In this document: in pieces, positions 1 to 64,000 of the stretch
How positions within the stretch are numbered: position 1 is the stretch's first letter
Layout of the letters: each line of letters starts with the position of its first letter
Origin: Halomonas sp. CH40
GTDB lineage: Bacteria; Pseudomonadota; Gammaproteobacteria; Pseudomonadales; Halomonadaceae
Assembly: GCA_041875495.1 (NCBI GenBank)
Contig: CP112982.1
Span: 2,356,001 to 2,420,000 of the forward strand
Direction: 5' to 3'
DNA length: 64,000 nucleotides
Translations under genes and position numbers: made by a program
The notes under the pieces: generated by a model
What the model was told of the DNA's origin: nothing
Databases searched by the model: none
Seen by the model: the letters and a program-made list of their open reading frames with translations, nothing else

Positions 1-166
1 TATTGAAGAACACACCGATACCAGCCACGGCATGCACAGAACCGAGGTGGTCTGCGCCAAATGTGATGCCCACCTGGGGCACGTCTTCCCGGATGGCCCG
101 ACTGACACCACAGGGCTGCGCTATTGCATTAACTCAGTGGCCGTTGAGTTTCACCCTGGCGAATAA
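1..166 (+). CDS. msrB: Peptide-methionine (R)-S-oxide reductase MsrB, C-terminal part
   Basis: The last 54 codons of a gene cut by the left edge of the window, read in the frame starting at base 2. MsrB reduces the R form of methionine sulfoxide in proteins and needs a catalytic cysteine recycled by thioredoxin. The fragment shows the second zinc-binding CxxC pair (CAKC, about residues 18-21 of the fragment), the conserved GHVFPDGP stretch and the RYCINSVAV motif carrying the catalytic cysteine. It ends with TAA at 164-166. The family identity is clear. Nothing can be said about the N-terminus or any fusion to MsrA. Confidence 0.93.
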
Positions 167-264
167 CCCCCTACTTCAATAGCACAGCGAATTGTTAGTC
201 CGGCAATGCGAGCGCCTTCTGCTAGAATGGTGGCTCGCTTTTTTTGTGCTCTCAGGAGAAACCC

Positions 265-1221
265 ATGCTCGGCTGGTTCCCCGGTCATATGAACAAGGCG
301 CGCCGCCAGATCAAGGAAGCGCTGCCCGAAATTGACGTTGTTATTGAAGTGCTTGACGCCCGCCTGCCCTATTCCAGCGCCAACCCGATGCTGGCAGAGC
401 TTGCGCGCCACAAGCCGGTGCTGAAAATTCTCTCCCGGGCTGACCTGGCCGACCCTGAGCGCACTCAGCAATGGGTGGCTTTTTTCGATAGCCAGCCCGA
501 CACTCGGGCACTGGCGATCACCACGACCAATAGCCGAGAACTCAAAAGCATCCCGGCGCTTTGCCATAGCCTGGCAGGCGAAGTACGCGCTGACCGCGAT
601 GTTCGCGTGATGGTGATGGGCATTCCCAATGTGGGCAAATCGACCCTGATCAACGGACTGGCCAAACGCAAGATCGCCAAGACAGGCAATGAACCCGCCG
701 TCACCAAGCGCCAGCAGAAAGTTCGCATTGATGGCCGGGTGGCGCTGGTTGATACGCCCGGGGTGCTATGGCCCAAGATTGAAGATCAGGCCAGTGCTTA
801 CCGACTGGCGGCCAGCGGTGCCATCCGCGATACTGCCATTGAATATACGGATGTGGGTATTGTGGCCTGCGCTGAACTGGCAAAACGCTACCCCGAGGCA
901 CTGAAAAGCCGCTACAAGCTTTCTTCCCTGCCTGCCTATGAAGCACTACAGAGCACTCATAACGTTGAGACTGATGGCCCTGAGCGTCCTGACTTTCTGG
1001 CCCTGGCCGGCTTTGATGGCCATGCCATTCTCAAGCAGATTGCCAGCCGCCGCGGCGGCCTGAGAGCCGGTGGCGAGGTTGACCTTCACCGCGGTGCAGA
1101 AGTGCTGCTGCATGAGCTAAGAGATGGCAAACTTGGCCGCATCACACTGGAAACGCCTGACGACATCCCTGCCCCGGTAGAAGAAACAGACGATAACGAC
1201 GCTTATTGGAAGACATCATGA
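265..1221 (+). CDS. ylqF: YlqF/RbgA-family circularly permuted GTPase
   Basis: Probable ribosome-assembly GTPase of the YlqF/RbgA family, 318 residues from ATG 265. An upstream in-frame TTG at 244 would add seven residues, but the AGGAG at 254-258 is correctly spaced for ATG 265. The G motifs are circularly permuted as in this family. The G4-like SRAD lies near residues 57-60, ahead of the P-loop GIPNVGKST (about 119-127) and the G3 DTPG (about 163-166). The N-terminal WFPGHM signature is typical. In Firmicutes the homologue assists 50S maturation, but the role in gammaproteobacteria is less well defined. The stop overlaps the alaA start (ATGA), so the two genes are probably translationally coupled. 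Confidence 0.9.
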   Translation: MLGWFPGHMNKARRQIKEALPEIDVVIEVLDARLPYSSANPMLAELARHKPVLKILSRADLADPERTQQWVAFFDSQPDTRALAITTTNSRELKSIPALCHSLAGEVRADRDVRVMVMGIPNVGKSTLINGLAKRKIAKTGNEPAVTKRQQKVRIDGRVALVDTPGVLWPKIEDQASAYRLAASGAIRDTAIEYTDVGIVACAELAKRYPEALKSRYKLSSLPAYEALQSTHNVETDGPERPDFLALAGFDGHAILKQIASRRGGLRAGGEVDLHRGAEVLLHELRDGKLGRITLETPDDIPAPVEETDDNDAYWKTS

Positions 1222-2465
1222 CGATAACAAAGAGCTCTGAAACGCCCGTGCTACGCAAGTCACACAAGCTCGACAGCGTCTGCTACGACATCCGTGGGCC
1301 GGTGCTGGATCACGCCAAGCGCCTGGAAGAAGAAGGCCAGCGCATCCTGAAGCTGAATATTGGCAACCCGGCCCCCTTTGGCTTCGAGGCGCCGGAAGAA
1401 ATTCTGCAGGATGTGATGCGTAACCTGCCGACAGCCCAGGGCTACTGCGATTCCAAGGGGCTGTATTCTGCCCGCAAGGCCGTCATGCAGGAATGCCAGC
1501 GCAAGCAGATACCCGGCGTGGGCATTGAAGATATCTATATCGGCAACGGGGTTTCCGAGCTGATCGTGATGGCCATGCAGGCGCTACTGAATGACGGCGA
1601 TGAGGTGCTGATTCCTGCGCCGGACTACCCGCTGTGGACAGCCGCCGCCAACCTTTCCGGCGGCCGCGCCGTACATTATCTGTGCGACGAACAGGCAGAG
1701 TGGGCACCCGCCATGGACGACATTCGCGCCAAGGTGACCAGCCATACCCGGGCTATCGTGCTGATCAACCCCAACAACCCGACCGGGGCCGTCTATCCGC
1801 CGGAGGTCATTCGCGAAGTGCTGGCGATTGCCCATCAACACAATCTGGTAGTGTTCTCCGATGAGATCTACGACAAGATTCTGTATGACGGCGTCGAACA
1901 CACCGCTACAGGCGCACTCGCCGAGGATGATCAGTTGGTCATCACCATGAACGGGCTATCAAAAAGCTACCGCTGTGCCGGTTTCCGTTCAGGCTGGATG
2001 ACGATTTCCGGTGGCCTTGCCAAGCAGCGTTCCAGCGACTTCATTCAGGGGCTGACCATGCTGGCCTCAATGCGTCTGTGCGCCAATGTACCGGCCCAAC
2101 ACGCCATTCAGACGGCCCTGGGCGGCTATCAATCAATCAACGATCTGATTCTGCCCGGCGGGCGCCTGCTGGCTCAGCGGGATATTACCTATGACAAGCT
2201 GAATGCCATTCCTGGGGTCAGCTGCGTCAAGCCCAAGGGTGCTCTCTACGCCTTTCCGAAACTCGACCCTGGTGTATTTAATATCCAGGACGATCAAAAA
2301 ATGGTGCTTGATCTGCTGTTACAGGAGAAAATCCTGCTGGTTCAGGGAACGGCCTTTAACTGGCCGGACCCGGATCATGTGCGTATCGTCACCTTGCCCT
2401 GGGCAGATCAACTGGGCAATGCGCTGGATCGCTTTGCTGATTTTCTATCTCGCTACCGTCAATAG
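1218..2465 (+). CDS. alaA: Alanine-synthesising PLP aminotransferase AlaA
   Basis: Class I/II fold-type I aminotransferase, 415 residues from ATG 1218, overlapping the preceding GTPase stop by four bases. AlaA makes alanine from pyruvate with glutamate as amino donor. The sequence shows the N-terminal YDIRGPVL segment, LNIGNPAPFGF, the NPNNPTGA substrate/PLP loop, the SDEIYDKI region and the PLP-lysine motif NGLSKSYRCAGFRSGW (lysine near residue 250). This combination is closest to AlaA rather than to aspartate or aromatic aminotransferases. An in-frame TTG at 1206 is less likely. Substrate preference is inferred from family resemblance only. Confidence 0.88.
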   Translation: MTITKSSETPVLRKSHKLDSVCYDIRGPVLDHAKRLEEEGQRILKLNIGNPAPFGFEAPEEILQDVMRNLPTAQGYCDSKGLYSARKAVMQECQRKQIPGVGIEDIYIGNGVSELIVMAMQALLNDGDEVLIPAPDYPLWTAAANLSGGRAVHYLCDEQAEWAPAMDDIRAKVTSHTRAIVLINPNNPTGAVYPPEVIREVLAIAHQHNLVVFSDEIYDKILYDGVEHTATGALAEDDQLVITMNGLSKSYRCAGFRSGWMTISGGLAKQRSSDFIQGLTMLASMRLCANVPAQHAIQTALGGYQSINDLILPGGRLLAQRDITYDKLNAIPGVSCVKPKGALYAFPKLDPGVFNIQDDQKMVLDLLLQEKILLVQGTAFNWPDPDHVRIVTLPWADQLGNALDRFADFLSRYRQ

Positions 2466-2596
2466 GCTTGAGCTGCAAAAGCCGTTAAACATTATTAACT
2501 AACAAAATGCGGGTGGAGATTTGAAACCTCATCGTCTCTCCCCCATCTAAGCGATATCTCAGGGCCTGTTTCTTATCTCATCAAGGAGATCCCCAA

Positions 2597-3502
2597 ATGC
2601 TGCGAATCGTGTTGTTTTTAGCCACCAACCTGGCCGTCGTGCTGGTCGCCAGCCTGACATTGCGCCTGTTCGGTGTAGAAGGCTATTTACGTAGCCAGGG
2701 CATCAACTTCACCAGTTTGCTGCTGTTCTGTTTCATCATCGGTATGGCCGGGTCGGTGATATCGCTATTGATATCCAAGTGGATGGCCAAGCGCTCAACC
2801 GGCACGGTCATTATCGAAAAACCCTCCAACGCCACCGAGCAATGGCTGGTCGATACGGTGGCCGAACTGGCCCGTGATGCCGGCATCAAAACGCCGGAAG
2901 TGGGTATCTTCCCGGCCCAGCAGTCCAATGCCTTTGCCACCGGCTGGAAAAAGGACGACGCCCTGGTGGCGGTTTCAGCCGGGCTACTTAACCGCATGAA
3001 ACCTGAAGAAGTGCGCGCCGTTCTGGCCCACGAGATTGGCCACGTGGCCAATGGTGACATGGTCACGTTGGCGCTGGTACAAGGCGTGGTTAACACCTTT
3101 GTGATGTTCTTTGCCCGCGTAGTGGCCCACCTGATTGATGGCTTCCTGAAAAGCCGCACAGATGGCGAAGGCGGCCTGGGCTTTATGGGCTATTTTGCTG
3201 TCGTCATGGTAGCCGAGATTATTTTCGGAATTGCCGCATCGGCCATTGTGGCCTGGTTCTCTCGTTTCCGTGAATACCGTGCCGATGAAGCAGGCGCACG
3301 GCTGGCGGGCACGGGTGCTATGGTCAGCGCCCTGGCAAGGCTGAAATCCGAAACTGAGCTACCCGACCAGATGCCCGACACCCTGCGCGCCATGGCCATC
3401 ACCAAGGGCCAGACACGCTCGCTTGTCGAGCGTCTGTTTGCCAGCCACCCGCCGCTGGATGACCGCATTCGCGCCCTGCAGGAAGCTTCCTACCGTCAAT
3501 GA
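2597..3502 (+). CDS. htpX: Membrane zinc metalloprotease HtpX
   Basis: Inner-membrane M48 protease of 301 residues that takes part in quality control of membrane proteins, usually with FtsH. There are two N-terminal hydrophobic segments (about 1-22 and 37-58). The zinc motif HEIGH has ligands near H145 and H149 and catalytic E146. Two further hydrophobic stretches follow (about 155-180 and 193-222), and the third ligand lies in the [10 protein letters not shown] motif (E226). A strong Shine-Dalgarno AAGGAG precedes ATG 2597. It is separated from alaA by 131 bases and followed by a hairpin terminator, so it is probably monocistronic. Length is normal for the family. Confidence 0.96.
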
Positions 3503-3530
3503 TTCACGCTTCTGAGTGACGTTACAACAA

Positions 3531-3556
3531 CGCCCACCCATTGAGGTGGGCGTTTT
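3531..3556 (+). terminator. Rho-independent terminator after htpX
   Basis: Stem CGCCCACC / GGTGGGCG with a short loop, followed by TTTTCTT. It lies 28 bases after the htpX stop. Confidence 0.85.
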
Positions 3557-3613
3557 CTTGATGGAACGTCAGGCATAGCGACCAGCACTTCCACCTGAGC
3601 GCCGCTGCGTCTA

Positions 3614-3875
3614 GGGTCTATTGACGTTTCCTCACGGCCGCGACAGAGGCCCTTTTGGTGCAGAGCAAGGCGTGAGGAGCGTGGTTGGGTGGTTCCCAAT
3701 TAGCGACGAGCAACGCAGGGCTGTGCCAAAAGGGCTCTGTCCCTTCGGGTTGCGCGCCAAAGGACGCCATGCGGCGTTGCGCCACTCGGTAAGGGCACCA
3801 ATTGCCGTCGTGTCGCGCCTTGCCTGACGCCCTTTGGCGCAGCAACGCGGTTCGCGATGAAACGTCAACAGACCC
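3614..3875. mobile_element. 262-bp MITE-like non-coding element with terminal inverted repeats and TA flanks
   Basis: The two ends read GGGTCTATTGACGTTTC (3614-3630) and, inverted, GAAACGTCAACAGACCC (3859-3875), matching at 16 of 17 positions. The dinucleotide TA stands immediately outside both ends (3612-3613 and 3876-3877). There is no convincing gene inside. The interior contains further inverted copies of a CCCTTTTGG-type motif, suggesting a strongly folded element. TA duplication and short inverted ends fit a MITE mobilised by an IS630/Tc1-like or IS5-group transposase. The mobilising family is not established here. Confidence 0.75.
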
Positions 3876-3878
3876 TAA

Positions 3879-5435
3879 CCCGAATTTCTCATAGGGTATA
3901 AAAGAAAGCGGCTGAAAATGTTAAAGTTTCAGGACCTTACACCAAAAACCAACATCAACAGCCGCTTCCAAAATGGTACCTGAAAAACTGACCTTCTCGC
4001 CACTCTCACGCCGCCAGATTGAAGCCGATTTCTCCGGTGGCCACATTACCTCCGATGCTGGGTTGCTTCTGCTTCGTGAAATCGACAAACAACATCGCCT
4101 GACGCGCCGTTTGGCATCGGTACTGCATGATCCTCGGGCACCGGAGCAGATTCGCCACAAACTCGACACCCTGGTTCGTCAGCGGGTGTTCGGTGTCGCC
4201 GCTGGCTACGAAGATTTTAACGACCATGAAGCCCTGCGCTATGATCAGGCCCTTCAGACGGCACTGGATGAAAATGAGGTGCTGGCGGGCAAGTCAACGC
4301 TGTCCCGGATAGAGCAGAACGCTGATCGACAAGCGATAGTGAAGGCCCATGAGCTACTCTGGCATCACTTCATCGAGCAGCATGACGAACCACCCAAAGA
4401 GATTGTGCTGGACTTTGATGGCACTGATATTCCCGTGCATGGCGACCAACCCGGCAAGTTCTTTAACCGCTATTACAATCACCATTGCTACTTCCCACTG
4501 TATGTCTTCTGTGGCCACCATCTGCTGGTGAGCTATCTGCGCACCAGTGACCGCAGCGACAGCCGCCACAGCTGGGCCATCCTCGCCCTACTTGTCCGCT
4601 TTATCCGTCAATACTGGCCCGACACCCGCATTGTATTACGCGGCGATAGCCATTTTTGTCGCCCCCGGATGCTGAACTGGTGCGATCGGCATCACGTCGA
4701 CTACATCGTGGGTATTGGCAAGAACAGTCGGCTGCTCAAGGAAGTGGACGTTCCCATGATGCTGGTACGCAAGACCCAGTGGCAGGTAGGAGGGAAAGTG
4801 GCAGAGACGTTCCGCTTCCAATATCAAGCGCACTCTTGGAAGTACCCGCGCTGGGTGGTGGCCCGCCTGGAAGAAGGCGAGCTTGGCTCCAATCCCCGGT
4901 TTATCGTCAGTTCCCGTTACGACGATGGCTTCAAGCTTTACTACGAGCAGTACTGTGCTCGGGGCGACATGGAGAACCGAATCAAGGATCAACAACTGAG
5001 CTTGTTTGCTGACCGCACGTCCAGCACGCACTGGTGGGCTAATCAATGGCGGCTGATCTTATCAGGCTTTGCCTATACGCTGTTCGAGCGGTTACGGGCT
5101 TACCTGAAGAACACGCCCTTCGCACGCATGAGCCCAAGTAGCCTCAGGCTCAAACTCATCAAGGTGGGCGCGGTTATCATCCGCAATACGCGCCGAGTCC
5201 GAGTACTCATGAGTGACAGCTATCCCTATAAAACGGCGCTATCCGATCTCGTCAGACAGTTGGTGCCGAACTGAATGCTCGGGCGCCCCCGGCCCGATGC
5301 AATGGGGGGAAGGGGGAAGTGTGCCTGAATGACGGAAAATGGTTAAAAAGTAGGCTATTTAAGCCGTGCCAATAGGTGTTTAGCGGCACGACATCCTGAG
5401 TGCGGTGCTGGCTGAGGTGCTATGAGAAATCCGGG
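3879..5435 (+). mobile_element. Complete IS1380-family insertion sequence (1557 bp)
   Basis: The terminal inverted repeats are CCCGAATTTCTCATAG (3879-3894) and CTATGAGAAATCCGGG (5420-5435), which match at 15 of 16 positions when one is inverted. Both ends are flanked by the same 4-bp target duplication CTAA (3875-3878 and 5436-5439), the length usual for IS1380. The single transposase frame is intact. The perfect duplication and open frame suggest a fairly recent insertion. The left target copy overlaps the last base and TA flank of the neighbouring MITE-like element, so the IS landed exactly at that element's right border. Confidence 0.93.
3973..5274 (+). CDS. IS1380-family DDE transposase
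   Basis: A 433-residue transposase spanning most of the insertion sequence. The N-terminus carries the family-typical run FSGGHITSDAGLLLLRE (about 20-36). Candidate acidic catalytic residues are in VLDFDGTDIPVHG (aspartates at 147-152), VLRGDSHF (D225) and CARGDMENRIKD (E334). The C-terminal part has the W-rich NQWRLILSGFAY segment. The frame has no internal stop, so the protein may be active. The start ATG 3973 lies about 94 bases inside the left end. Confidence 0.94.
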   Translation: MVPEKLTFSPLSRRQIEADFSGGHITSDAGLLLLREIDKQHRLTRRLASVLHDPRAPEQIRHKLDTLVRQRVFGVAAGYEDFNDHEALRYDQALQTALDENEVLAGKSTLSRIEQNADRQAIVKAHELLWHHFIEQHDEPPKEIVLDFDGTDIPVHGDQPGKFFNRYYNHHCYFPLYVFCGHHLLVSYLRTSDRSDSRHSWAILALLVRFIRQYWPDTRIVLRGDSHFCRPRMLNWCDRHHVDYIVGIGKNSRLLKEVDVPMMLVRKTQWQVGGKVAETFRFQYQAHSWKYPRWVVARLEEGELGSNPRFIVSSRYDDGFKLYYEQYCARGDMENRIKDQQLSLFADRTSSTHWWANQWRLILSGFAYTLFERLRAYLKNTPFARMSPSSLRLKLIKVGAVIIRNTRRVRVLMSDSYPYKTALSDLVRQLVPN

Positions 5436-5596
5436 CTAAGGCTCCGTGTGAGCTTGCGTGAATATTTGAGCTACATTAACCTCTACTTTAATAGTACGCT
5501 AAATACAGAAGTTCTTTCTTCGCTGCGTTTTGATGTGACAGAAGTAGGTACACAGTGACGTATATGCAACACCTTGGTTAAAACAGGAGCAAAACC

Positions 5597-5800
5597 ATGC
5601 AATCTCACTACAAAATGCCTCGCATCGTGCTTGCAGCAGGTAGTGTCATGGAGGTTTGGCCGGTTGGCGATTATTCACAGCACATGCCAAAAGGTACTGC
5701 TCAGGATCGGATTGGCCAACATTGGGTAAATGCTGGATCCCATTTATGTAAAGCGGTCAGCGATTATCAGAAGCAGGCCAAACATGCCGAAACAAACTGA
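5597..5800 (+). CDS. Small hypothetical protein (67 aa)
   Basis: A short open frame with a good AGGAG ribosome binding site (5585-5589) eight bases before ATG 5597. I do not recognise the product. It is basic-to-neutral, with no obvious membrane segment or signal peptide, and ends in a lysine- and alanine-rich tail. About 160 bases separate it from the right end of the IS1380 element, which may have displaced its original upstream region. It overlaps the next small frame by 17 bases, suggesting a two-gene unit. It is more credible than background because of its ribosome binding site and isolated position. Confidence 0.55.
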   Translation: MQSHYKMPRIVLAAGSVMEVWPVGDYSQHMPKGTAQDRIGQHWVNAGSHLCKAVSDYQKQAKHAETN

Positions 5801-5945
5801 ACAGGATGATACGGCAGATAATAGCGCCGCCTCTGATAGGCATGTTGAGTTAACAGAGGGAAAGCTTGAACCTGGCTCTGAGATTGAACTGCTTATCCAT
5901 AAACTTGAGAGTGGCAGTCTGACGCATGAGCAACAACAAGAATAG
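5784..5945 (+). CDS. Small acidic hypothetical protein (53 aa)
   Basis: The open frame starts at ATG 5784 inside the end of the preceding small gene and ends at 5945. The product is rich in Glu, Gln, Asp and Ser with few hydrophobics. A central helix-like stretch (EIELLIHKLESG) suggests a small soluble or regulatory protein. Only a weak AAGCAGG precedes the start. An in-frame ATG at 5730 would add 18 residues but lies deep inside the upstream gene. I do not recognise the family. Confidence 0.45.
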   Translation: MPKQTEQDDTADNSAASDRHVELTEGKLEPGSEIELLIHKLESGSLTHEQQQE

Positions 5946-5961
5946 GCTTATTAAGCAGCCC

Positions 5962-7098
5962 CTAGACCCCAAAACCAGCGGCGCCCAGCCCAGGGGCCAG
6001 TGAGCTGGCGTCATCACACAGGCGCACCTTGAGGGTGGCGAACTCGCGCCGCAAGGGGTAATCAGCGCGGCAGCGATCAAAGGCGTTGCCAATCGCTTGG
6101 TGTTGCATCTCCCGCGCCAAGCGGTCGTGATCGCGGCGCGGGTCGTAAACCGCTCGCATGCACAGCCGTAGAGCGTCTTCGCTGGGTATGGCCTGTTGCA
6201 AGGTTAGTTCGCCAAGCGCTGGTGGCGGGCAGATATCGGCCAGCGTCAACGGGCTTTGGCGACCCAAATGCCAGGCCAGGGCATGATGAATCATCAGGCT
6301 CCCGCGCAGCTTGCCATCCAGGCTGTAGCCCGCTACATGGGGTGTTGCTAGAGCGGCTAACGCATGTAATTGTGGATCAATCTCCGGTTCGTTTTCCCAT
6401 ACGTCGAGCACAGCAGTAAGATCCGCCTGCTGGGTCAAGCGTTCCGCCAGGGCGGCGCTATCCATACAGTCACCGCGCCCGGCGTTCACCACTATGCTGC
6501 CTGGTTTGAGCGCATGGATCTCTGCGGCTCCCAGCAGATGGCGCGTCCTGTAAGGGCCTTCCGTGACCAGCGGGGTATGCAGGCAGAGCACATCACAGTG
6601 GCTGATCAGCGTTTGCAGACTTTCAAAGCCTGCGCTGCCTTCCTGGGCCGCTCGCGGCGGGTCACAGGCCAATACCTCGACACCTAGCGCCTGCAAGCGA
6701 GCCTGCAGGCGGCTGCCCACGTTACCCACGCCAACAACTCCCACGCAGCGCTGGGTTAATGACCACCCTTGGCGCTCAGCAAGGGTTAACAGGCTGGCCA
6801 GCACGTAATCCACCACCGCCTCGGCGTTACACCCAGGAGCGCTGGCAAATGCAATCTCACGTGCTTTCAGGTAGGCGGTATCAATATGATCGGTGCCTAT
6901 GGTGCAGGTGCCCACAAAGCGCACCGGGCTATCTGCCAGTAGTGCTTGATTGACCTGGGTCACCGAGCGCACCACAAGGGCATCGGCATCCTTTAGATGC
7001 CGGGCGGTAATCTCGCGGCCCGGCAGGCGGAGCACGTCGCCAAGCGCAGCAAAGCAGGCCTCACTGGCAGGGATATTGGCATCAACGACAAGTTTCAT
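5962..7098 (-). CDS. pdxB: Erythronate-4-phosphate dehydrogenase PdxB
   Basis: NAD-dependent 2-hydroxyacid dehydrogenase of about 379 residues that oxidises 4-phosphoerythronate in the DXP-dependent pyridoxal phosphate pathway. The start at 7098 gives the typical N-terminus MKLVVDANIPASE; in-frame starts at 7110 and 7158 are possible. Visible are the GTCTIGTDHID loop, the Rossmann motif VGVVGVGNVGSRL, the catalytic arginine in NAGRGD, the glutamate in VWENEPEID and the histidine in ATPHVAGYS. The C-terminal dimerisation domain distinguishes PdxB from SerA and related dehydrogenases. It has no gene directly upstream on its strand. Confidence 0.94.
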   Translation of the reverse strand: MKLVVDANIPASEACFAALGDVLRLPGREITARHLKDADALVVRSVTQVNQALLADSPVRFVGTCTIGTDHIDTAYLKAREIAFASAPGCNAEAVVDYVLASLLTLAERQGWSLTQRCVGVVGVGNVGSRLQARLQALGVEVLACDPPRAAQEGSAGFESLQTLISHCDVLCLHTPLVTEGPYRTRHLLGAAEIHALKPGSIVVNAGRGDCMDSAALAERLTQQADLTAVLDVWENEPEIDPQLHALAALATPHVAGYSLDGKLRGSLMIHHALAWHLGRQSPLTLADICPPPALGELTLQQAIPSEDALRLCMRAVYDPRRDHDRLAREMQHQAIGNAFDRCRADYPLRREFATLKVRLCDDASSLAPGLGAAGFGV

Positions 7099-7183
7099 AG
7101 CGTTTTTCATCTTGGGCTTTACAATGGGCGCTCGGCTGCGCAAGGCACCGGCAGACAACGCGCAATCAACAAGAGGACAAGGT

Positions 7184-7465
7184 GTGATCGTACGCTGGGA
7201 AACCGACCATGACTATGTGCTGGTGCATATTCATCAGGATATGTTTGGCGACTGGATCTTCAGCCGCGCCTGGGGGCAGATTGGCACCCAGTTCGGCGGC
7301 CTTAAACACCAATTGGCAGAAAGCCGCGAACAGGCCCGGATGTGGCTGGACGACGAGAGCACCATTCAGTCCTCGCGTGGCTTTCGCAAGGTGCTGGATG
7401 TGGACGATGACTCCCCGGAAGGCCAGGAAGCCATGCGCCAGCTCTCACTGCTGGATGCCCTCTAG
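7184..7465 (+). CDS. Small WGR-like domain protein (93 aa)
   Basis: Starts at GTG 7184 with AGAGGA about seven bases upstream; the frame is open further upstream but overlaps pdxB. The product matches the pattern of a stand-alone WGR-type domain: an RWE opening, the HIHQDMFGDWIFSRAWGQIG core with paired tryptophans, then a basic/acidic helical tail. WGR domains bind nucleic acid ends in PARP-family and bacterial proteins, but the role of this short version is unknown. Its last four bases overlap the convergent glutaredoxin-like gene. It is divergent from pdxB. Confidence 0.7.
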   Translation: MIVRWETDHDYVLVHIHQDMFGDWIFSRAWGQIGTQFGGLKHQLAESREQARMWLDDESTIQSSRGFRKVLDVDDDSPEGQEAMRQLSLLDAL

Positions 7466-7797
7466 CCAAGATAGCGGCGGCCATTGTGGGTATAAGCAAG
7501 TTTGGCGGGTTCTGGCTCAGGCGGCGACGTCAATGCCTGCAGTGCTGCCTGGTCGAGCCAACCACGCGCTTCAAGCCAGGCGGCTAGCCGCTCGACATCA
7601 AAGCCTCGATCCAGCTCCTTGCCCTCGGCATCTGCCAGCACCGGGATGCGCTGGGCATAGCGCGCCATCAAGCTATCGTCGCTGCTGATCTCAACCGCTG
7701 TCAGCACCACTGCCTGGTTGGCCAGCTGGCGCACCAGGGCCTCCAGCTGCTCGCACAGATGGCACCCCAAGGTTGTGTAAAGCGTCAACGCAATCAT
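7462..7797 (-). CDS. Glutaredoxin-family (DUF836-type) thioredoxin-fold protein
   Basis: A 111-residue thioredoxin-fold protein. The N-terminus LTLYTTLGCHLCEQLEAL carries a CxxC redox motif (Cys 12 and Cys 15), followed by the conserved RIPVL cis-proline segment. This fits the glutaredoxin-like DUF836 family. The start overlaps the rlmKL stop by four bases (ATGA), so the two genes are cotranscribed and translationally coupled. The target of the redox activity cannot be read from the sequence. Confidence 0.8.
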   Translation of the reverse strand: MIALTLYTTLGCHLCEQLEALVRQLANQAVVLTAVEISSDDSLMARYAQRIPVLADAEGKELDRGFDVERLAAWLEARGWLDQAALQALTSPPEPEPAKLAYTHNGRRYLG

Positions 7798-10031
7798 GCC
7801 GCCTCCTTGTGACGCAAAAGGAAGACATGGTGCAGGTTATGGCGGCGCTGGAAATCAGGGTCAAAGGTCTTGGCGGAAATATCCTCCACCTTGAATTCTT
7901 CGCGTAAGGTGCCATCCAGCTCGAAACGCCGCTGATTGTTGGAGAACACCAGAGTGCCCTCCGGCATCAGGCGCGCCATGGCCAATCGCACCAGTTGCGG
8001 ATGGTCACGCTGAATATCCAGGGTATCGCGCATTTTCTTCGAGTTGGAAAACGTCGGCGGGTCCATGAAGATAAGATCAAACTGGGTGCTGGCGGTTTCC
8101 AGCCACTTGAAGCAGTCATCATGTATGACTCTGTGACGGCTAGGATCAAGCCCATTGAGGGCAAAGTTGTCCTGGGCCCAGCTCAGATAGGTGTTGGACA
8201 TATCGACACTGACGCTGTCACTGGCGCCACCCAGGGCCGCATGCACCGTGGCTGACGCCGTATAACAGAACAGGTTGAGAAAGCGTTTGCCCTGCGCCAT
8301 CTCACCCAGCAGACGCCGCACCGGACGATGATCCAGAAACAGCCCCGTATCCAGATAGTCACGCAGGTTGACCCATAGGCGTGCGGGTCCTTCCTGCACC
8401 TCGAAACGCTCGCCGCTGGCATCACGCTTCTGATATTGCGACTTGCCAGCCTGACGCTCGCGCTGCTTGACATAAATCCGGCTGGCGTCCACTGCCAAGG
8501 CGTGAGGCAGGACTTCAAGGGCGTCAAACAGGCGCTTCTGGGCCTGGGCGGGGTTCACCGAGCGCGGCGGCATATATTCCTGAACGTGTACCCGGTCGGC
8601 GTAGATATCAATGGCCAGGGCAAATTCCGGCATATCGGCATCGTACAGTCGATAGCAGCTTTCACAGCTTTGTTTGAGCCATTTCTTCAGGCGCTTCTGG
8701 TTCTTTTTCAGCCGGTTGGCGAACATCTGGGCGTTATCAGACGAAGCTTGCTGTGGCGCATCTTCCGCCCCCTGTGAGGGAGCATCGCTTGACGTTGACG
8801 CGGCATGGCTGTCAGCGCTCTGGGCAGAGGTCCTGTACGCAGTGTCAGCGCCAATTTCCATTAACAGCAGCTTGGCATCCAGCGGGCCATTTTTCAGCGC
8901 ATACTGCTTGTGAGCTCTCAGCCCTAGCCGGTGGCCAAGATCCGGATTGCCAGTGAACACAGCCAGCGTCCAGCCGGGGAACAGCGCTTTGGCTTTTTCG
9001 CCCAGGGTCGCGTAAAGGCCGACCAGCTCCGGCAACTCCCCCAGCCGCTCGCCGTAAGGCGGATTGGTGATCAGCAGACCTGATGCTGATGCCAGACCTT
9101 CCGGGCGTTCAAGCTGGGCAACCCCCTGGCCATGAAAGGTGATCAGCGCCGGAATACCTGCGCGCATGGCGTTGGCCTTGGCCGCCGATAAGGCCGCCGG
9201 GCTTTGGTCAAAGCCGAACAGTGCATTCTTGCAACGTTTGCGGCCAATGCTGGCCCGCGCCTGGGCTTCACGCTGTAATTCTTCCCACACCGCTTGCTGG
9301 TGATGCGCCCAGCCGTGAAAACCAAAGCGCCGACGGTTCAGGTTAGGCGCCTGATCTGCTGCCATCAGCGCCGCCTCAATCAGCAGAGTGCCTGCCCCAC
9401 AGAGCGGGTCAATCAAAGGCTCACCAGCTTTGGCTCGGGCTTGCCAGCCCGCACGCACCAGCAAGGCAGCAGCAAGGTTTTCCTTGAGGGGCGCATGCCC
9501 CACATCCAGACGATACCCCCGCCGATGCAGGCTTTCCCCGGACAGGTCGATGCCCAGAGTCAGGTTGCTGCGGTGCAGATGAGCGTAAAGTCGCATATCC
9601 GGGGATTTGGTATCCACCTGTGGCCGCTCGGCGCCCGCCAGCGCCATGGCGTCCACCACGCCATCCTTGACCGTCTGGGCGCCAAAGCGCGTATGGCGGA
9701 TATGCTCACTGCGGCCATGGAAGTCGACCGCCAGGGTTTTGCCTGCTGCGATATGCTCGGCCCAAGGCACCACAGTGACAGCGCTGAGCAGCTGCGCGGC
9801 GGTATCCACCATGGACGCCCGCTGCAAAATGACAATCACCCGGTTGGCCAAGCGTGACCACAGACACAGGCGATACGCCGTCTCCAGGCTGGCGCTGACA
9901 TAAATACCTGCCACCGTGGTTTTACCCGGCGTGGCGCCCAGCTGAATCAGCTCTTCTTCCAGCAGTTGCTCGATGCCTTTTGGGCAGGTCACCAGCAGGT
10001 CAAGTGCTTCGTTTTGATATTGCTCGGTCAT
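7794..10031 (-). CDS. rlmKL: Bifunctional 23S rRNA methyltransferase RlmKL
   Basis: A fused enzyme of 745 residues that modifies two guanines in 23S rRNA: m2G2445 by the N-terminal RlmL half and m7G2069 by the C-terminal RlmK half. The N-terminal THUMP region is followed by the first methyltransferase with DPLCGAGTLLIEAAL (about 208-222) and NPPYGER (about 325). The second methyltransferase has LNLFCYTASATVHAALG (about 586-602) and FMDPPTFSNSKKM (about 655). A Ser/Ala/Gln-rich linker near residues 395-430 joins the halves and makes the protein slightly longer than the roughly 700-residue E. coli enzyme. It is the first gene of a unit with the glutaredoxin-like gene. Confidence 0.96.
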   Translation of the reverse strand: MTEQYQNEALDLLVTCPKGIEQLLEEELIQLGATPGKTTVAGIYVSASLETAYRLCLWSRLANRVIVILQRASMVDTAAQLLSAVTVVPWAEHIAAGKTLAVDFHGRSEHIRHTRFGAQTVKDGVVDAMALAGAERPQVDTKSPDMRLYAHLHRSNLTLGIDLSGESLHRRGYRLDVGHAPLKENLAAALLVRAGWQARAKAGEPLIDPLCGAGTLLIEAALMAADQAPNLNRRRFGFHGWAHHQQAVWEELQREAQARASIGRKRCKNALFGFDQSPAALSAAKANAMRAGIPALITFHGQGVAQLERPEGLASASGLLITNPPYGERLGELPELVGLYATLGEKAKALFPGWTLAVFTGNPDLGHRLGLRAHKQYALKNGPLDAKLLLMEIGADTAYRTSAQSADSHAASTSSDAPSQGAEDAPQQASSDNAQMFANRLKKNQKRLKKWLKQSCESCYRLYDADMPEFALAIDIYADRVHVQEYMPPRSVNPAQAQKRLFDALEVLPHALAVDASRIYVKQRERQAGKSQYQKRDASGERFEVQEGPARLWVNLRDYLDTGLFLDHRPVRRLLGEMAQGKRFLNLFCYTASATVHAALGGASDSVSVDMSNTYLSWAQDNFALNGLDPSRHRVIHDDCFKWLETASTQFDLIFMDPPTFSNSKKMRDTLDIQRDHPQLVRLAMARLMPEGTLVFSNNQRRFELDGTLREEFKVEDISAKTFDPDFQRRHNLHHVFLLRHKEAA

Positions 10032-10437
10032 AATTACTCAATCTTGGGCGCTTGATCATGGCGAATCAAGCGGGGTGATCATCGTCTGGCAGCGGCGTTT
10101 CCAGGCTGATATTACTATTTATGTCAATTCCATGTAGCTCTTATGACAATTTAATGGTCGACAAACCCTGGCCTTATGGTCTAACAATAAAGGGGTAGCT
10201 ACAGAATAACGCATGCGTTTGTTGTCGGGGATTCAGGGTTCGATTTTTGGCTCATTTTTTTGATTCACGACAACCATATGGCGTTGGGGTTGATGTTTCA
10301 GAAATGCAGGTTTGCTGCGTTCAGCACGTGAGTGCTTTACATCATCAGCATGACCTATCTCACCCCAACAGCCAGCTCCTGAAATGGCGGTTTTTTGCTA
10401 TTTCTCATCAAAGGCTTTCATTAGAAGAGGTTAGCCA
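10032..10437. other. Intergenic region between divergent rlmKL and rmf
   Basis: About 400 bases holding the divergent promoters. An open frame at 10247-10441 has no ribosome binding site and cysteine/histidine-rich, unrecognisable content, so it is not called. The segment 10271-10380 contains complementary GTTGGGGTTGA and TCACCCCAAC stretches that could fold a structured rmf leader. AGAGG before ATG 10438 is the rmf ribosome binding site. No firm promoter elements were identified. Confidence 0.4.
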
Positions 10438-10647
10438 ATGAAAAGACAAAAACGTGATCGCTTTCAACGGGCTTATGTACACGGCTATAAAGCAGGTGTC
10501 ACAGGACGCTCACGGGATGACTGCCCCAGTCAGGATGTCAATTTACGAGAATACTGGATGAGTGGTTGGCGTGAAGGACGCGGCGATCAGTGGAGCGGGA
10601 TGACGGGGGTTTCCGGCATCCACAAAAACCCCATGGTGATGACCTGA
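10438..10647 (+). CDS. rmf: Ribosome modulation factor Rmf
   Basis: A 69-residue basic protein that pairs ribosomes into inactive 100S dimers in stationary phase or under stress. The start MKRQKRDRFQRAYVHGYKAG and the central CP...REYWMSGWREGR pattern are diagnostic of Rmf. The C-terminal tail beyond the WREGR motif is longer than in E. coli Rmf (55 residues). It is preceded by AGAGG and followed by a strong terminator. In enterobacteria it is induced by ppGpp; the sequence here does not show how it is regulated. Confidence 0.95.
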   Translation: MKRQKRDRFQRAYVHGYKAGVTGRSRDDCPSQDVNLREYWMSGWREGRGDQWSGMTGVSGIHKNPMVMT

Positions 10648-10683
10648 ACCGGTAATACGCTGAGCGTGTCATCATGGAAGTTG

Positions 10684-10711
10684 AAGCCTGCCCCTATGCG
10701 GCAGGCTTTTT
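10684..10711. terminator. Rho-independent terminator after rmf, overlapping the 3' end of pyrD
   Basis: Stem AAGCCTGCC (10684-10692) with GGCAGGCTT (10700-10708), then a T run on the plus strand. The convergent pyrD stop codon (10694-10696) lies in the loop, so the pyrD coding end doubles as the terminator arm. Confidence 0.85.
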
Positions 10712-11731
10712 GTTATCTGCACTGACTGCCAACGCAGAAGCGCATGCATTGATCAGGCCTGGCCCCTGATAAATAAGCCCGGAGTAAAGCTGTACCAGAT
10801 CTGCCCCCGCTTCCAGCTTCTGCTGAGCCGCCTCACCGCTATCAATTCCCCCTACCCCAATAATCGGTATAGCAGGCAAATGCTGTCGCAATAGTCTAAT
10901 GACCCGGTTGGAGGCTTCAAACACCGGTTTACCTGATAGCCCACCGGCCTCTGTGCTTTGCGGGTCATCCTCTACCGCCTGGCGCTCAATGGTCGTATTG
11001 GTCGCAATCACGCCATCAAGGCCGTTACGCTCAATACTTTGTGCCACCAAGGCAATTTCCTCTTCACTCATATCCGGCGCAATCTTGACTAACAGCGGCA
11101 CACGCTGCTGGCGGGCATCATCCAGCTCAGTGGCGCGCGCTCTGATCGGCCCCAGCAGCGCATCCAGCTGTTCGCCAAACTGCAGGGTTCTAAGCCCCGG
11201 CGTATTGGGCGAGGAAATATTCACCGCGATGTAATCCGCCACATCGTGCACGGCGTCCAGGCAAAGCAGATAATCAGCCAGCGCATCCTCTACCGCCGTG
11301 CTCAGATTCTTGCCGATATTGATGCCGATAATGCCATCAAAACGGCTTTTCCTGACCTGCTCCACCAGGTGCGCCACCCCTTTGTTATTGAAACCAAAGC
11401 GGTTAATGATGGCATCATGCCCGGCAAGGCGAAACAAACGCGGTTTCGGATTGCCCGGCTGTGCCCTGGGGGTAACAGTGCCTACTTCGATAAAGCCAAA
11501 ACCTAAAGCCCCCAGCGCATCAAGGTGGTCGGCATTTTTATCCAGCCCTGCCGCCAACCCCACCCGGTTGGGAAAACGCAAACCCATCAGCTCTACCGGG
11601 TCAGCCACCCTTGCCCCTGCCAGCCGCTTGGCCGCCCCCAGGCGATGCAAGGTATCCAGCATGCCCATGGCCAGGGTGTGTGAGGCTTCGGGGTCAAGAC
11701 GAAAAAGCGCGGGACGAATAACGTGGTACAT
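10694..11731 (-). CDS. pyrD: Dihydroorotate dehydrogenase (quinone), class 2
   Basis: Membrane-associated FMN enzyme of 345 residues oxidising dihydroorotate to orotate with quinone in pyrimidine synthesis. The start at 11731 has AGAGGAA upstream and gives the amphipathic N-terminal helix MYHVIRPALFRLDPEASH typical of class 2. Visible are NRVGLAAGLDKNADH, the FIEVGTVTPRAQPGNPKPR motif, the catalytic-loop NISSPNTPGLR and C-terminal GVGGIDSGEAAQQK with FMN phosphate-binding glycines. The frame is open upstream to 11824, but that extension is cysteine-rich and unlikely. It runs convergently with rmf. Confidence 0.96.
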   Translation of the reverse strand: MYHVIRPALFRLDPEASHTLAMGMLDTLHRLGAAKRLAGARVADPVELMGLRFPNRVGLAAGLDKNADHLDALGALGFGFIEVGTVTPRAQPGNPKPRLFRLAGHDAIINRFGFNNKGVAHLVEQVRKSRFDGIIGINIGKNLSTAVEDALADYLLCLDAVHDVADYIAVNISSPNTPGLRTLQFGEQLDALLGPIRARATELDDARQQRVPLLVKIAPDMSEEEIALVAQSIERNGLDGVIATNTTIERQAVEDDPQSTEAGGLSGKPVFEASNRVIRLLRQHLPAIPIIGVGGIDSGEAAQQKLEAGADLVQLYSGLIYQGPGLINACASALAVSADNKKPAA

Positions 11732-11827
11732 GGTGGTTCCTCTGGCCAGGCAGCAATAAGCGGCCAGCATTATAGCGCAAAGCGGGCAAGAGCGGCAGGC
11801 TGGCGTGACAGACCAGACGCCCACAAC

Positions 11828-11866
11828 AAGAAACGCCGTGCCCGGCTAACCAGACACGGCGTTATT
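11828..11866 (-). terminator. Terminator of the gdhB transcript
   Basis: Inverted repeat AACGCCGTG (11832-11840) / CACGGCGTT (11855-11863), followed on the minus strand by a T-rich TTTCTTG. It lies 23 bases after the gdhB stop and before the pyrD leader. Confidence 0.7.
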
Positions 11867-11888
11867 TCAGCTACTTATGCGTATACGA

Positions 11889-14800
11889 TCAGGCTTCGCT
11901 ATCACTTTCAGCCAAGTCCACCAGTTCACGCACGGCCACGGCAAAGAGAGCAAAACCGCTTTCACTGCCGCTGCGCACTTCCTCTATCAGGCGGCACCAG
12001 CGGCGATGAAGATCGGCATGCTGATCCAGCCATTGTGCCACCCGCTCGTCCACGCCGTGGTTACCGGTTTCAAGCTTCAACACGCTGGTTGTCAGCGCCA
12101 GCTGCTGGCGGTCGATATCATCGCGGAAGGTTTCCCGCGCCTGGGCCTGCCAGGCATCGCGCACATCCAACCGGGTGACCTGCTGAATCATCCAGGGCAG
12201 TTCCAGGCGGCTGCCGACTTCATAGAACACCTCGGCAACGCGCTGGGGCTTTTCGTTGACATGGCGTGCCGCCTGGATGATACCCAGCCCCGCATACAGG
12301 CTGGGCGCTGCAGCAACGCTTCCTGCCAGGGTTTCAGGCACGCCGGCCTCAAGCAGCTCTTCACGGCGCTGCTCCCAGGCGGCCAGCTCTTCACCGCTAA
12401 GCAGCTCACCGATTCCTTCCTGCAGCTGAGCCAGGCGCGGGCCAAAGTATTCCACGGCATCCTGGGTGGAAAGCCCCAGATGCTGACGCAGGAACCAACG
12501 GGTGGCGCGACGCACCATACGCATCAGGTCCAGCATCATCCCGTACTGCACCTGACTGGATACGATGTTGTCCAGCGCTTCAATTTCCGCCCACAGGCTG
12601 GGCAGGTTAAAGCTGTCACGAGCAATGATGTAGGCGCGAGCAATATCAGCGCGACCAGCCCCGGTAGAGTCTATCAGGCGGCGTACGAAGACAACGCCCA
12701 TATGATCCACCAGATCATTGGCGACCTGGGTCGCGACAATTTCACGCTTCAGGCGATGCTCGTACATCTCGGTGAGATAGTTATCCACCAGTGGCTGTGG
12801 GAAGAGGCGCTCAAGATGACGATGAATATAGGGGTCATCCGGCACCTCGGAGACGATCAGGTCACCTTTCAGCGTGCTCTTGGCGTAAGAGATCAACACC
12901 GAGAGTTCTGGCAGGCTCATCCCCTCGCCGCTGCCTGAACGCTCTTTCAGGACGTCATCCTGCGGCAGGAACTCAAGCTCGCGGTCAATCTGCCCAACGG
13001 CTTCAAGCTCACTGATAAAGCGACGATAAGGGCCAATACCCTGCTGGGAGATCAGCGCCGACAGATCCAGGGCCTGGGTCTGGCGATAGTTGTCGAGAAT
13101 GACCAGATCTGCCACTTCATCGGTCATATCCGCCAGCAGCTTATTACGCTGCTTCTCGGTCATATCACCGCGCTTGACGATTTCATCAATCAGGATCTTG
13201 ATATTGACTTCATGGTCAGAGCAATTCACGCCACCGGCGTTATCAATGAAATCGGTGTAAACCAGCACGCCCTTATTGGCAGCCTCCATGCGGCCCAGCT
13301 GGGTACATCCCAGATTACCGCCCTCACCGATAACGCGGCAGTTCAGCTCACAGCCATTGATACGCAAGGCATCATTGGCTTTGTCGCCTACCTCGGCGTC
13401 GGTTTCCTCCGAGCCTTTCACATAGGTGCCAATACCGCCGTTCCAGAACAGGTCAATCTTCGCCTTGAGCATGGCACGGATCAGGTCATTGGGGGCCATC
13501 TGGGATTCACTGATGCCAAAGACGTCCTGCATCTGCGGCGTGATGCTGATGGATTTGGCACTCCGGCTGAAGATACCGCCCCCTTCAGAAATCAGCGACT
13601 TGTCAAAATCTTCCCAGCTGGAACGCGGCATAGTGAACAGGCGCTGGCGTTCAGCAAAGGTCGTAGCAGCATTCGGGTTGGGGTCAACAAAGATATGCAG
13701 GTGGTTGAAGGCACCCACCAGCTGAATATGTTCAGACAGCAGCATGCCGTTGCCGAATACATCGCCGCCCATATCACCAACACCGACTACGGTGAAGTTT
13801 TCGCGCTGGGTGTTCAGCCCCAGATTACGGAAATGGCGCTCAACCGATTCCCAGGCGCCCCGCGCGGTAATGCCCATCTTTTTGTGGTCATAACCATTGG
13901 CGCCGCCGGAGGCAAAGGCATCCCCCAGCCAGTGGCCGTACTCGACGGAGATTTCGTTGGCAATATCCGAAAACGTTGCCGTTCCCTTATCGGCGGCCAC
14001 CACCAGATAGGCATCATCGTCATCATGACGTACCACATTGTCTGGCGGCACAACGCCACTGCCCACCAGGTTGTCAGTGACATCCAGCAAGGCACGAATA
14101 AAGGTCTTGTAACAGGCAATACCTTCTTTCTGCACGGTTTCCCTGTCAGCATTTTCGGGCATCCGCTTACAGACAAAGCCACCTTTGGCACCCACCGGCA
14201 CAATCACGGCGTTTTTCACCTGCTGCGCCTTGACCAGCCCCAGCACCTCGGTGCGGAAGTCTTCCCGGCGGTCAGACCAGCGCAGCCCGCCACGGGCAAC
14301 CTTACCGCCGCGCAGGTGAACACCTTCCACCCTGGGCGAACAGACGAAGATCTCATAGGCAGGCCGCGGCTTGGGCATGCCGGTCACCTTGGAAGGCTCC
14401 AGCTTGTAGGCAATGTAATCCTTGAAGCGCCCCTGCTCACTCAGCTGATAGTAGTTGGTACGCAAGGTCGCCTGAACCAGTTCCACAAAGCGTCGCACCA
14501 GCTGGTCATCATTGAGGCTGGTAACCTGTTCAAGGTATTCATTAATACGTGCAAGACAGGCACTGCTGTCGCGATCCTCGCACAGAGGGTCAAAGCGCAG
14601 ACGGAACAGCTCCACCAACTCACGGGTAATATGCGGGTAGTTGGCCAGGGTAGAGGCAATATAGTTTTGCGACATACCAAAGCGAATCTGCTTGAGGTAA
14701 CGCGCGTAGCCGCGCAGCATCGCTACTTCACGCCAGTCCAGGTTGGCACCAATAATCAGCCGGTTGAAGGCATCGTTATCGGCTTCACCGCCCCAGATCC

Positions 14801-16712
14801 GCTTGAACGCCTCAGTGAATGCCTCACGCATTTCGCTCAGGCTAAGGTCGGCGCCACTATGTTCCAGTTCAAAATCGTGTATCCAGTAGCGCTCTGAGGG
14901 CGCGTTAATCTCATAAGGGCGTTCGCCGATCACCCGCAGCCCCAGGTTTTCCATCATCGGCAGCACATCCGAAAGCGGAATCTGTGATTCGCGATGGAAC
15001 AGCTTCAGGTTAAGGCCACCGCCCTGCTCTTCCAGCGGGCGATAGAGCGACAGCGCCAGGTCATCGCCATTATCCAGTGCCAATAGGTGCTGAATATCAA
15101 AGACACCGGTACGCGCACTGAAATCCTCCCGATAGCTGGCAGAAAAGGCGCTGCTGAAGCGCTCCATCAACCGGTTGGCACTTTCTTCCCCAAAGCCTTC
15201 CACCATGGCGGACTGCAGCTCATCTTTCCAGCTGCGCGCCAACTGCGAGACCTTGTGTTCGATACGTTTCAGGTCAAACTTGCCTGGCTTATCGCCGTTG
15301 AAACGCAGGATCAGCTGAATACGCGCCAGCACCGACTCGGAAAGATAGGTATTAAAGTCACCAAAATGCGCATCCATTTCTTCGCATAGCAGGTTCTGAA
15401 TGCGTTGGCGCAAGTCGGTGGAAAATACATCCCGAGGGACAAAAATCAGACAGGAATAGAATTTGCCGCTCACATCCGCGCGCACAAACAGGCGCACTTG
15501 GCGGCGTTCACGAATATTGAGAATGCCCAGCGCTGTTCCGGCCAGAGACTCGGTCGAGGTCTGGAACAGATCATCACGCGGATAGACTTCCAGTACCTGC
15601 AGCAACTGTTTGCCGTTATGGCCTTGAGGGTTGAAGCCGGCAATGTCCATCACCGCCTTCAGTTTACGGCGCAGTACCGGAATATTACGCGGTGATTCAT
15701 TATAGACGGTGGCAGTAAACAGCCCAAAGAAGCGTCTCTCACCTATCACATTGCCGTCATCGTCGTAGCGGTCAATCGTGATGTAATCCGGGTAGGTAGG
15801 ACGATGAACCCGGGAATGATGAGCACTTTTGGCAAACGACAATAGCTGGGGCACGAGTACGTAATCGTTGTTCTCGTCAACGCCCTGCTCGGTACGGATG
15901 CGTTCGCAGTAGCGCGGATAATCCAGCCGGAACACACCCAGAACGCTGTCGTTGTCGCGCACCAGTTCGCCGTCTTGAAGGGTGTATTCGTCATAGCCCA
16001 GATAAGTGAAATTATCTTTGACCAACCATTCCAGAAACGCGATCGCTTCTTCGTGATCATCCGGGTCGATCTGCGGCGGGCAGACTTTTTCCAGCTCCTG
16101 AATGGCCTCACGGGTACGCGCACACATGCCGTCATAGTCATTGACTGCAGTGCGCACATCACACAGCACGTCATGAAGATTCTGCTCGATAACCGCCAGG
16201 GCATCGCGGTCAGTATGGCGATCCACTTCAATAACAATCAGCGATTCGCGGCTGTCAGGCGTATCGTCATTCTGGGATGGAACCAGCCGCTTAAGCTGGT
16301 GCTGGCCATCGCGTTCCACTGAGAGGACAGCATTCTGAATCGCATGAACCGTCAAGCCACGGCGGTTAAGCTCGATACGCACCGAATCGACCAGAAACGG
16401 CATATCCGCATGCAACACCGCCACAAAGGTGTGGGTCGACTGCCAACCATGCTCTTCAAAATCAGGATTGAAGACGGCTACTTTGGGACTTTCTGGTTCA
16501 TGATGCTGAAGAAACTGCCAGATGGAGAGGGTGGCGCCGTAAAGGTCATCCAGCCGCCGGTCAATGAGATCCTCGACAGGCACGGTGGCATAAAACTGCC
16601 GCGCAAAAGCATCAATCGCCGCCGCTCTAGCGGGCTCCAGACGCGATTCCAGCCGTTCCTTTAACTGTTTGAGAAGATCCTGTCGGCTCTCTTCAATCGC
16701 AATGTAATGCAT
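11889..16712 (-). CDS. gdhB: NAD-specific glutamate dehydrogenase, 180-kDa class
   Basis: A very large catabolic glutamate dehydrogenase of 1607 residues, converting glutamate to 2-oxoglutarate and ammonia with NAD. The size matches the L_180 class known from Pseudomonas, Psychrobacter and Streptomyces. The N-terminal third is the regulatory ACT-like region. The catalytic core shows GGLRWSDRREDFRTEVLGL and the substrate lysine region PVGAKGGFVCK (about 840-850). A Rossmann segment VGVGDMGGDVFGNGML and HIFVDPNPNA follow, and the C-terminal helical domain completes it. ATG 16712 is preceded by GAGGTGAT. Long antisense frames lie opposite, but they are codon-bias shadows. Confidence 0.96.
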   Translation of the reverse strand: MHYIAIEESRQDLLKQLKERLESRLEPARAAAIDAFARQFYATVPVEDLIDRRLDDLYGATLSIWQFLQHHEPESPKVAVFNPDFEEHGWQSTHTFVAVLHADMPFLVDSVRIELNRRGLTVHAIQNAVLSVERDGQHQLKRLVPSQNDDTPDSRESLIVIEVDRHTDRDALAVIEQNLHDVLCDVRTAVNDYDGMCARTREAIQELEKVCPPQIDPDDHEEAIAFLEWLVKDNFTYLGYDEYTLQDGELVRDNDSVLGVFRLDYPRYCERIRTEQGVDENNDYVLVPQLLSFAKSAHHSRVHRPTYPDYITIDRYDDDGNVIGERRFFGLFTATVYNESPRNIPVLRRKLKAVMDIAGFNPQGHNGKQLLQVLEVYPRDDLFQTSTESLAGTALGILNIRERRQVRLFVRADVSGKFYSCLIFVPRDVFSTDLRQRIQNLLCEEMDAHFGDFNTYLSESVLARIQLILRFNGDKPGKFDLKRIEHKVSQLARSWKDELQSAMVEGFGEESANRLMERFSSAFSASYREDFSARTGVFDIQHLLALDNGDDLALSLYRPLEEQGGGLNLKLFHRESQIPLSDVLPMMENLGLRVIGERPYEINAPSERYWIHDFELEHSGADLSLSEMREAFTEAFKRIWGGEADNDAFNRLIIGANLDWREVAMLRGYARYLKQIRFGMSQNYIASTLANYPHITRELVELFRLRFDPLCEDRDSSACLARINEYLEQVTSLNDDQLVRRFVELVQATLRTNYYQLSEQGRFKDYIAYKLEPSKVTGMPKPRPAYEIFVCSPRVEGVHLRGGKVARGGLRWSDRREDFRTEVLGLVKAQQVKNAVIVPVGAKGGFVCKRMPENADRETVQKEGIACYKTFIRALLDVTDNLVGSGVVPPDNVVRHDDDDAYLVVAADKGTATFSDIANEISVEYGHWLGDAFASGGANGYDHKKMGITARGAWESVERHFRNLGLNTQRENFTVVGVGDMGGDVFGNGMLLSEHIQLVGAFNHLHIFVDPNPNAATTFAERQRLFTMPRSSWEDFDKSLISEGGGIFSRSAKSISITPQMQDVFGISESQMAPNDLIRAMLKAKIDLFWNGGIGTYVKGSEETDAEVGDKANDALRINGCELNCRVIGEGGNLGCTQLGRMEAANKGVLVYTDFIDNAGGVNCSDHEVNIKILIDEIVKRGDMTEKQRNKLLADMTDEVADLVILDNYRQTQALDLSALISQQGIGPYRRFISELEAVGQIDRELEFLPQDDVLKERSGSGEGMSLPELSVLISYAKSTLKGDLIVSEVPDDPYIHRHLERLFPQPLVDNYLTEMYEHRLKREIVATQVANDLVDHMGVVFVRRLIDSTGAGRADIARAYIIARDSFNLPSLWAEIEALDNIVSSQVQYGMMLDLMRMVRRATRWFLRQHLGLSTQDAVEYFGPRLAQLQEGIGELLSGEELAAWEQRREELLEAGVPETLAGSVAAAPSLYAGLGIIQAARHVNEKPQRVAEVFYEVGSRLELPWMIQQVTRLDVRDAWQAQARETFRDDIDRQQLALTTSVLKLETGNHGVDERVAQWLDQHADLHRRWCRLIEEVRSGSESGFALFAVAVRELVDLAESDSEA

Positions 16713-17001
16713 TTATCACCTCAACTGCCAAGGCCATTACCGGCCAAAACGAAGATCGTTGGCTGTTAAGCCACCAAGAGACCGAGCCTACGCGACCTCT
16801 TCGGCCAACCCCAGCCAACTGACGTCTTACTCATAACGCATACCAATTGTGCATTGTTATTTATACGTTTTACGAACGGATGACCATTAGCGACCTCTAA
16901 ATAGCTAAATACACCTTGGCCAGCCCTCACTGAGTAACCTGTTCATTGTGTTATAGATATTGATACTATGGATAAGCCTGTATACATCTTGGCGACACGC
17001 G
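16713..17001. promoter_or_regulatory. gdhB promoter region
   Basis: A 289-base AT-richer gap between the gdhB start and the trmA stop, both on the minus strand. It must carry the gdhB promoter. I could not fix -35/-10 boxes or an operator with confidence, and no gene is visible. Confidence 0.4.
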
Positions 17002-18105
17002 CTAACGACGGGTTAACAGCACACCTGCCTCCATATGATGCGTGAACGGAAACTGGTCAAACAGTGCCAACCGTTCTATGCGATGCGTCTGAATCAGTAT
17101 GGCCAGATTTTCCGCCAGTGTCGCAGGGTTACACGAAATATAAACAATCGACGGATAAGCGCTGATCTGATGACAGCTGGCCTCATCCAGCCCAGCGCGG
17201 GGCGGGTCTACCAAAACGGTTGAAAACTGATAGTCATCCAGCGCCATTTCGGCAACGCGCCGCCCGCCTTTTTCCCCTTTGAGCGCCTGGGCAAACTCTT
17301 CCGCAGACATCCTGACCACCTGGGCATTAGTAATCTCATTTGCGGCAAAGTTGACCTTTGCACTGGCCACTGAGGTGCGTGAAATTTCGGTCGCCAATAC
17401 CCGACGAAAGTTTTCCGCCAGCGCCACGGTGAAGTTGCCATTACCGCAGTATAGCTCAACCAGATCGCCTGCCTGGCTTCCGGCAGTCACTGAACGCGCC
17501 CAGCTGAGCATTTTCTGGCAGACTTCGGCGTTGGGCTGGGTAAAGCTGTTTTCGACCTGCTGGTAATGCCATTGCTGGCCATCAACCTCAAGTTTTTCCC
17601 ATACGTAGTCACGGGTCAGCACCTTACGCTGCTTGCGCGAGCGACCAATGATCATGATGCCTAAGGCTTTTTCCAGCGCGCGCGCCTCTTCTTCCCAGGC
17701 ATCACCCAGCGGGCGATGGTAGATAAGCGTCACCAGTGCTTCACCGGACAGGGTGGTCAGGAACTCGACCTGAAACAGGCGATGACGCAGCTCATGGCTG
17801 GCCAGAAACGCATTGCGTAGCAAGGGCATCAAGGCATTTATCTGGGCACTGGCCACCGGATACTGATCCAACCTGACCACCGCTTTATTGGCTGGGTTTT
17901 CAGGGTCCACCTCAAACATGGCGTAAAACAGGTCATCGCCATCATGCCAGATACGGAATTCGCAGCGCTGACGATAGTAGCCTGGCGGCGACTCCATAAC
18001 CTCCACCGGCGGAGGCGAGAATTCGGCCAGCAGCGCTTCAAGGGTTTCGCGCTTGGCATTCAACTGTTCGCTATAGCGTTCGGGCTCAACCACTGGGATT
18101 GCCAA
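17002..18105 (-). CDS. trmA: tRNA (uracil-5-)-methyltransferase TrmA
   Basis: SAM-dependent enzyme making ribothymidine at U54 of tRNAs, 368 residues. I choose the TTG start at 18105 because AAAAGGAGC lies seven bases upstream and the homology begins there (LAIPVVEPERYSEQL). The frame runs open to 18183, but that extension has no ribosome binding site. Key motifs are the GYYRQRCEFRIWH segment, the SAM motif LVELYCGNGNFTVALA, VLVDPPRAGLD and the catalytic cysteine in IVYISCNPATL. The C-terminal FDQFPFTHHMEAGVLL ends as in E. coli TrmA. murI lies 90 bases upstream on the same strand. Confidence 0.95.
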   Translation of the reverse strand: MAIPVVEPERYSEQLNAKRETLEALLAEFSPPPVEVMESPPGYYRQRCEFRIWHDGDDLFYAMFEVDPENPANKAVVRLDQYPVASAQINALMPLLRNAFLASHELRHRLFQVEFLTTLSGEALVTLIYHRPLGDAWEEEARALEKALGIMIIGRSRKQRKVLTRDYVWEKLEVDGQQWHYQQVENSFTQPNAEVCQKMLSWARSVTAGSQAGDLVELYCGNGNFTVALAENFRRVLATEISRTSVASAKVNFAANEITNAQVVRMSAEEFAQALKGEKGGRRVAEMALDDYQFSTVLVDPPRAGLDEASCHQISAYPSIVYISCNPATLAENLAILIQTHRIERLALFDQFPFTHHMEAGVLLTRR

Positions 18106-18195
18106 AGATAAGCTCCTTTTTAGTCTGGTAATGATTGGTAGGTCATACTGATGAATAAATGAATAAACGCCTGGTTGGCACACCGCATCAGGGCA

Positions 18196-18987
18196 TCAGC
18201 TTTTCAGTCGCAAAAGCTCGGGCGCTGAGAAACCATAATCTGCCAAGCCTGCCTGTAAGCCCTCTGCCGTTGCCGTGGTAAAACTGCGGTTATCACGCCG
18301 CCCTGTGTTGAAAGTCTCACTGACTTGCCCCACCCGCCGGGCAATCGCGGCGCCAGAATCTACCCAGTTCAGCTCCACAGGCGACAGGGCTTCCAGCCAG
18401 GGCAGCATCAACGGAAAGTGGGTACACCCAAGCACCACGGTATCCATCGGGGGAGTATCATGGGTCGCTTGCCATAACGGGGCCAATAGGGCGTTCAAAC
18501 GCATCTGATTAGGTGGACTGCCGCTCAGCCAACCCTCGGCTTCCACCACCAGACCATCGGCTGCGACACGCGTAATCCGGCAATCCTTGGCAAAGTTATC
18601 AATCAACTGCTGGGTATAGGGGCGCCTTACCGTTGCCGAGGTGGCCAGGAGTGCAATATGGCGACTTGTTGACAGGCGGGCAGCCGGTTTGATGGCGGGC
18701 ACCGTGCCGACCACAGGAATGCTCAGCGCCGAACGCAGCTGCTCCAGCGCCAGCGTACTGGCCGTATTGCAGGCCACCACCAGCACGCTCGGCTGACAGG
18801 CCTGCACAGCCGCCAGACACACCGCGACAATACGTGCGGTCAGCTCGGCATCCTGACGAACGCCGTAAGGCAGCCAGGCATTGTCGCAGGCATAACAAAA
18901 GGCCGCTTCAGGGTAGGCGCAGCGCAGCGCATGAGCGACCGAAAGGCCGCCCACGCCTGAGTCAAAGATTAAAATGGGGCCGGTCAT
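18196..18987 (-). CDS. murI: Glutamate racemase MurI
   Basis: Cytoplasmic cofactor-independent racemase of 263 residues supplying D-glutamate for peptidoglycan. The N-terminal motif IFDSGVGGLSV holds the first catalytic aspartate/serine region. The two catalytic cysteines are in VVACNTAS (near residue 73) and LGCTHFPL (near 187). The product length is normal for the family. It is followed by trmA after 90 bases on the same strand. The ribosome binding site before ATG 18987 is a modest AAGGGC. Confidence 0.95.
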   Translation of the reverse strand: MTGPILIFDSGVGGLSVAHALRCAYPEAAFCYACDNAWLPYGVRQDAELTARIVAVCLAAVQACQPSVLVVACNTASTLALEQLRSALSIPVVGTVPAIKPAARLSTSRHIALLATSATVRRPYTQQLIDNFAKDCRITRVAADGLVVEAEGWLSGSPPNQMRLNALLAPLWQATHDTPPMDTVVLGCTHFPLMLPWLEALSPVELNWVDSGAAIARRVGQVSETFNTGRRDNRSFTTATAEGLQAGLADYGFSAPELLRLKS

Positions 18988-19018
18988 GACAGCTTGCCCT
19001 TATCAGCTACGGACGTAT

Positions 19019-19053
19019 AAAAAAACGGAGCGGCCAAGTGTAGCACGCTCCGT
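19019..19053 (-). terminator. Terminator after the hemerythrin-like gene
   Basis: Inverted repeat ACGGAGCG (19025-19032) / CGCTCCGT (19046-19053), followed on the minus strand by a run of T (AAAAAA on the plus strand at 19019-19025). It separates the hemerythrin-like gene from murI. Confidence 0.8.
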
Positions 19054-19105
19054 TGTCAGCCTTGAGAGTGCCTATGCACCCTAGCCTGATATGTTAGCTG
19101 GCATG

Positions 19106-19651
19106 TTAAACAACGGGTACATCAGCACCTTTAAGTTCGGCATACAGTTCCGGGTATGCCTGCTGCAGACGCTCCAACTCTTTTTCTGCACCATCCGGTA
19201 ACGCTTGGCGCAGAGCATCGATATCCTCTTCAGCAAAGTGCTTTTCAACCAGCGGGAAGAGGGCTTCACGCTCCTGACGCAGATAGGCACGATGAGCTGC
19301 CAGATACTGTTTCAGGTCTTCAGCGAAACGATCCATGGGTAACACCATGTCCATCAGGACGGTGTCAATATCCGCAGAAAGCTTCTCAAGCCGCGGCTTG
19401 AGTTCCCGATAGTCGCTTAGCATATTCTCGACTTGCGACACCTGATCCGGCGCTTTAGCCTGTAAGCGCTCGACAAATACGCGTTCCAGTGGCGCCGTAA
19501 AATCCTCCATATAAGCCAGAATATAGTCCACTACTTCGCGCATTAGCTGAAAATTGGGACGCTCCCCCTTTTCAAGCGTTTTCTGTTTAAGCTGCAGAAC
19601 GTGGAGCATTCGCGCCATATTGGCATGATCCAGACGCAATTGGTTTAGCAT
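19106..19651 (-). CDS. Hemerythrin-like (HHE) domain protein with altered metal site
   Basis: A four-helix protein of 181 residues resembling hemerythrin HHE cation-binding proteins, which bind a di-iron centre for oxygen, NO or iron sensing. ATG 19651 has AAAGGAGG upstream; the frame is open to 19726 but without a better site. Helix 1 has RLDHANM (H9), and the later helix has AAHRAYLRQEREALFPLVEKHF (H120, E127, H138). In the position where most relatives have a HHPKE motif, this protein reads TAPLE (52-56), so both histidines there are absent. Metal binding may be altered or lost. It is monocistronic, with a terminator after it. Confidence 0.75.
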   Translation of the reverse strand: MLNQLRLDHANMARMLHVLQLKQKTLEKGERPNFQLMREVVDYILAYMEDFTAPLERVFVERLQAKAPDQVSQVENMLSDYRELKPRLEKLSADIDTVLMDMVLPMDRFAEDLKQYLAAHRAYLRQEREALFPLVEKHFAEEDIDALRQALPDGAEKELERLQQAYPELYAELKGADVPVV

Positions 19652-19905
19652 GTTGCCGCCTCCTTTTATCTCAGGCTTGCCGCTGGAGTGTGACCAGTGA
19701 CACGCGATCATCGCTGGAAAAAGCAAGTCCTGATGTACCAGCGTTATTATTAGATTTCGTTACTATCAGTTAAAACACAAGCAGTCTAGCAGGGCTTTGT
19801 AGAGAATAACGAATACAGTAGCCTGATACAGCCCTCGTTAACAATGTTGGCTGTCTAAGGACAATAGCAACCGTTGTTTTGTTCACACCCACATAGGGAG
19901 CCGTG

Positions 19906-21270
19906 ATGGATCTGTTTGCCCAGACAAGTGACTCAGCCAGTGACGCCCCATTGGCCTACCGCATGCGCCCTGTCACCCTGAATGATTATATCGGCCAGCA
20001 GGCGCTGGTGGGCACAGGCAAACCGTTACGCCAAATGGCCGAATCCGGGGTGGTTCGATCCATGATTCTGTGGGGGCCGCCTGGCGTTGGTAAAACCACC
20101 CTGGCGGAAATACTGGCACGCGCTGCTGATTCGCATCTGGAAGCGCTTAGCGCCGTGATGGCGGGGGTCAAGGACATCCGCAACGTTGTAGAGCGCGCCC
20201 GGCAGCGGCCTGGAGAAGCGGTGATTCTTTTTCTGGATGAGATTCATCGCCTTAACAAGTCCCAGCAGGATGCTCTGCTACCGCATGTTGAATCCGGCCT
20301 TTTGACCCTGATCGGCGCCACCACTGAAAATCCGTCGTTTGAAGTGAATTCGGCCCTGCTTTCCCGAGCGCGGGTGTATGTGCTCAAGCCATTGAGTGAG
20401 AGCGAGCTCATAGAGGTGCTACGTCAGGCACTGACTGACCCACAGCGTGGCCTTGGCCAGAGAAACATTCAGGTGGAGGATAAGGTGCTTGAAATGCTGG
20501 CCCGCGCCAGCGCAGGCGATGCCCGCCGGGCGCTTGGGCTGCTGGAAACGGCGTGTGATTTTACCCAATCGCAGAAAGGCCAGGAATACCTTGGCCCAGA
20601 GGCATTAAAAGACGTGCTGGGGCATCAAGCCAGCGCCTTTGACAAACAGGGTGATGCCTATTACGACCTGTTATCGGCACTGCATAAATCAGTGCGTTCA
20701 TCTCGGCCCAACGCGGCCTTGCTGTATATGGCGCGTTTTATCCAGGGCGGCGGCGACCCTCTGGATGTGGTACGCCGATTAGCTGCCATTGCCTCTGAAG
20801 ACGTTGGCAATGCTGACCCACGCGCCCTGCCTCTGGTCATGGCGGCCTGGGATGCCTATTTACGACTGGGAGACTACGAGGGCCAGCGAGCGATTGCCCA
20901 CGCCTTGATTCACCTGTGCGTCGCCCCGAAAAGCAACCGCATTGACCAGGCCTGGAAAGCCGCCCAGCGCTATGTGCGCCAAACGCCTGAGCTTGAGGTG
21001 CCCAGCTACCTGCGCAATGCACCCACCCGTTTGATGGAGCAACTGGGGCACGGTCAGGGTTATCGCTATGCCCACCACGAGCCGGAGGGCTACCCGGCCG
21101 GTAGCAGCCATGATTGCTGGCCTGAATCACTGAGCCGCGAAGACCTCTACCAGCCTAGCCCCCACGGCCAGGAAAAACGCTTTGCCGATATCATGGCCTG
21201 GCGCAAGGCCAAGGACGAGGAGGCTGACAAAGGGGACGTTTCAGTAAGTCCTAACGGCCCTCACGAATGA
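19906..21270 (+). CDS. rarA: Replication-associated recombination ATPase RarA (MgsA)
   Basis: AAA+ clamp-loader-like ATPase of 454 residues acting at stalled replication forks. It shows Walker [13 protein letters not shown] (near residue 60), Walker [17 protein letters not shown], sensor 1 [14 protein letters not shown] and the C-terminal tetramerisation domain with [27 protein letters not shown]. An AGGGAG site (19894-19899) favours ATG 19906 over the GTG three bases before. It ends 20 bases inside the convergent lolA gene. In many gammaproteobacteria rarA lies next to lolA and ftsK, as here. Confidence 0.95.
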
Positions 21271-21943
21271 CATCCGTGCCTTCCGGGATTTCAAAGGTGA
21301 AGCGTTCATCGTCAATCTCGCTGTTCTGACAGATGGCGCTGAAAATAATCGCCGTGCGTTGACCGGTACTGTCGGTCATCCACAGCTCGGTCAGGGTCTC
21401 ACCTTCAAACATCAGGTTCAGCTCTTCAAACAGGGTGTCAGGAGTTGAGGGCACCAGGGTAAAAATATCTTCATCGCCATTTTCGTAGTGCACATCGTAA
21501 CTTGCCGTCAGATCATCAATATTGCCGGAAATTAGCAACGCCGGCGTATGAGTGATGCGTTCATCAACAGCCTGAACCGTCACTTGCTCAAGATCAGGAT
21601 CATAAAGATAGACCTCTTCACCGTCTGACATGACGGTCTGTGCGTAAGGGGCATCGACCTCCCAGCGCAACAGGCCAGGGCGCGCCAGCCACATCTCACC
21701 TTGCGCTTCCTGCAGATGGTCACCGCTACTATCCAGAATCTTCTGCTCGAAGCTGGCGTGATAGGTTTCCAGCGGCTCCAGCCGCTCGCTCAGGCGTTCA
21801 GCGGCATCCTGCGCCCAGCTTTCCGGGCTGACCATCAAGCCCAGGGCGCTAGCCGCCAACATCAATCCAAAGGAGCGCTGACGGCTAACGGAAGCAGCAT
21901 TTTCAGACGTGTGTGCCACAACAGGCGTATCTGTGCGATTCAT
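21251..21943 (-). CDS. lolA: Outer-membrane lipoprotein carrier LolA
   Basis: Periplasmic chaperone of 230 residues that ferries lipoproteins from LolCDE to LolB. ATG 21943 has AAAGGAAA upstream. The N-terminus is long and polar for about 20 residues, then has a hydrophobic signal segment (SFGLMLAASALGLMVSPESWA) with a likely cleavage before QDAAERL. The mature part shows the LolA pattern YHASFEQKILDSSGD, the LARPGLLRWEVD motif with the conserved arginine, VYLYDPDLEQVTV and C-terminal [15 protein letters not shown]. Its 3' end overlaps rarA by 20 bases in convergent orientation. Confidence 0.93.
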   Translation of the reverse strand: MNRTDTPVVAHTSENAASVSRQRSFGLMLAASALGLMVSPESWAQDAAERLSERLEPLETYHASFEQKILDSSGDHLQEAQGEMWLARPGLLRWEVDAPYAQTVMSDGEEVYLYDPDLEQVTVQAVDERITHTPALLISGNIDDLTASYDVHYENGDEDIFTLVPSTPDTLFEELNLMFEGETLTELWMTDSTGQRTAIIFSAICQNSEIDDERFTFEIPEGTDVIREGR

Positions 21944-22015
21944 AGTGATTTCCTTTATCTGCCTGACGGGATGAGCATTCATCCCCAATAAGGTTGTTGT
22001 GGTCTCAGACGCATA

Positions 22016-22050
22016 CCACGCCGCAAGGTTTCACCTGCGGCGTGGTTTTC
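22016..22050. terminator. Perfect 10-bp hairpin between ftsK and lolA
   Basis: CCACGCCGCA (22016-22025) and TGCGGCGTGG (22036-22045) are exact complements. The T run (TTTTC) is on the plus strand, while both neighbouring genes are on the minus strand. The hairpin may therefore act mainly as an mRNA processing or attenuation structure between ftsK and lolA, or as a plus-strand terminator. Confidence 0.5.
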
Positions 22051-22073
22051 TTGGTGTTTGCACGATTGGCAGA

Positions 22074-25000
22074 TCAATGACCCGAGGGAGGATTTGCCAA
22101 CACTTCACGCTGGCCATTGGTGCCCATGGAAGACACAACGCCAGCACTCTCCATGGCATCTACCAGCCGCGCCGCCCGGTTATAACCAATCTTGAACCGA
22201 CGCTGAACGGCAGAGATCGAGGCTTTGCGGGTTTCCGTAACAAACTGGACAGCTTCATCGTACAGGGCATCCTGCTCGGCATCGTCACCATCAGCACCTT
22301 CCGCCTCAAGCCCTGTCAGCGCATCTGCTGACACGCCGCCCGTCAGTATTTCCTCAATGTACTCAGGCTCTCCACGCCGCTTCCAGTCCTCCACCACGCG
22401 GTGAACCTCATCATCATCGACAAAAGCGCCGTGAACGCGGTTGGGAGGCCCCGAGCCTGCAGGCAGATACAGCATATCACCGTGGCCCAGCAGGCTTTCA
22501 GCGCCGCCTTGATCCAGTATCGTCCGCGAATCAATCCTGGAGGAGACCTGAAACGCCATGCGCGACGGGATATTGGCCTTGATCAGGCCGGTCACCACGT
22601 CCACAGAGGGCCGCTGAGTGGCCAGGATAAGATGAATACCGGCGGCACGGGCTTTCTGCGCCAGACGGGCGATCAACTCTTCAACTTTCTTGCCCACAAT
22701 CATGAACATGTCGGCAAATTCATCTATCACCACCACGATATAAGGCAGCTTTTCCAGCACCGGGGGCGCCTGATGCATTTCCCAGGGCTGGGGTTCCCAC
22801 AGTGGGTCGGCGACCTGAGCACCTGCCCTGTCGGCTTCATCCAGGCGGGAATTGAAGCCAGCAATGTTGCGCACCCCCATCGCCGCCATCAGCTTGTAGC
22901 GGCGTTCCATTTCTGCCACACACCAGCGCAGGCTGTTGGCGGCTTCTTTCATATCGGTGACCACCGGCGCCAGCAGGTGCGGAATGCCGTCATATACGGA
23001 TAGCTCAAGCATCTTGGGGTCGACCATGATCAGGCGCAGCTCGTCCGGTGTCGCTTTTAAAAGCATCGAGACCAGCATGGCATTGACCCCCACTGACTTA
23101 CCTGAGCCCGTTGTACCCGCCACCAGCAGGTGAGGCATCTTGCCCAGGTTAGCCACCACGGGGCCACCGCCGATATCTTGGCCCAGCGCCATGGTCAACG
23201 GTGAGGTTTCCTGCTGGTAGAGATCAGAGTCAACCACTTCGCGCAGGCGGATCATGGCGCGATTGGGGTTGGGAATTTCAATGCCGACGGTCGGACGACC
23301 GGGAATCACTTCCACCACACGGACACTTTTCACCATCAGCGAGCGCGCCAGATCCTTGGCCAGGTTAGTAATCTTGGAAACCTTGACCCCAGCGGCCGGC
23401 TTGATTTCAAAGCGGGTAATCACCGGCCCTGGCCAGGTATCCACGACCTCAGCCCTGACGCCATACTCCTTCAGGCGTATTTCCAGCAGTTCCGCCATAT
23501 CCGCCAACTGCTGTTCGCTGTAGTTGGGTTTCTGCGGCTCGGGAGGCGTCAGCAGGCGCAGGCTGGGCACGTCACCATCAGGCTCCGGCATACCTTCCAG
23601 CACTGGCCGCTGATTTTGCAGATGCTCAACCGTCCACAGCGTTAGGGTTTCATCGTCCGCTGGGCCAACGGCTGGTGCTGATGAAGAGACAGGGGCTTCC
23701 ACTGTCGGTGATGGCGCCACTTGGGCGGGCTCATCCATTTTCTGTGGTTCATCCATTTTCGGTGGTGCATCCGCCTGCGGCTTAGCAGCAAAGGCCGATT
23801 CCAACCCAGGCGGCCATTCAGGCTCGTCGTCCAGCACCGGCTCCGGGACAATTTCCGGTACACGCCTTTCAGGCACAGGCTGTTCAGAGGCTTTTTCGAC
23901 CGCTTCCCTTGGCTCGGGCTCAGAGGGTGGTTCCGGCTCTGAAGCTGACGTTGATTCAGGCGTTGTCTCAAGCTCTGGCTCTGGCATTGGTTCAGATTCA
24001 GCTTCGGGGCTGAGCCTCGGTTCAATACGCCCGTGCGTTTTAGCAGGCACCTCCTCGCGAGGCGCAGAAGCAGCCGGATGAATGGCCGACAGCGGCTGCT
24101 CTGGAGCACTCTCAGCAGCTTTATTATCAACGTCGTCTACATCGCTATCCCTATCGCTGTCGAGAGGGCTTTCAACAGGACGGTCTACGGCGCTGAAGGG
24201 TGGGTAGTCTTCAGAGGTGGTTGGCGTTGGCGATTTTTCAGCCGAAAGATCCGACTCTGCATGCCGAGAGGCTGTCAGGCGTGTGGCCGCCCAAGCACCA
24301 CCGGCTGCACTGGCACCAGCAGCGGCTGTTCCCCAGGATACATGAGGCTCACGGTGCGCACTGGATGCTTTGGCAGGTGCAGGATCATCAGTCGTGGATT
24401 GCTTATAGGTGTAAGGCGTTTCTGGCTCCTCGTCGTAGTCACTCAGATGCGGCCTGCGCTTGGCCTGATGCTCGCGACGCTTTTCGTCCAGACCACCCAG
24501 CAATTGACGAACCCAGCGCCCCAGTCGGCACGCCTGAAACCCTACTTCATCCGTCAGGTCGAGCCACGACACCCTGGTAAGAATCGGAAAACCACCCAGT
24601 ATCAGGGCCGCGGCCACCAGACCCACGCCTGAATGGCTAAGTATCGGTATCAGAGTGGCGACCAGGCCTTCACCGAGAATGCCGCCAGCGCCGTAAGGCA
24701 GCATGCTATCCGGGCTGTAGAAATGCAGCGCCCCCAGCAGAGTGGTACCCAGCAGCAACATGACAAAACCGGCGACGCGCACGGCTAGCGCCAGCATATC
24801 CAGCTCAAAGGTGACCTGACGCGAACGCATCAACCACCAGGCAGCAAAGCCCAACACCCCTGGAAACCACAGCGCACTGCTTCCCAGCAATGAATACATG
24901 ACATCCGCCAGCCAGGCACCCAAGGCGCCCATCCAGTTAGCAACCTCAGTTTCGGGGCCGCGATAAGACCAGCCGGGGTCGCCAGCGTGGTAGCTGAACA

Positions 25001-25199
25001 TCGCCAGAAGTAAAAATACACAAAGTGCCAGCAGCACAATGACCACAGCCTCACGCGCCACGCCCTGCAGGCGAACACCGACATGCCTGGCCCCTGCCTT
25101 TGCTTTGGCCTTGGCCACATTGACGCGCTCAGGCGATGCTTTACGGGATTCGCCTGAGCCCTGCGATTTTTGCCTGTTAACAGTCTTTTTCACGTTCAA
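22074..25199 (-). CDS. ftsK: DNA translocase FtsK
   Basis: Septal DNA motor of 1041 residues coordinating chromosome segregation and division. The basic N-terminus is followed by a membrane domain of about four helices (residues about 50-190). Next comes a long low-complexity linker (about 230-540) dominated by Pro, Glu and Ser, with short repeats such as [12 protein letters not shown]. The motor has [17 protein letters not shown] (Walker A near residue 695), [13 protein letters not shown] (Walker B) and [16 protein letters not shown]. The C-terminal gamma winged helix (about 965-1035) reads [21 protein letters not shown] and should read KOPS. It is followed by lolA on the same strand. Confidence 0.96.
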
Positions 25200-25505
25200 G
25201 CAATTCTCCCTTCATACCTGACTGACAACCACAGCCTGCAAGATGACTTTTCAGCGCTGCGGCAATAAATGCTATTGAGAATGAATACCGAAACCAGAAC
25301 ACACTCTCCTGGCAATTTAACAACAGCGTGTATTTTATAGTGTGTGAAAGCACTCTTTTTCAGATTGCCAATTGGCGCTTGCGATATGCCATCATACCGA
25401 GCATCCTTCTGCCGTCACAGGGGCGATTACTACTGTTGACAATTGGTATTGAGAATAACAGAGATCAGGATCTGTTGATTTATTCGCTCATTGCAAGGAA
25501 CCCTT
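25200..25505. other. Divergent intergenic region ftsK / aat
   Basis: About 306 bases containing divergent promoters. The segment is AT-rich, and the repeated GAGAATGA/GAGAATAA-like stretches (25275, 25450) are not clearly an operator. AAGGAA at 25496 is the aat ribosome binding site. No small gene was found. No LexA-type box was seen, unlike the E. coli ftsK promoter. Confidence 0.35.
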
Positions 25506-26273
25506 ATGCTGCCTTGGCTGGACAGCGCAACACCATATTTTCCCGATGTATCCACGGCACTCAACACCCCTGACGGCCTGCTGGCGGCGGGGGGCGCACT
25601 AACACCTGACTGGCTGGTCAGCGCCTATCGCCAGGGAATCTTCCCCTGGTTTAGCGATGGCGATCCTATCCTGTGGTGGAGCCCAGACCCGAGAATGGTG
25701 CTCTACCCTGAAAACTTCAGGCAAAGGCGCAGCCTCACCAAACGCCTGCGCAATGGCGGTTTCACGGTCACATTGGATCAATGCTTTGAAAGGGTCATGC
25801 TGGCCTGCGCCGCGCCGCGCCAGGATGAAGGCGGCACCTGGATTACTGATGACATGCTCACCGCCTATGCGCATCTGCATCAGGCTGGCATTGCTCACAG
25901 CATTGAAGTGCACCGCGACAACGCGCTGGTGGGCGGGCTTTACGGCCTTGCCATGGGGCCAGTATTTTTTGGCGAATCGATGTTTTCACGTCAGGCCGAT
26001 GCGTCCAAGGTAGCCCTTGCCTATCTGGCAGCCGCCATGCGTCAGGGCGGTGGAACACTGATTGACTGCCAGATGCATACGGCTCACCTTGCCCATATGG
26101 GCGCTGAAACCGTTTCACGCACAAGCTTCATCAAGTATCTTGGGCTATGCTTACCCCAGAGAGATTTCCAGCCATCTTCCGGATTGGAGGAAGCGCCCAC
26201 AGTTCCCCCTTCAAGATGGCTTGAAGCCCTCGCGGCACCGGACAATCAAGGCCTGATAGAGACCGCACACTGA
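25506..26273 (+). CDS. aat: Leucyl/phenylalanyl-tRNA-protein transferase Aat
   Basis: Transfers Leu or Phe from tRNA to proteins with N-terminal Lys or Arg, creating N-degrons. It has 255 residues from ATG 25506 with AAGGAA upstream. The conserved run GLLAAGGALTPDWLVSAYRQGIFPWF, the WWSPDPRMVLYP segment and the catalytic-domain GGLYGLAMGPVFFGESMFS with IDCQMHTAHLAHMGAE are all present. It lies just before bpt, infA, and clpSA, a widely conserved neighbourhood. The product therefore feeds substrates to ClpS/ClpAP encoded 4 kb away. Confidence 0.96.
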   Translation: MLPWLDSATPYFPDVSTALNTPDGLLAAGGALTPDWLVSAYRQGIFPWFSDGDPILWWSPDPRMVLYPENFRQRRSLTKRLRNGGFTVTLDQCFERVMLACAAPRQDEGGTWITDDMLTAYAHLHQAGIAHSIEVHRDNALVGGLYGLAMGPVFFGESMFSRQADASKVALAYLAAAMRQGGGTLIDCQMHTAHLAHMGAETVSRTSFIKYLGLCLPQRDFQPSSGLEEAPTVPPSRWLEALAAPDNQGLIETAH

Positions 26274-26306
26274 TATTTTCACCCATTCATCATCAGGAGG
26301 CCAACC

Positions 26307-27041
26307 GTGAGCAGCAACACGCCACGTCGACCCGTGAGGGATTTGCGCTTCTTTTTAACAGTGCCACATGACTGCAGCTATCTGCCTGGACGCGAGGCCA
26401 CCACCCTCTTTCTGGACCCCCAGGAAGCCCCGCTGCCCGGCGTTTATGATTCCCTGTCACTGCTGGGCTTTCGACGCAGCGGACGTCACTTGTACCGCCC
26501 ACACTGCGAAGGATGCAATGCCTGCCGCTCAGTGCGTATTCCGGTGGAGCGCTTTGAGCCCAACCGCACCCAGCGCAAACTGCTGCGCCGCAATGCCGAC
26601 ATTCAGACCCGAGTCGTCAACGCCTGCTTCAACAGCCGCCATTACGCCCTGTATGCGGACTACATCTGCCAACGTCATGCCGACGGCGATATGTATCCTC
26701 CCAGCCACGAGCAGTACCGTACCTTCCTGACGCTCAATGAACCCTATGCCTTCCTGCTGGAGTTCACCCTCAACGAGACTCTGGTAGCCGTGGCTGCTTT
26801 TGACCAACTGGAGCACGGCATTTCAGCGATATACACCTTTTTTGCGACAGACGCAGCATTTGAAAAACGTTCGCTGGGCACGTTTGCCATTTTGAAACTG
26901 ATTGAAATGGCAAGAACGCAGGGGTTACCTCACCTTTATCTTGGTTACTGGATTGAAGAATGCCGCAAAATGAACTATAAGCAGCATTTCTCGCCGGTAG
27001 AAGTGCTTAGCGGCCGTCATTGGCAGCCCCTGATCACCTGA
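26307..27041 (+). CDS. bpt: Aspartate/glutamate leucyltransferase Bpt
   Basis: Transfers leucine from Leu-tRNA to N-terminal Asp or Glu, the second bacterial N-degron ligase. It starts at GTG 26307 with AGGAGG upstream and has 244 residues. Its N-terminal domain has the eukaryotic-ATE-like cysteine motif HCEGCNACRSVRIPVE, and the C-terminal part has the GNAT-like core LYLGYWIEECRKMNYKQHFSP. It is also annotated ate in older genomes. It is 33 bases after aat and probably cotranscribed. Downstream there is no strong terminator before infA. Confidence 0.95.
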   Translation: MSSNTPRRPVRDLRFFLTVPHDCSYLPGREATTLFLDPQEAPLPGVYDSLSLLGFRRSGRHLYRPHCEGCNACRSVRIPVERFEPNRTQRKLLRRNADIQTRVVNACFNSRHYALYADYICQRHADGDMYPPSHEQYRTFLTLNEPYAFLLEFTLNETLVAVAAFDQLEHGISAIYTFFATDAAFEKRSLGTFAILKLIEMARTQGLPHLYLGYWIEECRKMNYKQHFSPVEVLSGRHWQPLIT

Positions 27042-27167
27042 AATGCTTTTTTGCCCACAAAAAAAGTAAAGCTTTTTTGCCTTGTTGGCGGGCTTGCGGC
27101 ACAATATAGCGCTGTTAATGCCCATTTGGGCAAATACCGATTGTCTCTACCGACGTACTGAGCCATT

Positions 27168-27219
27168 TCAGTACTGATCTTGAGTATATATTTTCAGTAC
27201 TTATTGTCAGTACTCACTT
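27168..27219 (+). repeat. Four imperfect 13-bp tandem repeats upstream of infA
   Basis: Four consecutive units at 27168, 27181, 27194 and 27207. Units 1, 3 and 4 begin with an identical TCAGTACT, and unit 2 is degenerate (TGAGTATA). The run ends 28 bases before the infA start, so it lies in its leader or promoter. The repeats could be an iterated protein-binding site or replication slippage. The octamer is close to palindromic (AGTACT). Confidence 0.6.
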
Positions 27220-27247
27220 AAAGCACTACAAGCGAGGATCTGCCTAT

Positions 27248-27466
27248 ATGGCACGCGAAGACCATATTGAAATGGATGGTGTCATCGTTGACACCCTACC
27301 TAATACCATGTTCCGTGTTGAACTGGAAAACGGCCACGTGGTCACTGCCCACATCTCTGGCAAAATGCGTAAGAACTATATTCGTATTCTGACCGGCGAC
27401 AAGGTCAAGGTTGAATTGACCCCGTATGACCTTTCCAAGGGACGGATCGTCTACCGTTCGCGCTGA
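27248..27466 (+). CDS. infA: Translation initiation factor IF-1
   Basis: An S1/OB-fold factor of 72 residues that binds the ribosomal A site during initiation. The whole sequence is canonical: [19 protein letters not shown] at the start, [26 protein letters not shown] in the core and the end [17 protein letters not shown] precedes ATG 27248. Its position between bpt and clpA is the common gammaproteobacterial one. A run of four 13-bp repeats sits just upstream. Confidence 0.98.
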
Positions 27467-27621
27467 TAGCTACTTTACCCTGTCGCTGACACTACTCACG
27501 TCGCACGAACGCCTGGTCGCGGAAACTGGGCAATCATGTGTTGCCTGGCCAAAATAACGCTCATGCTGGTCGGTAATCAAAAAGACACAGCCTGACGGTT
27601 CTGATTCTGCACCTGGAGACG

Positions 27622-27652
27622 AAAACGCCCCGTCATTGACAGGGCGCTTTTT
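27622..27652. terminator. Bidirectional terminator between infA and clpA
   Basis: Hairpin with arms CGCCCCGTCA and TGACAGGGCG, which pair with one mismatch. It has A residues on its left and TTTTT on its right, so it can act for infA on the plus strand and for clpA on the minus strand. The rest of the gap 27467-27686 holds nothing recognisable. Confidence 0.75.
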
Positions 27653-27686
27653 GGTGCCTGAGAAGGCGTTTAGTGATGCTACCCCT

Positions 27687-29963
27687 TCAGGGCGCATCAG
27701 CCATTTCAGGTTCGGTGGACAGATGCAGCTCACCGTTTTCAAGGCTGACATGCACGATGCCGCCGTACTCTGCCAGCTCACCAAACAGGATCATTTCAGC
27801 CAACGGCTTTTTCAGTTTTTCCTGAATCAGACGCGCCATTGGGCGAGCCCCCATATCGGGGTCATAGCCCTGAACGGCCAGCCAATCCCGCGCTTGCTCA
27901 TCCACTTCAAGCTGAACGCGTTTTTCATCCAGCTGAGCCTGCAGTTCGATCAGGAACTTATCGACCACGTTACGCACCACATCGGTTGCCAGCTCGCTAA
28001 ACTGGATAATACCGTCCAGACGGTTGCGGAATTCCGGTGAGAAGGTGCGGCGAATGACTTCCATGGCATCCGTTGAGTGATCCTGAGTCTGGAAACCAAT
28101 TGACCGGCGCGAAGCCTGCTCGGCGCCTGCGTTGGAGGTCATGATCACAATAACGTGGCGGAAATCCGCCTCGCGACCGTTGTTATCCGTCAGGCGACCG
28201 TGATCCATCACCTGCAGCAGCAGGTTGAAGACTTCAGGGTGCGCTTTTTCGATTTCATCCATCAACAGCACACAGTGCGGCTGCTTGGTGATCGCTTCGG
28301 TCAGCAGACCACCCTGGTCGTAACCAACGTAGCCTGGCGGCGCCCCGATAAGCCGTGAAACGGTATGCCGTTCCATGTACTCGGACATATCAAAGCGTAC
28401 CAGCTCAATCCCCATGATATGCGCCAGCTGCCTGGCCACCTCGGTTTTACCGACACCGGTTGGCCCGGCAAACAGGAAGCTACCCACCGGTTTGTCGGGA
28501 GATTTCAGCCCGGCCCGGGAAAGCTTGATCGCCGCCGTCAGGCTGTCAATGGCTTCGTTCTGGCCAAACACTAGCATTTTCAGGTCACGGTCAAGGTTTT
28601 CAAGCAGCTTGCGGTCAGAGCTTGAAACGCTCTTCGGCGGAATGCGGGCGACCGACGCCACAACAGCTTCCACCTGATCCACGTCAATGGTATCGACGCG
28701 CATTTCAGTAGGCAGCATACGCTGATGGGCACCTGCCTCATCAATGATATCGATTGCTTTGTCCGGCAGGAAACGGTCATTGATATAGCGGTCTGACAAA
28801 CGCGCAGCGGCTTCCAATGCAGCATCGGTGTACTTGAGTTCGTGGTGCTCTTCAAAGCGCGAACGCAGGCCTTTAAGAATCTTGATGGTGTCATCCACGG
28901 AGGGCGCCAGCACATCAACTTTCTGGAAACGACGCGCCAGAGCGCGATCTTTCTCGAAGATGCCGCGGAATTCCTGGAAGGTGGTTGAGCCGATGCAGCG
29001 CAGCTCACCTGATGACAACAGCGGCTTGAGTAGGTTAGAGGCATCCATAACGCCACCAGACGCGGCGCCAGCACCAATCACCGTATGAATCTCATCAATA
29101 AACAGAATCGCGTTAGGCAACTTTTTCAGTTCCGCCAACAGACCCTTGAGACGCTTCTCAAAGTCGCCGCGGTATTTGGTGCCTGCCAGCAGCGCGCCCA
29201 TATCCAGCGCATAAACCACTGCATCGCCAATCACCTCGGGAACATCTTCTTCAACGATGCGTTTGGCCAGACCTTCAGCAATGGCGGTCTTGCCCACACC
29301 GGCTTCACCGACCAGCAGGGGGTTATTCTTGCGCCGACGGGCCAGAATCTGAACGACCCGCTCAAGCTCGTGATCACGCCCGATCAAGGGGTCAATCTTG
29401 CCTTTTTTGGCTTCTTCGTTGAGGTTGGTGGCATAGCCTGTCAACGGATGCGATGCCATCTCGCCGCTACCCTCTTCGCCATCTTCCTGCTCTGATGGTG
29501 ACGGTGACGGGGAGCTGCTGTGCCCGGCCACTTTGGAAATGCCGTGGGCGATATAGTTGACCGCGTCCACACGGGCAACACTTTGCTGTTTCAGGAAGTA
29601 GACCGCCTGACTTTCCTGCTCGGAAAAAATCGCTACCAGCACATTTGCGCCGGTGACTTCACTTTTACCGGACGACTGAACGTGGAAAACAGCACGCTGC
29701 AGCACCCGCTGGAAGCCAAGAGTAGGCTGGGTTTCGCGCTCACTCTGGCCTTCAGGGATTAACGGCGTGGTTGAGTTGATAAAGTCCTGCAGATCAGACC
29801 GCAGTTTATCCAGGTTGGCCCCGCAGGCTTTCAGCACATCGACCGCTGACGCGTTGTCCAGAAGCGCAAGCAAAAGGTGTTCAACGGTCATAAACTCGTG
29901 GCGTTTTGAACGCGCCACGGTGAAAGCCGTGTTCAGGGTCAGTTCAAGTTCTTTGCTCAGCAT
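27687..29963 (-). CDS. clpA: ClpA, ATPase subunit of the ClpAP protease
   Basis: Hsp100 unfoldase of 758 residues, exactly the E. coli length, which delivers substrates to ClpP. ATG 29963 follows AAGGGGA; the frame is open to 30023. The N-domain has two Clp repeats (about 1-145). The first AAA+ module has [13 protein letters not shown] (near 220), and the second has [16 protein letters not shown] (near 503) and [13 protein letters not shown]. Charged Glu/Gly/Ser residues (about 150-165) join the N-domain to the first module. It forms a unit with clpS upstream, while clpP is not in this window. Confidence 0.97.
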
Positions 29964-30101
29964 GGCAGTCCCCTTTTCGCTTCGACCCAACCGGCTCAAT
30001 TTTATCGGGTCAGATTGAATCACTATAATTGACCGTCACTCTCAACATCGGGCACAACGTGCGTGGTTGCAAGCCTCGGATAAAAAAATTGTTCAACGCT
30101 A

Positions 30102-30437
30102 TCAGTCCGCCGCCTCTATATCGCTCATTAACGGATGCTCACATTCACGAGCATATTCATTAACCTGATAGCTTTTGGTCTCGGCAATGTCGCGGGTAAA
30201 AACACCACAGGTCGCCTTTCCCTGGGTGTGCACGGCCAACATCACCTGAATGGCTCTTTCATGATCAAGGTCGAAAAAACTCTGCAAGACTTCAATGACG
30301 AACTCCATAGGGGTGTAATCGTCATTATGCAGCACAACCTTGTACATCGGCGGTTTTGCCAGCTCGGGCTCGGCAGGCTTTACGGCCAGGTCGCCATCTT
30401 CATCAGGCTGAGATGGGCGTGTCATACCTGCCATCAT
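30102..30437 (-). CDS. clpS: ClpS, N-degron adaptor of ClpAP
   Basis: Small adaptor that recognises Leu/Phe/Tyr/Trp N-termini and hands them to ClpA. The folded part [24 protein letters not shown] contains the DD/TPM substrate-pocket residues, followed by [19 protein letters not shown]. The start is uncertain. I use ATG 30437 (112 residues, near the usual length). Other in-frame starts at 30425, 30491, 30524 and 30551 exist, and none has a strong ribosome binding site. The gene sits 138 bases before clpA on the same strand. Confidence 0.9.
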
Positions 30438-30642
30438 GCTAGTGTCGGATTTCAGCCTGGCAATATCATCGCCGACTGGAAAACCTGTCATAGGCGACGA
30501 TGTGGAGGCGGTCAGTGAAAACATACTGAGTTGGAATCGCATAAGAAACATTAGTTCAATTATTTACCTTGGGCGCCCGGTGACAAGCCTTGTGCAATAA
30601 CTATACACCTTAAGGCGCCATTGTACATATAAGGTTCAGTAT

Positions 30643-30666
30643 AGCACTACCATCAGCACTACCATC
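30643..30666 (+). repeat. Tandem 12-bp duplication
   Basis: AGCACTACCATC occurs twice in direct tandem (30643-30654 and 30655-30666), just beside the icd terminator and about 200 bases upstream of clpS. It is probably a slippage product. Confidence 0.7.
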
Positions 30667-30702
30667 AAAAACCCCCCGCCCACTAAAGCGAGCGAGGGGT
30701 AT
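30664..30702 (-). terminator. Terminator after icd
   Basis: On the minus strand, a GC-rich imperfect stem with ACCCC/GGGGT ends (30671-30700) is followed by TTTTTG. It lies 54 bases after the icd stop. Confidence 0.65.
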
Positions 30703-30755
30703 CACAGCGTTGTCAGGCATTTTGCCCAATGGCTGTGCGATTGGCTAATACAATG

Positions 30756-32999
<2,244 letters not shown>

Positions 33000-33246
33000 T
33001 TAACCTCTTTTGTCTATTGCTGTGATGATAAAGATCCAGCGCGACACGACAGAAAAGCATGCCGCGAAGCAGACGGGATCGGTTTGTATGGTGTTCCCGG
33101 TTATCGATTGATGCTTGTAAAGCCATCATAATGGCTGCGCCAATAAGACACAGCTGCTGAATAAAATTGGCTGGAAGTATAGCAGCGCCGCATTTTAATC
33201 ACATGAGAGATTGTCGACAAACCAAGGACATCCAACCAAAGAGATT

Positions 33247-33843
33247 ATGAGCACCTTATATTTACTGCATAAGCCCTATCGTATGCTATCGCAGTTTACC
33301 GACAAACAAGGCCGCGCCACATTAGCCAATGTTATAGATGTTCCCGGCGTTTACGCAGCAGGACGGCTGGATTACGACTCGGAAGGCCTGCTGCTGTTAA
33401 GCGATGACGGCAGCCTTATCCACCGTATTGCTCACCCACGCCATAAGCAGCCCAAAACCTACTGGGTGCAGGTAGAAGGCCAAATTGATGACACAGCCCT
33501 AAGCGCTTTGGCCAAGGGCATAGAACTAAAGGATGGCCTTACTCAACCGGCCAAGGCGCGGCGCATTGAGCCACCCACCATTGCCCCACGCGACCCCATG
33601 ATTGACCCCAAACGCCACCCAGAGACCAGCTGGTTGGAACTGACCATTACCGAGGGCCGCAACCGCCAGGTCCGCCGCATGACCGCTCACGTTGGCTTTC
33701 CGACCCTGCGCCTGATTCGCGCCGCAATTGGCCCGTGGCGGCTTGATAACCTCAGGCCAGGTGAATGGCGCAAAGAAACCCTTCACGCGCCCGCCAACAA
33801 GGCGCGCCGCCCGACCAAGGCCCGCACAAGGAAAAAATCATGA
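33247..33843 (+). CDS. rluE: 23S rRNA pseudouridine synthase RluE
   Basis: RsuA-family pseudouridine synthase of 198 residues, expected to modify U2457 of 23S rRNA. ATG 33247 gives MSTLYLLHKPYRMLSQFTDK; the frame extends to 33211 without a good ribosome binding site. The catalytic aspartate is in GRLDYDSEGLLLLSDDG. RNA-binding residues are in EGRNRQVRRMTAHVGFPTLRL, and a basic tail ends the protein. There is no S4 domain, as in RluE. It starts the conserved unit rluE-nudJ-mnmA-hflD-purB also seen in E. coli. Confidence 0.93.
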   Translation: MSTLYLLHKPYRMLSQFTDKQGRATLANVIDVPGVYAAGRLDYDSEGLLLLSDDGSLIHRIAHPRHKQPKTYWVQVEGQIDDTALSALAKGIELKDGLTQPAKARRIEPPTIAPRDPMIDPKRHPETSWLELTITEGRNRQVRRMTAHVGFPTLRLIRAAIGPWRLDNLRPGEWRKETLHAPANKARRPTKARTRKKS

Positions 33844-34292
33844 GCATTCGCGCCACTGTCGCCTGTGTGATCGAACAGAATGGCCGCTTTCTGATGGTCG
33901 AGGAACAACGTGGCGGCCCATTGACGCAGTTCAATCAACCCGCTGGCCATATTGAAGCGGGTGAAGGGCCGATGGCCGCCGTTTTGCGAGAAGTGGCCGA
34001 AGAAACCGCCTGGCGCGTGCGCTTGACGGGTTACCTGGGGCTTTACGTGTTCAATACGCCAGCAGGATTAACCTTTCATAGCCATGGGTTTATCGCCGAA
34101 CCGACTGAATTCATGAACACCGCACTGGACCCGGACATTCACGCTACCCATTGGTTGAGCAGCGAAGACATCAAGCGTCTTGGCGACCAGCAGCGCTTGC
34201 GCAGCCCGCTGGTACTTGCGCGCATCGCCGCCGCCCGGGAAAAGCGCATCTACCCGTTAGGCGTGATCCATGAAGGCCCCGCAAATCAATAG
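33840..34292 (+). CDS. nudJ: Nudix phosphatase NudJ
   Basis: Nudix hydrolase of 150 residues. In E. coli NudJ hydrolyses nucleoside tri/diphosphates and the thiamin precursor HMP pyrophosphate. The Nudix box is complete: GHIEAGEGPMAAVLREVAEE followed by TAWRV (about residues 37-61). ATG 33840 is preceded by AAGGAAA and overlaps the rluE stop by four bases, so translation is coupled. Context with mnmA supports the NudJ name over other Nudix proteins. Confidence 0.9.
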   Translation: MSIRATVACVIEQNGRFLMVEEQRGGPLTQFNQPAGHIEAGEGPMAAVLREVAEETAWRVRLTGYLGLYVFNTPAGLTFHSHGFIAEPTEFMNTALDPDIHATHWLSSEDIKRLGDQQRLRSPLVLARIAAAREKRIYPLGVIHEGPANQ

Positions 34293-34435
34293 CCATCAGA
34301 CTCGAAGGCACTCGTCTGCATCGTGTATAATAAGCGGCTATTTATATGCTGTTGGATTCAGACGTCAAATCAGGACATCGCATAAGGCGTCATATAGAAA
34401 CAATGGCATAAAACCATTTTCAACCGAGGATGCCC

Positions 34436-35548
34436 ATGACATCCACTCAAGGCAAAGTAATCGTTGGCATGTCCGGCGGCGTCGACTCTTCCGTCTCCGC
34501 CCTGTTGTTGCTTGAACAAGGCTATCAGGTCGAAGGCCTGTTCATGAAAAACTGGAATGAAGACGACAACACCGAGTACTGCACGGCTAAAGACGACCTG
34601 ATTGACGCAGCGGCTGTCTGCCGTAAGCTGGGTATTCCCCTGCATACCGCCAATTTTGCCGCTGAATACTGGGATAATGTGTTTGAACATTTCCTGGAAG
34701 AATATCGCGCCGGGCGCACGCCCAATCCGGATATCCTGTGTAACCGCGAGATCAAGTTCAAGGTCTTCCTCGACTACGCCGAAAAACTGGGTGCCGACAG
34801 GATAGCCACTGGCCACTATGTTCGTCAGGCCGTCAAAAACGGCCGCCCACGCCTGCTCAAGGGCCTGGATGGCAACAAGGATCAGAGCTACTTCCTCCAC
34901 GCAGTGCCTGAAGCCGCCATTGCACGCACGCTATTTCCAGTGGGCGAACTGGAAAAACCTGCCGTACGCGCCCTGGCTGAACAACACGATCTGATTACCG
35001 CCAAGAAGAAGGATTCCACCGGCATCTGCTTTATTGGCGAGCGGCGTTTCCGTGACTTTCTCCAGCAGTACCTGCCGGCACAGCCTGGGCGCATAGAAAC
35101 CCCGGATGGCGATGTCATTGGCCAGCATATGGGGCTGATGTATTACACCCTCGGCCAACGTCAGGGCCTAGGCATTGGCGGGCTTGCCAACTACCCGGAA
35201 GACCCCTGGTATGTGGCTGCCAAAGACCTAAACCGCAACGTTCTTATCGCGGTGCAGGGCAAGCACCACCCGCTGCTCTATTCCAACGCCCTGGCAACCG
35301 AAGCCATGGAATGGGTAGCGGGCACAGCGCCCGCAGAACAGGGCCGGTTTACCGCCAAAACCCGCTATCGCCAGGAAGAACAGCCTTGCACCTTACGCAG
35401 CCTGCCAGACGGCAGTGCCGAGGTTCACTTTGACGAGCCGCAATGGGCCGTCACTCCCGGGCAATCGCTGGTGATCTACGACGGAGATATCTGCCTGGGT
35501 GGCGGTGTCATCCGCACAACTTGGAATGCCCAGGAGGCGGCTGCATGA
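34436..35548 (+). CDS. mnmA: tRNA-specific 2-thiouridylase MnmA
   Basis: ATP-dependent enzyme of 370 residues that makes 2-thiouridine at wobble U34 of Lys, Glu and Gln tRNAs. The PP-loop [16 protein letters not shown] is at the N-terminus. The two catalytic cysteines are in [12 protein letters not shown] (near 100) and [15 protein letters not shown] (near 197). I prefer ATG 34436 because GAGGA lies five bases before it; ATG 34430 adds two residues. The next gene, hflD, starts within its stop codon. Confidence 0.97.
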
Positions 35549-36186
35549 CCTCAACGACCCCGATTCACCGTGCCCCGGATAGCCCGGCGGCCCGCCAGAC
35601 CCTGGCGCTGGCGGGGGTTTTTCAGGCGGCCAGCCTGGTAGATGAACTGGCCCGCACCGGCCAGGTTGATCAACGCGCCTGGGACACCCTGATCAACGCC
35701 ACCGTGGATACCAACCCGGAAAGCTTTGAAGCCATCTACGGTGGCCACCCCAACAATCTGCGTCGTGGCCTGGATACACTGGAAGCCCTCTCGGGGCGCC
35801 AGCAGGCCAACCCTGTGGTGTTGCGTTACGGCTTCACCCTGTTACTGCTGATGAACAAACTGCGCACCGACAATCAGATGATGGATCAGCTGGGCCAGAA
35901 GCTGTCGCGTATTCAGGGGCAGGCCGAACATTTTGGCAACACGCATGAGAATGTGATTGCCAGCCTGGGAGAGGCCTATCAGGAAACGCTTTCTACGCTG
36001 AAGACGCGCATCGTGGTGCAAGGCGACCCTTCCATGCTGCAAAGCCGCATGATGCCGGAGCGGGTGCGCGCCTGCCTGATGGCGGGTATCCGCTTTGCGC
36101 TGCTGTGGCATCAGCAAGGTGGGCGCCGCTGGAAGCTGGTTTTCCAGCGCAAGGCCATGCGTCGCGCCCTGGATGATCTAAGCTGA
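35545..36186 (+). CDS. hflD: HflD, lysogenisation-regulator-type membrane protein
   Basis: Helical protein of 213 residues, the same length as E. coli HflD, which is associated with the inner membrane and restrains lambda CII. Its host function is unclear. The family-typical [15 protein letters not shown] start and the C-terminal [23 protein letters not shown] are present. ATG 35545 overlaps the mnmA stop (ATGA), with AGGAGG upstream. A 112-base gap follows before purB. Confidence 0.92.
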
Positions 36187-36256
36187 ACCACTGGCGGGTT
36201 AAATTTTCAAAACTGTGGTCTATTTTCAAGACTAGCGTTTATTTTCAATACGATAA

Positions 36257-37684
<1,428 letters not shown>

Positions 37685-37734
37685 TCCAGCATCACTGATT
37701 TTATTTTTTGCCACATCATCAACAGGACATAGCC

Positions 37735-38916
37735 ATGAGCCAACGCGATAAGCCGCTAACCCTGCTAGGGGATCTTACCCCGGCTGAATTTATGGCCGAA
37801 TACTGGCAACAGAAGCCGCTGCTTATTCGCGGCGCCTTTCCCGACTTTCTCAGCCCGCTGGAGGCTGACGAGCTGGCCGGGCTTGCCTGTGAAGAAGGCA
37901 TAGAAGCGCGCCTGGTTGAGGAGAATGGTCCGAACGGCCCCTGGCAGGTTTCTCATGGGCCTTTTGATGACGCCACCTTTGAACGCCTGCCTGAGGAAAA
38001 GTGGAGCCTGCTGGTGCAAGCCGTTGACCACTATGTGCCTTCGGTGGCGGCCCTGATGGATGAGTTTGATTTCCTGCCCCGCTGGCGCCTGGATGACATC
38101 ATGATCAGCTATGCTCCTCCCGGCGGCAGCGTTGGCCCACATATTGACCAGTATGATGTGTTCCTGCTGCAGGCCAGCGGCCAGCGCCGCTGGCAGTTGG
38201 GCGGCAAGACCGCCGACGATGCGGCCATCATTCCCGGCATCGACTTGCGTATCCTCAAGGATTTCGAGGTTGAAGCCGGCTCTGACTGGGTGCTGGAACC
38301 TGGCGACATGCTCTACCTTCCGCCGGGCTGGGCGCACCACGGCGTCAGCCAGACCGATGACTGCATGACGATTTCCGTCGGTTTCCGCGCGCCTTCCGCG
38401 GATGAAGCCGTTACGTCCTATGCGGACTACCTGGGCGAGCAGCTGCTGCCCTCCCAACGCTACAGCGATGCCGCCATGGCACCGGCTGACGATGCCAGCG
38501 AGATTGACGATGCCGCGCTGGAGCGCATGCGTCAGCTGATTTTTGAAACCCTGGATAACCCGACTCAACTCAGCCAGTGGTTTGGCCGTGTGATGACTCA
38601 GCCCAAATACGTTGACCAGCTGGTGCCGCATGACCCGCCCCTGAGCGTGCCTGAGCTTGTTGCTGCACTACAGGGTGATTCACCCCTCTACCATGCCCCA
38701 GGCTCACGTCTGGCCTGGCGCGCCGATGGTGATACCGTCACCCTGTTTGCCGATGGCGATGGCTACCCCTGCAGCCGCGAGCTGGCCCAGCGCCTGGCCA
38801 ACCCGGCGCCGATTCATGAAGATGTTCTGAGCTTGGCAGGCGCTGATGCCTTGCTGACCCAGCTGGTGAATGTCGGCAGCCTCTACTGGCCCCAGGAGGA
38901 GGATGACGACGAGTGA
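37735..38916 (+). CDS. roxA: Ribosomal protein uL16 arginine 3-hydroxylase (RoxA/YcfD)
   Basis: A JmjC/cupin-type Fe(II) 2-oxoglutarate oxygenase of 393 residues. The characterised homologue, YcfD, hydroxylates an arginine of ribosomal protein L16. The iron site is visible as HIDQYDVF (HxD, near 137-139) and the later histidine in PPGWAHHGVSQTDD. The C-terminal winged-helix region follows. ATG 37735 with CAGGAC upstream is chosen; an upstream in-frame start at 37708 is weaker. Its stop overlaps the next gene's GTG start. Confidence 0.93.
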   Translation: MSQRDKPLTLLGDLTPAEFMAEYWQQKPLLIRGAFPDFLSPLEADELAGLACEEGIEARLVEENGPNGPWQVSHGPFDDATFERLPEEKWSLLVQAVDHYVPSVAALMDEFDFLPRWRLDDIMISYAPPGGSVGPHIDQYDVFLLQASGQRRWQLGGKTADDAAIIPGIDLRILKDFEVEAGSDWVLEPGDMLYLPPGWAHHGVSQTDDCMTISVGFRAPSADEAVTSYADYLGEQLLPSQRYSDAAMAPADDASEIDDAALERMRQLIFETLDNPTQLSQWFGRVMTQPKYVDQLVPHDPPLSVPELVAALQGDSPLYHAPGSRLAWRADGDTVTLFADGDGYPCSRELAQRLANPAPIHEDVLSLAGADALLTQLVNVGSLYWPQEEDDDE

Positions 38917-39347
38917 CCCTGACCATTGAAACCGGGCGCTGGGAAGCGCTCGGATCACATGCGGCACCTATCCGGCGCCTTGTCTTTGTTATCGAGCAGC
39001 AAGTGCCGGAGGAGGAAGAATGGGATGGCATGGACAACCAATGCACCCATTTTATTGCCTGGCAGAACGCGGATGGCGATCAACCCAGCCCCATCGGCAC
39101 GGCGCGCCTGCTACCGGATGGTCATATCGGCCGGGTGGCTGTGCTGACTGAGCAACGCGGCCAGGGGGTCGGCGTTGCCTTGATGCAGGCCGCCATTGAC
39201 GCTGCTCGCCAGCAGGGCCACGCCAAGGTAGTGCTCAGCGCCCAGCTGCATGCCTTGGCGTTCTATGAACATCTAGGCTTTGTCGCCTATGGCGACACCT
39301 TCATGGATGCCGGCATCCCTCATCGCGAGATGGTGCTCACCCTATAG
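38913..39347 (+). CDS. GNAT-family N-acetyltransferase
   Basis: A 144-residue GCN5-related acetyltransferase starting at GTG 38913, which overlaps the roxA stop by four bases. The acetyl-CoA loop is RVAVLTEQRGQGVGVALMQAAI, followed by LSAQLHALAFYEHLGFVAYGD, as in ElaA/YjcF-like proteins. The substrate is not known. The overlap with roxA shows it belongs to the chromosomal operon and not to the integron that begins just after its stop. Confidence 0.88.
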   Translation: MTLTIETGRWEALGSHAAPIRRLVFVIEQQVPEEEEWDGMDNQCTHFIAWQNADGDQPSPIGTARLLPDGHIGRVAVLTEQRGQGVGVALMQAAIDAARQQGHAKVVLSAQLHALAFYEHLGFVAYGDTFMDAGIPHREMVLTL

Positions 39348-39350
39348 AAC

Positions 39351-39453
39351 ACGTAACGCCCTGCTTTCTTAACCGCTGAACCAGGCCTAGGGTATTGGCA
39401 GGTGTTGGCGCGCCCGCAATCACGTGCTTGTCGCGTGGATTGCATTGTTATGC
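39351..39453 (-). repeat. attC-like site 5 (terminal, about 103 bp)
   Basis: Bounded on the plus strand by ACGTAAC (39351-39357) and GTTATGC (39447-39453). In array orientation (minus) it reads GCATAAC ... GTTACGT. The interior is imperfectly palindromic. It is the last site, abutting the stop of the chromosomal GNAT gene. The R' box deviates from GTTRRRY at one position. Confidence 0.65.
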
Positions 39454-39500
39454 CAGCTGAACCAAAATATACCCATTATTGGTACTAGTGGGGTGACACC

Positions 39501-40028
39501 ATGCAAAAGAACACCAGCATCACTCTAGGCCAACATTTTGATGCATTCATTGCAGAACAGCTCAAAAATGGCCGATACAGCTCAACCAGCGAGGTAGTTC
39601 GTGCAGGATTACGCCTGCTTGAGGAGTCTGAAACACGCCTGACCACACTTCGTAAACTGCTCAAGGAAGGCGAGGAAAGTGGTTTTGAAGACTACTCCTA
39701 TGGCTCGTTTATTCGTGAACTGGACAACGAAAGACGCTGGTGCCAACTTTCCAGGAAGGCCAAAGCTGACCTCAAATCTATTGCCCTATACACGGAGCGT
39801 TAATGGGGCCGAGATCAACGAAACCACTATGTTCTCCAGTTCGATCAATGCTTCCACCGCCTGGCTGACAATCCGAACTTGGGGCAAGCTTGCGATGAGA
39901 TAAGTCAAGGCTACCGACAGTATCCTCAGGGGAGCCACATCCTATTTTATCGGCTAACCACCGAGGGTATTGTTGAGATTATCCGCATCCTACACAAACG
40001 TATGTTGCCTGAGGCGCATCTGCTTTAG
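39501..40028 (+). pseudogene. Decayed parD-parE toxin-antitoxin module fused in one frame with an internal stop
   Basis: Translation from ATG 39501 (GGGGTGA upstream) gives a full ParD-like ribbon-helix-helix antitoxin: KNTSITLGQHFDAFIAEQL, then YSSTSEVVRAGLRLLEESE. After ELDNER the same frame runs straight into ParE-type toxin sequence (QLSRKAKADLKSIALYTER) without a stop or new start. A TAA at 39801-39803 interrupts ParE. After it the same frame continues for 75 codons (WGRDQRNHYVLQFDQCF ... IIRILHKRMLPEAHLL) to TAG 40026-40028. The toxin is therefore broken by a nonsense codon and the antitoxin carries a foreign tail. The coding strand is opposite to the array direction. Confidence 0.85.
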
Positions 40029-40029
40029 G

Positions 40030-40107
40030 GCGTAACGCCCGCCGCACGAGCCGATTTGGAGCCGCAGCGCGGCAGAAAAACGGTCACCGTGCTACCACTT
40101 GTTATGG
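40030..40107 (-). repeat. attC-like site 4 (78 bp)
   Basis: Bounded by GCGTAAC (40030-40036) and GTTATGG (40101-40107) on the plus strand. The interior has the same GCCGATTTGGAGCCGC-like core as site 2, with a GCCGCAGCGCGGC-like hairpin top. Read in array orientation: CCATAAC ... GTTACGC. Confidence 0.8.
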
Positions 40108-40157
40108 GGTGAGACATCCTGCATGATTTACCTATGTCTATCTCCGCGGGGTGTCAA

Positions 40158-40394
40158 ATGACTACGCTCGAATTCGAAACCCTTAGAAACGCGGCTATGA
40201 CGCTCTCCGAACAGGAGCGCGCCGCTTTAGCCAAAGTTCTAGTGGCAAGCCTGGATGGCCCTGCAGATGAAGGTGTTGCAGAAGCGTGGGACCGCGAGAT
40301 TCGCCGACGAATCCACCAGATTGATTCAGGAGAAGCAGAGCTGCTCGATGCAAAAGAAGTTCTGTCCCGCGCCAGAGATCGAATTAGAGGCTGA
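40158..40394 (+). CDS. Addiction-module antitoxin component (cassette 4)
   Basis: A 78-residue acidic helical protein from ATG 40158; an upstream in-frame start at 40134 is possible. The sequence LSEQERAALAKVLVASLDGP, then AEAWDREIRRRIHQIDSGE and the end VLSRARDRI, is the typical pattern of the short addiction-module component family that pairs with RelE/ParE toxins. It is six bases upstream of the toxin gene. Both are on the plus strand, against the array direction, and so must have their own promoter in the attC 4 side region. Confidence 0.82.
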   Translation: MTTLEFETLRNAAMTLSEQERAALAKVLVASLDGPADEGVAEAWDREIRRRIHQIDSGEAELLDAKEVLSRARDRIRG

Positions 40395-40399
40395 TCATT

Positions 40400-40711
40400 T
40401 TGAGAGTAAGAATCAGCAGGGAAGCTGCTACAGAATTGGAAGAAGCCGCTTCCTGGTACGAGCAGGAAGATGCGGGGCTTGGAGAACGCCTGATCAATGC
40501 TTTCGAACAAGCAATAGAGCTACTTGAGGGGCCCCATCCCCCACTGGTTCCAGTCAACCATGACGTCGCAGAATCCGGAGCAAAACAAGTCATCCTGCAT
40601 AGACTCCCCTTCTACCTGGTAACCATCGAAAGAAACCAAGCTATCATAGTCGTTGCTTTTGCTCACCACTCCAGAAAGCCGGGCTACTGGCGGAGACGGC
40701 TCTCCCCATAA
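40400..40711 (+). CDS. RelE/ParE-superfamily toxin (cassette 4)
   Basis: A 103-residue toxin beginning at TTG 40400. ISREAATELEEAASWYEQED is the ParE/RelE helical hairpin, and the beta sheet continues as VILHRLPFYLVTIERNQAIIVVAFAHHSRKPGYW, ending with basic residues as in this family. The last codons run into the R box of attC 3: the stop TAA (40709-40711) is part of CCATAAC. It is paired with the antitoxin gene just upstream. Whether it targets gyrase or mRNA is not decidable from the sequence. Confidence 0.85.
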   Translation: MRVRISREAATELEEAASWYEQEDAGLGERLINAFEQAIELLEGPHPPLVPVNHDVAESGAKQVILHRLPFYLVTIERNQAIIVVAFAHHSRKPGYWRRRLSP

Positions 40712-40831
40712 CGCTGCGTTTAGAGGTGAGCAACGCTACCACCTTACCTAAACCATTGTGCCGTAAACACTAAAGCCGATTCAAACCGAAAATGCCTACG
40801 TTGCGAATCCGTCTTAAACGCCTTGTTATGC
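40706..40831 (-). repeat. attC-like site 3 (126 bp, Vibrio-repeat-like)
   Basis: Bounded by CCATAAC (40706-40712) and GTTATGC (40825-40831) on the plus strand. In array orientation it begins GCATAACAAGGCGTTTAAGA, then GGATTCGCAACG, and closes with GCGTTGCTCACCTC before the GCGTTATGG end. From memory this arrangement and length match the long Vibrio-type attC repeats. It fixes the orientation of the array as minus. Confidence 0.85.
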
Positions 40832-40833
40832 GT

Positions 40834-41109
40834 TTACTCAAAGATTTCATAATGACGTTCGACATTCACCGTCACTTTATCCCAATGGGATGTTTTCACT
40901 CTATTCTGGTGATATTCAAACGCAGACTTATCTATGAATTCCTCGTAAACATCGAAGCGGCTAGGATTTTCCGAATTTTCAGTCACGCTAAACGTTATAC
41001 ACCCAGGCTCTTTAAGAGTAAGACGTTTATGATTTTCCAACTCAATTTTAATTACTTCAAGTTCTGACTCAGGAATTAAAATAACACCTTTCAATGTTAC
41101 TTTTGACAT
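40834..41109 (-). CDS. Antibiotic-biosynthesis-monooxygenase (ABM) fold protein (cassette 3)
   Basis: A 91-residue ferredoxin-like-fold protein from ATG 41109 with AGGGAT upstream. The pattern KVTLKGVILIPESELEVI, then EPGCITFSVTENSENPSRFDVYEEFIDKSAFEYHQ and a final HYEIF, is that of YgiN/ABM small dimeric proteins, some of which oxidise quinols or degrade haem. The family has few fixed catalytic residues, so an activity cannot be assigned. It is the only cassette in the array that is not a toxin-antitoxin module. It is coded in the array direction and its stop is three bases from attC 3. Confidence 0.8.
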   Translation of the reverse strand: MSKVTLKGVILIPESELEVIKIELENHKRLTLKEPGCITFSVTENSENPSRFDVYEEFIDKSAFEYHQNRVKTSHWDKVTVNVERHYEIFE

Positions 41110-41124
41110 AAATATCCCTATTAC

Positions 41125-41202
41125 GCCTAACGCCCGACTCACTCGCCGGTTTGGAGCCGCGAAGCGGTGGAGAAATTGTCCGGCAACAGCAGTTGGTTAT
41201 GC
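41125..41202 (-). repeat. attC-like site 2 (78 bp)
   Basis: Bounded by GCCTAAC (41125-41131) and GTTATGC (41196-41202). In array orientation it ends in GTTAGGC, a perfect GTTRRRY R' box. The centre is a GCCGCGAAGCGG hairpin. The yoeB stop lies one base outside the site. Confidence 0.88.
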
Positions 41203-41203
41203 A

Positions 41204-41467
41204 TTATTCGTAGTGGCTCCAGAGCCTGAGAACTTTCACCATTCGCTCGTCATCGAGCACTTGATAGACCAGACGATGCTGAATATTGATGCGGCGTGAA
41301 TAGGCCCCCGCAAGATCACCAATGAGCTTCTCAAACGGAGGCGGCTTGCGGTACGGGTCTTCCGATAGCAACGCCAACAGTTCCTGCGCTTTTGGTTTGA
41401 GGCCGCTGGAGGCCAGTTTCTTTGCATCTTTCTGGGCTTGCTTGGTGTAAACCAACTTCCATGTCAC
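41204..41467 (-). CDS. yoeB: YoeB-family mRNA interferase toxin (cassette 2)
   Basis: An 87-residue RelE-fold toxin of the Txe/YoeB family, which cleaves mRNA on the ribosome. WKLVYTKQAQKDAKKLASSGLK starts the fold. The catalytic-type residues follow in FEKLIGDLAGAYSRRINIQHRLVYQV and the C-terminus KVLRLWSHYE, where the histidine and tyrosine match YoeB active-site positions. Its start overlaps the antitoxin stop by four bases. The frame is intact, so the module could be active. Confidence 0.92.
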   Translation of the reverse strand: MTWKLVYTKQAQKDAKKLASSGLKPKAQELLALLSEDPYRKPPPFEKLIGDLAGAYSRRINIQHRLVYQVLDDERMVKVLRLWSHYE

Positions 41468-41706
41468 CAGTCCAGTTCCTTATTGCATTCATCAACGGGG
41501 GTATCCATCCCCTCACGAATAGACTCCCGCATACCGGGTACTGAGAGCAGGTAAAGTGTTTCCTGAATTGCAGACCAGTCTTCCTCGGCAACCAGGACGG
41601 CTTTGTTCCGCTTACCCATTATGACGATTGGTTGGTGAGACTCGGCGGCCTCGTCAATCAACCTATAAAGGTTGCTGCGAGCCTCAGTTGCTGTGATTCC
41701 GGTCAT
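41464..41706 (-). CDS. yefM: YefM/Phd-family antitoxin (cassette 2)
   Basis: An 80-residue Phd/YefM antitoxin. The DNA-binding N-terminus ITATEARSNLYRLIDEAAESH is followed by PIVIMGKRNKAVLVAEEDW, and an acidic C-terminal tail (REGMDTPVDECNKELDW) should wrap the toxin. AGAGGTG precedes ATG 41706. It sits directly upstream of yoeB in the array direction and probably represses its own promoter. Confidence 0.93.
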   Translation of the reverse strand: MTGITATEARSNLYRLIDEAAESHQPIVIMGKRNKAVLVAEEDWSAIQETLYLLSVPGMRESIREGMDTPVDECNKELDW

Positions 41707-41778
41707 GACGCACCTCTTGCGTGTTCAAACTTGCACCAAGTGTATGCCTCTGGACACGTACGTCAAGACGAACGCTTT

Positions 41779-41835
41779 GCATAACGCTCCGCTAAAGTGC
41801 ACCGCTCGCGGTGTCATTTTTCAGCGGCTTGCTAG
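41779..41835 (-). repeat. attC-like site 1 (about 57 bp, degenerate R'' box)
   Basis: The R' side is clear: GCATAAC (41779-41785), reading GTTATGC in array orientation. A hairpin is formed by CGCTAAAGTGCACCGC and GCGGTGTCATTTTTCAGCG around TC. The expected R'' partner on the right is only GCTTGC, without TAAC. The brnA coding end (stop 41792-41794) lies inside the site. Confidence 0.55.
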
Positions 41836-42061
41836 CAGCTTCAGCACGCAAGCGCTCGACTAGCCAAACTTTAATAATGGATTGGCGAGTGACCCCAATT
41901 CGAGCAGCTTCGCGATCAAGCGATTCAACTACCCATGCAGGAAAGTCGACATTAATGCGCTTCGCTTCATGATTTACTCGACGTGCAGTTGTTACATCAA
42001 GATCGCCAATGATGTCTTCTACACCCTCATCAAAATTTGAATCAAATTCATTAGCTTTCAT
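41792..42061 (-). CDS. brnA: BrnA-type antitoxin (cassette 1)
   Basis: An 89-residue antitoxin with an acidic N-terminus and a ribbon-helix-helix domain: AKRINVDFPAWVVESLDREAARIGVTRQSIIKVWLVERL. The toxin-first order is typical of brnTA, and the start overlaps the end of brnT by 11 bases with GAGG upstream. The last ten or so residues (KPLKNDTASGAL) are encoded by the attC palindrome, so the antitoxin may have gained its tail from the site. Confidence 0.88.
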   Translation of the reverse strand: MKANEFDSNFDEGVEDIIGDLDVTTARRVNHEAKRINVDFPAWVVESLDREAARIGVTRQSIIKVWLVERLRAEAASKPLKNDTASGAL

Positions 42062-42314
42062 ATAGCTCTACCTCACTCTTGCGTGAACGTCTTACCGAAA
42101 TAATCCGTATTTTTTCACCTCGGTAAGTGATCACGGCAGACCAGTGCTTATCACCTATAAGACCAATGACAAGGTAACGAGGTTCATCATCTGACTTAGC
42201 TTGAATCTCTAGTAAATCTTGGTCTTGCCACAAGGCCTGTGCATCATGGAAATCAATTCCATGCTTGTGGAGGTTCACTTGGCTTTTTTCACCATCAAAT
42301 TCAAACGTGCTCAT
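42051..42314 (-). CDS. brnT: BrnT-type ribonuclease toxin (cassette 1)
   Basis: An 87-residue toxin of the BrnT family, a RelE-like RNase. It opens with FEFDGEKSQVNLHKHGIDFHDAQALWQD, the standard BrnT start with a conserved HKHG. RYLVIGLIGDKHWSAVITYRGEKIRIISVRRSRKSE supplies the sheet and the catalytic arginines. It is the first cassette after attI, coded in the array direction. The antitoxin follows with overlap. Confidence 0.93.
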   Translation of the reverse strand: MSTFEFDGEKSQVNLHKHGIDFHDAQALWQDQDLLEIQAKSDDEPRYLVIGLIGDKHWSAVITYRGEKIRIISVRRSRKSEVELYES

Positions 42315-42368
42315 GAGTATAAATTATTCCTTTTTTACTCATTTAGCAAGGAAGTGGGTATGATTGAC

Positions 42369-42375
42369 TGCTAAC
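42369..42375 (-). other. Candidate attI recombination core
   Basis: On the minus strand the bases read GTTAGCA, near the GTTRRRY core, 55 bases before the brnT start and about 200 bases before intI. It is the only near-consensus box between intI and the first cassette, so it is my best guess for the attI crossover. Confidence 0.45.
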
Positions 42376-42396
42376 AGTGATTATACGCCTCGCTAC

Positions 42397-42436
42397 AAAA
42401 CCCCAATCAACGCTACGGCACATTCACTGGGGTTTT
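42397..42436. terminator. Bidirectional hairpin between attI and intI
   Basis: AAAACCCCA (42397-42405) and TGGGGTTTT (42428-42436) are exact complements with A- and T-rich sides in both directions. The loop is 22 bases. It could stop transcription passing from intI toward the cassettes and the reverse. Confidence 0.65.
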
Positions 42437-42517
42437 ATAGCCAACCAATTTGACTCTACCCCATTGATTCCCAAGAGAGCAAAGCCAATTTTGGCAGCAT
42501 ATCCAAAATTCGCGTGC

Positions 42518-42562
42518 TTGCGTGTTTTTCCCTGCTCAATAATACTGTATTCATGAACAGTA
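42518..42562 (+). promoter_or_regulatory. intI promoter with LexA (SOS) box
   Basis: TACTGTATTCATGAACAGTA (42543-42562) contains CTGT-N8-ACAG, a full match to the LexA operator consensus. A plausible -35 TTGCGT (42518-42523) and -10 AATACT (42541-42546) are 17 bases apart. The box covers the -10 and the start region, ending 15 bases before ATG 42578. SOS control of integron integrases by LexA is established in Vibrio and class 1 integrons. Confidence 0.85.
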
Positions 42563-42577
42563 ATAAGAGTGACTCTT

Positions 42578-43522
42578 ATGAAACTAATGGAACGCGTCAA
42601 GGCGACCCTCCGGGTCAAGCGCTATAGCCTTCGTACTGAGAAAACCTATTGCTACTGGATTCGCTTTTTCATTCGTTTCCACAGAATGCAGCATCCTGCC
42701 AATATGGCGGGCGATGAAGTGCGGCAATTTTTGGAATATCTCGCGTTAGAAAGGCACGTTGCTGCGGCAACACAAAACCAAGCACTCAATGCTATCGTGT
42801 TTCTGTATCGCCACGTGCTAGATCAACCGCTGGGTGAGGTGGGTAATTTTAGCCGGGCTAAGCGCCCTAAACGCTTACCTGTCGTGCTTTCCCACCAAGA
42901 GGTGATGGATGTGTTTGAGCACCTGTCCGGCTCCATGCTCCTGATTGCATCGCTGATGTACGGCTCGGGGTTACGAGTCTCCGAAGCTTGTCGGTTACGC
43001 GTAAAAGATATCGATTTTGCGCGCCACGTCATCACTGTCCGAGCAGGCAAAGGCAATAAAGACCGCACGACGCTGTTGCCACCCTCATGCGCTCAACCAT
43101 TACATACCCATATACAAATCGCTGAACAACAGCTGACCTCTCGCATTGAAACAAACGCAATTCCTGTATCATTACCCTACGCGCTGGATAGAAAATATCC
43201 GAATGCAGGCATTTCCCTCGCATGGCAGTGGCTTTTTCCTTCATCCAAGCCCTGTTTCGATGAGTGGGGGCGTGTCGTGCTACATCACATCCATACTTCT
43301 GCCGTACAAAAAGCCGTTAAATATGCCATGCGCTCCTCTTCTTTAACGCGCCCAGGCTCATGCCACTCTTTACGGCATAGTTTCGCGACTCAGCTGCTTA
43401 GCCAAGGCACTGACATTCGCACGGTTCAAGAGTTGCTAGGCCATAAAAGCATCGAAACCACCCAAATATATACCCATGTATTGGGCAAGGGCTTTGCCGG
43501 TGTACGCAGCCCTTTGGAATAA
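42578..43522 (+). CDS. intI: Integron integrase IntI (tyrosine recombinase)
   Basis: Site-specific recombinase of 314 residues from ATG 42578, with AAGAG eight bases upstream; a GTG at 42569 is also in frame. The N-terminal SAM-like domain is followed by the catalytic domain: R133 in GSGLRVSEA, K near 161 in GKGNKDRT, H263-x-x-R266 in HSLRHSFATQLL, H289 in LLGHKS and the nucleophile Y298 in YTHVL. The integron-specific insertion that separates IntI from XerC/D is present as ISLAWQWLFPSSKPC (about 212-226), followed by HHIHTSAVQKAVK. All catalytic residues are intact. It diverges from the cassette array. Confidence 0.95.
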   Translation: MKLMERVKATLRVKRYSLRTEKTYCYWIRFFIRFHRMQHPANMAGDEVRQFLEYLALERHVAAATQNQALNAIVFLYRHVLDQPLGEVGNFSRAKRPKRLPVVLSHQEVMDVFEHLSGSMLLIASLMYGSGLRVSEACRLRVKDIDFARHVITVRAGKGNKDRTTLLPPSCAQPLHTHIQIAEQQLTSRIETNAIPVSLPYALDRKYPNAGISLAWQWLFPSSKPCFDEWGRVVLHHIHTSAVQKAVKYAMRSSSLTRPGSCHSLRHSFATQLLSQGTDIRTVQELLGHKSIETTQIYTHVLGKGFAGVRSPLE

Positions 43523-44053
43523 GGGAGATAAAGGGAAATCGTGGGATTCGAGCACGCTACCGCAAGAGAATGCTGGTCTTCAGCCTCTTCCCTGGCGGTT
43601 ACAGGCGGCCTGCGCCGTGGTCGTGTTTTCTCTACCGACTCGACCTCGCAGGGCTGCCACTCTCTTAAGCTTAGACCCACAAGCATGCTGATGAACAGGC
43701 TAAATGTTATCTAACGTATCCATATCGTAACACACAGGGTTACCAGGTACCGTTACCTCTCTCTGGAAATATCACTACATAGCTGCACCTTTAATGGCAG
43801 TCGTGTAGTCAAGCTACAACCCTGTCTGCCCCCAAGGAGCAATTGTTGCAGTGCATTGATTGGGCGATAGTGTCTACATCGCCGCATCACTGAAAGGCAT
43901 TAGATCAAACGACGCAGATTTAGACCTTTGGATAAGCGACGTTTGACTAAAAGACACAGGCCACCAAATCACTGATGCTAGACGCAATCTCGCAGGTGCA
44001 GCATTAGCCATTACGTATCTGCGAACGATAATCATGACACTGAGGGATAGCAA
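43523..44053. other. Gene-poor region between intI and aceA
   Basis: About 530 bases. Short frames on both strands (43426-43691) lack ribosome binding sites and recognisable content. The right part (after about 43780) should hold the aceA promoter; TGAGGGA before ATG 44054 is the aceA ribosome binding site. No attC box, transposon end or tRNA was seen. The integron's right boundary must lie here, but I cannot place it. Confidence 0.45.
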
Positions 44054-45652
44054 ATGACCGGTCTACTCGACGAAATCAAAGCACTCAAGCAACTGCGTGA
44101 TGCGCAAGGCAGCAAGTGGGACAACATTACGGCAGAACACGCCGCCCGCATGCGCGTTCAGAACCGTTTTCATACCGGCCTGGATATCGCTCGTTACACT
44201 GCCAAGATCATGCGTGAAGATATGGCGGCTTACGATGCTGACACTTCAAAGTACACCCAGTCACTTGGCTGCTGGCATGGCTTTATCGGTCAGCAGAAGC
44301 TGATCTCGATCAAAAAGCATTTCGGCACCACCAAGCGCAGCTACCTCTACCTTTCTGGCTGGATGGTTGCCGCTCTGCGTTCTGAATTCGGCCCGCTGCC
44401 TGATCAGTCCATGCACGAGAAAACCTCCGTCGCTGACCTGATCGAAGAGCTCTACACCTTCCTCAGACAAGCTGATGCCTGGGAACTTAACCACCTATTC
44501 CGTGCGCTGGATGATGCCAAAGAAGCCGGTGACGAAGTCAAGCAGCGTGATCTGATCAAGCAGATCGACAGCCACGAAACCCATGTTGTGCCGATCATTG
44601 CCGATATTGATGCCGGTTTCGGTAACGCTGAAGCCACCTACCTGCTGGCCAAGAAGTTCATTGAAGCCGGTGCCTGCTGTATCCAGCTGGAAAACCAGGT
44701 ATCCGATGAGAAGCAGTGCGGCCACCAGGACGGCAAGGTGACCGTTCCTCACGAGGACTTCATCGCCAAGATCAATGCCGTACGTTACGCCTTCCTTGAG
44801 CTGGGCGTTGAAGATGGCGTTATCGTCGCGCGTACCGACTCCCTCGGCGCTGGCCTGACCCAGAAGATTGCTGTTACCAATGAGCCAGGTGACCTGGGCG
44901 ACCAGTACAACAGCTACCTCGACGGTGACTTCATTGATTCTCCTGAAGAGATCAACAACGGCGACGTGGTCATCAAGTCAGAAGGCAAGCTGAAAAAGGT
45001 CAAGCGTCTGGCATCCGGCCTTTACCAGTTCAAGCCGGGCACCGGCGAAGATCGCGTGGTGCTCGACTGCATCACCAGCCTGCAAAACGGTGCCGACCTT
45101 TTGTGGATCGAGACCGAGAAGCCTCACGTTGGCCAGATTGCCGGCATGGTTAACCGCATTCGTGAAGTTTGCCCGGATGCCAAGCTGGTCTACAACAACT
45201 CACCGTCGTTCAACTGGACGCTCAACTTCCGCCAGCAGGTGTTTGATGCCTGGCAGGAAGAAGGCAAGGATGTATCTGCCTACGAGCGCGACAAGCTGAT
45301 GAGCGAAGAGTACGACAACACCGAGCTTGGCCAGCTGGCCGACGAGTGGACGCGTAACTTCCAGCGTGATGGTGCTCGCGAAGCGGGTATCTTCCACCAC
45401 CTGATCACCCTGCCGACCTACCACACGGCGGCGCTGTCTACCGACAACCTGGCCAAGGGCTACTTTGGCGACGAAGGCATGCTGGCCTACGTGGCAGGCG
45501 TTCAGCGTCAGGAAATCCGTCAGGGCATCGCCACAGTTCGTCACCAGGATATGGCTGGCTCCAACATCGGCGATGATCACAAGGAATTCTTCCACGGTGA
45601 TGCAGCGCTGAAAGCAGGCGGTAAAGATAACACCATGAATCAGTTCGGCTAA
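44054..45652 (+). CDS. aceA: Isocitrate lyase AceA
   Basis: Glyoxylate-shunt enzyme of 532 residues cleaving isocitrate to glyoxylate and succinate. The length and the EKQCGHQDGKVTVPHEDF active-site segment (catalytic cysteine near residue 223) fit the long form found in Pseudomonas-type bacteria rather than the 430-residue E. coli form. Also visible are ADIDAGFGNAEATYLLAKKFIEAGA, IVARTDSLGA and the loop KLVYNNSPSFNWTLNFR. It is monocistronic, with a hairpin terminator after it. Malate synthase is not in the window. Confidence 0.97.
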   Translation: MTGLLDEIKALKQLRDAQGSKWDNITAEHAARMRVQNRFHTGLDIARYTAKIMREDMAAYDADTSKYTQSLGCWHGFIGQQKLISIKKHFGTTKRSYLYLSGWMVAALRSEFGPLPDQSMHEKTSVADLIEELYTFLRQADAWELNHLFRALDDAKEAGDEVKQRDLIKQIDSHETHVVPIIADIDAGFGNAEATYLLAKKFIEAGACCIQLENQVSDEKQCGHQDGKVTVPHEDFIAKINAVRYAFLELGVEDGVIVARTDSLGAGLTQKIAVTNEPGDLGDQYNSYLDGDFIDSPEEINNGDVVIKSEGKLKKVKRLASGLYQFKPGTGEDRVVLDCITSLQNGADLLWIETEKPHVGQIAGMVNRIREVCPDAKLVYNNSPSFNWTLNFRQQVFDAWQEEGKDVSAYERDKLMSEEYDNTELGQLADEWTRNFQRDGAREAGIFHHLITLPTYHTAALSTDNLAKGYFGDEGMLAYVAGVQRQEIRQGIATVRHQDMAGSNIGDDHKEFFHGDAALKAGGKDNTMNQFG

Positions 45653-45696
45653 TCGCTGAGTCGGCGTTCATCGCGCCAACGGTATTCATGAACGTC

Positions 45697-45725
45697 GAGG
45701 AGGCTCCCAGGAGCCTCCTTTTTTG
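45697..45725 (+). terminator. Terminator after aceA
   Basis: AGGAGGCTCC (45698-45707) pairs with GGAGCCTCCT (45710-45719), followed by TTTTTTG. Confidence 0.92.
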
Positions 45726-45900
45726 TTTGGCTTTTATTTATAGTTCTTGTTGTCGAAAATTCCAGCTAATCATATACAATTGCACTATATTACTGGTTAT
45801 ATGCGGTACTTAGTGCTTTTCAGTATAGAAAAGACAGTTACATACACTAATAAAACCTGCAGGAACCCTCTTTTCAAACCTCTTCGAAAGCAGCCGCCCC

Positions 45901-46635
45901 ATGCACAAACAGCAAGACACCTCAAGCGATGAAATAATACTGCATCAGTTCGACAAGGCGTTGGTCTGGGACGGCTTCAAACAGCTGGTTCCTCTGTCCA
46001 TCTTCGTTATCGCCTTTGGTGCTGCCTTTGGGCTGGCCGCGGCTCAGGCGGGCGTCGATGGCAATATGGCGATTGCCATGAGTACCCTGGTGTTTGCAGG
46101 CACCGCACAGTTTGCAGCACTGGATCTGTGGGCCGCTGAAATTCCGCTGTTTACGCTGGTGATTACCGTGTTTGCCATTAATGCCCGCCACCTGCTGATG
46201 GGGGCCACCCTTTACCCATGGCTGCATCATCTTCCCAGAGGTAAACGCTATGGCGTTATGCTGGTGGCATCGGATGCTAACTGGGCCATGTCAATGCAGG
46301 CCTTCAGCCGTGAAAAGCCTGGCTTTGGCATTCTGCTTGGTGGTGGCCTTGCCCTGTGGCTTTTCTGGGTGATCGGCACCTGGCTGGGGATCTATTTTGG
46401 CAATGTTGTCAGCGACCCCAAACGCTTCGGGCTGGATATGGTGATGGGCTGTTTTCTGCTGACCATGGTAGTCAATGGTGAAAAGAATCTGCGTATGCTG
46501 TTTATCTGGTCAGTTGCCGCTATTGCCTCTCTTTTGGCGTATCGCTTTCTGCCTGAAAACAGCCACATTATAGTAGGCGCCTTTGCAGGCGGCCTTGCAG
46601 GACTGGCATGGGGGTATCAAGGTCATGCTCGTTGA
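45901..46635 (+). CDS. azlC: AzlC-family branched-chain amino acid exporter, large subunit
   Basis: Inner-membrane protein of 244 residues with about five to six hydrophobic helices, beginning after a polar 25-residue N-terminus. The signature LVFAGTAQFAALDLWAAEIP and INARHLLMGATLYPWL is that of AzlC/YgaZ, which exports branched-chain amino acids together with a small AzlD/YgaH partner. The partner gene overlaps its end. ATG 45901 lacks a good ribosome binding site. The exported substrate is inferred from the family. Confidence 0.88.
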   Translation: MHKQQDTSSDEIILHQFDKALVWDGFKQLVPLSIFVIAFGAAFGLAAAQAGVDGNMAIAMSTLVFAGTAQFAALDLWAAEIPLFTLVITVFAINARHLLMGATLYPWLHHLPRGKRYGVMLVASDANWAMSMQAFSREKPGFGILLGGGLALWLFWVIGTWLGIYFGNVVSDPKRFGLDMVMGCFLLTMVVNGEKNLRMLFIWSVAAIASLLAYRFLPENSHIIVGAFAGGLAGLAWGYQGHAR

Positions 46636-46933
46636 AACCACTGGCACCGGCACCCTGCTGATCATCCTGATTATGGCGGTCGTCACTCTGGCAACTCGCT
46701 GGGGCGGCGTCTATATCATGTCATTTATCCCGATTGGCTACCGGGTCAAACAGTTTATTCATGCCATGTCTGGGTCTGTTCTGGTAGCCATACTCGCCCC
46801 CATGGCCGTCACTGGCGACAACGGCGCACGCCTTGCCCTGCTGACCACCGCTGTAACTGTACTGGTGCTCAAAAAACCCTTACCCGCTATTTTTGCCGGT
46901 ATCCTGGTCGCGGCTCTGTTCAGACAGCTTTGA
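46625..46933 (+). CDS. azlD: AzlD-family exporter small subunit
   Basis: A 102-residue membrane protein with about three to four helices, starting at ATG 46625 inside the end of azlC with AAGGTC upstream. The core VTLATRWGGVYIMSF, then VKQFIHAMSGSVLVAILAP and the C-terminal LPAIFAGILVAALFRQL, follow the AzlD pattern. It must work together with AzlC. The 234 bases after it hold the promoter of the next lipoprotein gene. Confidence 0.85.
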   Translation: MLVETTGTGTLLIILIMAVVTLATRWGGVYIMSFIPIGYRVKQFIHAMSGSVLVAILAPMAVTGDNGARLALLTTAVTVLVLKKPLPAIFAGILVAALFRQL

Positions 46934-47167
46934 AAACGTGACAATACAAAACTCTGGAATGGTTGTGCTGTCGCTATTAACGATTACACTGGGGTTAATG
47001 CCTTGAACTCAGAACAGCAGATTATTTTCCGAGAAAATTTTCGAACACTGTTCTATAATCACGGTCTGAAGTAGCACCTGGCCACAGAATTGCGGTCATA
47101 GGCATATGTCAGGCGGTCTCGTTGACATTAATAAACGATTAAACGGAATTAGCCATCGGAGGCTTTA

Positions 47168-47635
47168 ATGAAACGTATTCTTCCTATTGCGGCACTCAGC
47201 CTGTTAACCCTGGCAGGCTGTGCCAACACCTCTCAATACTCGGGTGACGTCTATCGCGGCCAGGACGCCAAAACAGCCCAAAGCGTTAAATACGGTACTA
47301 TCGTAGCTATTCGCCAGGTGCAGATCCAGGCAGATAGCCGCACGGGTAACCTGCTTGGCGGCGGCGGTGGTGCTGTCATCGGCGGGCTTTTGGGTAACCA
47401 GGTGGGCGGTGGCAGCGGCCAGCGTATTGCTACAGCAGTAGGCGCCATCGGTGGTGCCCTTGCAGGTACGGCCGCTGAAGATGCCGCTAACCGCATCAAT
47501 GCCTGGGAAATGGAAATCCGCACCGACTCAGGTGAAGACCTGGTGGTTGTTCAGCGCGCTGACCGCCAGTTTGAACCCGGCCAGCGTGTGCGTCTGATTG
47601 GCAGCGGTCGCAACATTAGCGTGGCACCCTACTAG
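47168..47635 (+). CDS. slyB: SlyB/Pcp-like outer-membrane lipoprotein with glycine zipper
   Basis: A 155-residue lipoprotein. The signal peptide MKRILPIAALSLLTLAGC ends in the lipobox LAGC (lipidated Cys18). The middle contains a 2TM glycine-zipper region, GNLLGGGGGAVIGGLLGNQVGGG and IGGALAGTAAEDAANR, and a C-terminal beta domain. SlyB helps outer-membrane integrity in enterobacteria and is PhoPQ-controlled there. No PhoP box was identified here. ATCGGAGG precedes the ATG. Confidence 0.88.
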   Translation: MKRILPIAALSLLTLAGCANTSQYSGDVYRGQDAKTAQSVKYGTIVAIRQVQIQADSRTGNLLGGGGGAVIGGLLGNQVGGGSGQRIATAVGAIGGALAGTAAEDAANRINAWEMEIRTDSGEDLVVVQRADRQFEPGQRVRLIGSGRNISVAPY

Positions 47636-47685
47636 ATTTTAGCAACACCTGCTTCAACAACCACTTTAGCAGTGGTTGAACAGCA

Positions 47686-47718
47686 AAAACCGGTATGGAA
47701 GCCCATACCGGTTTTTTT
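47686..47718 (+). terminator. Terminator after the slyB-like gene
   Basis: AAAACCGGTATGG (47686-47698) and CCATACCGGTTTT (47703-47715) form a perfect stem followed by T residues. A second hairpin, TTCAACAACCACT / AGTGGTTGAA (47653-47680), precedes it. Confidence 0.93.
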
Positions 47719-47759
47719 AGTGCTGCTTTTCAATCCTGCTAACGAAGGCTTCTTACTTC

Positions 47760-48041
47760 TTAATGAGCCGCTTTTCCGGCAGCCCAGCTGGCAAGTTTGA
47801 CAACCACCAGGGCAATAATACCGATCAGGATGGTTACCAGCAGGATATCAACCGGACGCACCAGCGTCGTTGCCCCTAACACCGCCAGCGAACCTACCCA
47901 GACAAGGCGGTTTTCGCCGTGGGTCTTGAGCACCTCAGGCAACATCTTATCCAGGCTGTCGCTGAAACCGTTTTCCCAACGCTTATTGGTGAAATAACCA
48001 ATCAACACGAATGCAATCACCCAAATCAGAAAAACCGTCAT
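47760..48041 (-). CDS. Small inner-membrane protein of unknown function (93 aa)
   Basis: Starts at ATG 48041, for which GGAG lies seven bases upstream; an ATG at 48053 would add four residues but has no ribosome binding site. There is one N-terminal hydrophobic helix (TVFLIWVIAFVLIGYF) and two more near residues 48-65 and 66-84, with a charged stretch between. I do not recognise a family. It lies between two convergent or divergent single-gene units and is followed by a hairpin shared with the slyB-like gene. Confidence 0.65.
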   Translation of the reverse strand: MTVFLIWVIAFVLIGYFTNKRWENGFSDSLDKMLPEVLKTHGENRLVWVGSLAVLGATTLVRPVDILLVTILIGIIALVVVKLASWAAGKAAH

Positions 48042-48225
48042 TACAAGCTCCATAAGGTAGTAGGGGGGAAAGGGTTAAAACTGATCCCGCTAGAGTAGCC
48101 TTGCACATGGCATCACGCAATACCGCCAACGTTTAAAAGGCAGGCGAAAATCACCTCTACCCCCTGACAAACCCCCTTTTACCGCGTTACCATATAAGGA
48201 CATGCACTCACCGAAAGGTTATTAA

Positions 48226-48708
48226 ATGCAAATTGCGCAAAACTCGGTTGTCGCTTTCCACTATACCCTGACCAACGACGCAGGTGAGGTGCTTGACAGT
48301 TCCGAAGGCCGCGAACCGCTGACTTATCTGCACGGCGCAGGTAACATCATCCCTGGCCTGGAAAAAGAACTCGAAGGTCGTGGCGCAGGTGAAAAACTGG
48401 TCGTCAAGGTAGCCCCAGAAGAAGGCTATGGCGAAGTTCAGGAACAGCTGATGCAGGAAGTTCCGCGTGATGCCTTCCAGGGCGTAGAAAGCGTAGAACC
48501 CGGCATGCAGTTCCAGGCCCAGACTCAAGGCGGCCCGCTGATGGTTACCGTCAAGAAGGTTGAAGGCGATACTGTTGTTGTTGATGGCAATCACCCGCTG
48601 GCAGGTCAGCATCTTAACTTTGATGTTGAAATTGCCACCGTTCGTGAAGCCAGCGAAGAAGAAGTCGAGCACGGCCATGTACATGGAGAAGGCGGCGTAG
48701 AGCACTAA
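48226..48708 (+). CDS. slyD: FKBP-type peptidyl-prolyl isomerase SlyD
   Basis: Folding catalyst and chaperone of 160 residues. The FKBP core (VVAFHYTLTNDAGEVLDSSEG, YLHGAGNIIPGLEKELEGR) surrounds the inserted IF chaperone domain (about 68-125), and HPLAGQHLNFDVEI completes the fold. The C-terminal tail EVEHGHVHGEGGVEH has four histidines. That is far fewer than in the long nickel-binding tail of E. coli SlyD, so metal handling may be weaker. AAAGG precedes ATG 48226. Confidence 0.95.
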   Translation: MQIAQNSVVAFHYTLTNDAGEVLDSSEGREPLTYLHGAGNIIPGLEKELEGRGAGEKLVVKVAPEEGYGEVQEQLMQEVPRDAFQGVESVEPGMQFQAQTQGGPLMVTVKKVEGDTVVVDGNHPLAGQHLNFDVEIATVREASEEEVEHGHVHGEGGVEH

Positions 48709-48756
48709 TTCTACTGTTGTCGAAATATCGCTTGGCATGCATTGCCAAGCGAACAG

Positions 48757-48784
48757 AAAGCGGCCTTAAGAGGCCGCTTTTTTT
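48757..48784. terminator. Bidirectional terminator between slyD and the MFS gene
   Basis: AAAGCGGCCT (48757-48766) and AGGCCGCTTT (48771-48780) form a perfect stem followed by T residues. A second hairpin, CGCTTGGCA / TGCCAAGCG (48729-48751), lies just before it. Confidence 0.92.
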
Positions 48785-48793
48785 GTTGGCGCC

Positions 48794-49978
48794 TTACCCC
48801 CTGGCGCGCTCCATTTGCCACATGCGCATCGCGATCAGCAGCGTGATCGTCAACAGCAGCCAGGAGCCTATGGCAACGCCCGGCCAGCCTGCCCAGCGCC
48901 AGAAAGGTTCCAGCCAGAACCCACCCAGACTGGCACCTACATAATAAAACACCAGATACAGCGCAGACGCACTGCCGCGTGCGCCTTTGGCATAGCGCCC
49001 TACCCAACCCGACGCCAGCGAATGAGCAAGAAAAAAGCCAAAGGCATTGATCGTCAAGCCCACAATGATCAGCGGCAAGGGTTCAAACAAGGTCACAGCG
49101 GTGCCGGTCATCAGAATCACAACGCCAAGGACGATGCAGCGTGCAGGGGAAAAACGGCTGGCCAACCGCCCAGAGAGCGCCGACCCCAGAGTCCCGCCCA
49201 GGTAAGTCAGAAAAATCAGCCCCAGGCTGGTGGCTGCCAGTTGATAAGGCGCTTCAGACAGACGGAAAGTCACATAGCTGTACTGATTGATAAAAATCAA
49301 AAAGTTAATACCGCCCAGGGCATATGCGGCAATCAGCACAGGTGAACGCAGATGACCCAAGAGCCCTTGCAACGCTGTGGGCAGATGAAAAAGCTGGGGG
49401 CGAAAGGCCCGGCTGCGAGGCAGCAGACGCCAGAACAGCATACCGCCCACAAGCGTCATCAGCCCCACCGTCATAAACGCCGCAGTGGCGCCGCCCCATT
49501 GGGCTACACTGCCCCCAATGACACGCCCGCTGATACCCCCTAGTGAATTGGCGCCAATATATAGTCCGACGGCGCTGAGTAGCGCCGGCCGGTCAAACTC
49601 ATCGCCCATCCAGGCAATCGCGACGGCGGGCAAGCCGCCAAGAAAAAAGCCCTGCACAAAGCGCAGCGCCAGAAGGGTTTCGATATTAGGGGCAAAGGCC
49701 AGCAGCAAAGAACACAGGCCTGCGATAAACAGGGTGTAGCGCATGATACGCTCTCGGCCAATGGCATCCGATAACGGGCCAAATACCAGAAGCGATAGCG
49801 CCAGTGACAAGGTGGCGATCGACATCACCAGGCTGACACCCAGCGTTGAGATGCCGTAGGCTTCACGTAATTCAGGAAGTAGCGGCTGGGGAACGTATAG
49901 ATTGATAAAGACAACAAACGAGCCAAGGCAAAGTGCAGCGGTTGCCCGCCACCAAGCGGCTGTTCTGGCTTCAATCAT
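48794..49978 (-). CDS. MFS transporter (YnfM-like)
   Basis: Major facilitator of 394 residues with the twelve-helix layout. The N-terminus LCLGSFVVFINLYVPQPLLPEL and the motif A-like GPLSDAIGRERIM (between helices 2 and 3) are typical of the drug:H+ antiporter YnfM/AraJ group. A second conserved loop is GALSGRLASRFSP. The substrate is unknown; export of a small molecule is likely. GGGGAGGG precedes ATG 49978. The next gene on the strand, an NlpC/P60 protein, lies 17 bases upstream, so they may be cotranscribed. Confidence 0.88.
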   Translation of the reverse strand: MIEARTAAWWRATAALCLGSFVVFINLYVPQPLLPELREAYGISTLGVSLVMSIATLSLALSLLVFGPLSDAIGRERIMRYTLFIAGLCSLLLAFAPNIETLLALRFVQGFFLGGLPAVAIAWMGDEFDRPALLSAVGLYIGANSLGGISGRVIGGSVAQWGGATAAFMTVGLMTLVGGMLFWRLLPRSRAFRPQLFHLPTALQGLLGHLRSPVLIAAYALGGINFLIFINQYSYVTFRLSEAPYQLAATSLGLIFLTYLGGTLGSALSGRLASRFSPARCIVLGVVILMTGTAVTLFEPLPLIIVGLTINAFGFFLAHSLASGWVGRYAKGARGSASALYLVFYYVGASLGGFWLEPFWRWAGWPGVAIGSWLLLTITLLIAMRMWQMERARG

Positions 49979-49995
49979 ACCCTCCCCTTAAAGCT

Positions 49996-50679
49996 TTAAC
50001 GCTGTAGTGAATCAGCCAGCCCAGCCAGATGGGTAGGTTCCAGGGTGCGTCGAGACTGCCAGTAATAACGCTGCCAATAGCTGTTATCCAGGCGCGAGAT
50101 CATCACCCCTTTCGATGAAGAAGCATGCATGAAGCGACCGCTGCCAATGTATATACCGGCGTGCCGACCAACCCCTGGTGGGTTGAAAAACACCAGGTCT
50201 CCGGGCTGTAGTTCACTACGGTCAACCGGACGGCCCTGCTTTACCTGTTGGCGGGTAGTGCGCGGCAGCTGCATATTGAACGTATCGCGATATACATTCT
50301 GGATGAGTGCCGAACAGTCGATGCCCCGCTCATTGGTTCCACCTAAGCGGTAAGGCGTACCTACCCAACGCTGATGCTGGGCCAGCAAGGCCTGACGCAC
50401 TGCAGCAGATGTAGAGGAAGAGCCATAATTCTGTAACGCGGTTGAATTATCCGCAGGCGACATCATCAGATCATGGCTGCCCGGCATATCCGGGAGTGAC
50501 ATGGCAAAGTAGTTTTCCGGTGCAGCAGTATTGGCCTGCTTGGTGGAACTGGCGCAGCCAGTCACAAGCAGCATAGTGCTCGCCAGACACACACCCTGTA
50601 AGACCTTGTTGCCAGCAACCGGCAAGATGCCATCCAAGGGACGGCTTTCCCCATTGGTAAAATTCATAAACGCGACCAT
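49996..50679 (-). CDS. NlpC/P60-family lipoprotein, peptidoglycan endopeptidase
   Basis: A lipoprotein of 227 residues from ATG 50679 (AGAGGA upstream); longer starts at 50697 and 50715 are in frame. The signal region KVLQGVCLASTMLLVTGC gives lipidated Cys42 after an unusually long polar N-terminus. The NlpC/P60 catalytic residues are C122 in GIDCSALIQNVY, H173 in GRHAGIYIG and H185 in FMHASS. It resembles the MepS/MepH type, cutting D-Ala-mDap crosslinks during growth. The location in the envelope is inferred from the lipobox. Confidence 0.9.
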   Translation of the reverse strand: MVAFMNFTNGESRPLDGILPVAGNKVLQGVCLASTMLLVTGCASSTKQANTAAPENYFAMSLPDMPGSHDLMMSPADNSTALQNYGSSSTSAAVRQALLAQHQRWVGTPYRLGGTNERGIDCSALIQNVYRDTFNMQLPRTTRQQVKQGRPVDRSELQPGDLVFFNPPGVGRHAGIYIGSGRFMHASSSKGVMISRLDNSYWQRYYWQSRRTLEPTHLAGLADSLQR

Positions 50680-50804
50680 GCCACTTTTTCCTCTCATCCA
50701 ACCGTGTTTTACCACTGGCTGTAGATCCCTGATTTTGTATAAACAGGACTATAAGCGAAAACACCCCGTATTGGCGAATGAAACAGACGTTTAATTAGCC
50801 CTTG

Positions 50805-52811
50805 TTAATGAAGTGTGCGTTGATCACCCGGTAAGGTATCAATATGCAGTGGTGCAAAATGGCGTGGCTTGTTGCCCGGAAAATCCAGGCTCGCCCAGGG
50901 GCCGGCCAATAAGGGGGCTGCGCACAGCCAGGCAGTCAGGGCCTGGCGCAAACTGGCCAGAAAGCTGTCGCGCTCAGGGGTATCGCCCATAAAGAATGAA
51001 AATCCGGCGTACAGCCCCTCGGCGTATGTCTGCCAGCTGCTGTAATGCTGGCTTGCCAGCCCATAGGCCTGGTCCAGCAGGCGATTAAACTGAACCAGCG
51101 TCAGCCAGCCCAGTTGCCGCCCGGCAATCGCAAGGTCAACCACCTGAGCAATGTCCCAGGCGGTCATATCGAGCTGGTTGCAGCCATCTTCGTCGTCGCG
51201 CACGCGCTGCAGGCGCAGCAGGTGCTGATGTTCTTCCGGGCCACACTGCCCTGATTCCAGAATGGCAATTTCAGCATCCAGGCGCTGAGGGTTCAGCGTA
51301 TAGGGCGCGTAGTTGATCTGATAATCCTGACGGTCGCCGGATTCCAGCATGAAGCGGATAAATTCCTTGAATTCATCAGCGTTCTGTAACTGATAGTGAC
51401 TGTCGACCCAGGCCAGAATCTCGTGCTGTTCACGCTCACTTTCTGGATAGGGCTCTCCCCAGGCGGCGCTATTCAGCGGCCCGGCAAGCGCCATGGCGGT
51501 AAAGTGGCTCAAGGCTGGCCGCACGCCAGGTTCACGCCAGGCGCCAGGCTGCCAGTCGAGCCAGTTGAACAGGCTGCCAGGGTCATCAAGATGCCAGGCA
51601 ATTTCATGTACCAGCGACTGGCTGTCAGTTTCCGGCAGGCACTGCTCCCAAGCCAACCAAGCCTTGAGCAAGGTATGTGCATCGGGATAAAAACGGCACA
51701 GGCTGCTTTTCAGCGCATCAACATAATCCAGCAGTTCGGCCTGATCAAACAGCTGGCTATCCAGCGCCATATGCAGATAAAAGGCGAACTTTTCGGCCAT
51801 ATGAATCGTCGCTGAATGGCGACTGATCGATTTCAGCGCACCACGCTGATCCTGCCATTGCAGGTCAGGTTCACCAAACACACTGCCAAGCGGCGGCCAG
51901 ATACCATGAGCGGCATCAGCCGCCAGCTGGTTAAGATGATGCGCCTGAGCGGGCAACCAGTAACGCGCCAGCGCTGCTGCGCCTTCATCCGCATGCAGCC
52001 CCAGGGTGTCCTGCAGAAAATGTGCGACTTCCATGCGCCTAGCCTCCGGCAACACCAAGGCAACCCCACCCTGACGCAGCATCAGCTCAGGCTCACGTAC
52101 GCCAGCCAGGGCCAGCAACCAGTGGTAAGGGCTCTCGCGCCAACGCCGTATTGCCTTGCGAGAGGCATCGCGCACCTCGCTGTCCAAAAGGCTCTGCAGT
52201 GGCTCGGCCCAAGGGCTGTGGGCAGACGTCAACAACTGCTGTTCATTAGCCGAACAGCCAACGCTGCGGCGATCCTCGCCTTCGAACAGGCTCAAGCCAC
52301 GCACAAAGGCTTTTACCAGCTCTGTCCAATCCTTATAGCGCTGACTCAAGAGATCTACCGCGTGGGCCGCAAAATGATCAGCATCCTGCTGGGTAAGATA
52401 GCCGCAACACGCACCCGCCCAGGCCAGCTCAGCCATACGCAGCCAATCCCAGGCGGCCCAGTCAAGCGGCTCTTGCTGGGCAATAAACGTAGACAGAAGG
52501 CGGGCGTGCGGCGCTTCCTGATGTTCATCCAGCCAGGCGTTATGCTCGGCGTCATCCAGGGTTTTCAGCAAGCGCGCTTCAACGTCCCAGCGCTGACGCT
52601 CACCCTGGGCACTCAGCCACAGTAGCGCCGTCATCAGGGTGTCACGGTCGTTGACCTCCCAGGCCGAATGCAGCCACTGTGCTGCGTCCGGCCAGGCGTT
52701 GCGGCCACCCGGATACTCGGTGACCGACCTGAGTAGCGCACAAACACGCCAGCAGCGAGCCTTTGCAGCCTGTGGCCAGTGTTGAAATGCTTGATTAATC
52801 TTCCGGGACAT
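50805..52811 (-). CDS. Large DUF1266 protein with two repeat units
   Basis: A 668-residue cytoplasmic protein with no signal peptide or membrane segment, rich in Trp, Leu and Ala. The C-terminal part has the DUF1266 pattern MTAWDIAQVVDLAIAGRQLGW, then HYSSWQTYAEGLYAGFSFF. A related unit appears near the N-terminus (WLRMAELAWAGACCGYLT, then RYKDWTELVKAFVRGLSLFEG), so the domain is probably duplicated. The nearest known proteins are YbeU/YbeR of E. coli, of unknown function. ATG 52811 is preferred to a TTG six bases upstream. It stands alone on the minus strand. Confidence 0.75.
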   Translation of the reverse strand: MSRKINQAFQHWPQAAKARCWRVCALLRSVTEYPGGRNAWPDAAQWLHSAWEVNDRDTLMTALLWLSAQGERQRWDVEARLLKTLDDAEHNAWLDEHQEAPHARLLSTFIAQQEPLDWAAWDWLRMAELAWAGACCGYLTQQDADHFAAHAVDLLSQRYKDWTELVKAFVRGLSLFEGEDRRSVGCSANEQQLLTSAHSPWAEPLQSLLDSEVRDASRKAIRRWRESPYHWLLALAGVREPELMLRQGGVALVLPEARRMEVAHFLQDTLGLHADEGAAALARYWLPAQAHHLNQLAADAAHGIWPPLGSVFGEPDLQWQDQRGALKSISRHSATIHMAEKFAFYLHMALDSQLFDQAELLDYVDALKSSLCRFYPDAHTLLKAWLAWEQCLPETDSQSLVHEIAWHLDDPGSLFNWLDWQPGAWREPGVRPALSHFTAMALAGPLNSAAWGEPYPESEREQHEILAWVDSHYQLQNADEFKEFIRFMLESGDRQDYQINYAPYTLNPQRLDAEIAILESGQCGPEEHQHLLRLQRVRDDEDGCNQLDMTAWDIAQVVDLAIAGRQLGWLTLVQFNRLLDQAYGLASQHYSSWQTYAEGLYAGFSFFMGDTPERDSFLASLRQALTAWLCAAPLLAGPWASLDFPGNKPRHFAPLHIDTLPGDQRTLH

Positions 52812-52957
52812 CAGCAATCACGCCTAGGGGTTATCGCATCGACCAAGATTCACCTCGTCTTGCTTCAGGAGTGGCCTGGCACCATGATTTTGACAGCGCC
52901 AGCTCATAAGGGGCGCATAGTGTAACCCAGGTGGCAGCGGCCAGCCCACGCCAGGAG

Positions 52958-52990
52958 CAAAAACACCTCCGCCCGGCATGGCCGGGCGGA
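52958..52990 (-). terminator. Terminator after the GlsB-like gene
   Basis: TCCGCCCGGC (52968-52977) pairs perfectly with GCCGGGCGGA (52981-52990) around ATG, then GGTGTTTTTG follows on the minus strand. Confidence 0.88.
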
Positions 52991-53022
52991 ATTAACGCGT
53001 TGCGCTGGAAGGATACGCCTGC

Positions 53023-53268
53023 TCAGCCCGATTCCTTGACCTTGCTGATTATCCAGAGTAACACCACAGCACCGACAATCGCGGTGACCAGGGAACCAAT
53101 AAAGCCACCCGCTTTCAGCCCCAGCAAACCAAACAGGAAACCACCCAATACGCCCCCAACAATACCCACCCCGATGTTGCCCAGGATGCCGAAGCCGCCT
53201 CCACGCATAATATTGCCGGCAATCCAGCCTGCCAGCCCGCCAATTATCAACCATGCAATCAAGCCCAT
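53023..53268 (-). CDS. GlsB/YeaQ/YmgE-family stress membrane protein
   Basis: An 81-residue very hydrophobic protein with three glycine-rich helices: MGLIAWLIIGGLAGWIAGNIMRG, GILGNIGVGIVGGVLGGFLFGLLG and FIGSLVTAIVGAVVLLWII. The family (transglycosylase-associated or GlsB/YeaQ) is linked to general stress responses without a known activity. It is followed by a strong terminator and has a normal family length. Confidence 0.9.
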   Translation of the reverse strand: MGLIAWLIIGGLAGWIAGNIMRGGGFGILGNIGVGIVGGVLGGFLFGLLGLKAGGFIGSLVTAIVGAVVLLWIISKVKESG

Positions 53269-53380
53269 ATCAGACTCCTAGACTTATCATCTGTGTGGAA
53301 TTTTACCTGTATCACTCGCATGTTCTACCATAGCATATCCCTCGACAATGTCGCCCGAGCACACAGGAGCAAGATAACTG

Positions 53381-54253
53381 ATGATTCCCGATTCGCTTCG
53401 CCATTTGATAAAGGCTACCCAAGGCCAACAGACGGTTATCTGGCAGGAGCGTGAACTGGTGCTCTTCAACCAACCCTGGGGTGAGCTGGCCATTGCCCTG
53501 CAGGGTGCCCAGGTGGTGCACTTTCAACCGGCCGATGATGCCGCGCCCTGGCTATGGATGACGCCCACCCCCCAAGCACTGCCCGGTGCACTGCGCGGCG
53601 GTATCCCCTTATGCTGGCCGTGGTTTGGTGACGAACGCTATGCCGATGAAAGTGACGACCGCAGCGGCCCCTTCCACGGCCTGGCCCGCCATGCGTTGTG
53701 GCATCTGGAGGCAGTTGACGAGCACGAAGAAGGTATTGAAGCCCATCTTTCGCCACAAGATCGCCTGCATAGCCAGCTAAACGTCCGCGTCGTCATTCAG
53801 GCCAACGCTCAGCGCCTGCACGTTGAACTGATCAGTGAGAACTGCGGCACCGCTCCGGTCAAGATCAGTGCCGCCCTGCACAGCTATCTGGCGGTTGACC
53901 AGATTCAGCAATGCCGTCTTGAAGGGTTGGCCGGTGCGCGCTATCTCGATAAGCGCCGCGGCTTCGCCGAAGACGAGCAGCAAGGCACCCTGGCGATTCG
54001 CGGCCCTATCGACCGCATCTACCATAGCAACGCGGCGGTCATTCTGGATGACGGCAGCCGTCAACTGCGGATTGCCAAACACGACAGCGATTCAACCGTG
54101 GTATGGCACCCTGGCAGCGAGTTACCCGGTGATACTCCGGCAGAGGCCGCCGAGCACTTTTTATGCGTGGAAGCCGCCAATACCCGGCTCGACCCGGTCT
54201 GGCTGGTGCCGGACGCCCAGCACATCCTGGGTACCACTATCAGCCGTGCCTAG
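53381..54253 (+). CDS. yeaD: D-hexose-6-phosphate mutarotase (YeaD-like)
   Basis: An aldose-1-epimerase-fold enzyme of 290 residues that interconverts the anomers of hexose 6-phosphates. It shows GALRGGIPLCWPWFG (substrate loop), FHGLARHALW with the conserved histidine, SAALHSYLAV and VVWHPGSELPGDTP. AGGAGCAAG precedes ATG 53381. The gene is divergent from the GlsB-like gene. A link to the gts sugar uptake genes 4 kb away is possible but not shown by operon structure. Confidence 0.92.
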   Translation: MIPDSLRHLIKATQGQQTVIWQERELVLFNQPWGELAIALQGAQVVHFQPADDAAPWLWMTPTPQALPGALRGGIPLCWPWFGDERYADESDDRSGPFHGLARHALWHLEAVDEHEEGIEAHLSPQDRLHSQLNVRVVIQANAQRLHVELISENCGTAPVKISAALHSYLAVDQIQQCRLEGLAGARYLDKRRGFAEDEQQGTLAIRGPIDRIYHSNAAVILDDGSRQLRIAKHDSDSTVVWHPGSELPGDTPAEAAEHFLCVEAANTRLDPVWLVPDAQHILGTTISRA

Positions 54254-54339
54254 CGCCGCCGTTCACCTGCTGTTCACTCAAGCAGGCTTAACATCACCTT
54301 GATCTTTGATCACTTTTGGCCAACAAGGAACGCTTATCC

Positions 54340-54540
54340 ATGAACCCTCAGTACTGGCTTGAAGCCGCGACGCTGGTTTTTAATCTGCTCGGCATGGTGG
54401 TTTGCCTAGTCGGGCTGACCCTGGCGCAGAAGATGACCCGCCGCTGGCCCGGCTATGTGATTGCCGTGATTGGTTTTCAGATTGCGACCCTGCCGATGTT
54501 TTACCAGTTGGTGCAGATGCTGCGCCAAAGTGGCGCATAG
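54340..54540 (+). CDS. Small two-helix membrane protein (66 aa)
   Basis: A short open frame with AAGGAA nine bases before ATG 54340. It has two hydrophobic helices (ATLVFNLLGMVVCLVGLTLA and PGYVIAVIGFQIATLPMFYQL) with a short basic connector containing KKM/RRW-type residues. I do not recognise the family. It lies 27 bases upstream of ycjX on the same strand and may belong to that operon. Confidence 0.65.
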   Translation: MNPQYWLEAATLVFNLLGMVVCLVGLTLAQKMTRRWPGYVIAVIGFQIATLPMFYQLVQMLRQSGA

Positions 54541-54567
54541 CGGCGTCTTCCAGAGGAGCCACGCCAG

Positions 54568-55971
54568 ATGCAATCACCGTTCAACACTGAACGCCTGAGC
54601 CGGGAACTCACCAACTTGATGGAACGCACCCGTGACCGGCAGCTCAGGCTAGCCGTCACCGGACTTTCCCAGGCAGGGAAAACCGCTTTTCTGACCTCTT
54701 TGGTCAATCAGCTGCGCCATGCCGGGCTTGAGGCGCAACTCGACCTCTTGCCAGCGGCACGTGAGGGCCGTCTGCTCGGCGCTCAACGCTTGACCCAGCC
54801 GGATCTGGGCGTCCCGCGCTTTCCTTACGATGCGGCCCTGAGTGCGCTCAACGCCAAACCGCCGCGCTGGCCGGAGCCGACGCGCGGCATCAGCGAGCTG
54901 CGCCTGCAGCTACGTTACCGCCCTGCCCAGCGCGGCTGGTTAACGCCGGAATTCAGCCACCTGACCCTGGATCTATTTGACTACCCGGGTGAATGGCTGC
55001 TCGACCTGCCCATGCTGGCCCATGATTTCGACAGCTGGTGCCACGCGCAGACCCAGCACAACGGCGTGCATCGCCAGGCGCTGTTTAGCGCTTGGCAAAC
55101 CGGCGTCGAACAGCTTGACCCCGCCGCTGAGGCAGATGAAGCACAGCTCGCTGACTTGGCAGCGGCCTACGCCGATGGCCTGAAACAGGCCAAACAGGCC
55201 GGCTTTTCTGACCTTCAACCAGGGCGCTTCCTGTTACCCGGGGAACTTGACGGGGCGCCGGTACTGCAGTTCTTTCCCTTGCCGGATATCGGGCTATCGA
55301 TCGAACAGCGCCAAGCGCTGCCTGAAAACAGCGTCTATGCCACCCTGGCCAAGCGGTTCCGCTATTATCAGCAGCATATCGTCAAGCCCTTTTACCGCGA
55401 CCATTTCCGCCGCTTTGACCGCCAGATCGTGCTGGTCGACGTGCTCGGCGCGCTGAATGCCGGCCCTGAACGGTTTGAAGACCTGTCACGGGCGCTGCAG
55501 CAGCTGATGCATAGCTTTGACTACGGCCAGCGCAGCCTGCTGACCCGGCTGTTTTCGCCGCGCATTGACCGCCTCGCCATTGCCGCCACCAAAGCAGACC
55601 ATGTCACGCCGGATCAGCACGGCAATCTGGTACGCCTGCTGGAAGCGCTACTGGCCGAGCCGCTCAAAGACCTGCGCTTTGCCGACATTCCGGTCAAGGC
55701 GCTGTCGCTTGCGGCGATTCGTGCCACCCAGGCCCGCGAGGTCAATCAGCAGGGCCAGCGCCTGGCCGCCCTTTACGGCACCACTCTGGAGGGCGAAGAA
55801 GTGCTTATTTACCCCGGCGATGTACCGGCTCGCCTGCCGGATGAGCACTTCTGGCAGCAGCAGGGTTTTGACTTTCCGCATTTTCGTCCCATGGGCTCAT
55901 CCCATGAAGCACTGGCCCACATCCGCATGGATGCCGCCATTGACTGGTTACTGGGAGACAAGCTCGCATGA
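54568..55971 (+). CDS. ycjX: YcjX-family NTPase
   Basis: A 467-residue P-loop protein. The Walker A motif is AVTGLSQAGKTAFLTSL (about 29-45), and LTLDLFDYPGEWLLDL (about 131) carries the Walker B aspartate. The tail includes TKADHVTP (about 338), a G4-like element. The YcjX family is stress-related and often encoded with the membrane protein YcjF, as here. Its role is unknown. ATG 54568 follows AGAGGAG. It overlaps ycjF by four bases. Confidence 0.92.
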   Translation: MQSPFNTERLSRELTNLMERTRDRQLRLAVTGLSQAGKTAFLTSLVNQLRHAGLEAQLDLLPAAREGRLLGAQRLTQPDLGVPRFPYDAALSALNAKPPRWPEPTRGISELRLQLRYRPAQRGWLTPEFSHLTLDLFDYPGEWLLDLPMLAHDFDSWCHAQTQHNGVHRQALFSAWQTGVEQLDPAAEADEAQLADLAAAYADGLKQAKQAGFSDLQPGRFLLPGELDGAPVLQFFPLPDIGLSIEQRQALPENSVYATLAKRFRYYQQHIVKPFYRDHFRRFDRQIVLVDVLGALNAGPERFEDLSRALQQLMHSFDYGQRSLLTRLFSPRIDRLAIAATKADHVTPDQHGNLVRLLEALLAEPLKDLRFADIPVKALSLAAIRATQAREVNQQGQRLAALYGTTLEGEEVLIYPGDVPARLPDEHFWQQQGFDFPHFRPMGSSHEALAHIRMDAAIDWLLGDKLA

Positions 55972-57056
55972 CCGACCGCCCGACTGACAACAGCACCGAA
56001 CCCAGGCCTCGCCCGCGGCGTCACTTTTCACTCGATGACACTCAGGCCGACAGCGCGAAGCCCCAAGGCAATGAAACCGAAGATGCCCTGCGCGGTACCC
56101 GACGCTTTGATACCCAGACCGCCCACCAGCCGCTGGAACCCACACCGGCAGACCACAAAGCCTTGCCCGAAGAAACCCTGTATCCGCCGCGCAAACGCCG
56201 CTGGGGGTTGATATTTTCCCTGGCTGGCGTGGTCGGTTTAGGGTCTGCAGAGCTAGTGACGGGCATCCCCGCGGCTTTTGAGCAAACCCGCTGGCTGGAT
56301 GCCGCCTGGCAGCTCTTCGCGCTGGGTTTGATGGGTATCGGCGCCGTTGCGCTTCTGCGTGAAGTAGCGCGCCTCAAGCGCCTGAAGCACCACGACAAGC
56401 TACGTGAAGCACTGGCGGAACTTCCCCAGCGCTCCCCCAAGCAGGCCATGCAGCAAGCCGATGCCCTGCGCCGTCAGCTGAAGCTCAATGATGACGACCC
56501 GCACTGGCAAGCCTTTCAACATGCCAGCCAGCCGCATCACAGCAGCGCAGACATCATGACCCTGCTCGATTACCATCTGCTGGCCCCCCGTGACCGTGAA
56601 GCCCAGCGGCTGATTTCGCGCATGTCCGGGGAAACCGCCATCATGGTGGCCGTCAGCCCGCTAACCCTGGTGGATATGGCGTTGGTCGCCTGGCGCAGCC
56701 TGGCGATGATCAACCGCCTTTGCCGCCTTTACGGCCTGGAGCTGAGTTTTATCAGCCGCCTGAGGCTGTTTCGCAGCGTGCTTTATCAGATGGCCTTTGC
56801 CGGTGCCAGCGAACTTGCCACCGATGCCGGTATGGATATGCTGTCTCTGGATGTGGCCGGACGCATCTCCGCGCGCGCCAGCCAGGGTCTGGCCACCGGC
56901 TTGCTGAGCGCCCGGCTGGGGCTGAGAGCCCAGCGGCTGTGCCGCCCGCTGGCCTTTACCCCTGAGCAGCAACCGCGTATGACAGACCTACGCCAGGATC
57001 TATGGCGCCAGATCCGCCGCCTCGATACCCAGCGCAGCGCCCAGCCGGAGGACTAG
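55968..57056 (+). CDS. ycjF: YcjF-family membrane protein
   Basis: A 362-residue protein of the YcjF/UPF0283 family. A long disordered acidic and proline-rich N-terminus (1-75) precedes two transmembrane helices (about 80-100 and 109-130, LIFSLAGVVGLGSAELV). A cytoplasmic helical part follows, with SGETAIMVAVSPLTLVDMALVAWRSLAMI, another hydrophobic stretch near 230. It is translationally coupled to ycjX. Together they are thought to act at the membrane under stress, but the mechanism is not known. Confidence 0.9.
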   Translation: MTDRPTDNSTEPRPRPRRHFSLDDTQADSAKPQGNETEDALRGTRRFDTQTAHQPLEPTPADHKALPEETLYPPRKRRWGLIFSLAGVVGLGSAELVTGIPAAFEQTRWLDAAWQLFALGLMGIGAVALLREVARLKRLKHHDKLREALAELPQRSPKQAMQQADALRRQLKLNDDDPHWQAFQHASQPHHSSADIMTLLDYHLLAPRDREAQRLISRMSGETAIMVAVSPLTLVDMALVAWRSLAMINRLCRLYGLELSFISRLRLFRSVLYQMAFAGASELATDAGMDMLSLDVAGRISARASQGLATGLLSARLGLRAQRLCRPLAFTPEQQPRMTDLRQDLWRQIRRLDTQRSAQPED

Positions 57057-57072
57057 ATCCCGTTGACTAAGC

Positions 57073-58194
57073 TTAGGCCAGACGCTGCTCAGTCTCGGCA
57101 TCAAACAGCACCGCGCGGGCCATATCAACGCGCAGCGACAGGCGATCACCCGGGGTTACCGCGCACTTGGGCCCGACTCGAGCGGTGATTTCCTGCTCAT
57201 CCAGCGGCAGGCGCAGCAGAATATCGGCACCGGTCGGCTCAACCACGCTGACCTTGGCTTCCATCAGGGTGCCTTCTGCCTGCTCGCTCAGCCGCAGATC
57301 CTCTTCACTGAAGTGTTCAGGGCGCAGGCCAAGAATAATCGGTTTATCCAACTGCCCCACCAACCCTTCTGCGTTGCGTTCAGGGGGCCATGGCAGCAGG
57401 ACATCCCCTTCATCAGGAGTGGCAATACGCAGGGCATAGCCCTCGCCCGCCGCTTCCAGCGTTGCACGAATAAAGTTCATCGACGGCGAGCCCATAAAGC
57501 CTGCCACGAACATATCCACCGGGTTGTTGTACACTTCATCCGGGCTACCCAGCTGGAGGATATGGCCATCGCGCATCACTGCAATGCAGTCGGCCAGGGT
57601 CATGGCTTCCACCTGGTCGTGGGTGACATACACAATGGTGGTGCCCAGGCGCTGATGGAGCTTTTTGATCTCGGTGCGCATGTCCACCCGCAGCTTGGCA
57701 TCCAGGTTGGATAGCGGCTCGTCAAACAGGTACACCTTGGGCTCACGGGCCAGCGCCCGCCCCATGGCGACCCGCTGGCGTTGGCCGCCAGAAAGCTGGG
57801 CCGGCTTACGTTCCAGCAGATGGGAAATCTGCAGCAATTCGGCCACGCGCTCGACAGCGGCCACCCGTTCAGCCTTGGGCACCTTGCGCATTTCCAGGCC
57901 AAAGCTGATGTTCTGGCGCACTGTCATGCTCGGGTAAAGCGCGTAGGACTGGAACACCATGGCAATATCGCGCTCAGCGGGCGTACGCCAGGTCACGTCT
58001 TCGCCGTCGATATAAATGTTACCGCTGGTGACGGGCTCCAACCCGGCAATGGCGTTCATCAGCGTGGACTTACCGCAGCCGGATGGCCCCACCAGAATCA
58101 GGAACTCACCGGAATCAATTGAAATGCTGACATCTTTCAGCACCCGCTCGCTGCCAAACTCTTTGCGCACGTTGTGAATTTCTAACGCTGACAT
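57073..58194 (-). CDS. gtsD: Sugar ABC transporter ATPase (MalK/UgpC/GtsD type)
   Basis: A 373-residue cytoplasmic ATPase. It has Walker A GPSGCGKST (about 37-45), the Q-loop VFQSYALYP, signature LSGGQRQRVAMG, Walker B VYLFDEPLSNLDAKLR and a C-terminal TOBE/regulatory region, as in MalK. ATG 58194 has AGGAT upstream. It closes the minus-strand operon of four transport genes. The Pseudomonas glucose system gtsABCD has the same order and a regulatory pair upstream, so glucose or mannose is the likely substrate; other sugars remain possible. Confidence 0.88.
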   Translation of the reverse strand: MSALEIHNVRKEFGSERVLKDVSISIDSGEFLILVGPSGCGKSTLMNAIAGLEPVTSGNIYIDGEDVTWRTPAERDIAMVFQSYALYPSMTVRQNISFGLEMRKVPKAERVAAVERVAELLQISHLLERKPAQLSGGQRQRVAMGRALAREPKVYLFDEPLSNLDAKLRVDMRTEIKKLHQRLGTTIVYVTHDQVEAMTLADCIAVMRDGHILQLGSPDEVYNNPVDMFVAGFMGSPSMNFIRATLEAAGEGYALRIATPDEGDVLLPWPPERNAEGLVGQLDKPIILGLRPEHFSEEDLRLSEQAEGTLMEAKVSVVEPTGADILLRLPLDEQEITARVGPKCAVTPGDRLSLRVDMARAVLFDAETEQRLA

Positions 58195-58232
58195 AATCAA
58201 TATCCTGTTGTTATTAGGCTTTTTAAAAAACC

Positions 58233-59111
58233 TTAGCCCTTGACGGAGCCGGCGGTCAGCCCACGCACGAAGTACTTCCCGGCCAGCACATACACCACCA
58301 GGGTCGGCAGCGCGGCAATCATGGCCGCGGCCATATCGACGTTGTACTCACGCACCCCGGTGGAAGTGTTGACCAGATTGTTAAGCGCTACGGTGACCGG
58401 CTGGGTGTTGTGGGCCGAGAACGCCACGCCGAACAAAAAGTCGTTCCAAATCTGGGTAAACTGCCAGATCACCGACACGACAATAATCGGCGCGGAAACC
58501 GGTAATAGAATGCGCCAGAAAATCCGGAAGAACCCCGCCCCATCTAACTTGGCCGCAGAGACCAGCTCGTTGGGAATGCCCACATAGAAGTTGCGGAAAA
58601 ACAGTGTGGTGAAGGCGATACCAAAGACCACATGCACCAGAATCAGCCCGGCACGGGAGCTTGATAGCCCCAACCAGCCAAGGGTTTGTGCCATTGGCAA
58701 AAGCACCACCTGAAACGGGATAAAGCAGCCAAACAGCATCAGCGCAAAAACCAGCTCAGAGCCTTTGAAACGCCACTTGGTCAACGCATAGCCGTTGAGT
58801 GCCCCGACGGTGGTGGAAATCAGCACCGCTGGAATCACAATCGCAAAGGAATTCCAGAAATACCCGCCGACGCCTTCGCAGCGCATACCGGTACAGGCTT
58901 CTCCCCAGGCTTTCGTCCAGGGTTCAAGGGTCGGGTTTTGCGGCAGCGATAGCAGTGTCCCCGCGCTGATTTCACTCAACGGCTTGACGGAGGTCATCAA
59001 CATGACAATCAGCGGTAAGGCATAAAACAGCCCCGCCACAATCAGTACCCCATAGAGCACGCCACGCAACAGCCGGGCAGCGGGCGTTTGCCGACGAATC
59101 ACGTTAGCCAT
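58233..59111 (-). CDS. gtsC: Sugar ABC transporter permease (MalG/GtsC type)
   Basis: A 292-residue inner-membrane permease with six predicted helices. The EAA motif region is seen as ELVSAAKLDGAGFFRIFWRILLPVSAPI (about 177-204). ATG 59111 lies inside the 3' end of gtsB with AAGGAG upstream, an eight-base overlap. A cysteine pair in CTGMRCEG (near 75) is in a periplasmic loop. It works as a heterodimer with GtsB. Confidence 0.9.
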   Translation of the reverse strand: MANVIRRQTPAARLLRGVLYGVLIVAGLFYALPLIVMLMTSVKPLSEISAGTLLSLPQNPTLEPWTKAWGEACTGMRCEGVGGYFWNSFAIVIPAVLISTTVGALNGYALTKWRFKGSELVFALMLFGCFIPFQVVLLPMAQTLGWLGLSSSRAGLILVHVVFGIAFTTLFFRNFYVGIPNELVSAAKLDGAGFFRIFWRILLPVSAPIIVVSVIWQFTQIWNDFLFGVAFSAHNTQPVTVALNNLVNTSTGVREYNVDMAAAMIAALPTLVVYVLAGKYFVRGLTAGSVKG

Positions 59112-60018
59112 GTTTGCGGCTCCTTAGTTCGGAATAAAGGTAAGGAATCAGAATGGCCAGCACGCCGCCAAGCATCAGCATGGCACTGGCAGAGCCAAGC
59201 CCGATCTGGGCGCGATTGAAGGCGTGGGTATACATGAAGGTCGCTGGCAGATCGGTGGCGTAGCCAGGCCCGCCGCCGGTAAGCGCCACCACCAGGTCGA
59301 AGCTTTTGATCGCAATATGGGCCAGGATCATCACCGCGCTGAACACCACCGGCCGCAGGCAAGGCATCACCACGCGCCAGTAGATACGCGGCAGGCTGGC
59401 ACCGTCCAGCTGGGCGGCTTTGACGATGCTGTCATCAATACCCCGCAATCCCGCCAGAAACAGCGCCATCACAAACCCCGATGCCTGCCAGACGGCGGCA
59501 ATCACCAGGGTGTAAATGGCCATATCCGGGTTAACGATCCAGTCAAAGCGAAACGACTCGAACCCCCAGCTTTGTACCATGGCCTGAATGCCCAGCTGTG
59601 GATTCAGCAACCACTTCCAGACCACACCGGTGACAATAAACGACAGTGCCATAGGGTAGAGATAAATGGTGCGCAGCGCGCCTTCCTGACGAATTTTCTG
59701 ATCGAGTAAAATGGCCAGGAGGGTGCCTATAATCAGACAAACCGCAATAAACAGCACACCAAATACCATCAGGTTGGTGGAGGCGACCCACCAGCGATCA
59801 TTGGCCATCAGCCGCGAATATTGGCCAAAACCAACAAAATCATAGCTTGGCAACATACGCGAACTGGTCAGCGATAGCACAAAGGTCCACAGCATGAAGC
59901 CGTAAACAAAAAACAGAGAGACCGCCACCGAAGGCGCCAGCACTAGGCGCGGTAGCCAGGCTTGCAGCCAGCCGGACGCCGTCGGCCGCGCTTGAATGCG
60001 CGTCGTGGATTTATTCAT
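59104..60018 (-). CDS. gtsB: Sugar ABC transporter permease (MalF/UgpA/GtsB type)
   Basis: A 304-residue permease with about six helices. The EAA-type loop reads SIVKAAQLDGASLPRIYWRVVMPCLRP (about 193-219). The N-terminus is polar and then has the first helix near 25-50. GAGGAAT precedes ATG 60018. It is the first permease after the binding-protein gene, separated from it by a GC-rich hairpin. Confidence 0.9.
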   Translation of the reverse strand: MNKSTTRIQARPTASGWLQAWLPRLVLAPSVAVSLFFVYGFMLWTFVLSLTSSRMLPSYDFVGFGQYSRLMANDRWWVASTNLMVFGVLFIAVCLIIGTLLAILLDQKIRQEGALRTIYLYPMALSFIVTGVVWKWLLNPQLGIQAMVQSWGFESFRFDWIVNPDMAIYTLVIAAVWQASGFVMALFLAGLRGIDDSIVKAAQLDGASLPRIYWRVVMPCLRPVVFSAVMILAHIAIKSFDLVVALTGGGPGYATDLPATFMYTHAFNRAQIGLGSASAMLMLGGVLAILIPYLYSELRSRKHG

Positions 60019-60045
60019 GGGGTGATTCCTCGTCAGTCAACCACT

Positions 60046-60068
60046 AGCGCCGCCATTGCGGCGGCGCT
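60046..60068 (-). promoter_or_regulatory. Intercistronic hairpin between gtsA and gtsB
   Basis: AGCGCCGCC (60046-60054) pairs perfectly with GGCGGCGCT (60060-60068) around a five-base loop, with no T run on either strand. Such a structure after a binding-protein gene usually protects the upstream mRNA and keeps the binding protein in excess of the permeases. Confidence 0.65.
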
Positions 60069-60100
60069 GATGACGTTACTGAAATAACCTGCGCAGTGGT

Positions 60101-61396
60101 TTAAAAAGACGCCGTTTCAGCAGCATTGACCAGCCGCTCAGCGGCTTCTTCAGCGGGCATATCGGTGTCATTGAAGTAGTTGGTCACCACATCGAAGATA
60201 GCTCCCTGAATAGAGGCACGGACTGCCATACCATGCGCCATGCTGGGCACCAGGCCACCTTCGTCGGCGGTGCGCTGGAAATCCGCCAGCGACTGCTGGG
60301 CACAGCGGTCAAAATCGCTCATATCCAGATCAGGCCGCGCCGGGATGGAGCCTTTGGCAAGATTGAAGGCTTCCTGGAAGGTTGGCTCCAACACCAGGCG
60401 TGCCAGGGTTTGCTGGGCCTCTCGCTCAGCGTCATCCGTCACACGGAACATTGCCAGGCTATCGATATTAAACGTAAAGGCATCTTCAGTGCCGGGGGCG
60501 GCGGCGCACAGGTAGTCTTCACCGGCGGTCAGGCCAGCGGCGGTGAACTCACCCTTGGCCCAGTCACCCATCAGCTGGAAACCTGCCTCGCCTTCAATCA
60601 CCATGGCAGTGGCAATATTCCAGTCGCGGCCGGACATACCTTCATCCATCAGCTCACGCATACGCTTGAAGTCTTCCAGAGCGCTGACCATCTGCTCCCC
60701 GCCCAGGGCCTCCGGGTCCAGCTCGACCAGCGCCTGCTGGTAGAATTCGGTGCCCTGGCTGCCCAGCACAACACTTTCAAACACAGTGGCGTCCTGCCAT
60801 GCCTGGCCACCGTGGGCCAGCGGTATGAAACCTGCTTCACGAATGGCGTCACCGGCCGCAAACAGCTCATCCAGCGTAGTCGGCATCTCAACATCGGCCG
60901 CTTCCAGCACCTCAGGGTTAGCCCACAGCCAGTTAACCCGATGTACATTGACCGGCACGGCCACGAATTGGCCATCATGACGCATGATATTTGCTACCCG
61001 CTCGGGGATCAGATCGTTCCAGCCTTCAGCCGTGGCGACTTCATCCAGATCGCCCAACAGGCCAAGCTCGCCCCACTCCTGAATTTCAGGCCCTTTGATC
61101 TGTGCAGCGGAAGGCGGGTTGCCGGACATGGCACGGGATTTAAGCACCGTCATGGCGGTTTCACCGCCGCCACCGGCCACGGCAAAATCCTGCCAGCCGT
61201 AGCCTTCGGCTTCCATCAGGTCTTTAAGGACGTTAGCGGCACGGGCTTCACCGCCAGACGTCCACCAGTGCAACACTTCCACTTCGCTGGCCTGGATGGT
61301 GCTGGCGGCCAGGGCGGTGCCCGCTGCCAAGGCTAACGCCAGCGCAGACTTCTTGAACGTGGACGGGTTAACAACGGACATATTAATAGTAGGCAT
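60101..61396 (-). CDS. gtsA: Sugar ABC transporter substrate-binding protein (GtsA-like)
   Basis: A periplasmic binding protein of 431 residues. The signal peptide (KKSALALALAAGTALAASTIQA) probably ends near residue 36, before SEVEVLHWWTSGGEARA. The family-1 extracellular solute-binding features include PPSAAQIKGPEIQEW and the tryptophan-rich binding segment VNVHRVNWLWANP. GEAGFQLMGDWAKGEF is typical of glucose/mannose binding proteins. AGGAGCG precedes ATG 61396. The substrate is inferred from similarity with Pseudomonas glucose uptake. Confidence 0.9.
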   Translation of the reverse strand: MPTINMSVVNPSTFKKSALALALAAGTALAASTIQASEVEVLHWWTSGGEARAANVLKDLMEAEGYGWQDFAVAGGGGETAMTVLKSRAMSGNPPSAAQIKGPEIQEWGELGLLGDLDEVATAEGWNDLIPERVANIMRHDGQFVAVPVNVHRVNWLWANPEVLEAADVEMPTTLDELFAAGDAIREAGFIPLAHGGQAWQDATVFESVVLGSQGTEFYQQALVELDPEALGGEQMVSALEDFKRMRELMDEGMSGRDWNIATAMVIEGEAGFQLMGDWAKGEFTAAGLTAGEDYLCAAAPGTEDAFTFNIDSLAMFRVTDDAEREAQQTLARLVLEPTFQEAFNLAKGSIPARPDLDMSDFDRCAQQSLADFQRTADEGGLVPSMAHGMAVRASIQGAIFDVVTNYFNDTDMPAEEAAERLVNAAETASF

Positions 61397-61550
61397 GGCT
61401 CGCTCCTGCTGTTTTTATTGTGTTGATACGCGGTGGTATCCACTACTGGCCGATTGAACGGCTGCAAGCAGGTTACGCTACCTGAGCGCACAACAGGAGT
61501 TACCGAGTCCTGCATAGTCTTGGGCTTTCATTAAAAATGTTAGCGATTTA

Positions 61551-63023
61551 TTACAGCCCTGTAATACTTGTCTGGCGTGAAAGCGTCAAGGTGGCAACAA
61601 GCCCGCCCTGAGAGTGATTGGACAACACAATATCGCCGCCATGGGCACGGGCGATATGCCTGGCAATGCCCAGCCCCAGGCCGCTGCCACCGGTGTAGCG
61701 ACTGCGTGAGGCCTCAAGGCGTACAAAGGGTGAAAACACCCGGGAAAGCTGGTCTTGCGGGATGCCTGGCCCTGCATCATGAATCCGCAACATCACAACA
61801 TCGGCCTGTTCTTGCAGCGTGACGCTGGCGGTGTGGCCATAAAACACCGCATTTTCAAGCAGGTTGGCCAGGCAGCGCTTCAGCGCCAACGGTTTGACGT
61901 TCAGGGGCGCTACGCTGCCATGCACTGACACCTCGCCACCTTGCAGGCGCAGCCCGTCGGCAATTTCTCTCAACAAGGCATTGATATCCGTAGGCTGTGG
62001 CTCTTCATGCAGATCCAGTCCTTTTACCGAGGCCAATGCTCCCTTGACCAGCTCTGCCAGCTCGTCAAGCGAGGCGCAGAAAGCTTCCCGCTGAGCGGGA
62101 TCATCCAACATTTCAGCGCGCAGCCGTAAGCGCGTAATGGGCGTTTTAAGATCATGGGAAATCGCTGAAAAAAGCCGCTCACGCTCATCAATCTGTTCGC
62201 GAATACGCCGCTGCATGCGATTAAAGGCCACCGCCGTAGCCGCCACTTCTCTGGGGCCGGTCTCTTTTAGGGGCGGGCTATCCAGGTCATCCCCCAACTG
62301 GCGAGCAGCCTTTGACAGCCTGGCCAACGGGCGAGTCACGCTGGTAATGCCCAGCAGTGAAAGAGCCAATACGCTAAGCAGCACCAGCAGGCCAACCAGC
62401 AAGCGCTCGCCAGACAGCCAGCGGTAGCCGCTGAAAATATCAGGCACCCCCAGCAAGGTGGCCACGTACAGCCAGGTATCAGGCGCCAGCTCCACTTGCA
62501 CCACCAGAATCGGTGGCGACAGCGGTTCCATTAACAGGCTGTGCTGCCCCCAGCGCGGTGGTAACTCATAGAGCAGTACTTCGTTATTGAACACCCGCAG
62601 GGTTTCCGGGCTGGAGAACTCCACCACCACATCGTCAATCAAAAGCTCTTGGGTAAGGATGGCGCGTACGTTATCAACCACCACCTCTTTTTCTGGGCCG
62701 CTGCCAATATCGTCGACGGCAATCCGCCGTTCGTTGACGCTGACAAAAAAGCGCGTACCGCCCATACGCCGCAGCTGATCCAGCACGATATGACGATACT
62801 CCACCGGTAGCGAACGGAAAAACCGCATGGTTGAGGCAATGCTGAAAGCCATATTGCTGGAAAGCTCATCCAGCTGTTCAAGACGGCTGTCTCGCACCTG
62901 AGACGTCCACAGCGCATAGCTGGCCGCCTGAGCCGCCAGCACCCCCGCAATCATGATGATCACAAAGCGCCCTCGCAGGCTGCCGGGCAGATAGCGTGCC
63001 AGCCTGCGTTTCACCCTTCTCAT
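61551..63023 (-). CDS. gtrS: Sensor histidine kinase (GtrS/EnvZ class)
   Basis: A membrane kinase of 490 residues. The N-terminal helix (FVIIMIAGVLAAQAASYAL, about 21-39), a periplasmic sensor domain (about 40-205) and a second helix (LLVGLLVLLSVLALSLLGI) are followed by a HAMP domain. The phosphorylated histidine is in FSAISHDLKTPITRLRLRAEML (near 290). The ATP-binding domain has NLLENAVFYGH, DAGPGIP and GLGLGIARHIARAHGG. In Pseudomonas the homologous pair senses 2-ketogluconate and 6-phosphogluconate to control the glucose genes. It is downstream of gltR with a 24-base gap. Confidence 0.88.
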   Translation of the reverse strand: MRRVKRRLARYLPGSLRGRFVIIMIAGVLAAQAASYALWTSQVRDSRLEQLDELSSNMAFSIASTMRFFRSLPVEYRHIVLDQLRRMGGTRFFVSVNERRIAVDDIGSGPEKEVVVDNVRAILTQELLIDDVVVEFSSPETLRVFNNEVLLYELPPRWGQHSLLMEPLSPPILVVQVELAPDTWLYVATLLGVPDIFSGYRWLSGERLLVGLLVLLSVLALSLLGITSVTRPLARLSKAARQLGDDLDSPPLKETGPREVAATAVAFNRMQRRIREQIDERERLFSAISHDLKTPITRLRLRAEMLDDPAQREAFCASLDELAELVKGALASVKGLDLHEEPQPTDINALLREIADGLRLQGGEVSVHGSVAPLNVKPLALKRCLANLLENAVFYGHTASVTLQEQADVVMLRIHDAGPGIPQDQLSRVFSPFVRLEASRSRYTGGSGLGLGIARHIARAHGGDIVLSNHSQGGLVATLTLSRQTSITGL

Positions 63024-63047
63024 TTCGCTCCTCTCATTTCGCCCTTC

Positions 63048-63773
63048 TCACGGTGCAAGCTCGACGCTGGCCGTCAGCACATAGCCAACGCCGCGCACGG
63101 TGCGAATCAGCTGGGAATGCTGGGCATCTTCCCCCAGGCGCTGGCGCAAGCGGCACACATGCACATCAATCGAGCGATCCAGGGCCGGCGCTTCACGGCC
63201 ACGGGTCAAGGCATAGAGATCATCCCGGGCAATCACCGTTGCCGGGCGCGCCAGAAACACCTGCAGCAGCTGAAAATCAGCCCCTGACAGCGCCGTGCGA
63301 GCGCCGTCCAGGCCGATCAATTCACGGGTCATACGGTCAAGCTGCCAATCACCAAAGCGCACCCAGCGGGCCTCCTGGGTTGCCCCTGCAGCCGCCACAG
63401 GCCGGGCACGGCGCAGCACCGCCTTGATCCGCGCCAACAGCTCGCGTGGGTTAAAGGGCTTGCCGATATAGTCATCGGCGCCCAGCTCCAGCCCCAGAAT
63501 GCGATCGGTATCATCGGCGCTGGCGGTCAGCATGATAATCGGCGTATCGTGGGTCTTGCGCAGTTCCCGACAGATGGTAAAGCCATCATCTCCTGGCATC
63601 ATGACGTCAATAATCAGCAGGTCTGGCATTTGCTCGGCCAGCTGCTGATAAAGTGACTCCGCCCCGTCGGCGGTCAGCACCTGGTAACCATGCCGCCCCA
63701 GGTAGTCAGCCAACAGTTCGCGGATTTCCAGGTCGTCATCAACGACCATCAGGGTAGCAGGCGGGGTTGTCAT
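63048..63773 (-). CDS. gltR: OmpR-family response regulator (GltR-like)
   Basis: A 241-residue two-component regulator. The receiver has VVDDDLEIRELLADYL, the phosphorylated aspartate D56 in LLIIDVMMPGDDG, TA in IIMLTASADD and the lysine in YIGKPFNPRELLARI. The C-terminal winged helix ends with APALDRSIDVHVCRLRQRLGEDAQHSQLIRTVRGVGYVL. It precedes the kinase gene, as in Pseudomonas gltR-gtrS. It is likely to regulate the following gts transport genes. The ribosome binding site is weak. Confidence 0.9.
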   Translation of the reverse strand: MTTPPATLMVVDDDLEIRELLADYLGRHGYQVLTADGAESLYQQLAEQMPDLLIIDVMMPGDDGFTICRELRKTHDTPIIMLTASADDTDRILGLELGADDYIGKPFNPRELLARIKAVLRRARPVAAAGATQEARWVRFGDWQLDRMTRELIGLDGARTALSGADFQLLQVFLARPATVIARDDLYALTRGREAPALDRSIDVHVCRLRQRLGEDAQHSQLIRTVRGVGYVLTASVELAP

Positions 63774-63849
63774 GGCGGTGTGTCATCCCTTGGTTGTCAG
63801 CAGGCATTATTATTGAGTGCGGGATTGTATCAAGCGTTTGCGCCTCGGC

Positions 63850-64000
63850 TTACAGGGCAAAGCGTTGTGTCAGCCACTGGGCAACACCCGCATTGCTGTG
63901 ATGGCCGATGCGCCGAGCACCGGTAACGCGCTCAAGCAGCGCCGGGTGGGCATTGGCCATCACCTGGGCTTCACCGGCCAGGTTGAGCATCTCGATATCA
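63850..64000 (-). CDS. HAD-superfamily (Cof-type) hydrolase, C-terminal part
   Basis: The last 49 codons of a gene cut by the right edge, with TAA at 63850-63852. The fragment begins DIEMLNLAGEAQVMANAH, the standard HAD motif IV region of Cof-type sugar-phosphate phosphatases. It then reads HHSNAGVAQWLTQRFAL at the end, as in YbiV/YidA-like proteins. Substrate and start are outside the window. Confidence 0.85.
   Translation of the reverse strand, partial: DIEMLNLAGEAQVMANAHPALLERVTGARRIGHHSNAGVAQWLTQRFAL

Follow-up and report, generated by a model that had tools for sequence, protein, structure and literature searches.

The segment 39352-43522 of the window (the whole 64 kb stretch of DNA that was analysed) is a complete chromosomal integron of the Halomonadaceae type, from the genus Vreelandella, and taken as an integron it is ordinary. 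Judged from its sequence, its attI-intI part appears to be a recent replacement. Across the family, orphan attI, that is, attI without intact intI, are far commoner than intI itself, and these many intI-less docking sites, most of them with captured genes, suggest that one integrase may serve several of them remotely.

As claimed in the preliminary description, a small integron lies between the GNAT gene and aceA. It comprises IntI, attI, five cassettes and five attC in a single orientation (four strong, one weak), on a single 3.67 Mb contig with conserved genes flanking both sides. Its features are the following, where G008 is the sister species of the host, G000, and G038 a further species of the genus.

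43523..43770, no strand: resident integron flank, between intI and the native DNA upstream of aceA (43531-43737 90% identical to G008)
43475..43522, plus strand: intI 3' tail of the resident (G008/Z-like) type, joined to a G038-type body to form a chimera
42578..43522, plus strand: intI, integron integrase, intact frame of 314 aa (TIGR02249, PF00589, PF13495, tree)
42545..42560, no strand: LexA-box-like CTGT-N8-ACAG ahead of intI, read from the sequence
42511..42524, plus strand: terminator-like hairpin followed by a T run (1 found, against a mean of 0.6 in shuffles)
42375..42577, no strand: attI with leader and the promoter region of intI (crossover point between bases 42374 and 42375)
42054..42314, minus strand: brnT toxin, cassette 1 (PF04365, E 1.5e-25)
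41792..42061, minus strand: brnA antitoxin, cassette 1 (NF047399; 3' end enters attC1)
41779..41837, minus strand: attC1 (model R1, 25.0 bits, E 2.1e-4)
41464..41706, minus strand: yefM/phd antitoxin, cassette 2 (PF02604)
41204..41467, minus strand: yoeB toxin, cassette 2 (TIGR02116)
41125..41202, minus strand: attC2 (model R1, 44.5 bits, E 6.6e-10)
40834..41142, minus strand: ABM-domain small protein, cassette 3 (PF03992)
40706..40831, minus strand: attC3, 126 bp (model R1, 22.1 bits, E 1.4e-3)
40400..40711, plus strand: ParE-like toxin, cassette 4 (PF05016)
40134..40394, plus strand: Unstab_antitox antitoxin, cassette 4 (PF09720)
40030..40107, minus strand: attC4 (model R1, 49.1 bits, E 3.3e-11)
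39501..39803, plus strand: parD antitoxin, cassette 5 (PF03693, TIGR02606)
39352..39453 (ends set by eye), minus strand: attC5, weak, distal array end (model R1, 15.9 bits, E 0.08, covering 39408-39453 only)

The integrase, described earlier as intact, indeed has an uninterrupted frame and reaches 395 bits with TIGR02249, whose cut-off is 265; it is the sole match above cut-off genome-wide. In the tree it falls among integron integrases and separate from both Xer-like recombinases that the host genome encodes, which have long branches; a grouping with XerC/D-like or phage recombinases, which the preliminary description had regarded as evidence against an integron, was thus not observed. The attI model (R2) matches 42371-42540 with an E value of 4.9e-31, and the crossover was placed where 17 of 20 related rows have sequence in common as far as AACAG and diverge past it; the exceptions are L173, which reads AACAA, and L166 and L179, which have no site there. 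The motif ahead of intI we take to be akin to a LexA box, and its CTGTAT part is conserved beside intI and less so in orphan attI. The terminator-like hairpin is present in most attI regions, and a sigma-70 scan of 42200-42700 found no promoter.

For the attC sites we built a covariance model (R1) from 28 attC of related arrays, none of them from the window (27 from Halomonadaceae loci and one from Halospina, picked by length and by eye out of 44 candidate sites), and scanned the whole 64 kb on both strands with filters off. The five sites noted initially proved to be the five best matches, all on the minus strand and all at cassette borders, the fifth being weak and the sixth-ranked match having an E value of 0.5; failure of the model in both orientations, the other result held to speak against an integron, did not occur, as the sites match in one orientation only. 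The training sites were selected for paired arms, so that the covariation of R1 is partly built in and the independent evidence is the scan of the window. Single-strand DNA folding energy was not informative (z-scores of the five attC against shuffles between -1.8 and +0.5, no separation), a home-made scoring scan that yielded similarly in Markov-shuffled sequence and in the window was replaced by a stricter filter and the covariance model, and Rfam (gathering threshold) and ARAGORN gave no matches in the sequence scanned. Four of the five cassettes are of toxin-antitoxin type. The genes of cassettes 4 and 5 run against the array orientation, and the parD frame of cassette 5 continues into a parE whose frame is broken by a stop (three-frame reading). 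attC3 is about 90% identical over 106 bp to a site of a Billgrantia array, and attC5 adjoins the GNAT stop codon.

The integron had also been proposed to be an insertion at a conserved spot, and this is borne out: among 20 other Vreelandella aceA junctions compared, 18 have no integron (15 of these were read base by base), the contig of G053 begins at the junction, and only G008 has an integron there, with intI deleted. The integrase gene was not inherited with the species. Between G000 and G038 the intI body is 98.9% identical over 893 bp and the attI region 96.1%, against 82.4% for aceA and 78.7% for purB, and the G038 integron is located elsewhere, upstream of tenA-thiC, a locus that is empty in G000 and whose flank is 85-89% identical. 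In agreement with these values, the tree places the window IntI with those of G038 and G065 (94/91), inside a clade of tenA-thiC-locus integrases (98/94). Identity to G038 drops from 100% to 82% at block 43455, the switch from body to tail lying between about 43473 and 43484 (alignments by eye), and native homology across the genus resumes near 43803 (by eye near 43770). The final 40-45 bp of intI, like the flank downstream, are resident-like in character, which points to a platform of attI and intI swapped in by recombination. An integron would have been inserted between the GNAT gene and aceA in the ancestor of G000 and G008, and later, in G000, its attI-intI part was probably replaced via homologous recombination by one from a G038-like species, the crossover lying some 40-45 bp short of the intI end. 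Despite this later acquisition of its intI, the integron would work as a sedentary one: its integrase, probably controlled by LexA, would recombine attC of circular cassettes with attI, leading to insertion, removal and reordering of small, mostly toxin-antitoxin cassettes.

The host genome has eight attI matches (E<=0.01), namely that of the window and seven without intI, two of the seven being partial. At least five of the seven head cassettes of their own; no intI was found downstream of the six checked, and the genome profile search gave no integron-type integrase match near any of the seven. One of these orphans (L212) sits between cassettes. The same holds on a larger scale, since the attI model matches in 77 of 82 Vreelandella genomes (E<=1e-5, at least 461 places) and in 234 of 275 genomes of the family, against 19 and 63 genomes, respectively, with intI above cut-off. 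At 40 fetched attI loci without intact intI, hand-chosen from the matches listed and so not a random sample, attC were found on the array side and strand in 30 and none at E<=0.05 in the other 10; 60 of the 61 attC matches at these loci have that side and strand. The orphan arrays fit the CALIN criterion (an attC cluster with no intI nearby), some with a single attC.

One of these loci is P1, where attI was found in ten species with array-side sequences that differ among them, and where no intI piece was found in any of the ten. Between G000 and G008, whose P1 flanks are 93-96% identical, the difference spans exactly from attI TG|TTA to R' of the last attC; cassettes have thus changed at an attI that has no intI beside it. 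The intI-less junction is identical by eye in G069, G020 and G036. For G036, G069 and G033 the comparison of arrays covers the attI end only, as no distal flank was reached within the fetched 3.5 kb. We infer that intI was already absent at P1 when the cassettes changed. One of the three G000/G008 pairs, L210/L279, says little because the crossover in G008 has been altered, with an IS630-like copy starting nearby. A 1.08 kb segment common to three G008 arrays was considered as a moving cassette and dropped, as it encodes an HTH protein and was read as IS630-like, a label that is our assumption.

Taken together, these results make it probable, on comparative grounds, that a single integrase acts in trans on orphan attI. 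The orphans would then not be dead but used by an IntI encoded elsewhere, and one integrase would work with several capture ports at dispersed places. Also reasonably likely is a wider picture for the Halomonadaceae, in which attI ports are scattered over the chromosome (typically four to eight in Vreelandella), some of them inherited in place and most heading arrays, with one trans-acting integrase gained, lost and exchanged between species. Such action presumably continues today, but intI above cut-off is now present in only two of the ten P1 genomes (G000 and G069), so that past activity suffices.

The best surviving alternative, which we consider unlikely, is that each orphan attI is what remains of an integron whose intI disappeared after the last cassette change, without action in trans, attI being retained since the adjacent cassette promoter is still needed. 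An intI piece is indeed kept at 12 of the 40 fetched loci, the tenA-thiC locus spans stages from intact to deleted, and the idea that CALINs are degraded integrons has been put forward (PMC9024848, accessible part). At P1, too, intI could have been lost separately in each lineage, after its last cassette change. Yet a piece of intI remains at 9 of the 14 attI without intact intI at tenA-thiC versus none of 10 at P1 (Fisher p 0.002). With the cassettes at P1 differing across ten species and at least three of these having the intI-less junction in common, intI would need to have been lost there late, cleanly and independently as many as ten times. Furthermore, the attI core itself is kept and not just the promoter side: positions 11-150 are conserved equally well in orphans and next to intI, whereas the intI promoter and start are less conserved in orphans. 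This comparison flatters the orphans, which are drawn from a single genus, whereas the intI-adjacent attI are drawn from the whole family, and which were found via an attI model that itself favours conserved attI.

Improbable in our judgement is that attI-promoter segments are themselves mobile, for instance as unusual cassettes with an attI-like front, landing without intI. The placement of L212 between cassettes would suit such a process, Delta-attI cassettes are described in mobile integrons in the available portion of PMC12901181, and of the 28 fetched loci that have no intI piece, 25 lose homology to the attI model at positions 145-197, short of where intI starts. This end zone is equally explained by relaxed constraint on the intI promoter, and the two largest orphan groups, with 14 and 10 members, are orthologous loci, which fits vertical inheritance. 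Finally, a plain sedentary integron inherited in place, with all else noise, has a complete anatomy in its favour but can practically be dismissed, as the identity pattern with G038 and the chimeric intI already contradict inheritance in place, and neither the integron-free junctions nor the attI matches in nearly all genomes of the genus fit it.

If the orphan attI are live, as the trans-acting integrase would imply, integrase-less cassette arrays would gain a defined origin and a means of continued change, the number of capture sites would no longer be tied to the integrase, and one intI gained by exchange could revive many arrays together. The origin of CALINs would become directly testable in harmless halophiles, and family-specific attI models might reveal overlooked integron heads.

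The usual description of an integron pairs a single integrase with a single attI. Sedentary chromosomal integrons, such as those of Vibrio, Xanthomonas (ilvD locus) and Pseudomonas, consist of IntI, attI and a divergent array with attC in one orientation and toxin-antitoxin cassettes. The window integron has these same parts, at a site between housekeeping genes that is probably chromosomal. In contrast, several attI-headed arrays occur here in one chromosome with one integrase, and the platform is found at different loci within one genus and is swapped by recombination. Our searches found no literature joining Halomonas, chromosomal integrons and attC, with subscription papers mostly outside their reach. 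Within the same reach, and as far as the text of the integron papers was accessible, they found no treatment of attI sites without intI, and among the text-searched papers listed none uses the term "orphan attI". According to the accessible text of PMC12444791, Xanthomonas genomes that keep intI have it consistently downstream of ilvD, and intI-less attC arrays are conserved in position across species; such arrays are scattered in Shewanella (PMC9229058, accessible part). The orphan arrays resemble these CALIN or SALIN in having cassettes and attC with no intI nearby, but they start with a conserved, recognisable attI region. IntegronFinder 2.0 detects no attI outside class 1, according to the sections available of PMC9024848, so that such heads would be missed. 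As in Shewanella, where intI moves horizontally within the genus (PMC9229058, same part), the integrase gene has been transferred, whereas here the transfer appears to have replaced the platform of a resident integron, leaving a chimeric intI. Lastly, cassettes lie away from the integron as in attG or off-target insertion (attG: PMC12444791, in its accessible text), but what receives them here is an attI region of some 170 bp and not a short consensus site.

The sequenced genome containing the window (G000) is complete, a single contig of 3.67 Mb, and was placed in Vreelandella, Halomonadaceae, via named relatives. An integron had been described between the GNAT gene and aceA, and this was borne out by an IntI matching TIGR02249, an attI and five cassettes, the array running leftward from intI (attI first). 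The gene labels aceA, purB, tenA, thiC and rlmF are presumed. The features are:

38913-39347, GNAT gene, left neighbour of the integron
42511-42524, intrinsic-terminator-like hairpin in the attI region
42545-42560, CTGT-N8-ACAG box before intI, read from the sequence and presumably LexA-like
42578-43522, plus strand, intI (TIGR02249 395 bits, cut-off 265)
44054-45652, presumed aceA, right neighbour of the integron
Cassette 1, brnT/brnA
Cassette 2, yefM/yoeB
Cassette 3, ABM-domain protein
Cassette 4, Unstab_antitox and ParE-like toxin, genes opposite to the array
Cassette 5, parD and parE with interrupted frame, genes opposite to the array

Four of the five cassettes are thus of toxin-antitoxin type, and the attC direction of cassettes 4 and 5 agrees with the array. 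Among 20 related rows, 17 share the intI-side sequence as far as AACAG and diverge past it (L173 has AACAA; L166 and L179 have no site at that place), which on the array strand reads as the crossover TG|TTA. For attC, 44 candidates were gathered from relatives' arrays and 28, picked by length and by eye (27 Halomonadaceae loci and one Halospina), were aligned into a covariance model, R1; 90.2% of structure cells pair in these sites, which were partly selected for pairing, vs 66% after shuffling and 28-38% after sliding. Run with filters off across all of the window, R1 placed its top five matches at the borders of the five cassettes, every one on the minus strand (E 3e-11, 7e-10, 2e-4, 1.4e-3 and 0.08). 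Four of the five proposed attC sites therefore stand (E≤1.4e-3), and the fifth is only probable, because its E is 0.08 and that of the next match 0.5. Folding alone was uninformative for these five sites.

The idea of an insertion at a conserved spot also held, since 18 of the 20 other Vreelandella aceA junctions fetched (15 inspected base by base) lack an integron; of the remaining two, the G053 contig begins at the junction. The other, in the sister species G008 (aceA 97.4% and purB 98.0% identical to G000), has an integron with an intI of another type that carries a large internal deletion; identity of its brnTA cassette is 70% with the window copy and 92-93% with the G045 and G069 copies. 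In cassette orientation and downstream of the attC of brnTA, the G008 array encodes a group II intron reverse transcriptase/maturase (PF00078, PF08388; L146:9143-10393), which we take to resemble a group IIC-attC intron. Between the broken intI and aceA lies a MITE-like element of ~280 bp (L146 ~7085-7365) with inverted ends GGGCCTGTTGA...TCAACAGGCCCT; by eye, a sequence with this element's end also interrupts an attI copy in G034 (L166).

The attI-intI part, or platform, of G000 is of the type that G038 and other genomes carry upstream of tenA-thiC. Against G038, the intI body is 98.9% identical over 893 bp and the attI region 96.1%, vs 82.4% for aceA and 78.7% for purB. In 60-base blocks, identity stays at 95-100% from 42375 as far as 43455, where it drops to 82%, then 41%, and the intI tail with 43531-43737 matches the resident type (90% to G008). 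In the tree, the window IntI groups with G038 and G065 (94/91) within the tenA-thiC-locus clade (98/94), and the tenA-thiC site of G000 itself holds no integron (flank 85-89% identical to G038's). The simplest account is a platform swap in which incoming DNA recombined homologously with the integron already resident there.

The window intI is the only over-cut-off TIGR02249 match in G000, and attI sites outnumber it. R1 gave at least 14 matches in this genome at E≤10 (150 of 1347 candidates scored): three in the window array, 10 elsewhere at E≤0.018 and one at E 7. Nine of those 10 fall in fetched attI-bearing loci (L209-L213); the attI region is absent from the fetched locus L214. A sequence-only attI model, R2, trained on 24 intI-adjacent attI of relatives, none from G000, found eight matches in G000 at E≤0.01, the window's included and two of them partial, with array-side attC at five of the seven others. 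At E≤1e-5, R2 matched at least 461 places (median 6) in at least 77 of the 82 genus genomes, and at least 234 of the 275 family genomes in at least 17 of 24 genera, these counts being lower bounds because scoring covered only some of the candidates; in the genus, no match came from G026, from G039 or from three genomes that are less complete or fragmented. Over-cut-off intI, some partial or with internal stops, occurred in 19 of 82 genus and 63 of 275 family genomes. One orphan attI (without intact intI beside it) of G000, L212:6979-7151 (~3.156 Mb), is flanked on both sides by attC of equal orientation. G071 carries two attI regions in one stretch (L168:6403-6643 and 12149-12387), with a 42-aa intI piece after the latter; this looks like two tandem integrons.

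We fetched 40 orphan loci, our own pick among the listed matches, mostly from well-assembled genomes. Array-side, same-strand attC were present in 30, and 60 of the 61 attC matches lay on that side and strand. The main rival reading is a graveyard, each orphan being an integron that lost intI late; an intI piece remains in 12 of the 40 loci and none was found in 28. In these 28, attI positions 11-150 are conserved equally to intI-adjacent attI, a comparison biased towards this result in that orphans were detected by the attI model and come from one genus, the comparison set being family-wide. Conservation drops from position 151, across the hairpin T run, intI promoter, LexA half-site and intI start (for example, 0.97 to 0.62 at 171-180 and 0.70 to 0.15 at 211-220), and the model itself extended over 151-172, where the drop begins.

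Their intI-side flanks assign 14 of these 40 to the tenA-thiC locus and nine to P1, a locus that, together with the G000 member, comprises ten species with differing arrays. No intI piece was found at any of the ten P1 loci, vs nine of the 14 at tenA-thiC (Fisher p 0.002); TGTTA is intact at nine of the ten, and G069, G020 and G036 share, by eye, an identical intI-less junction. Over ~3.5 kb past TGTTA (E≤1e-6, ≥60 bp, same strand), the only matches between P1 loci were stretches of 77-114 bp, about attC size, and longer ones taken for the distal flank, which lies outside this reach in G036, G069 and G033. Between G000 and G008, flank identity at P1 is 93-96% on either side, and the sequence is unrelated from attI TG|TTA to the last attC G|TTAGG: this difference is a cassette exchange bounded at each end by an IntI crossover point, at an attI with no integrase adjacent. 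The L212/L278 pair shows a clean attI crossover and differing first cassettes; in the L210/L279 pair, the comparison is compromised because the crossover is altered and an IS630-like copy is present. In G069, an 886-bp cassette is duplicated at 99.9% (L171:7950-8835 and 9335-10220), all ends at CG|TT, which is what IntI would leave and may be a sign of an active integrase. Altogether, the best reading we infer is that IntI encoded elsewhere exchanges cassettes at orphan attI in trans.

Three attI loci of G008 share a near-identical segment (99.5-99.8%; L278:4707-5783, L279:3789-4869 and L280:1-592), 1.08 kb long in the first two and truncated by the edge of the locus in the third, encoding an HTH protein that we presume IS630-like; could it be an insertion sequence with a preference for integron arrays? 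The P1 array of G000 (L209, ~738 kb) ends at rlmF, a gene that in G060 borders the Y-locus array on its far side; the chromosome may thus have been rearranged between arrays.

No report of orphan attI was found in the integron literature searched, as far as its accessible parts go. An integron is described there as having one attI (PMC3607928), and attI outside class 1 are left undetected (PMC9024848). CALINs are known there and have been proposed to be degraded integrons, and mobilisation in trans is mentioned (PMC9024848, PMC12444791, PMC9229058, PMC3607928, PMC7923331).
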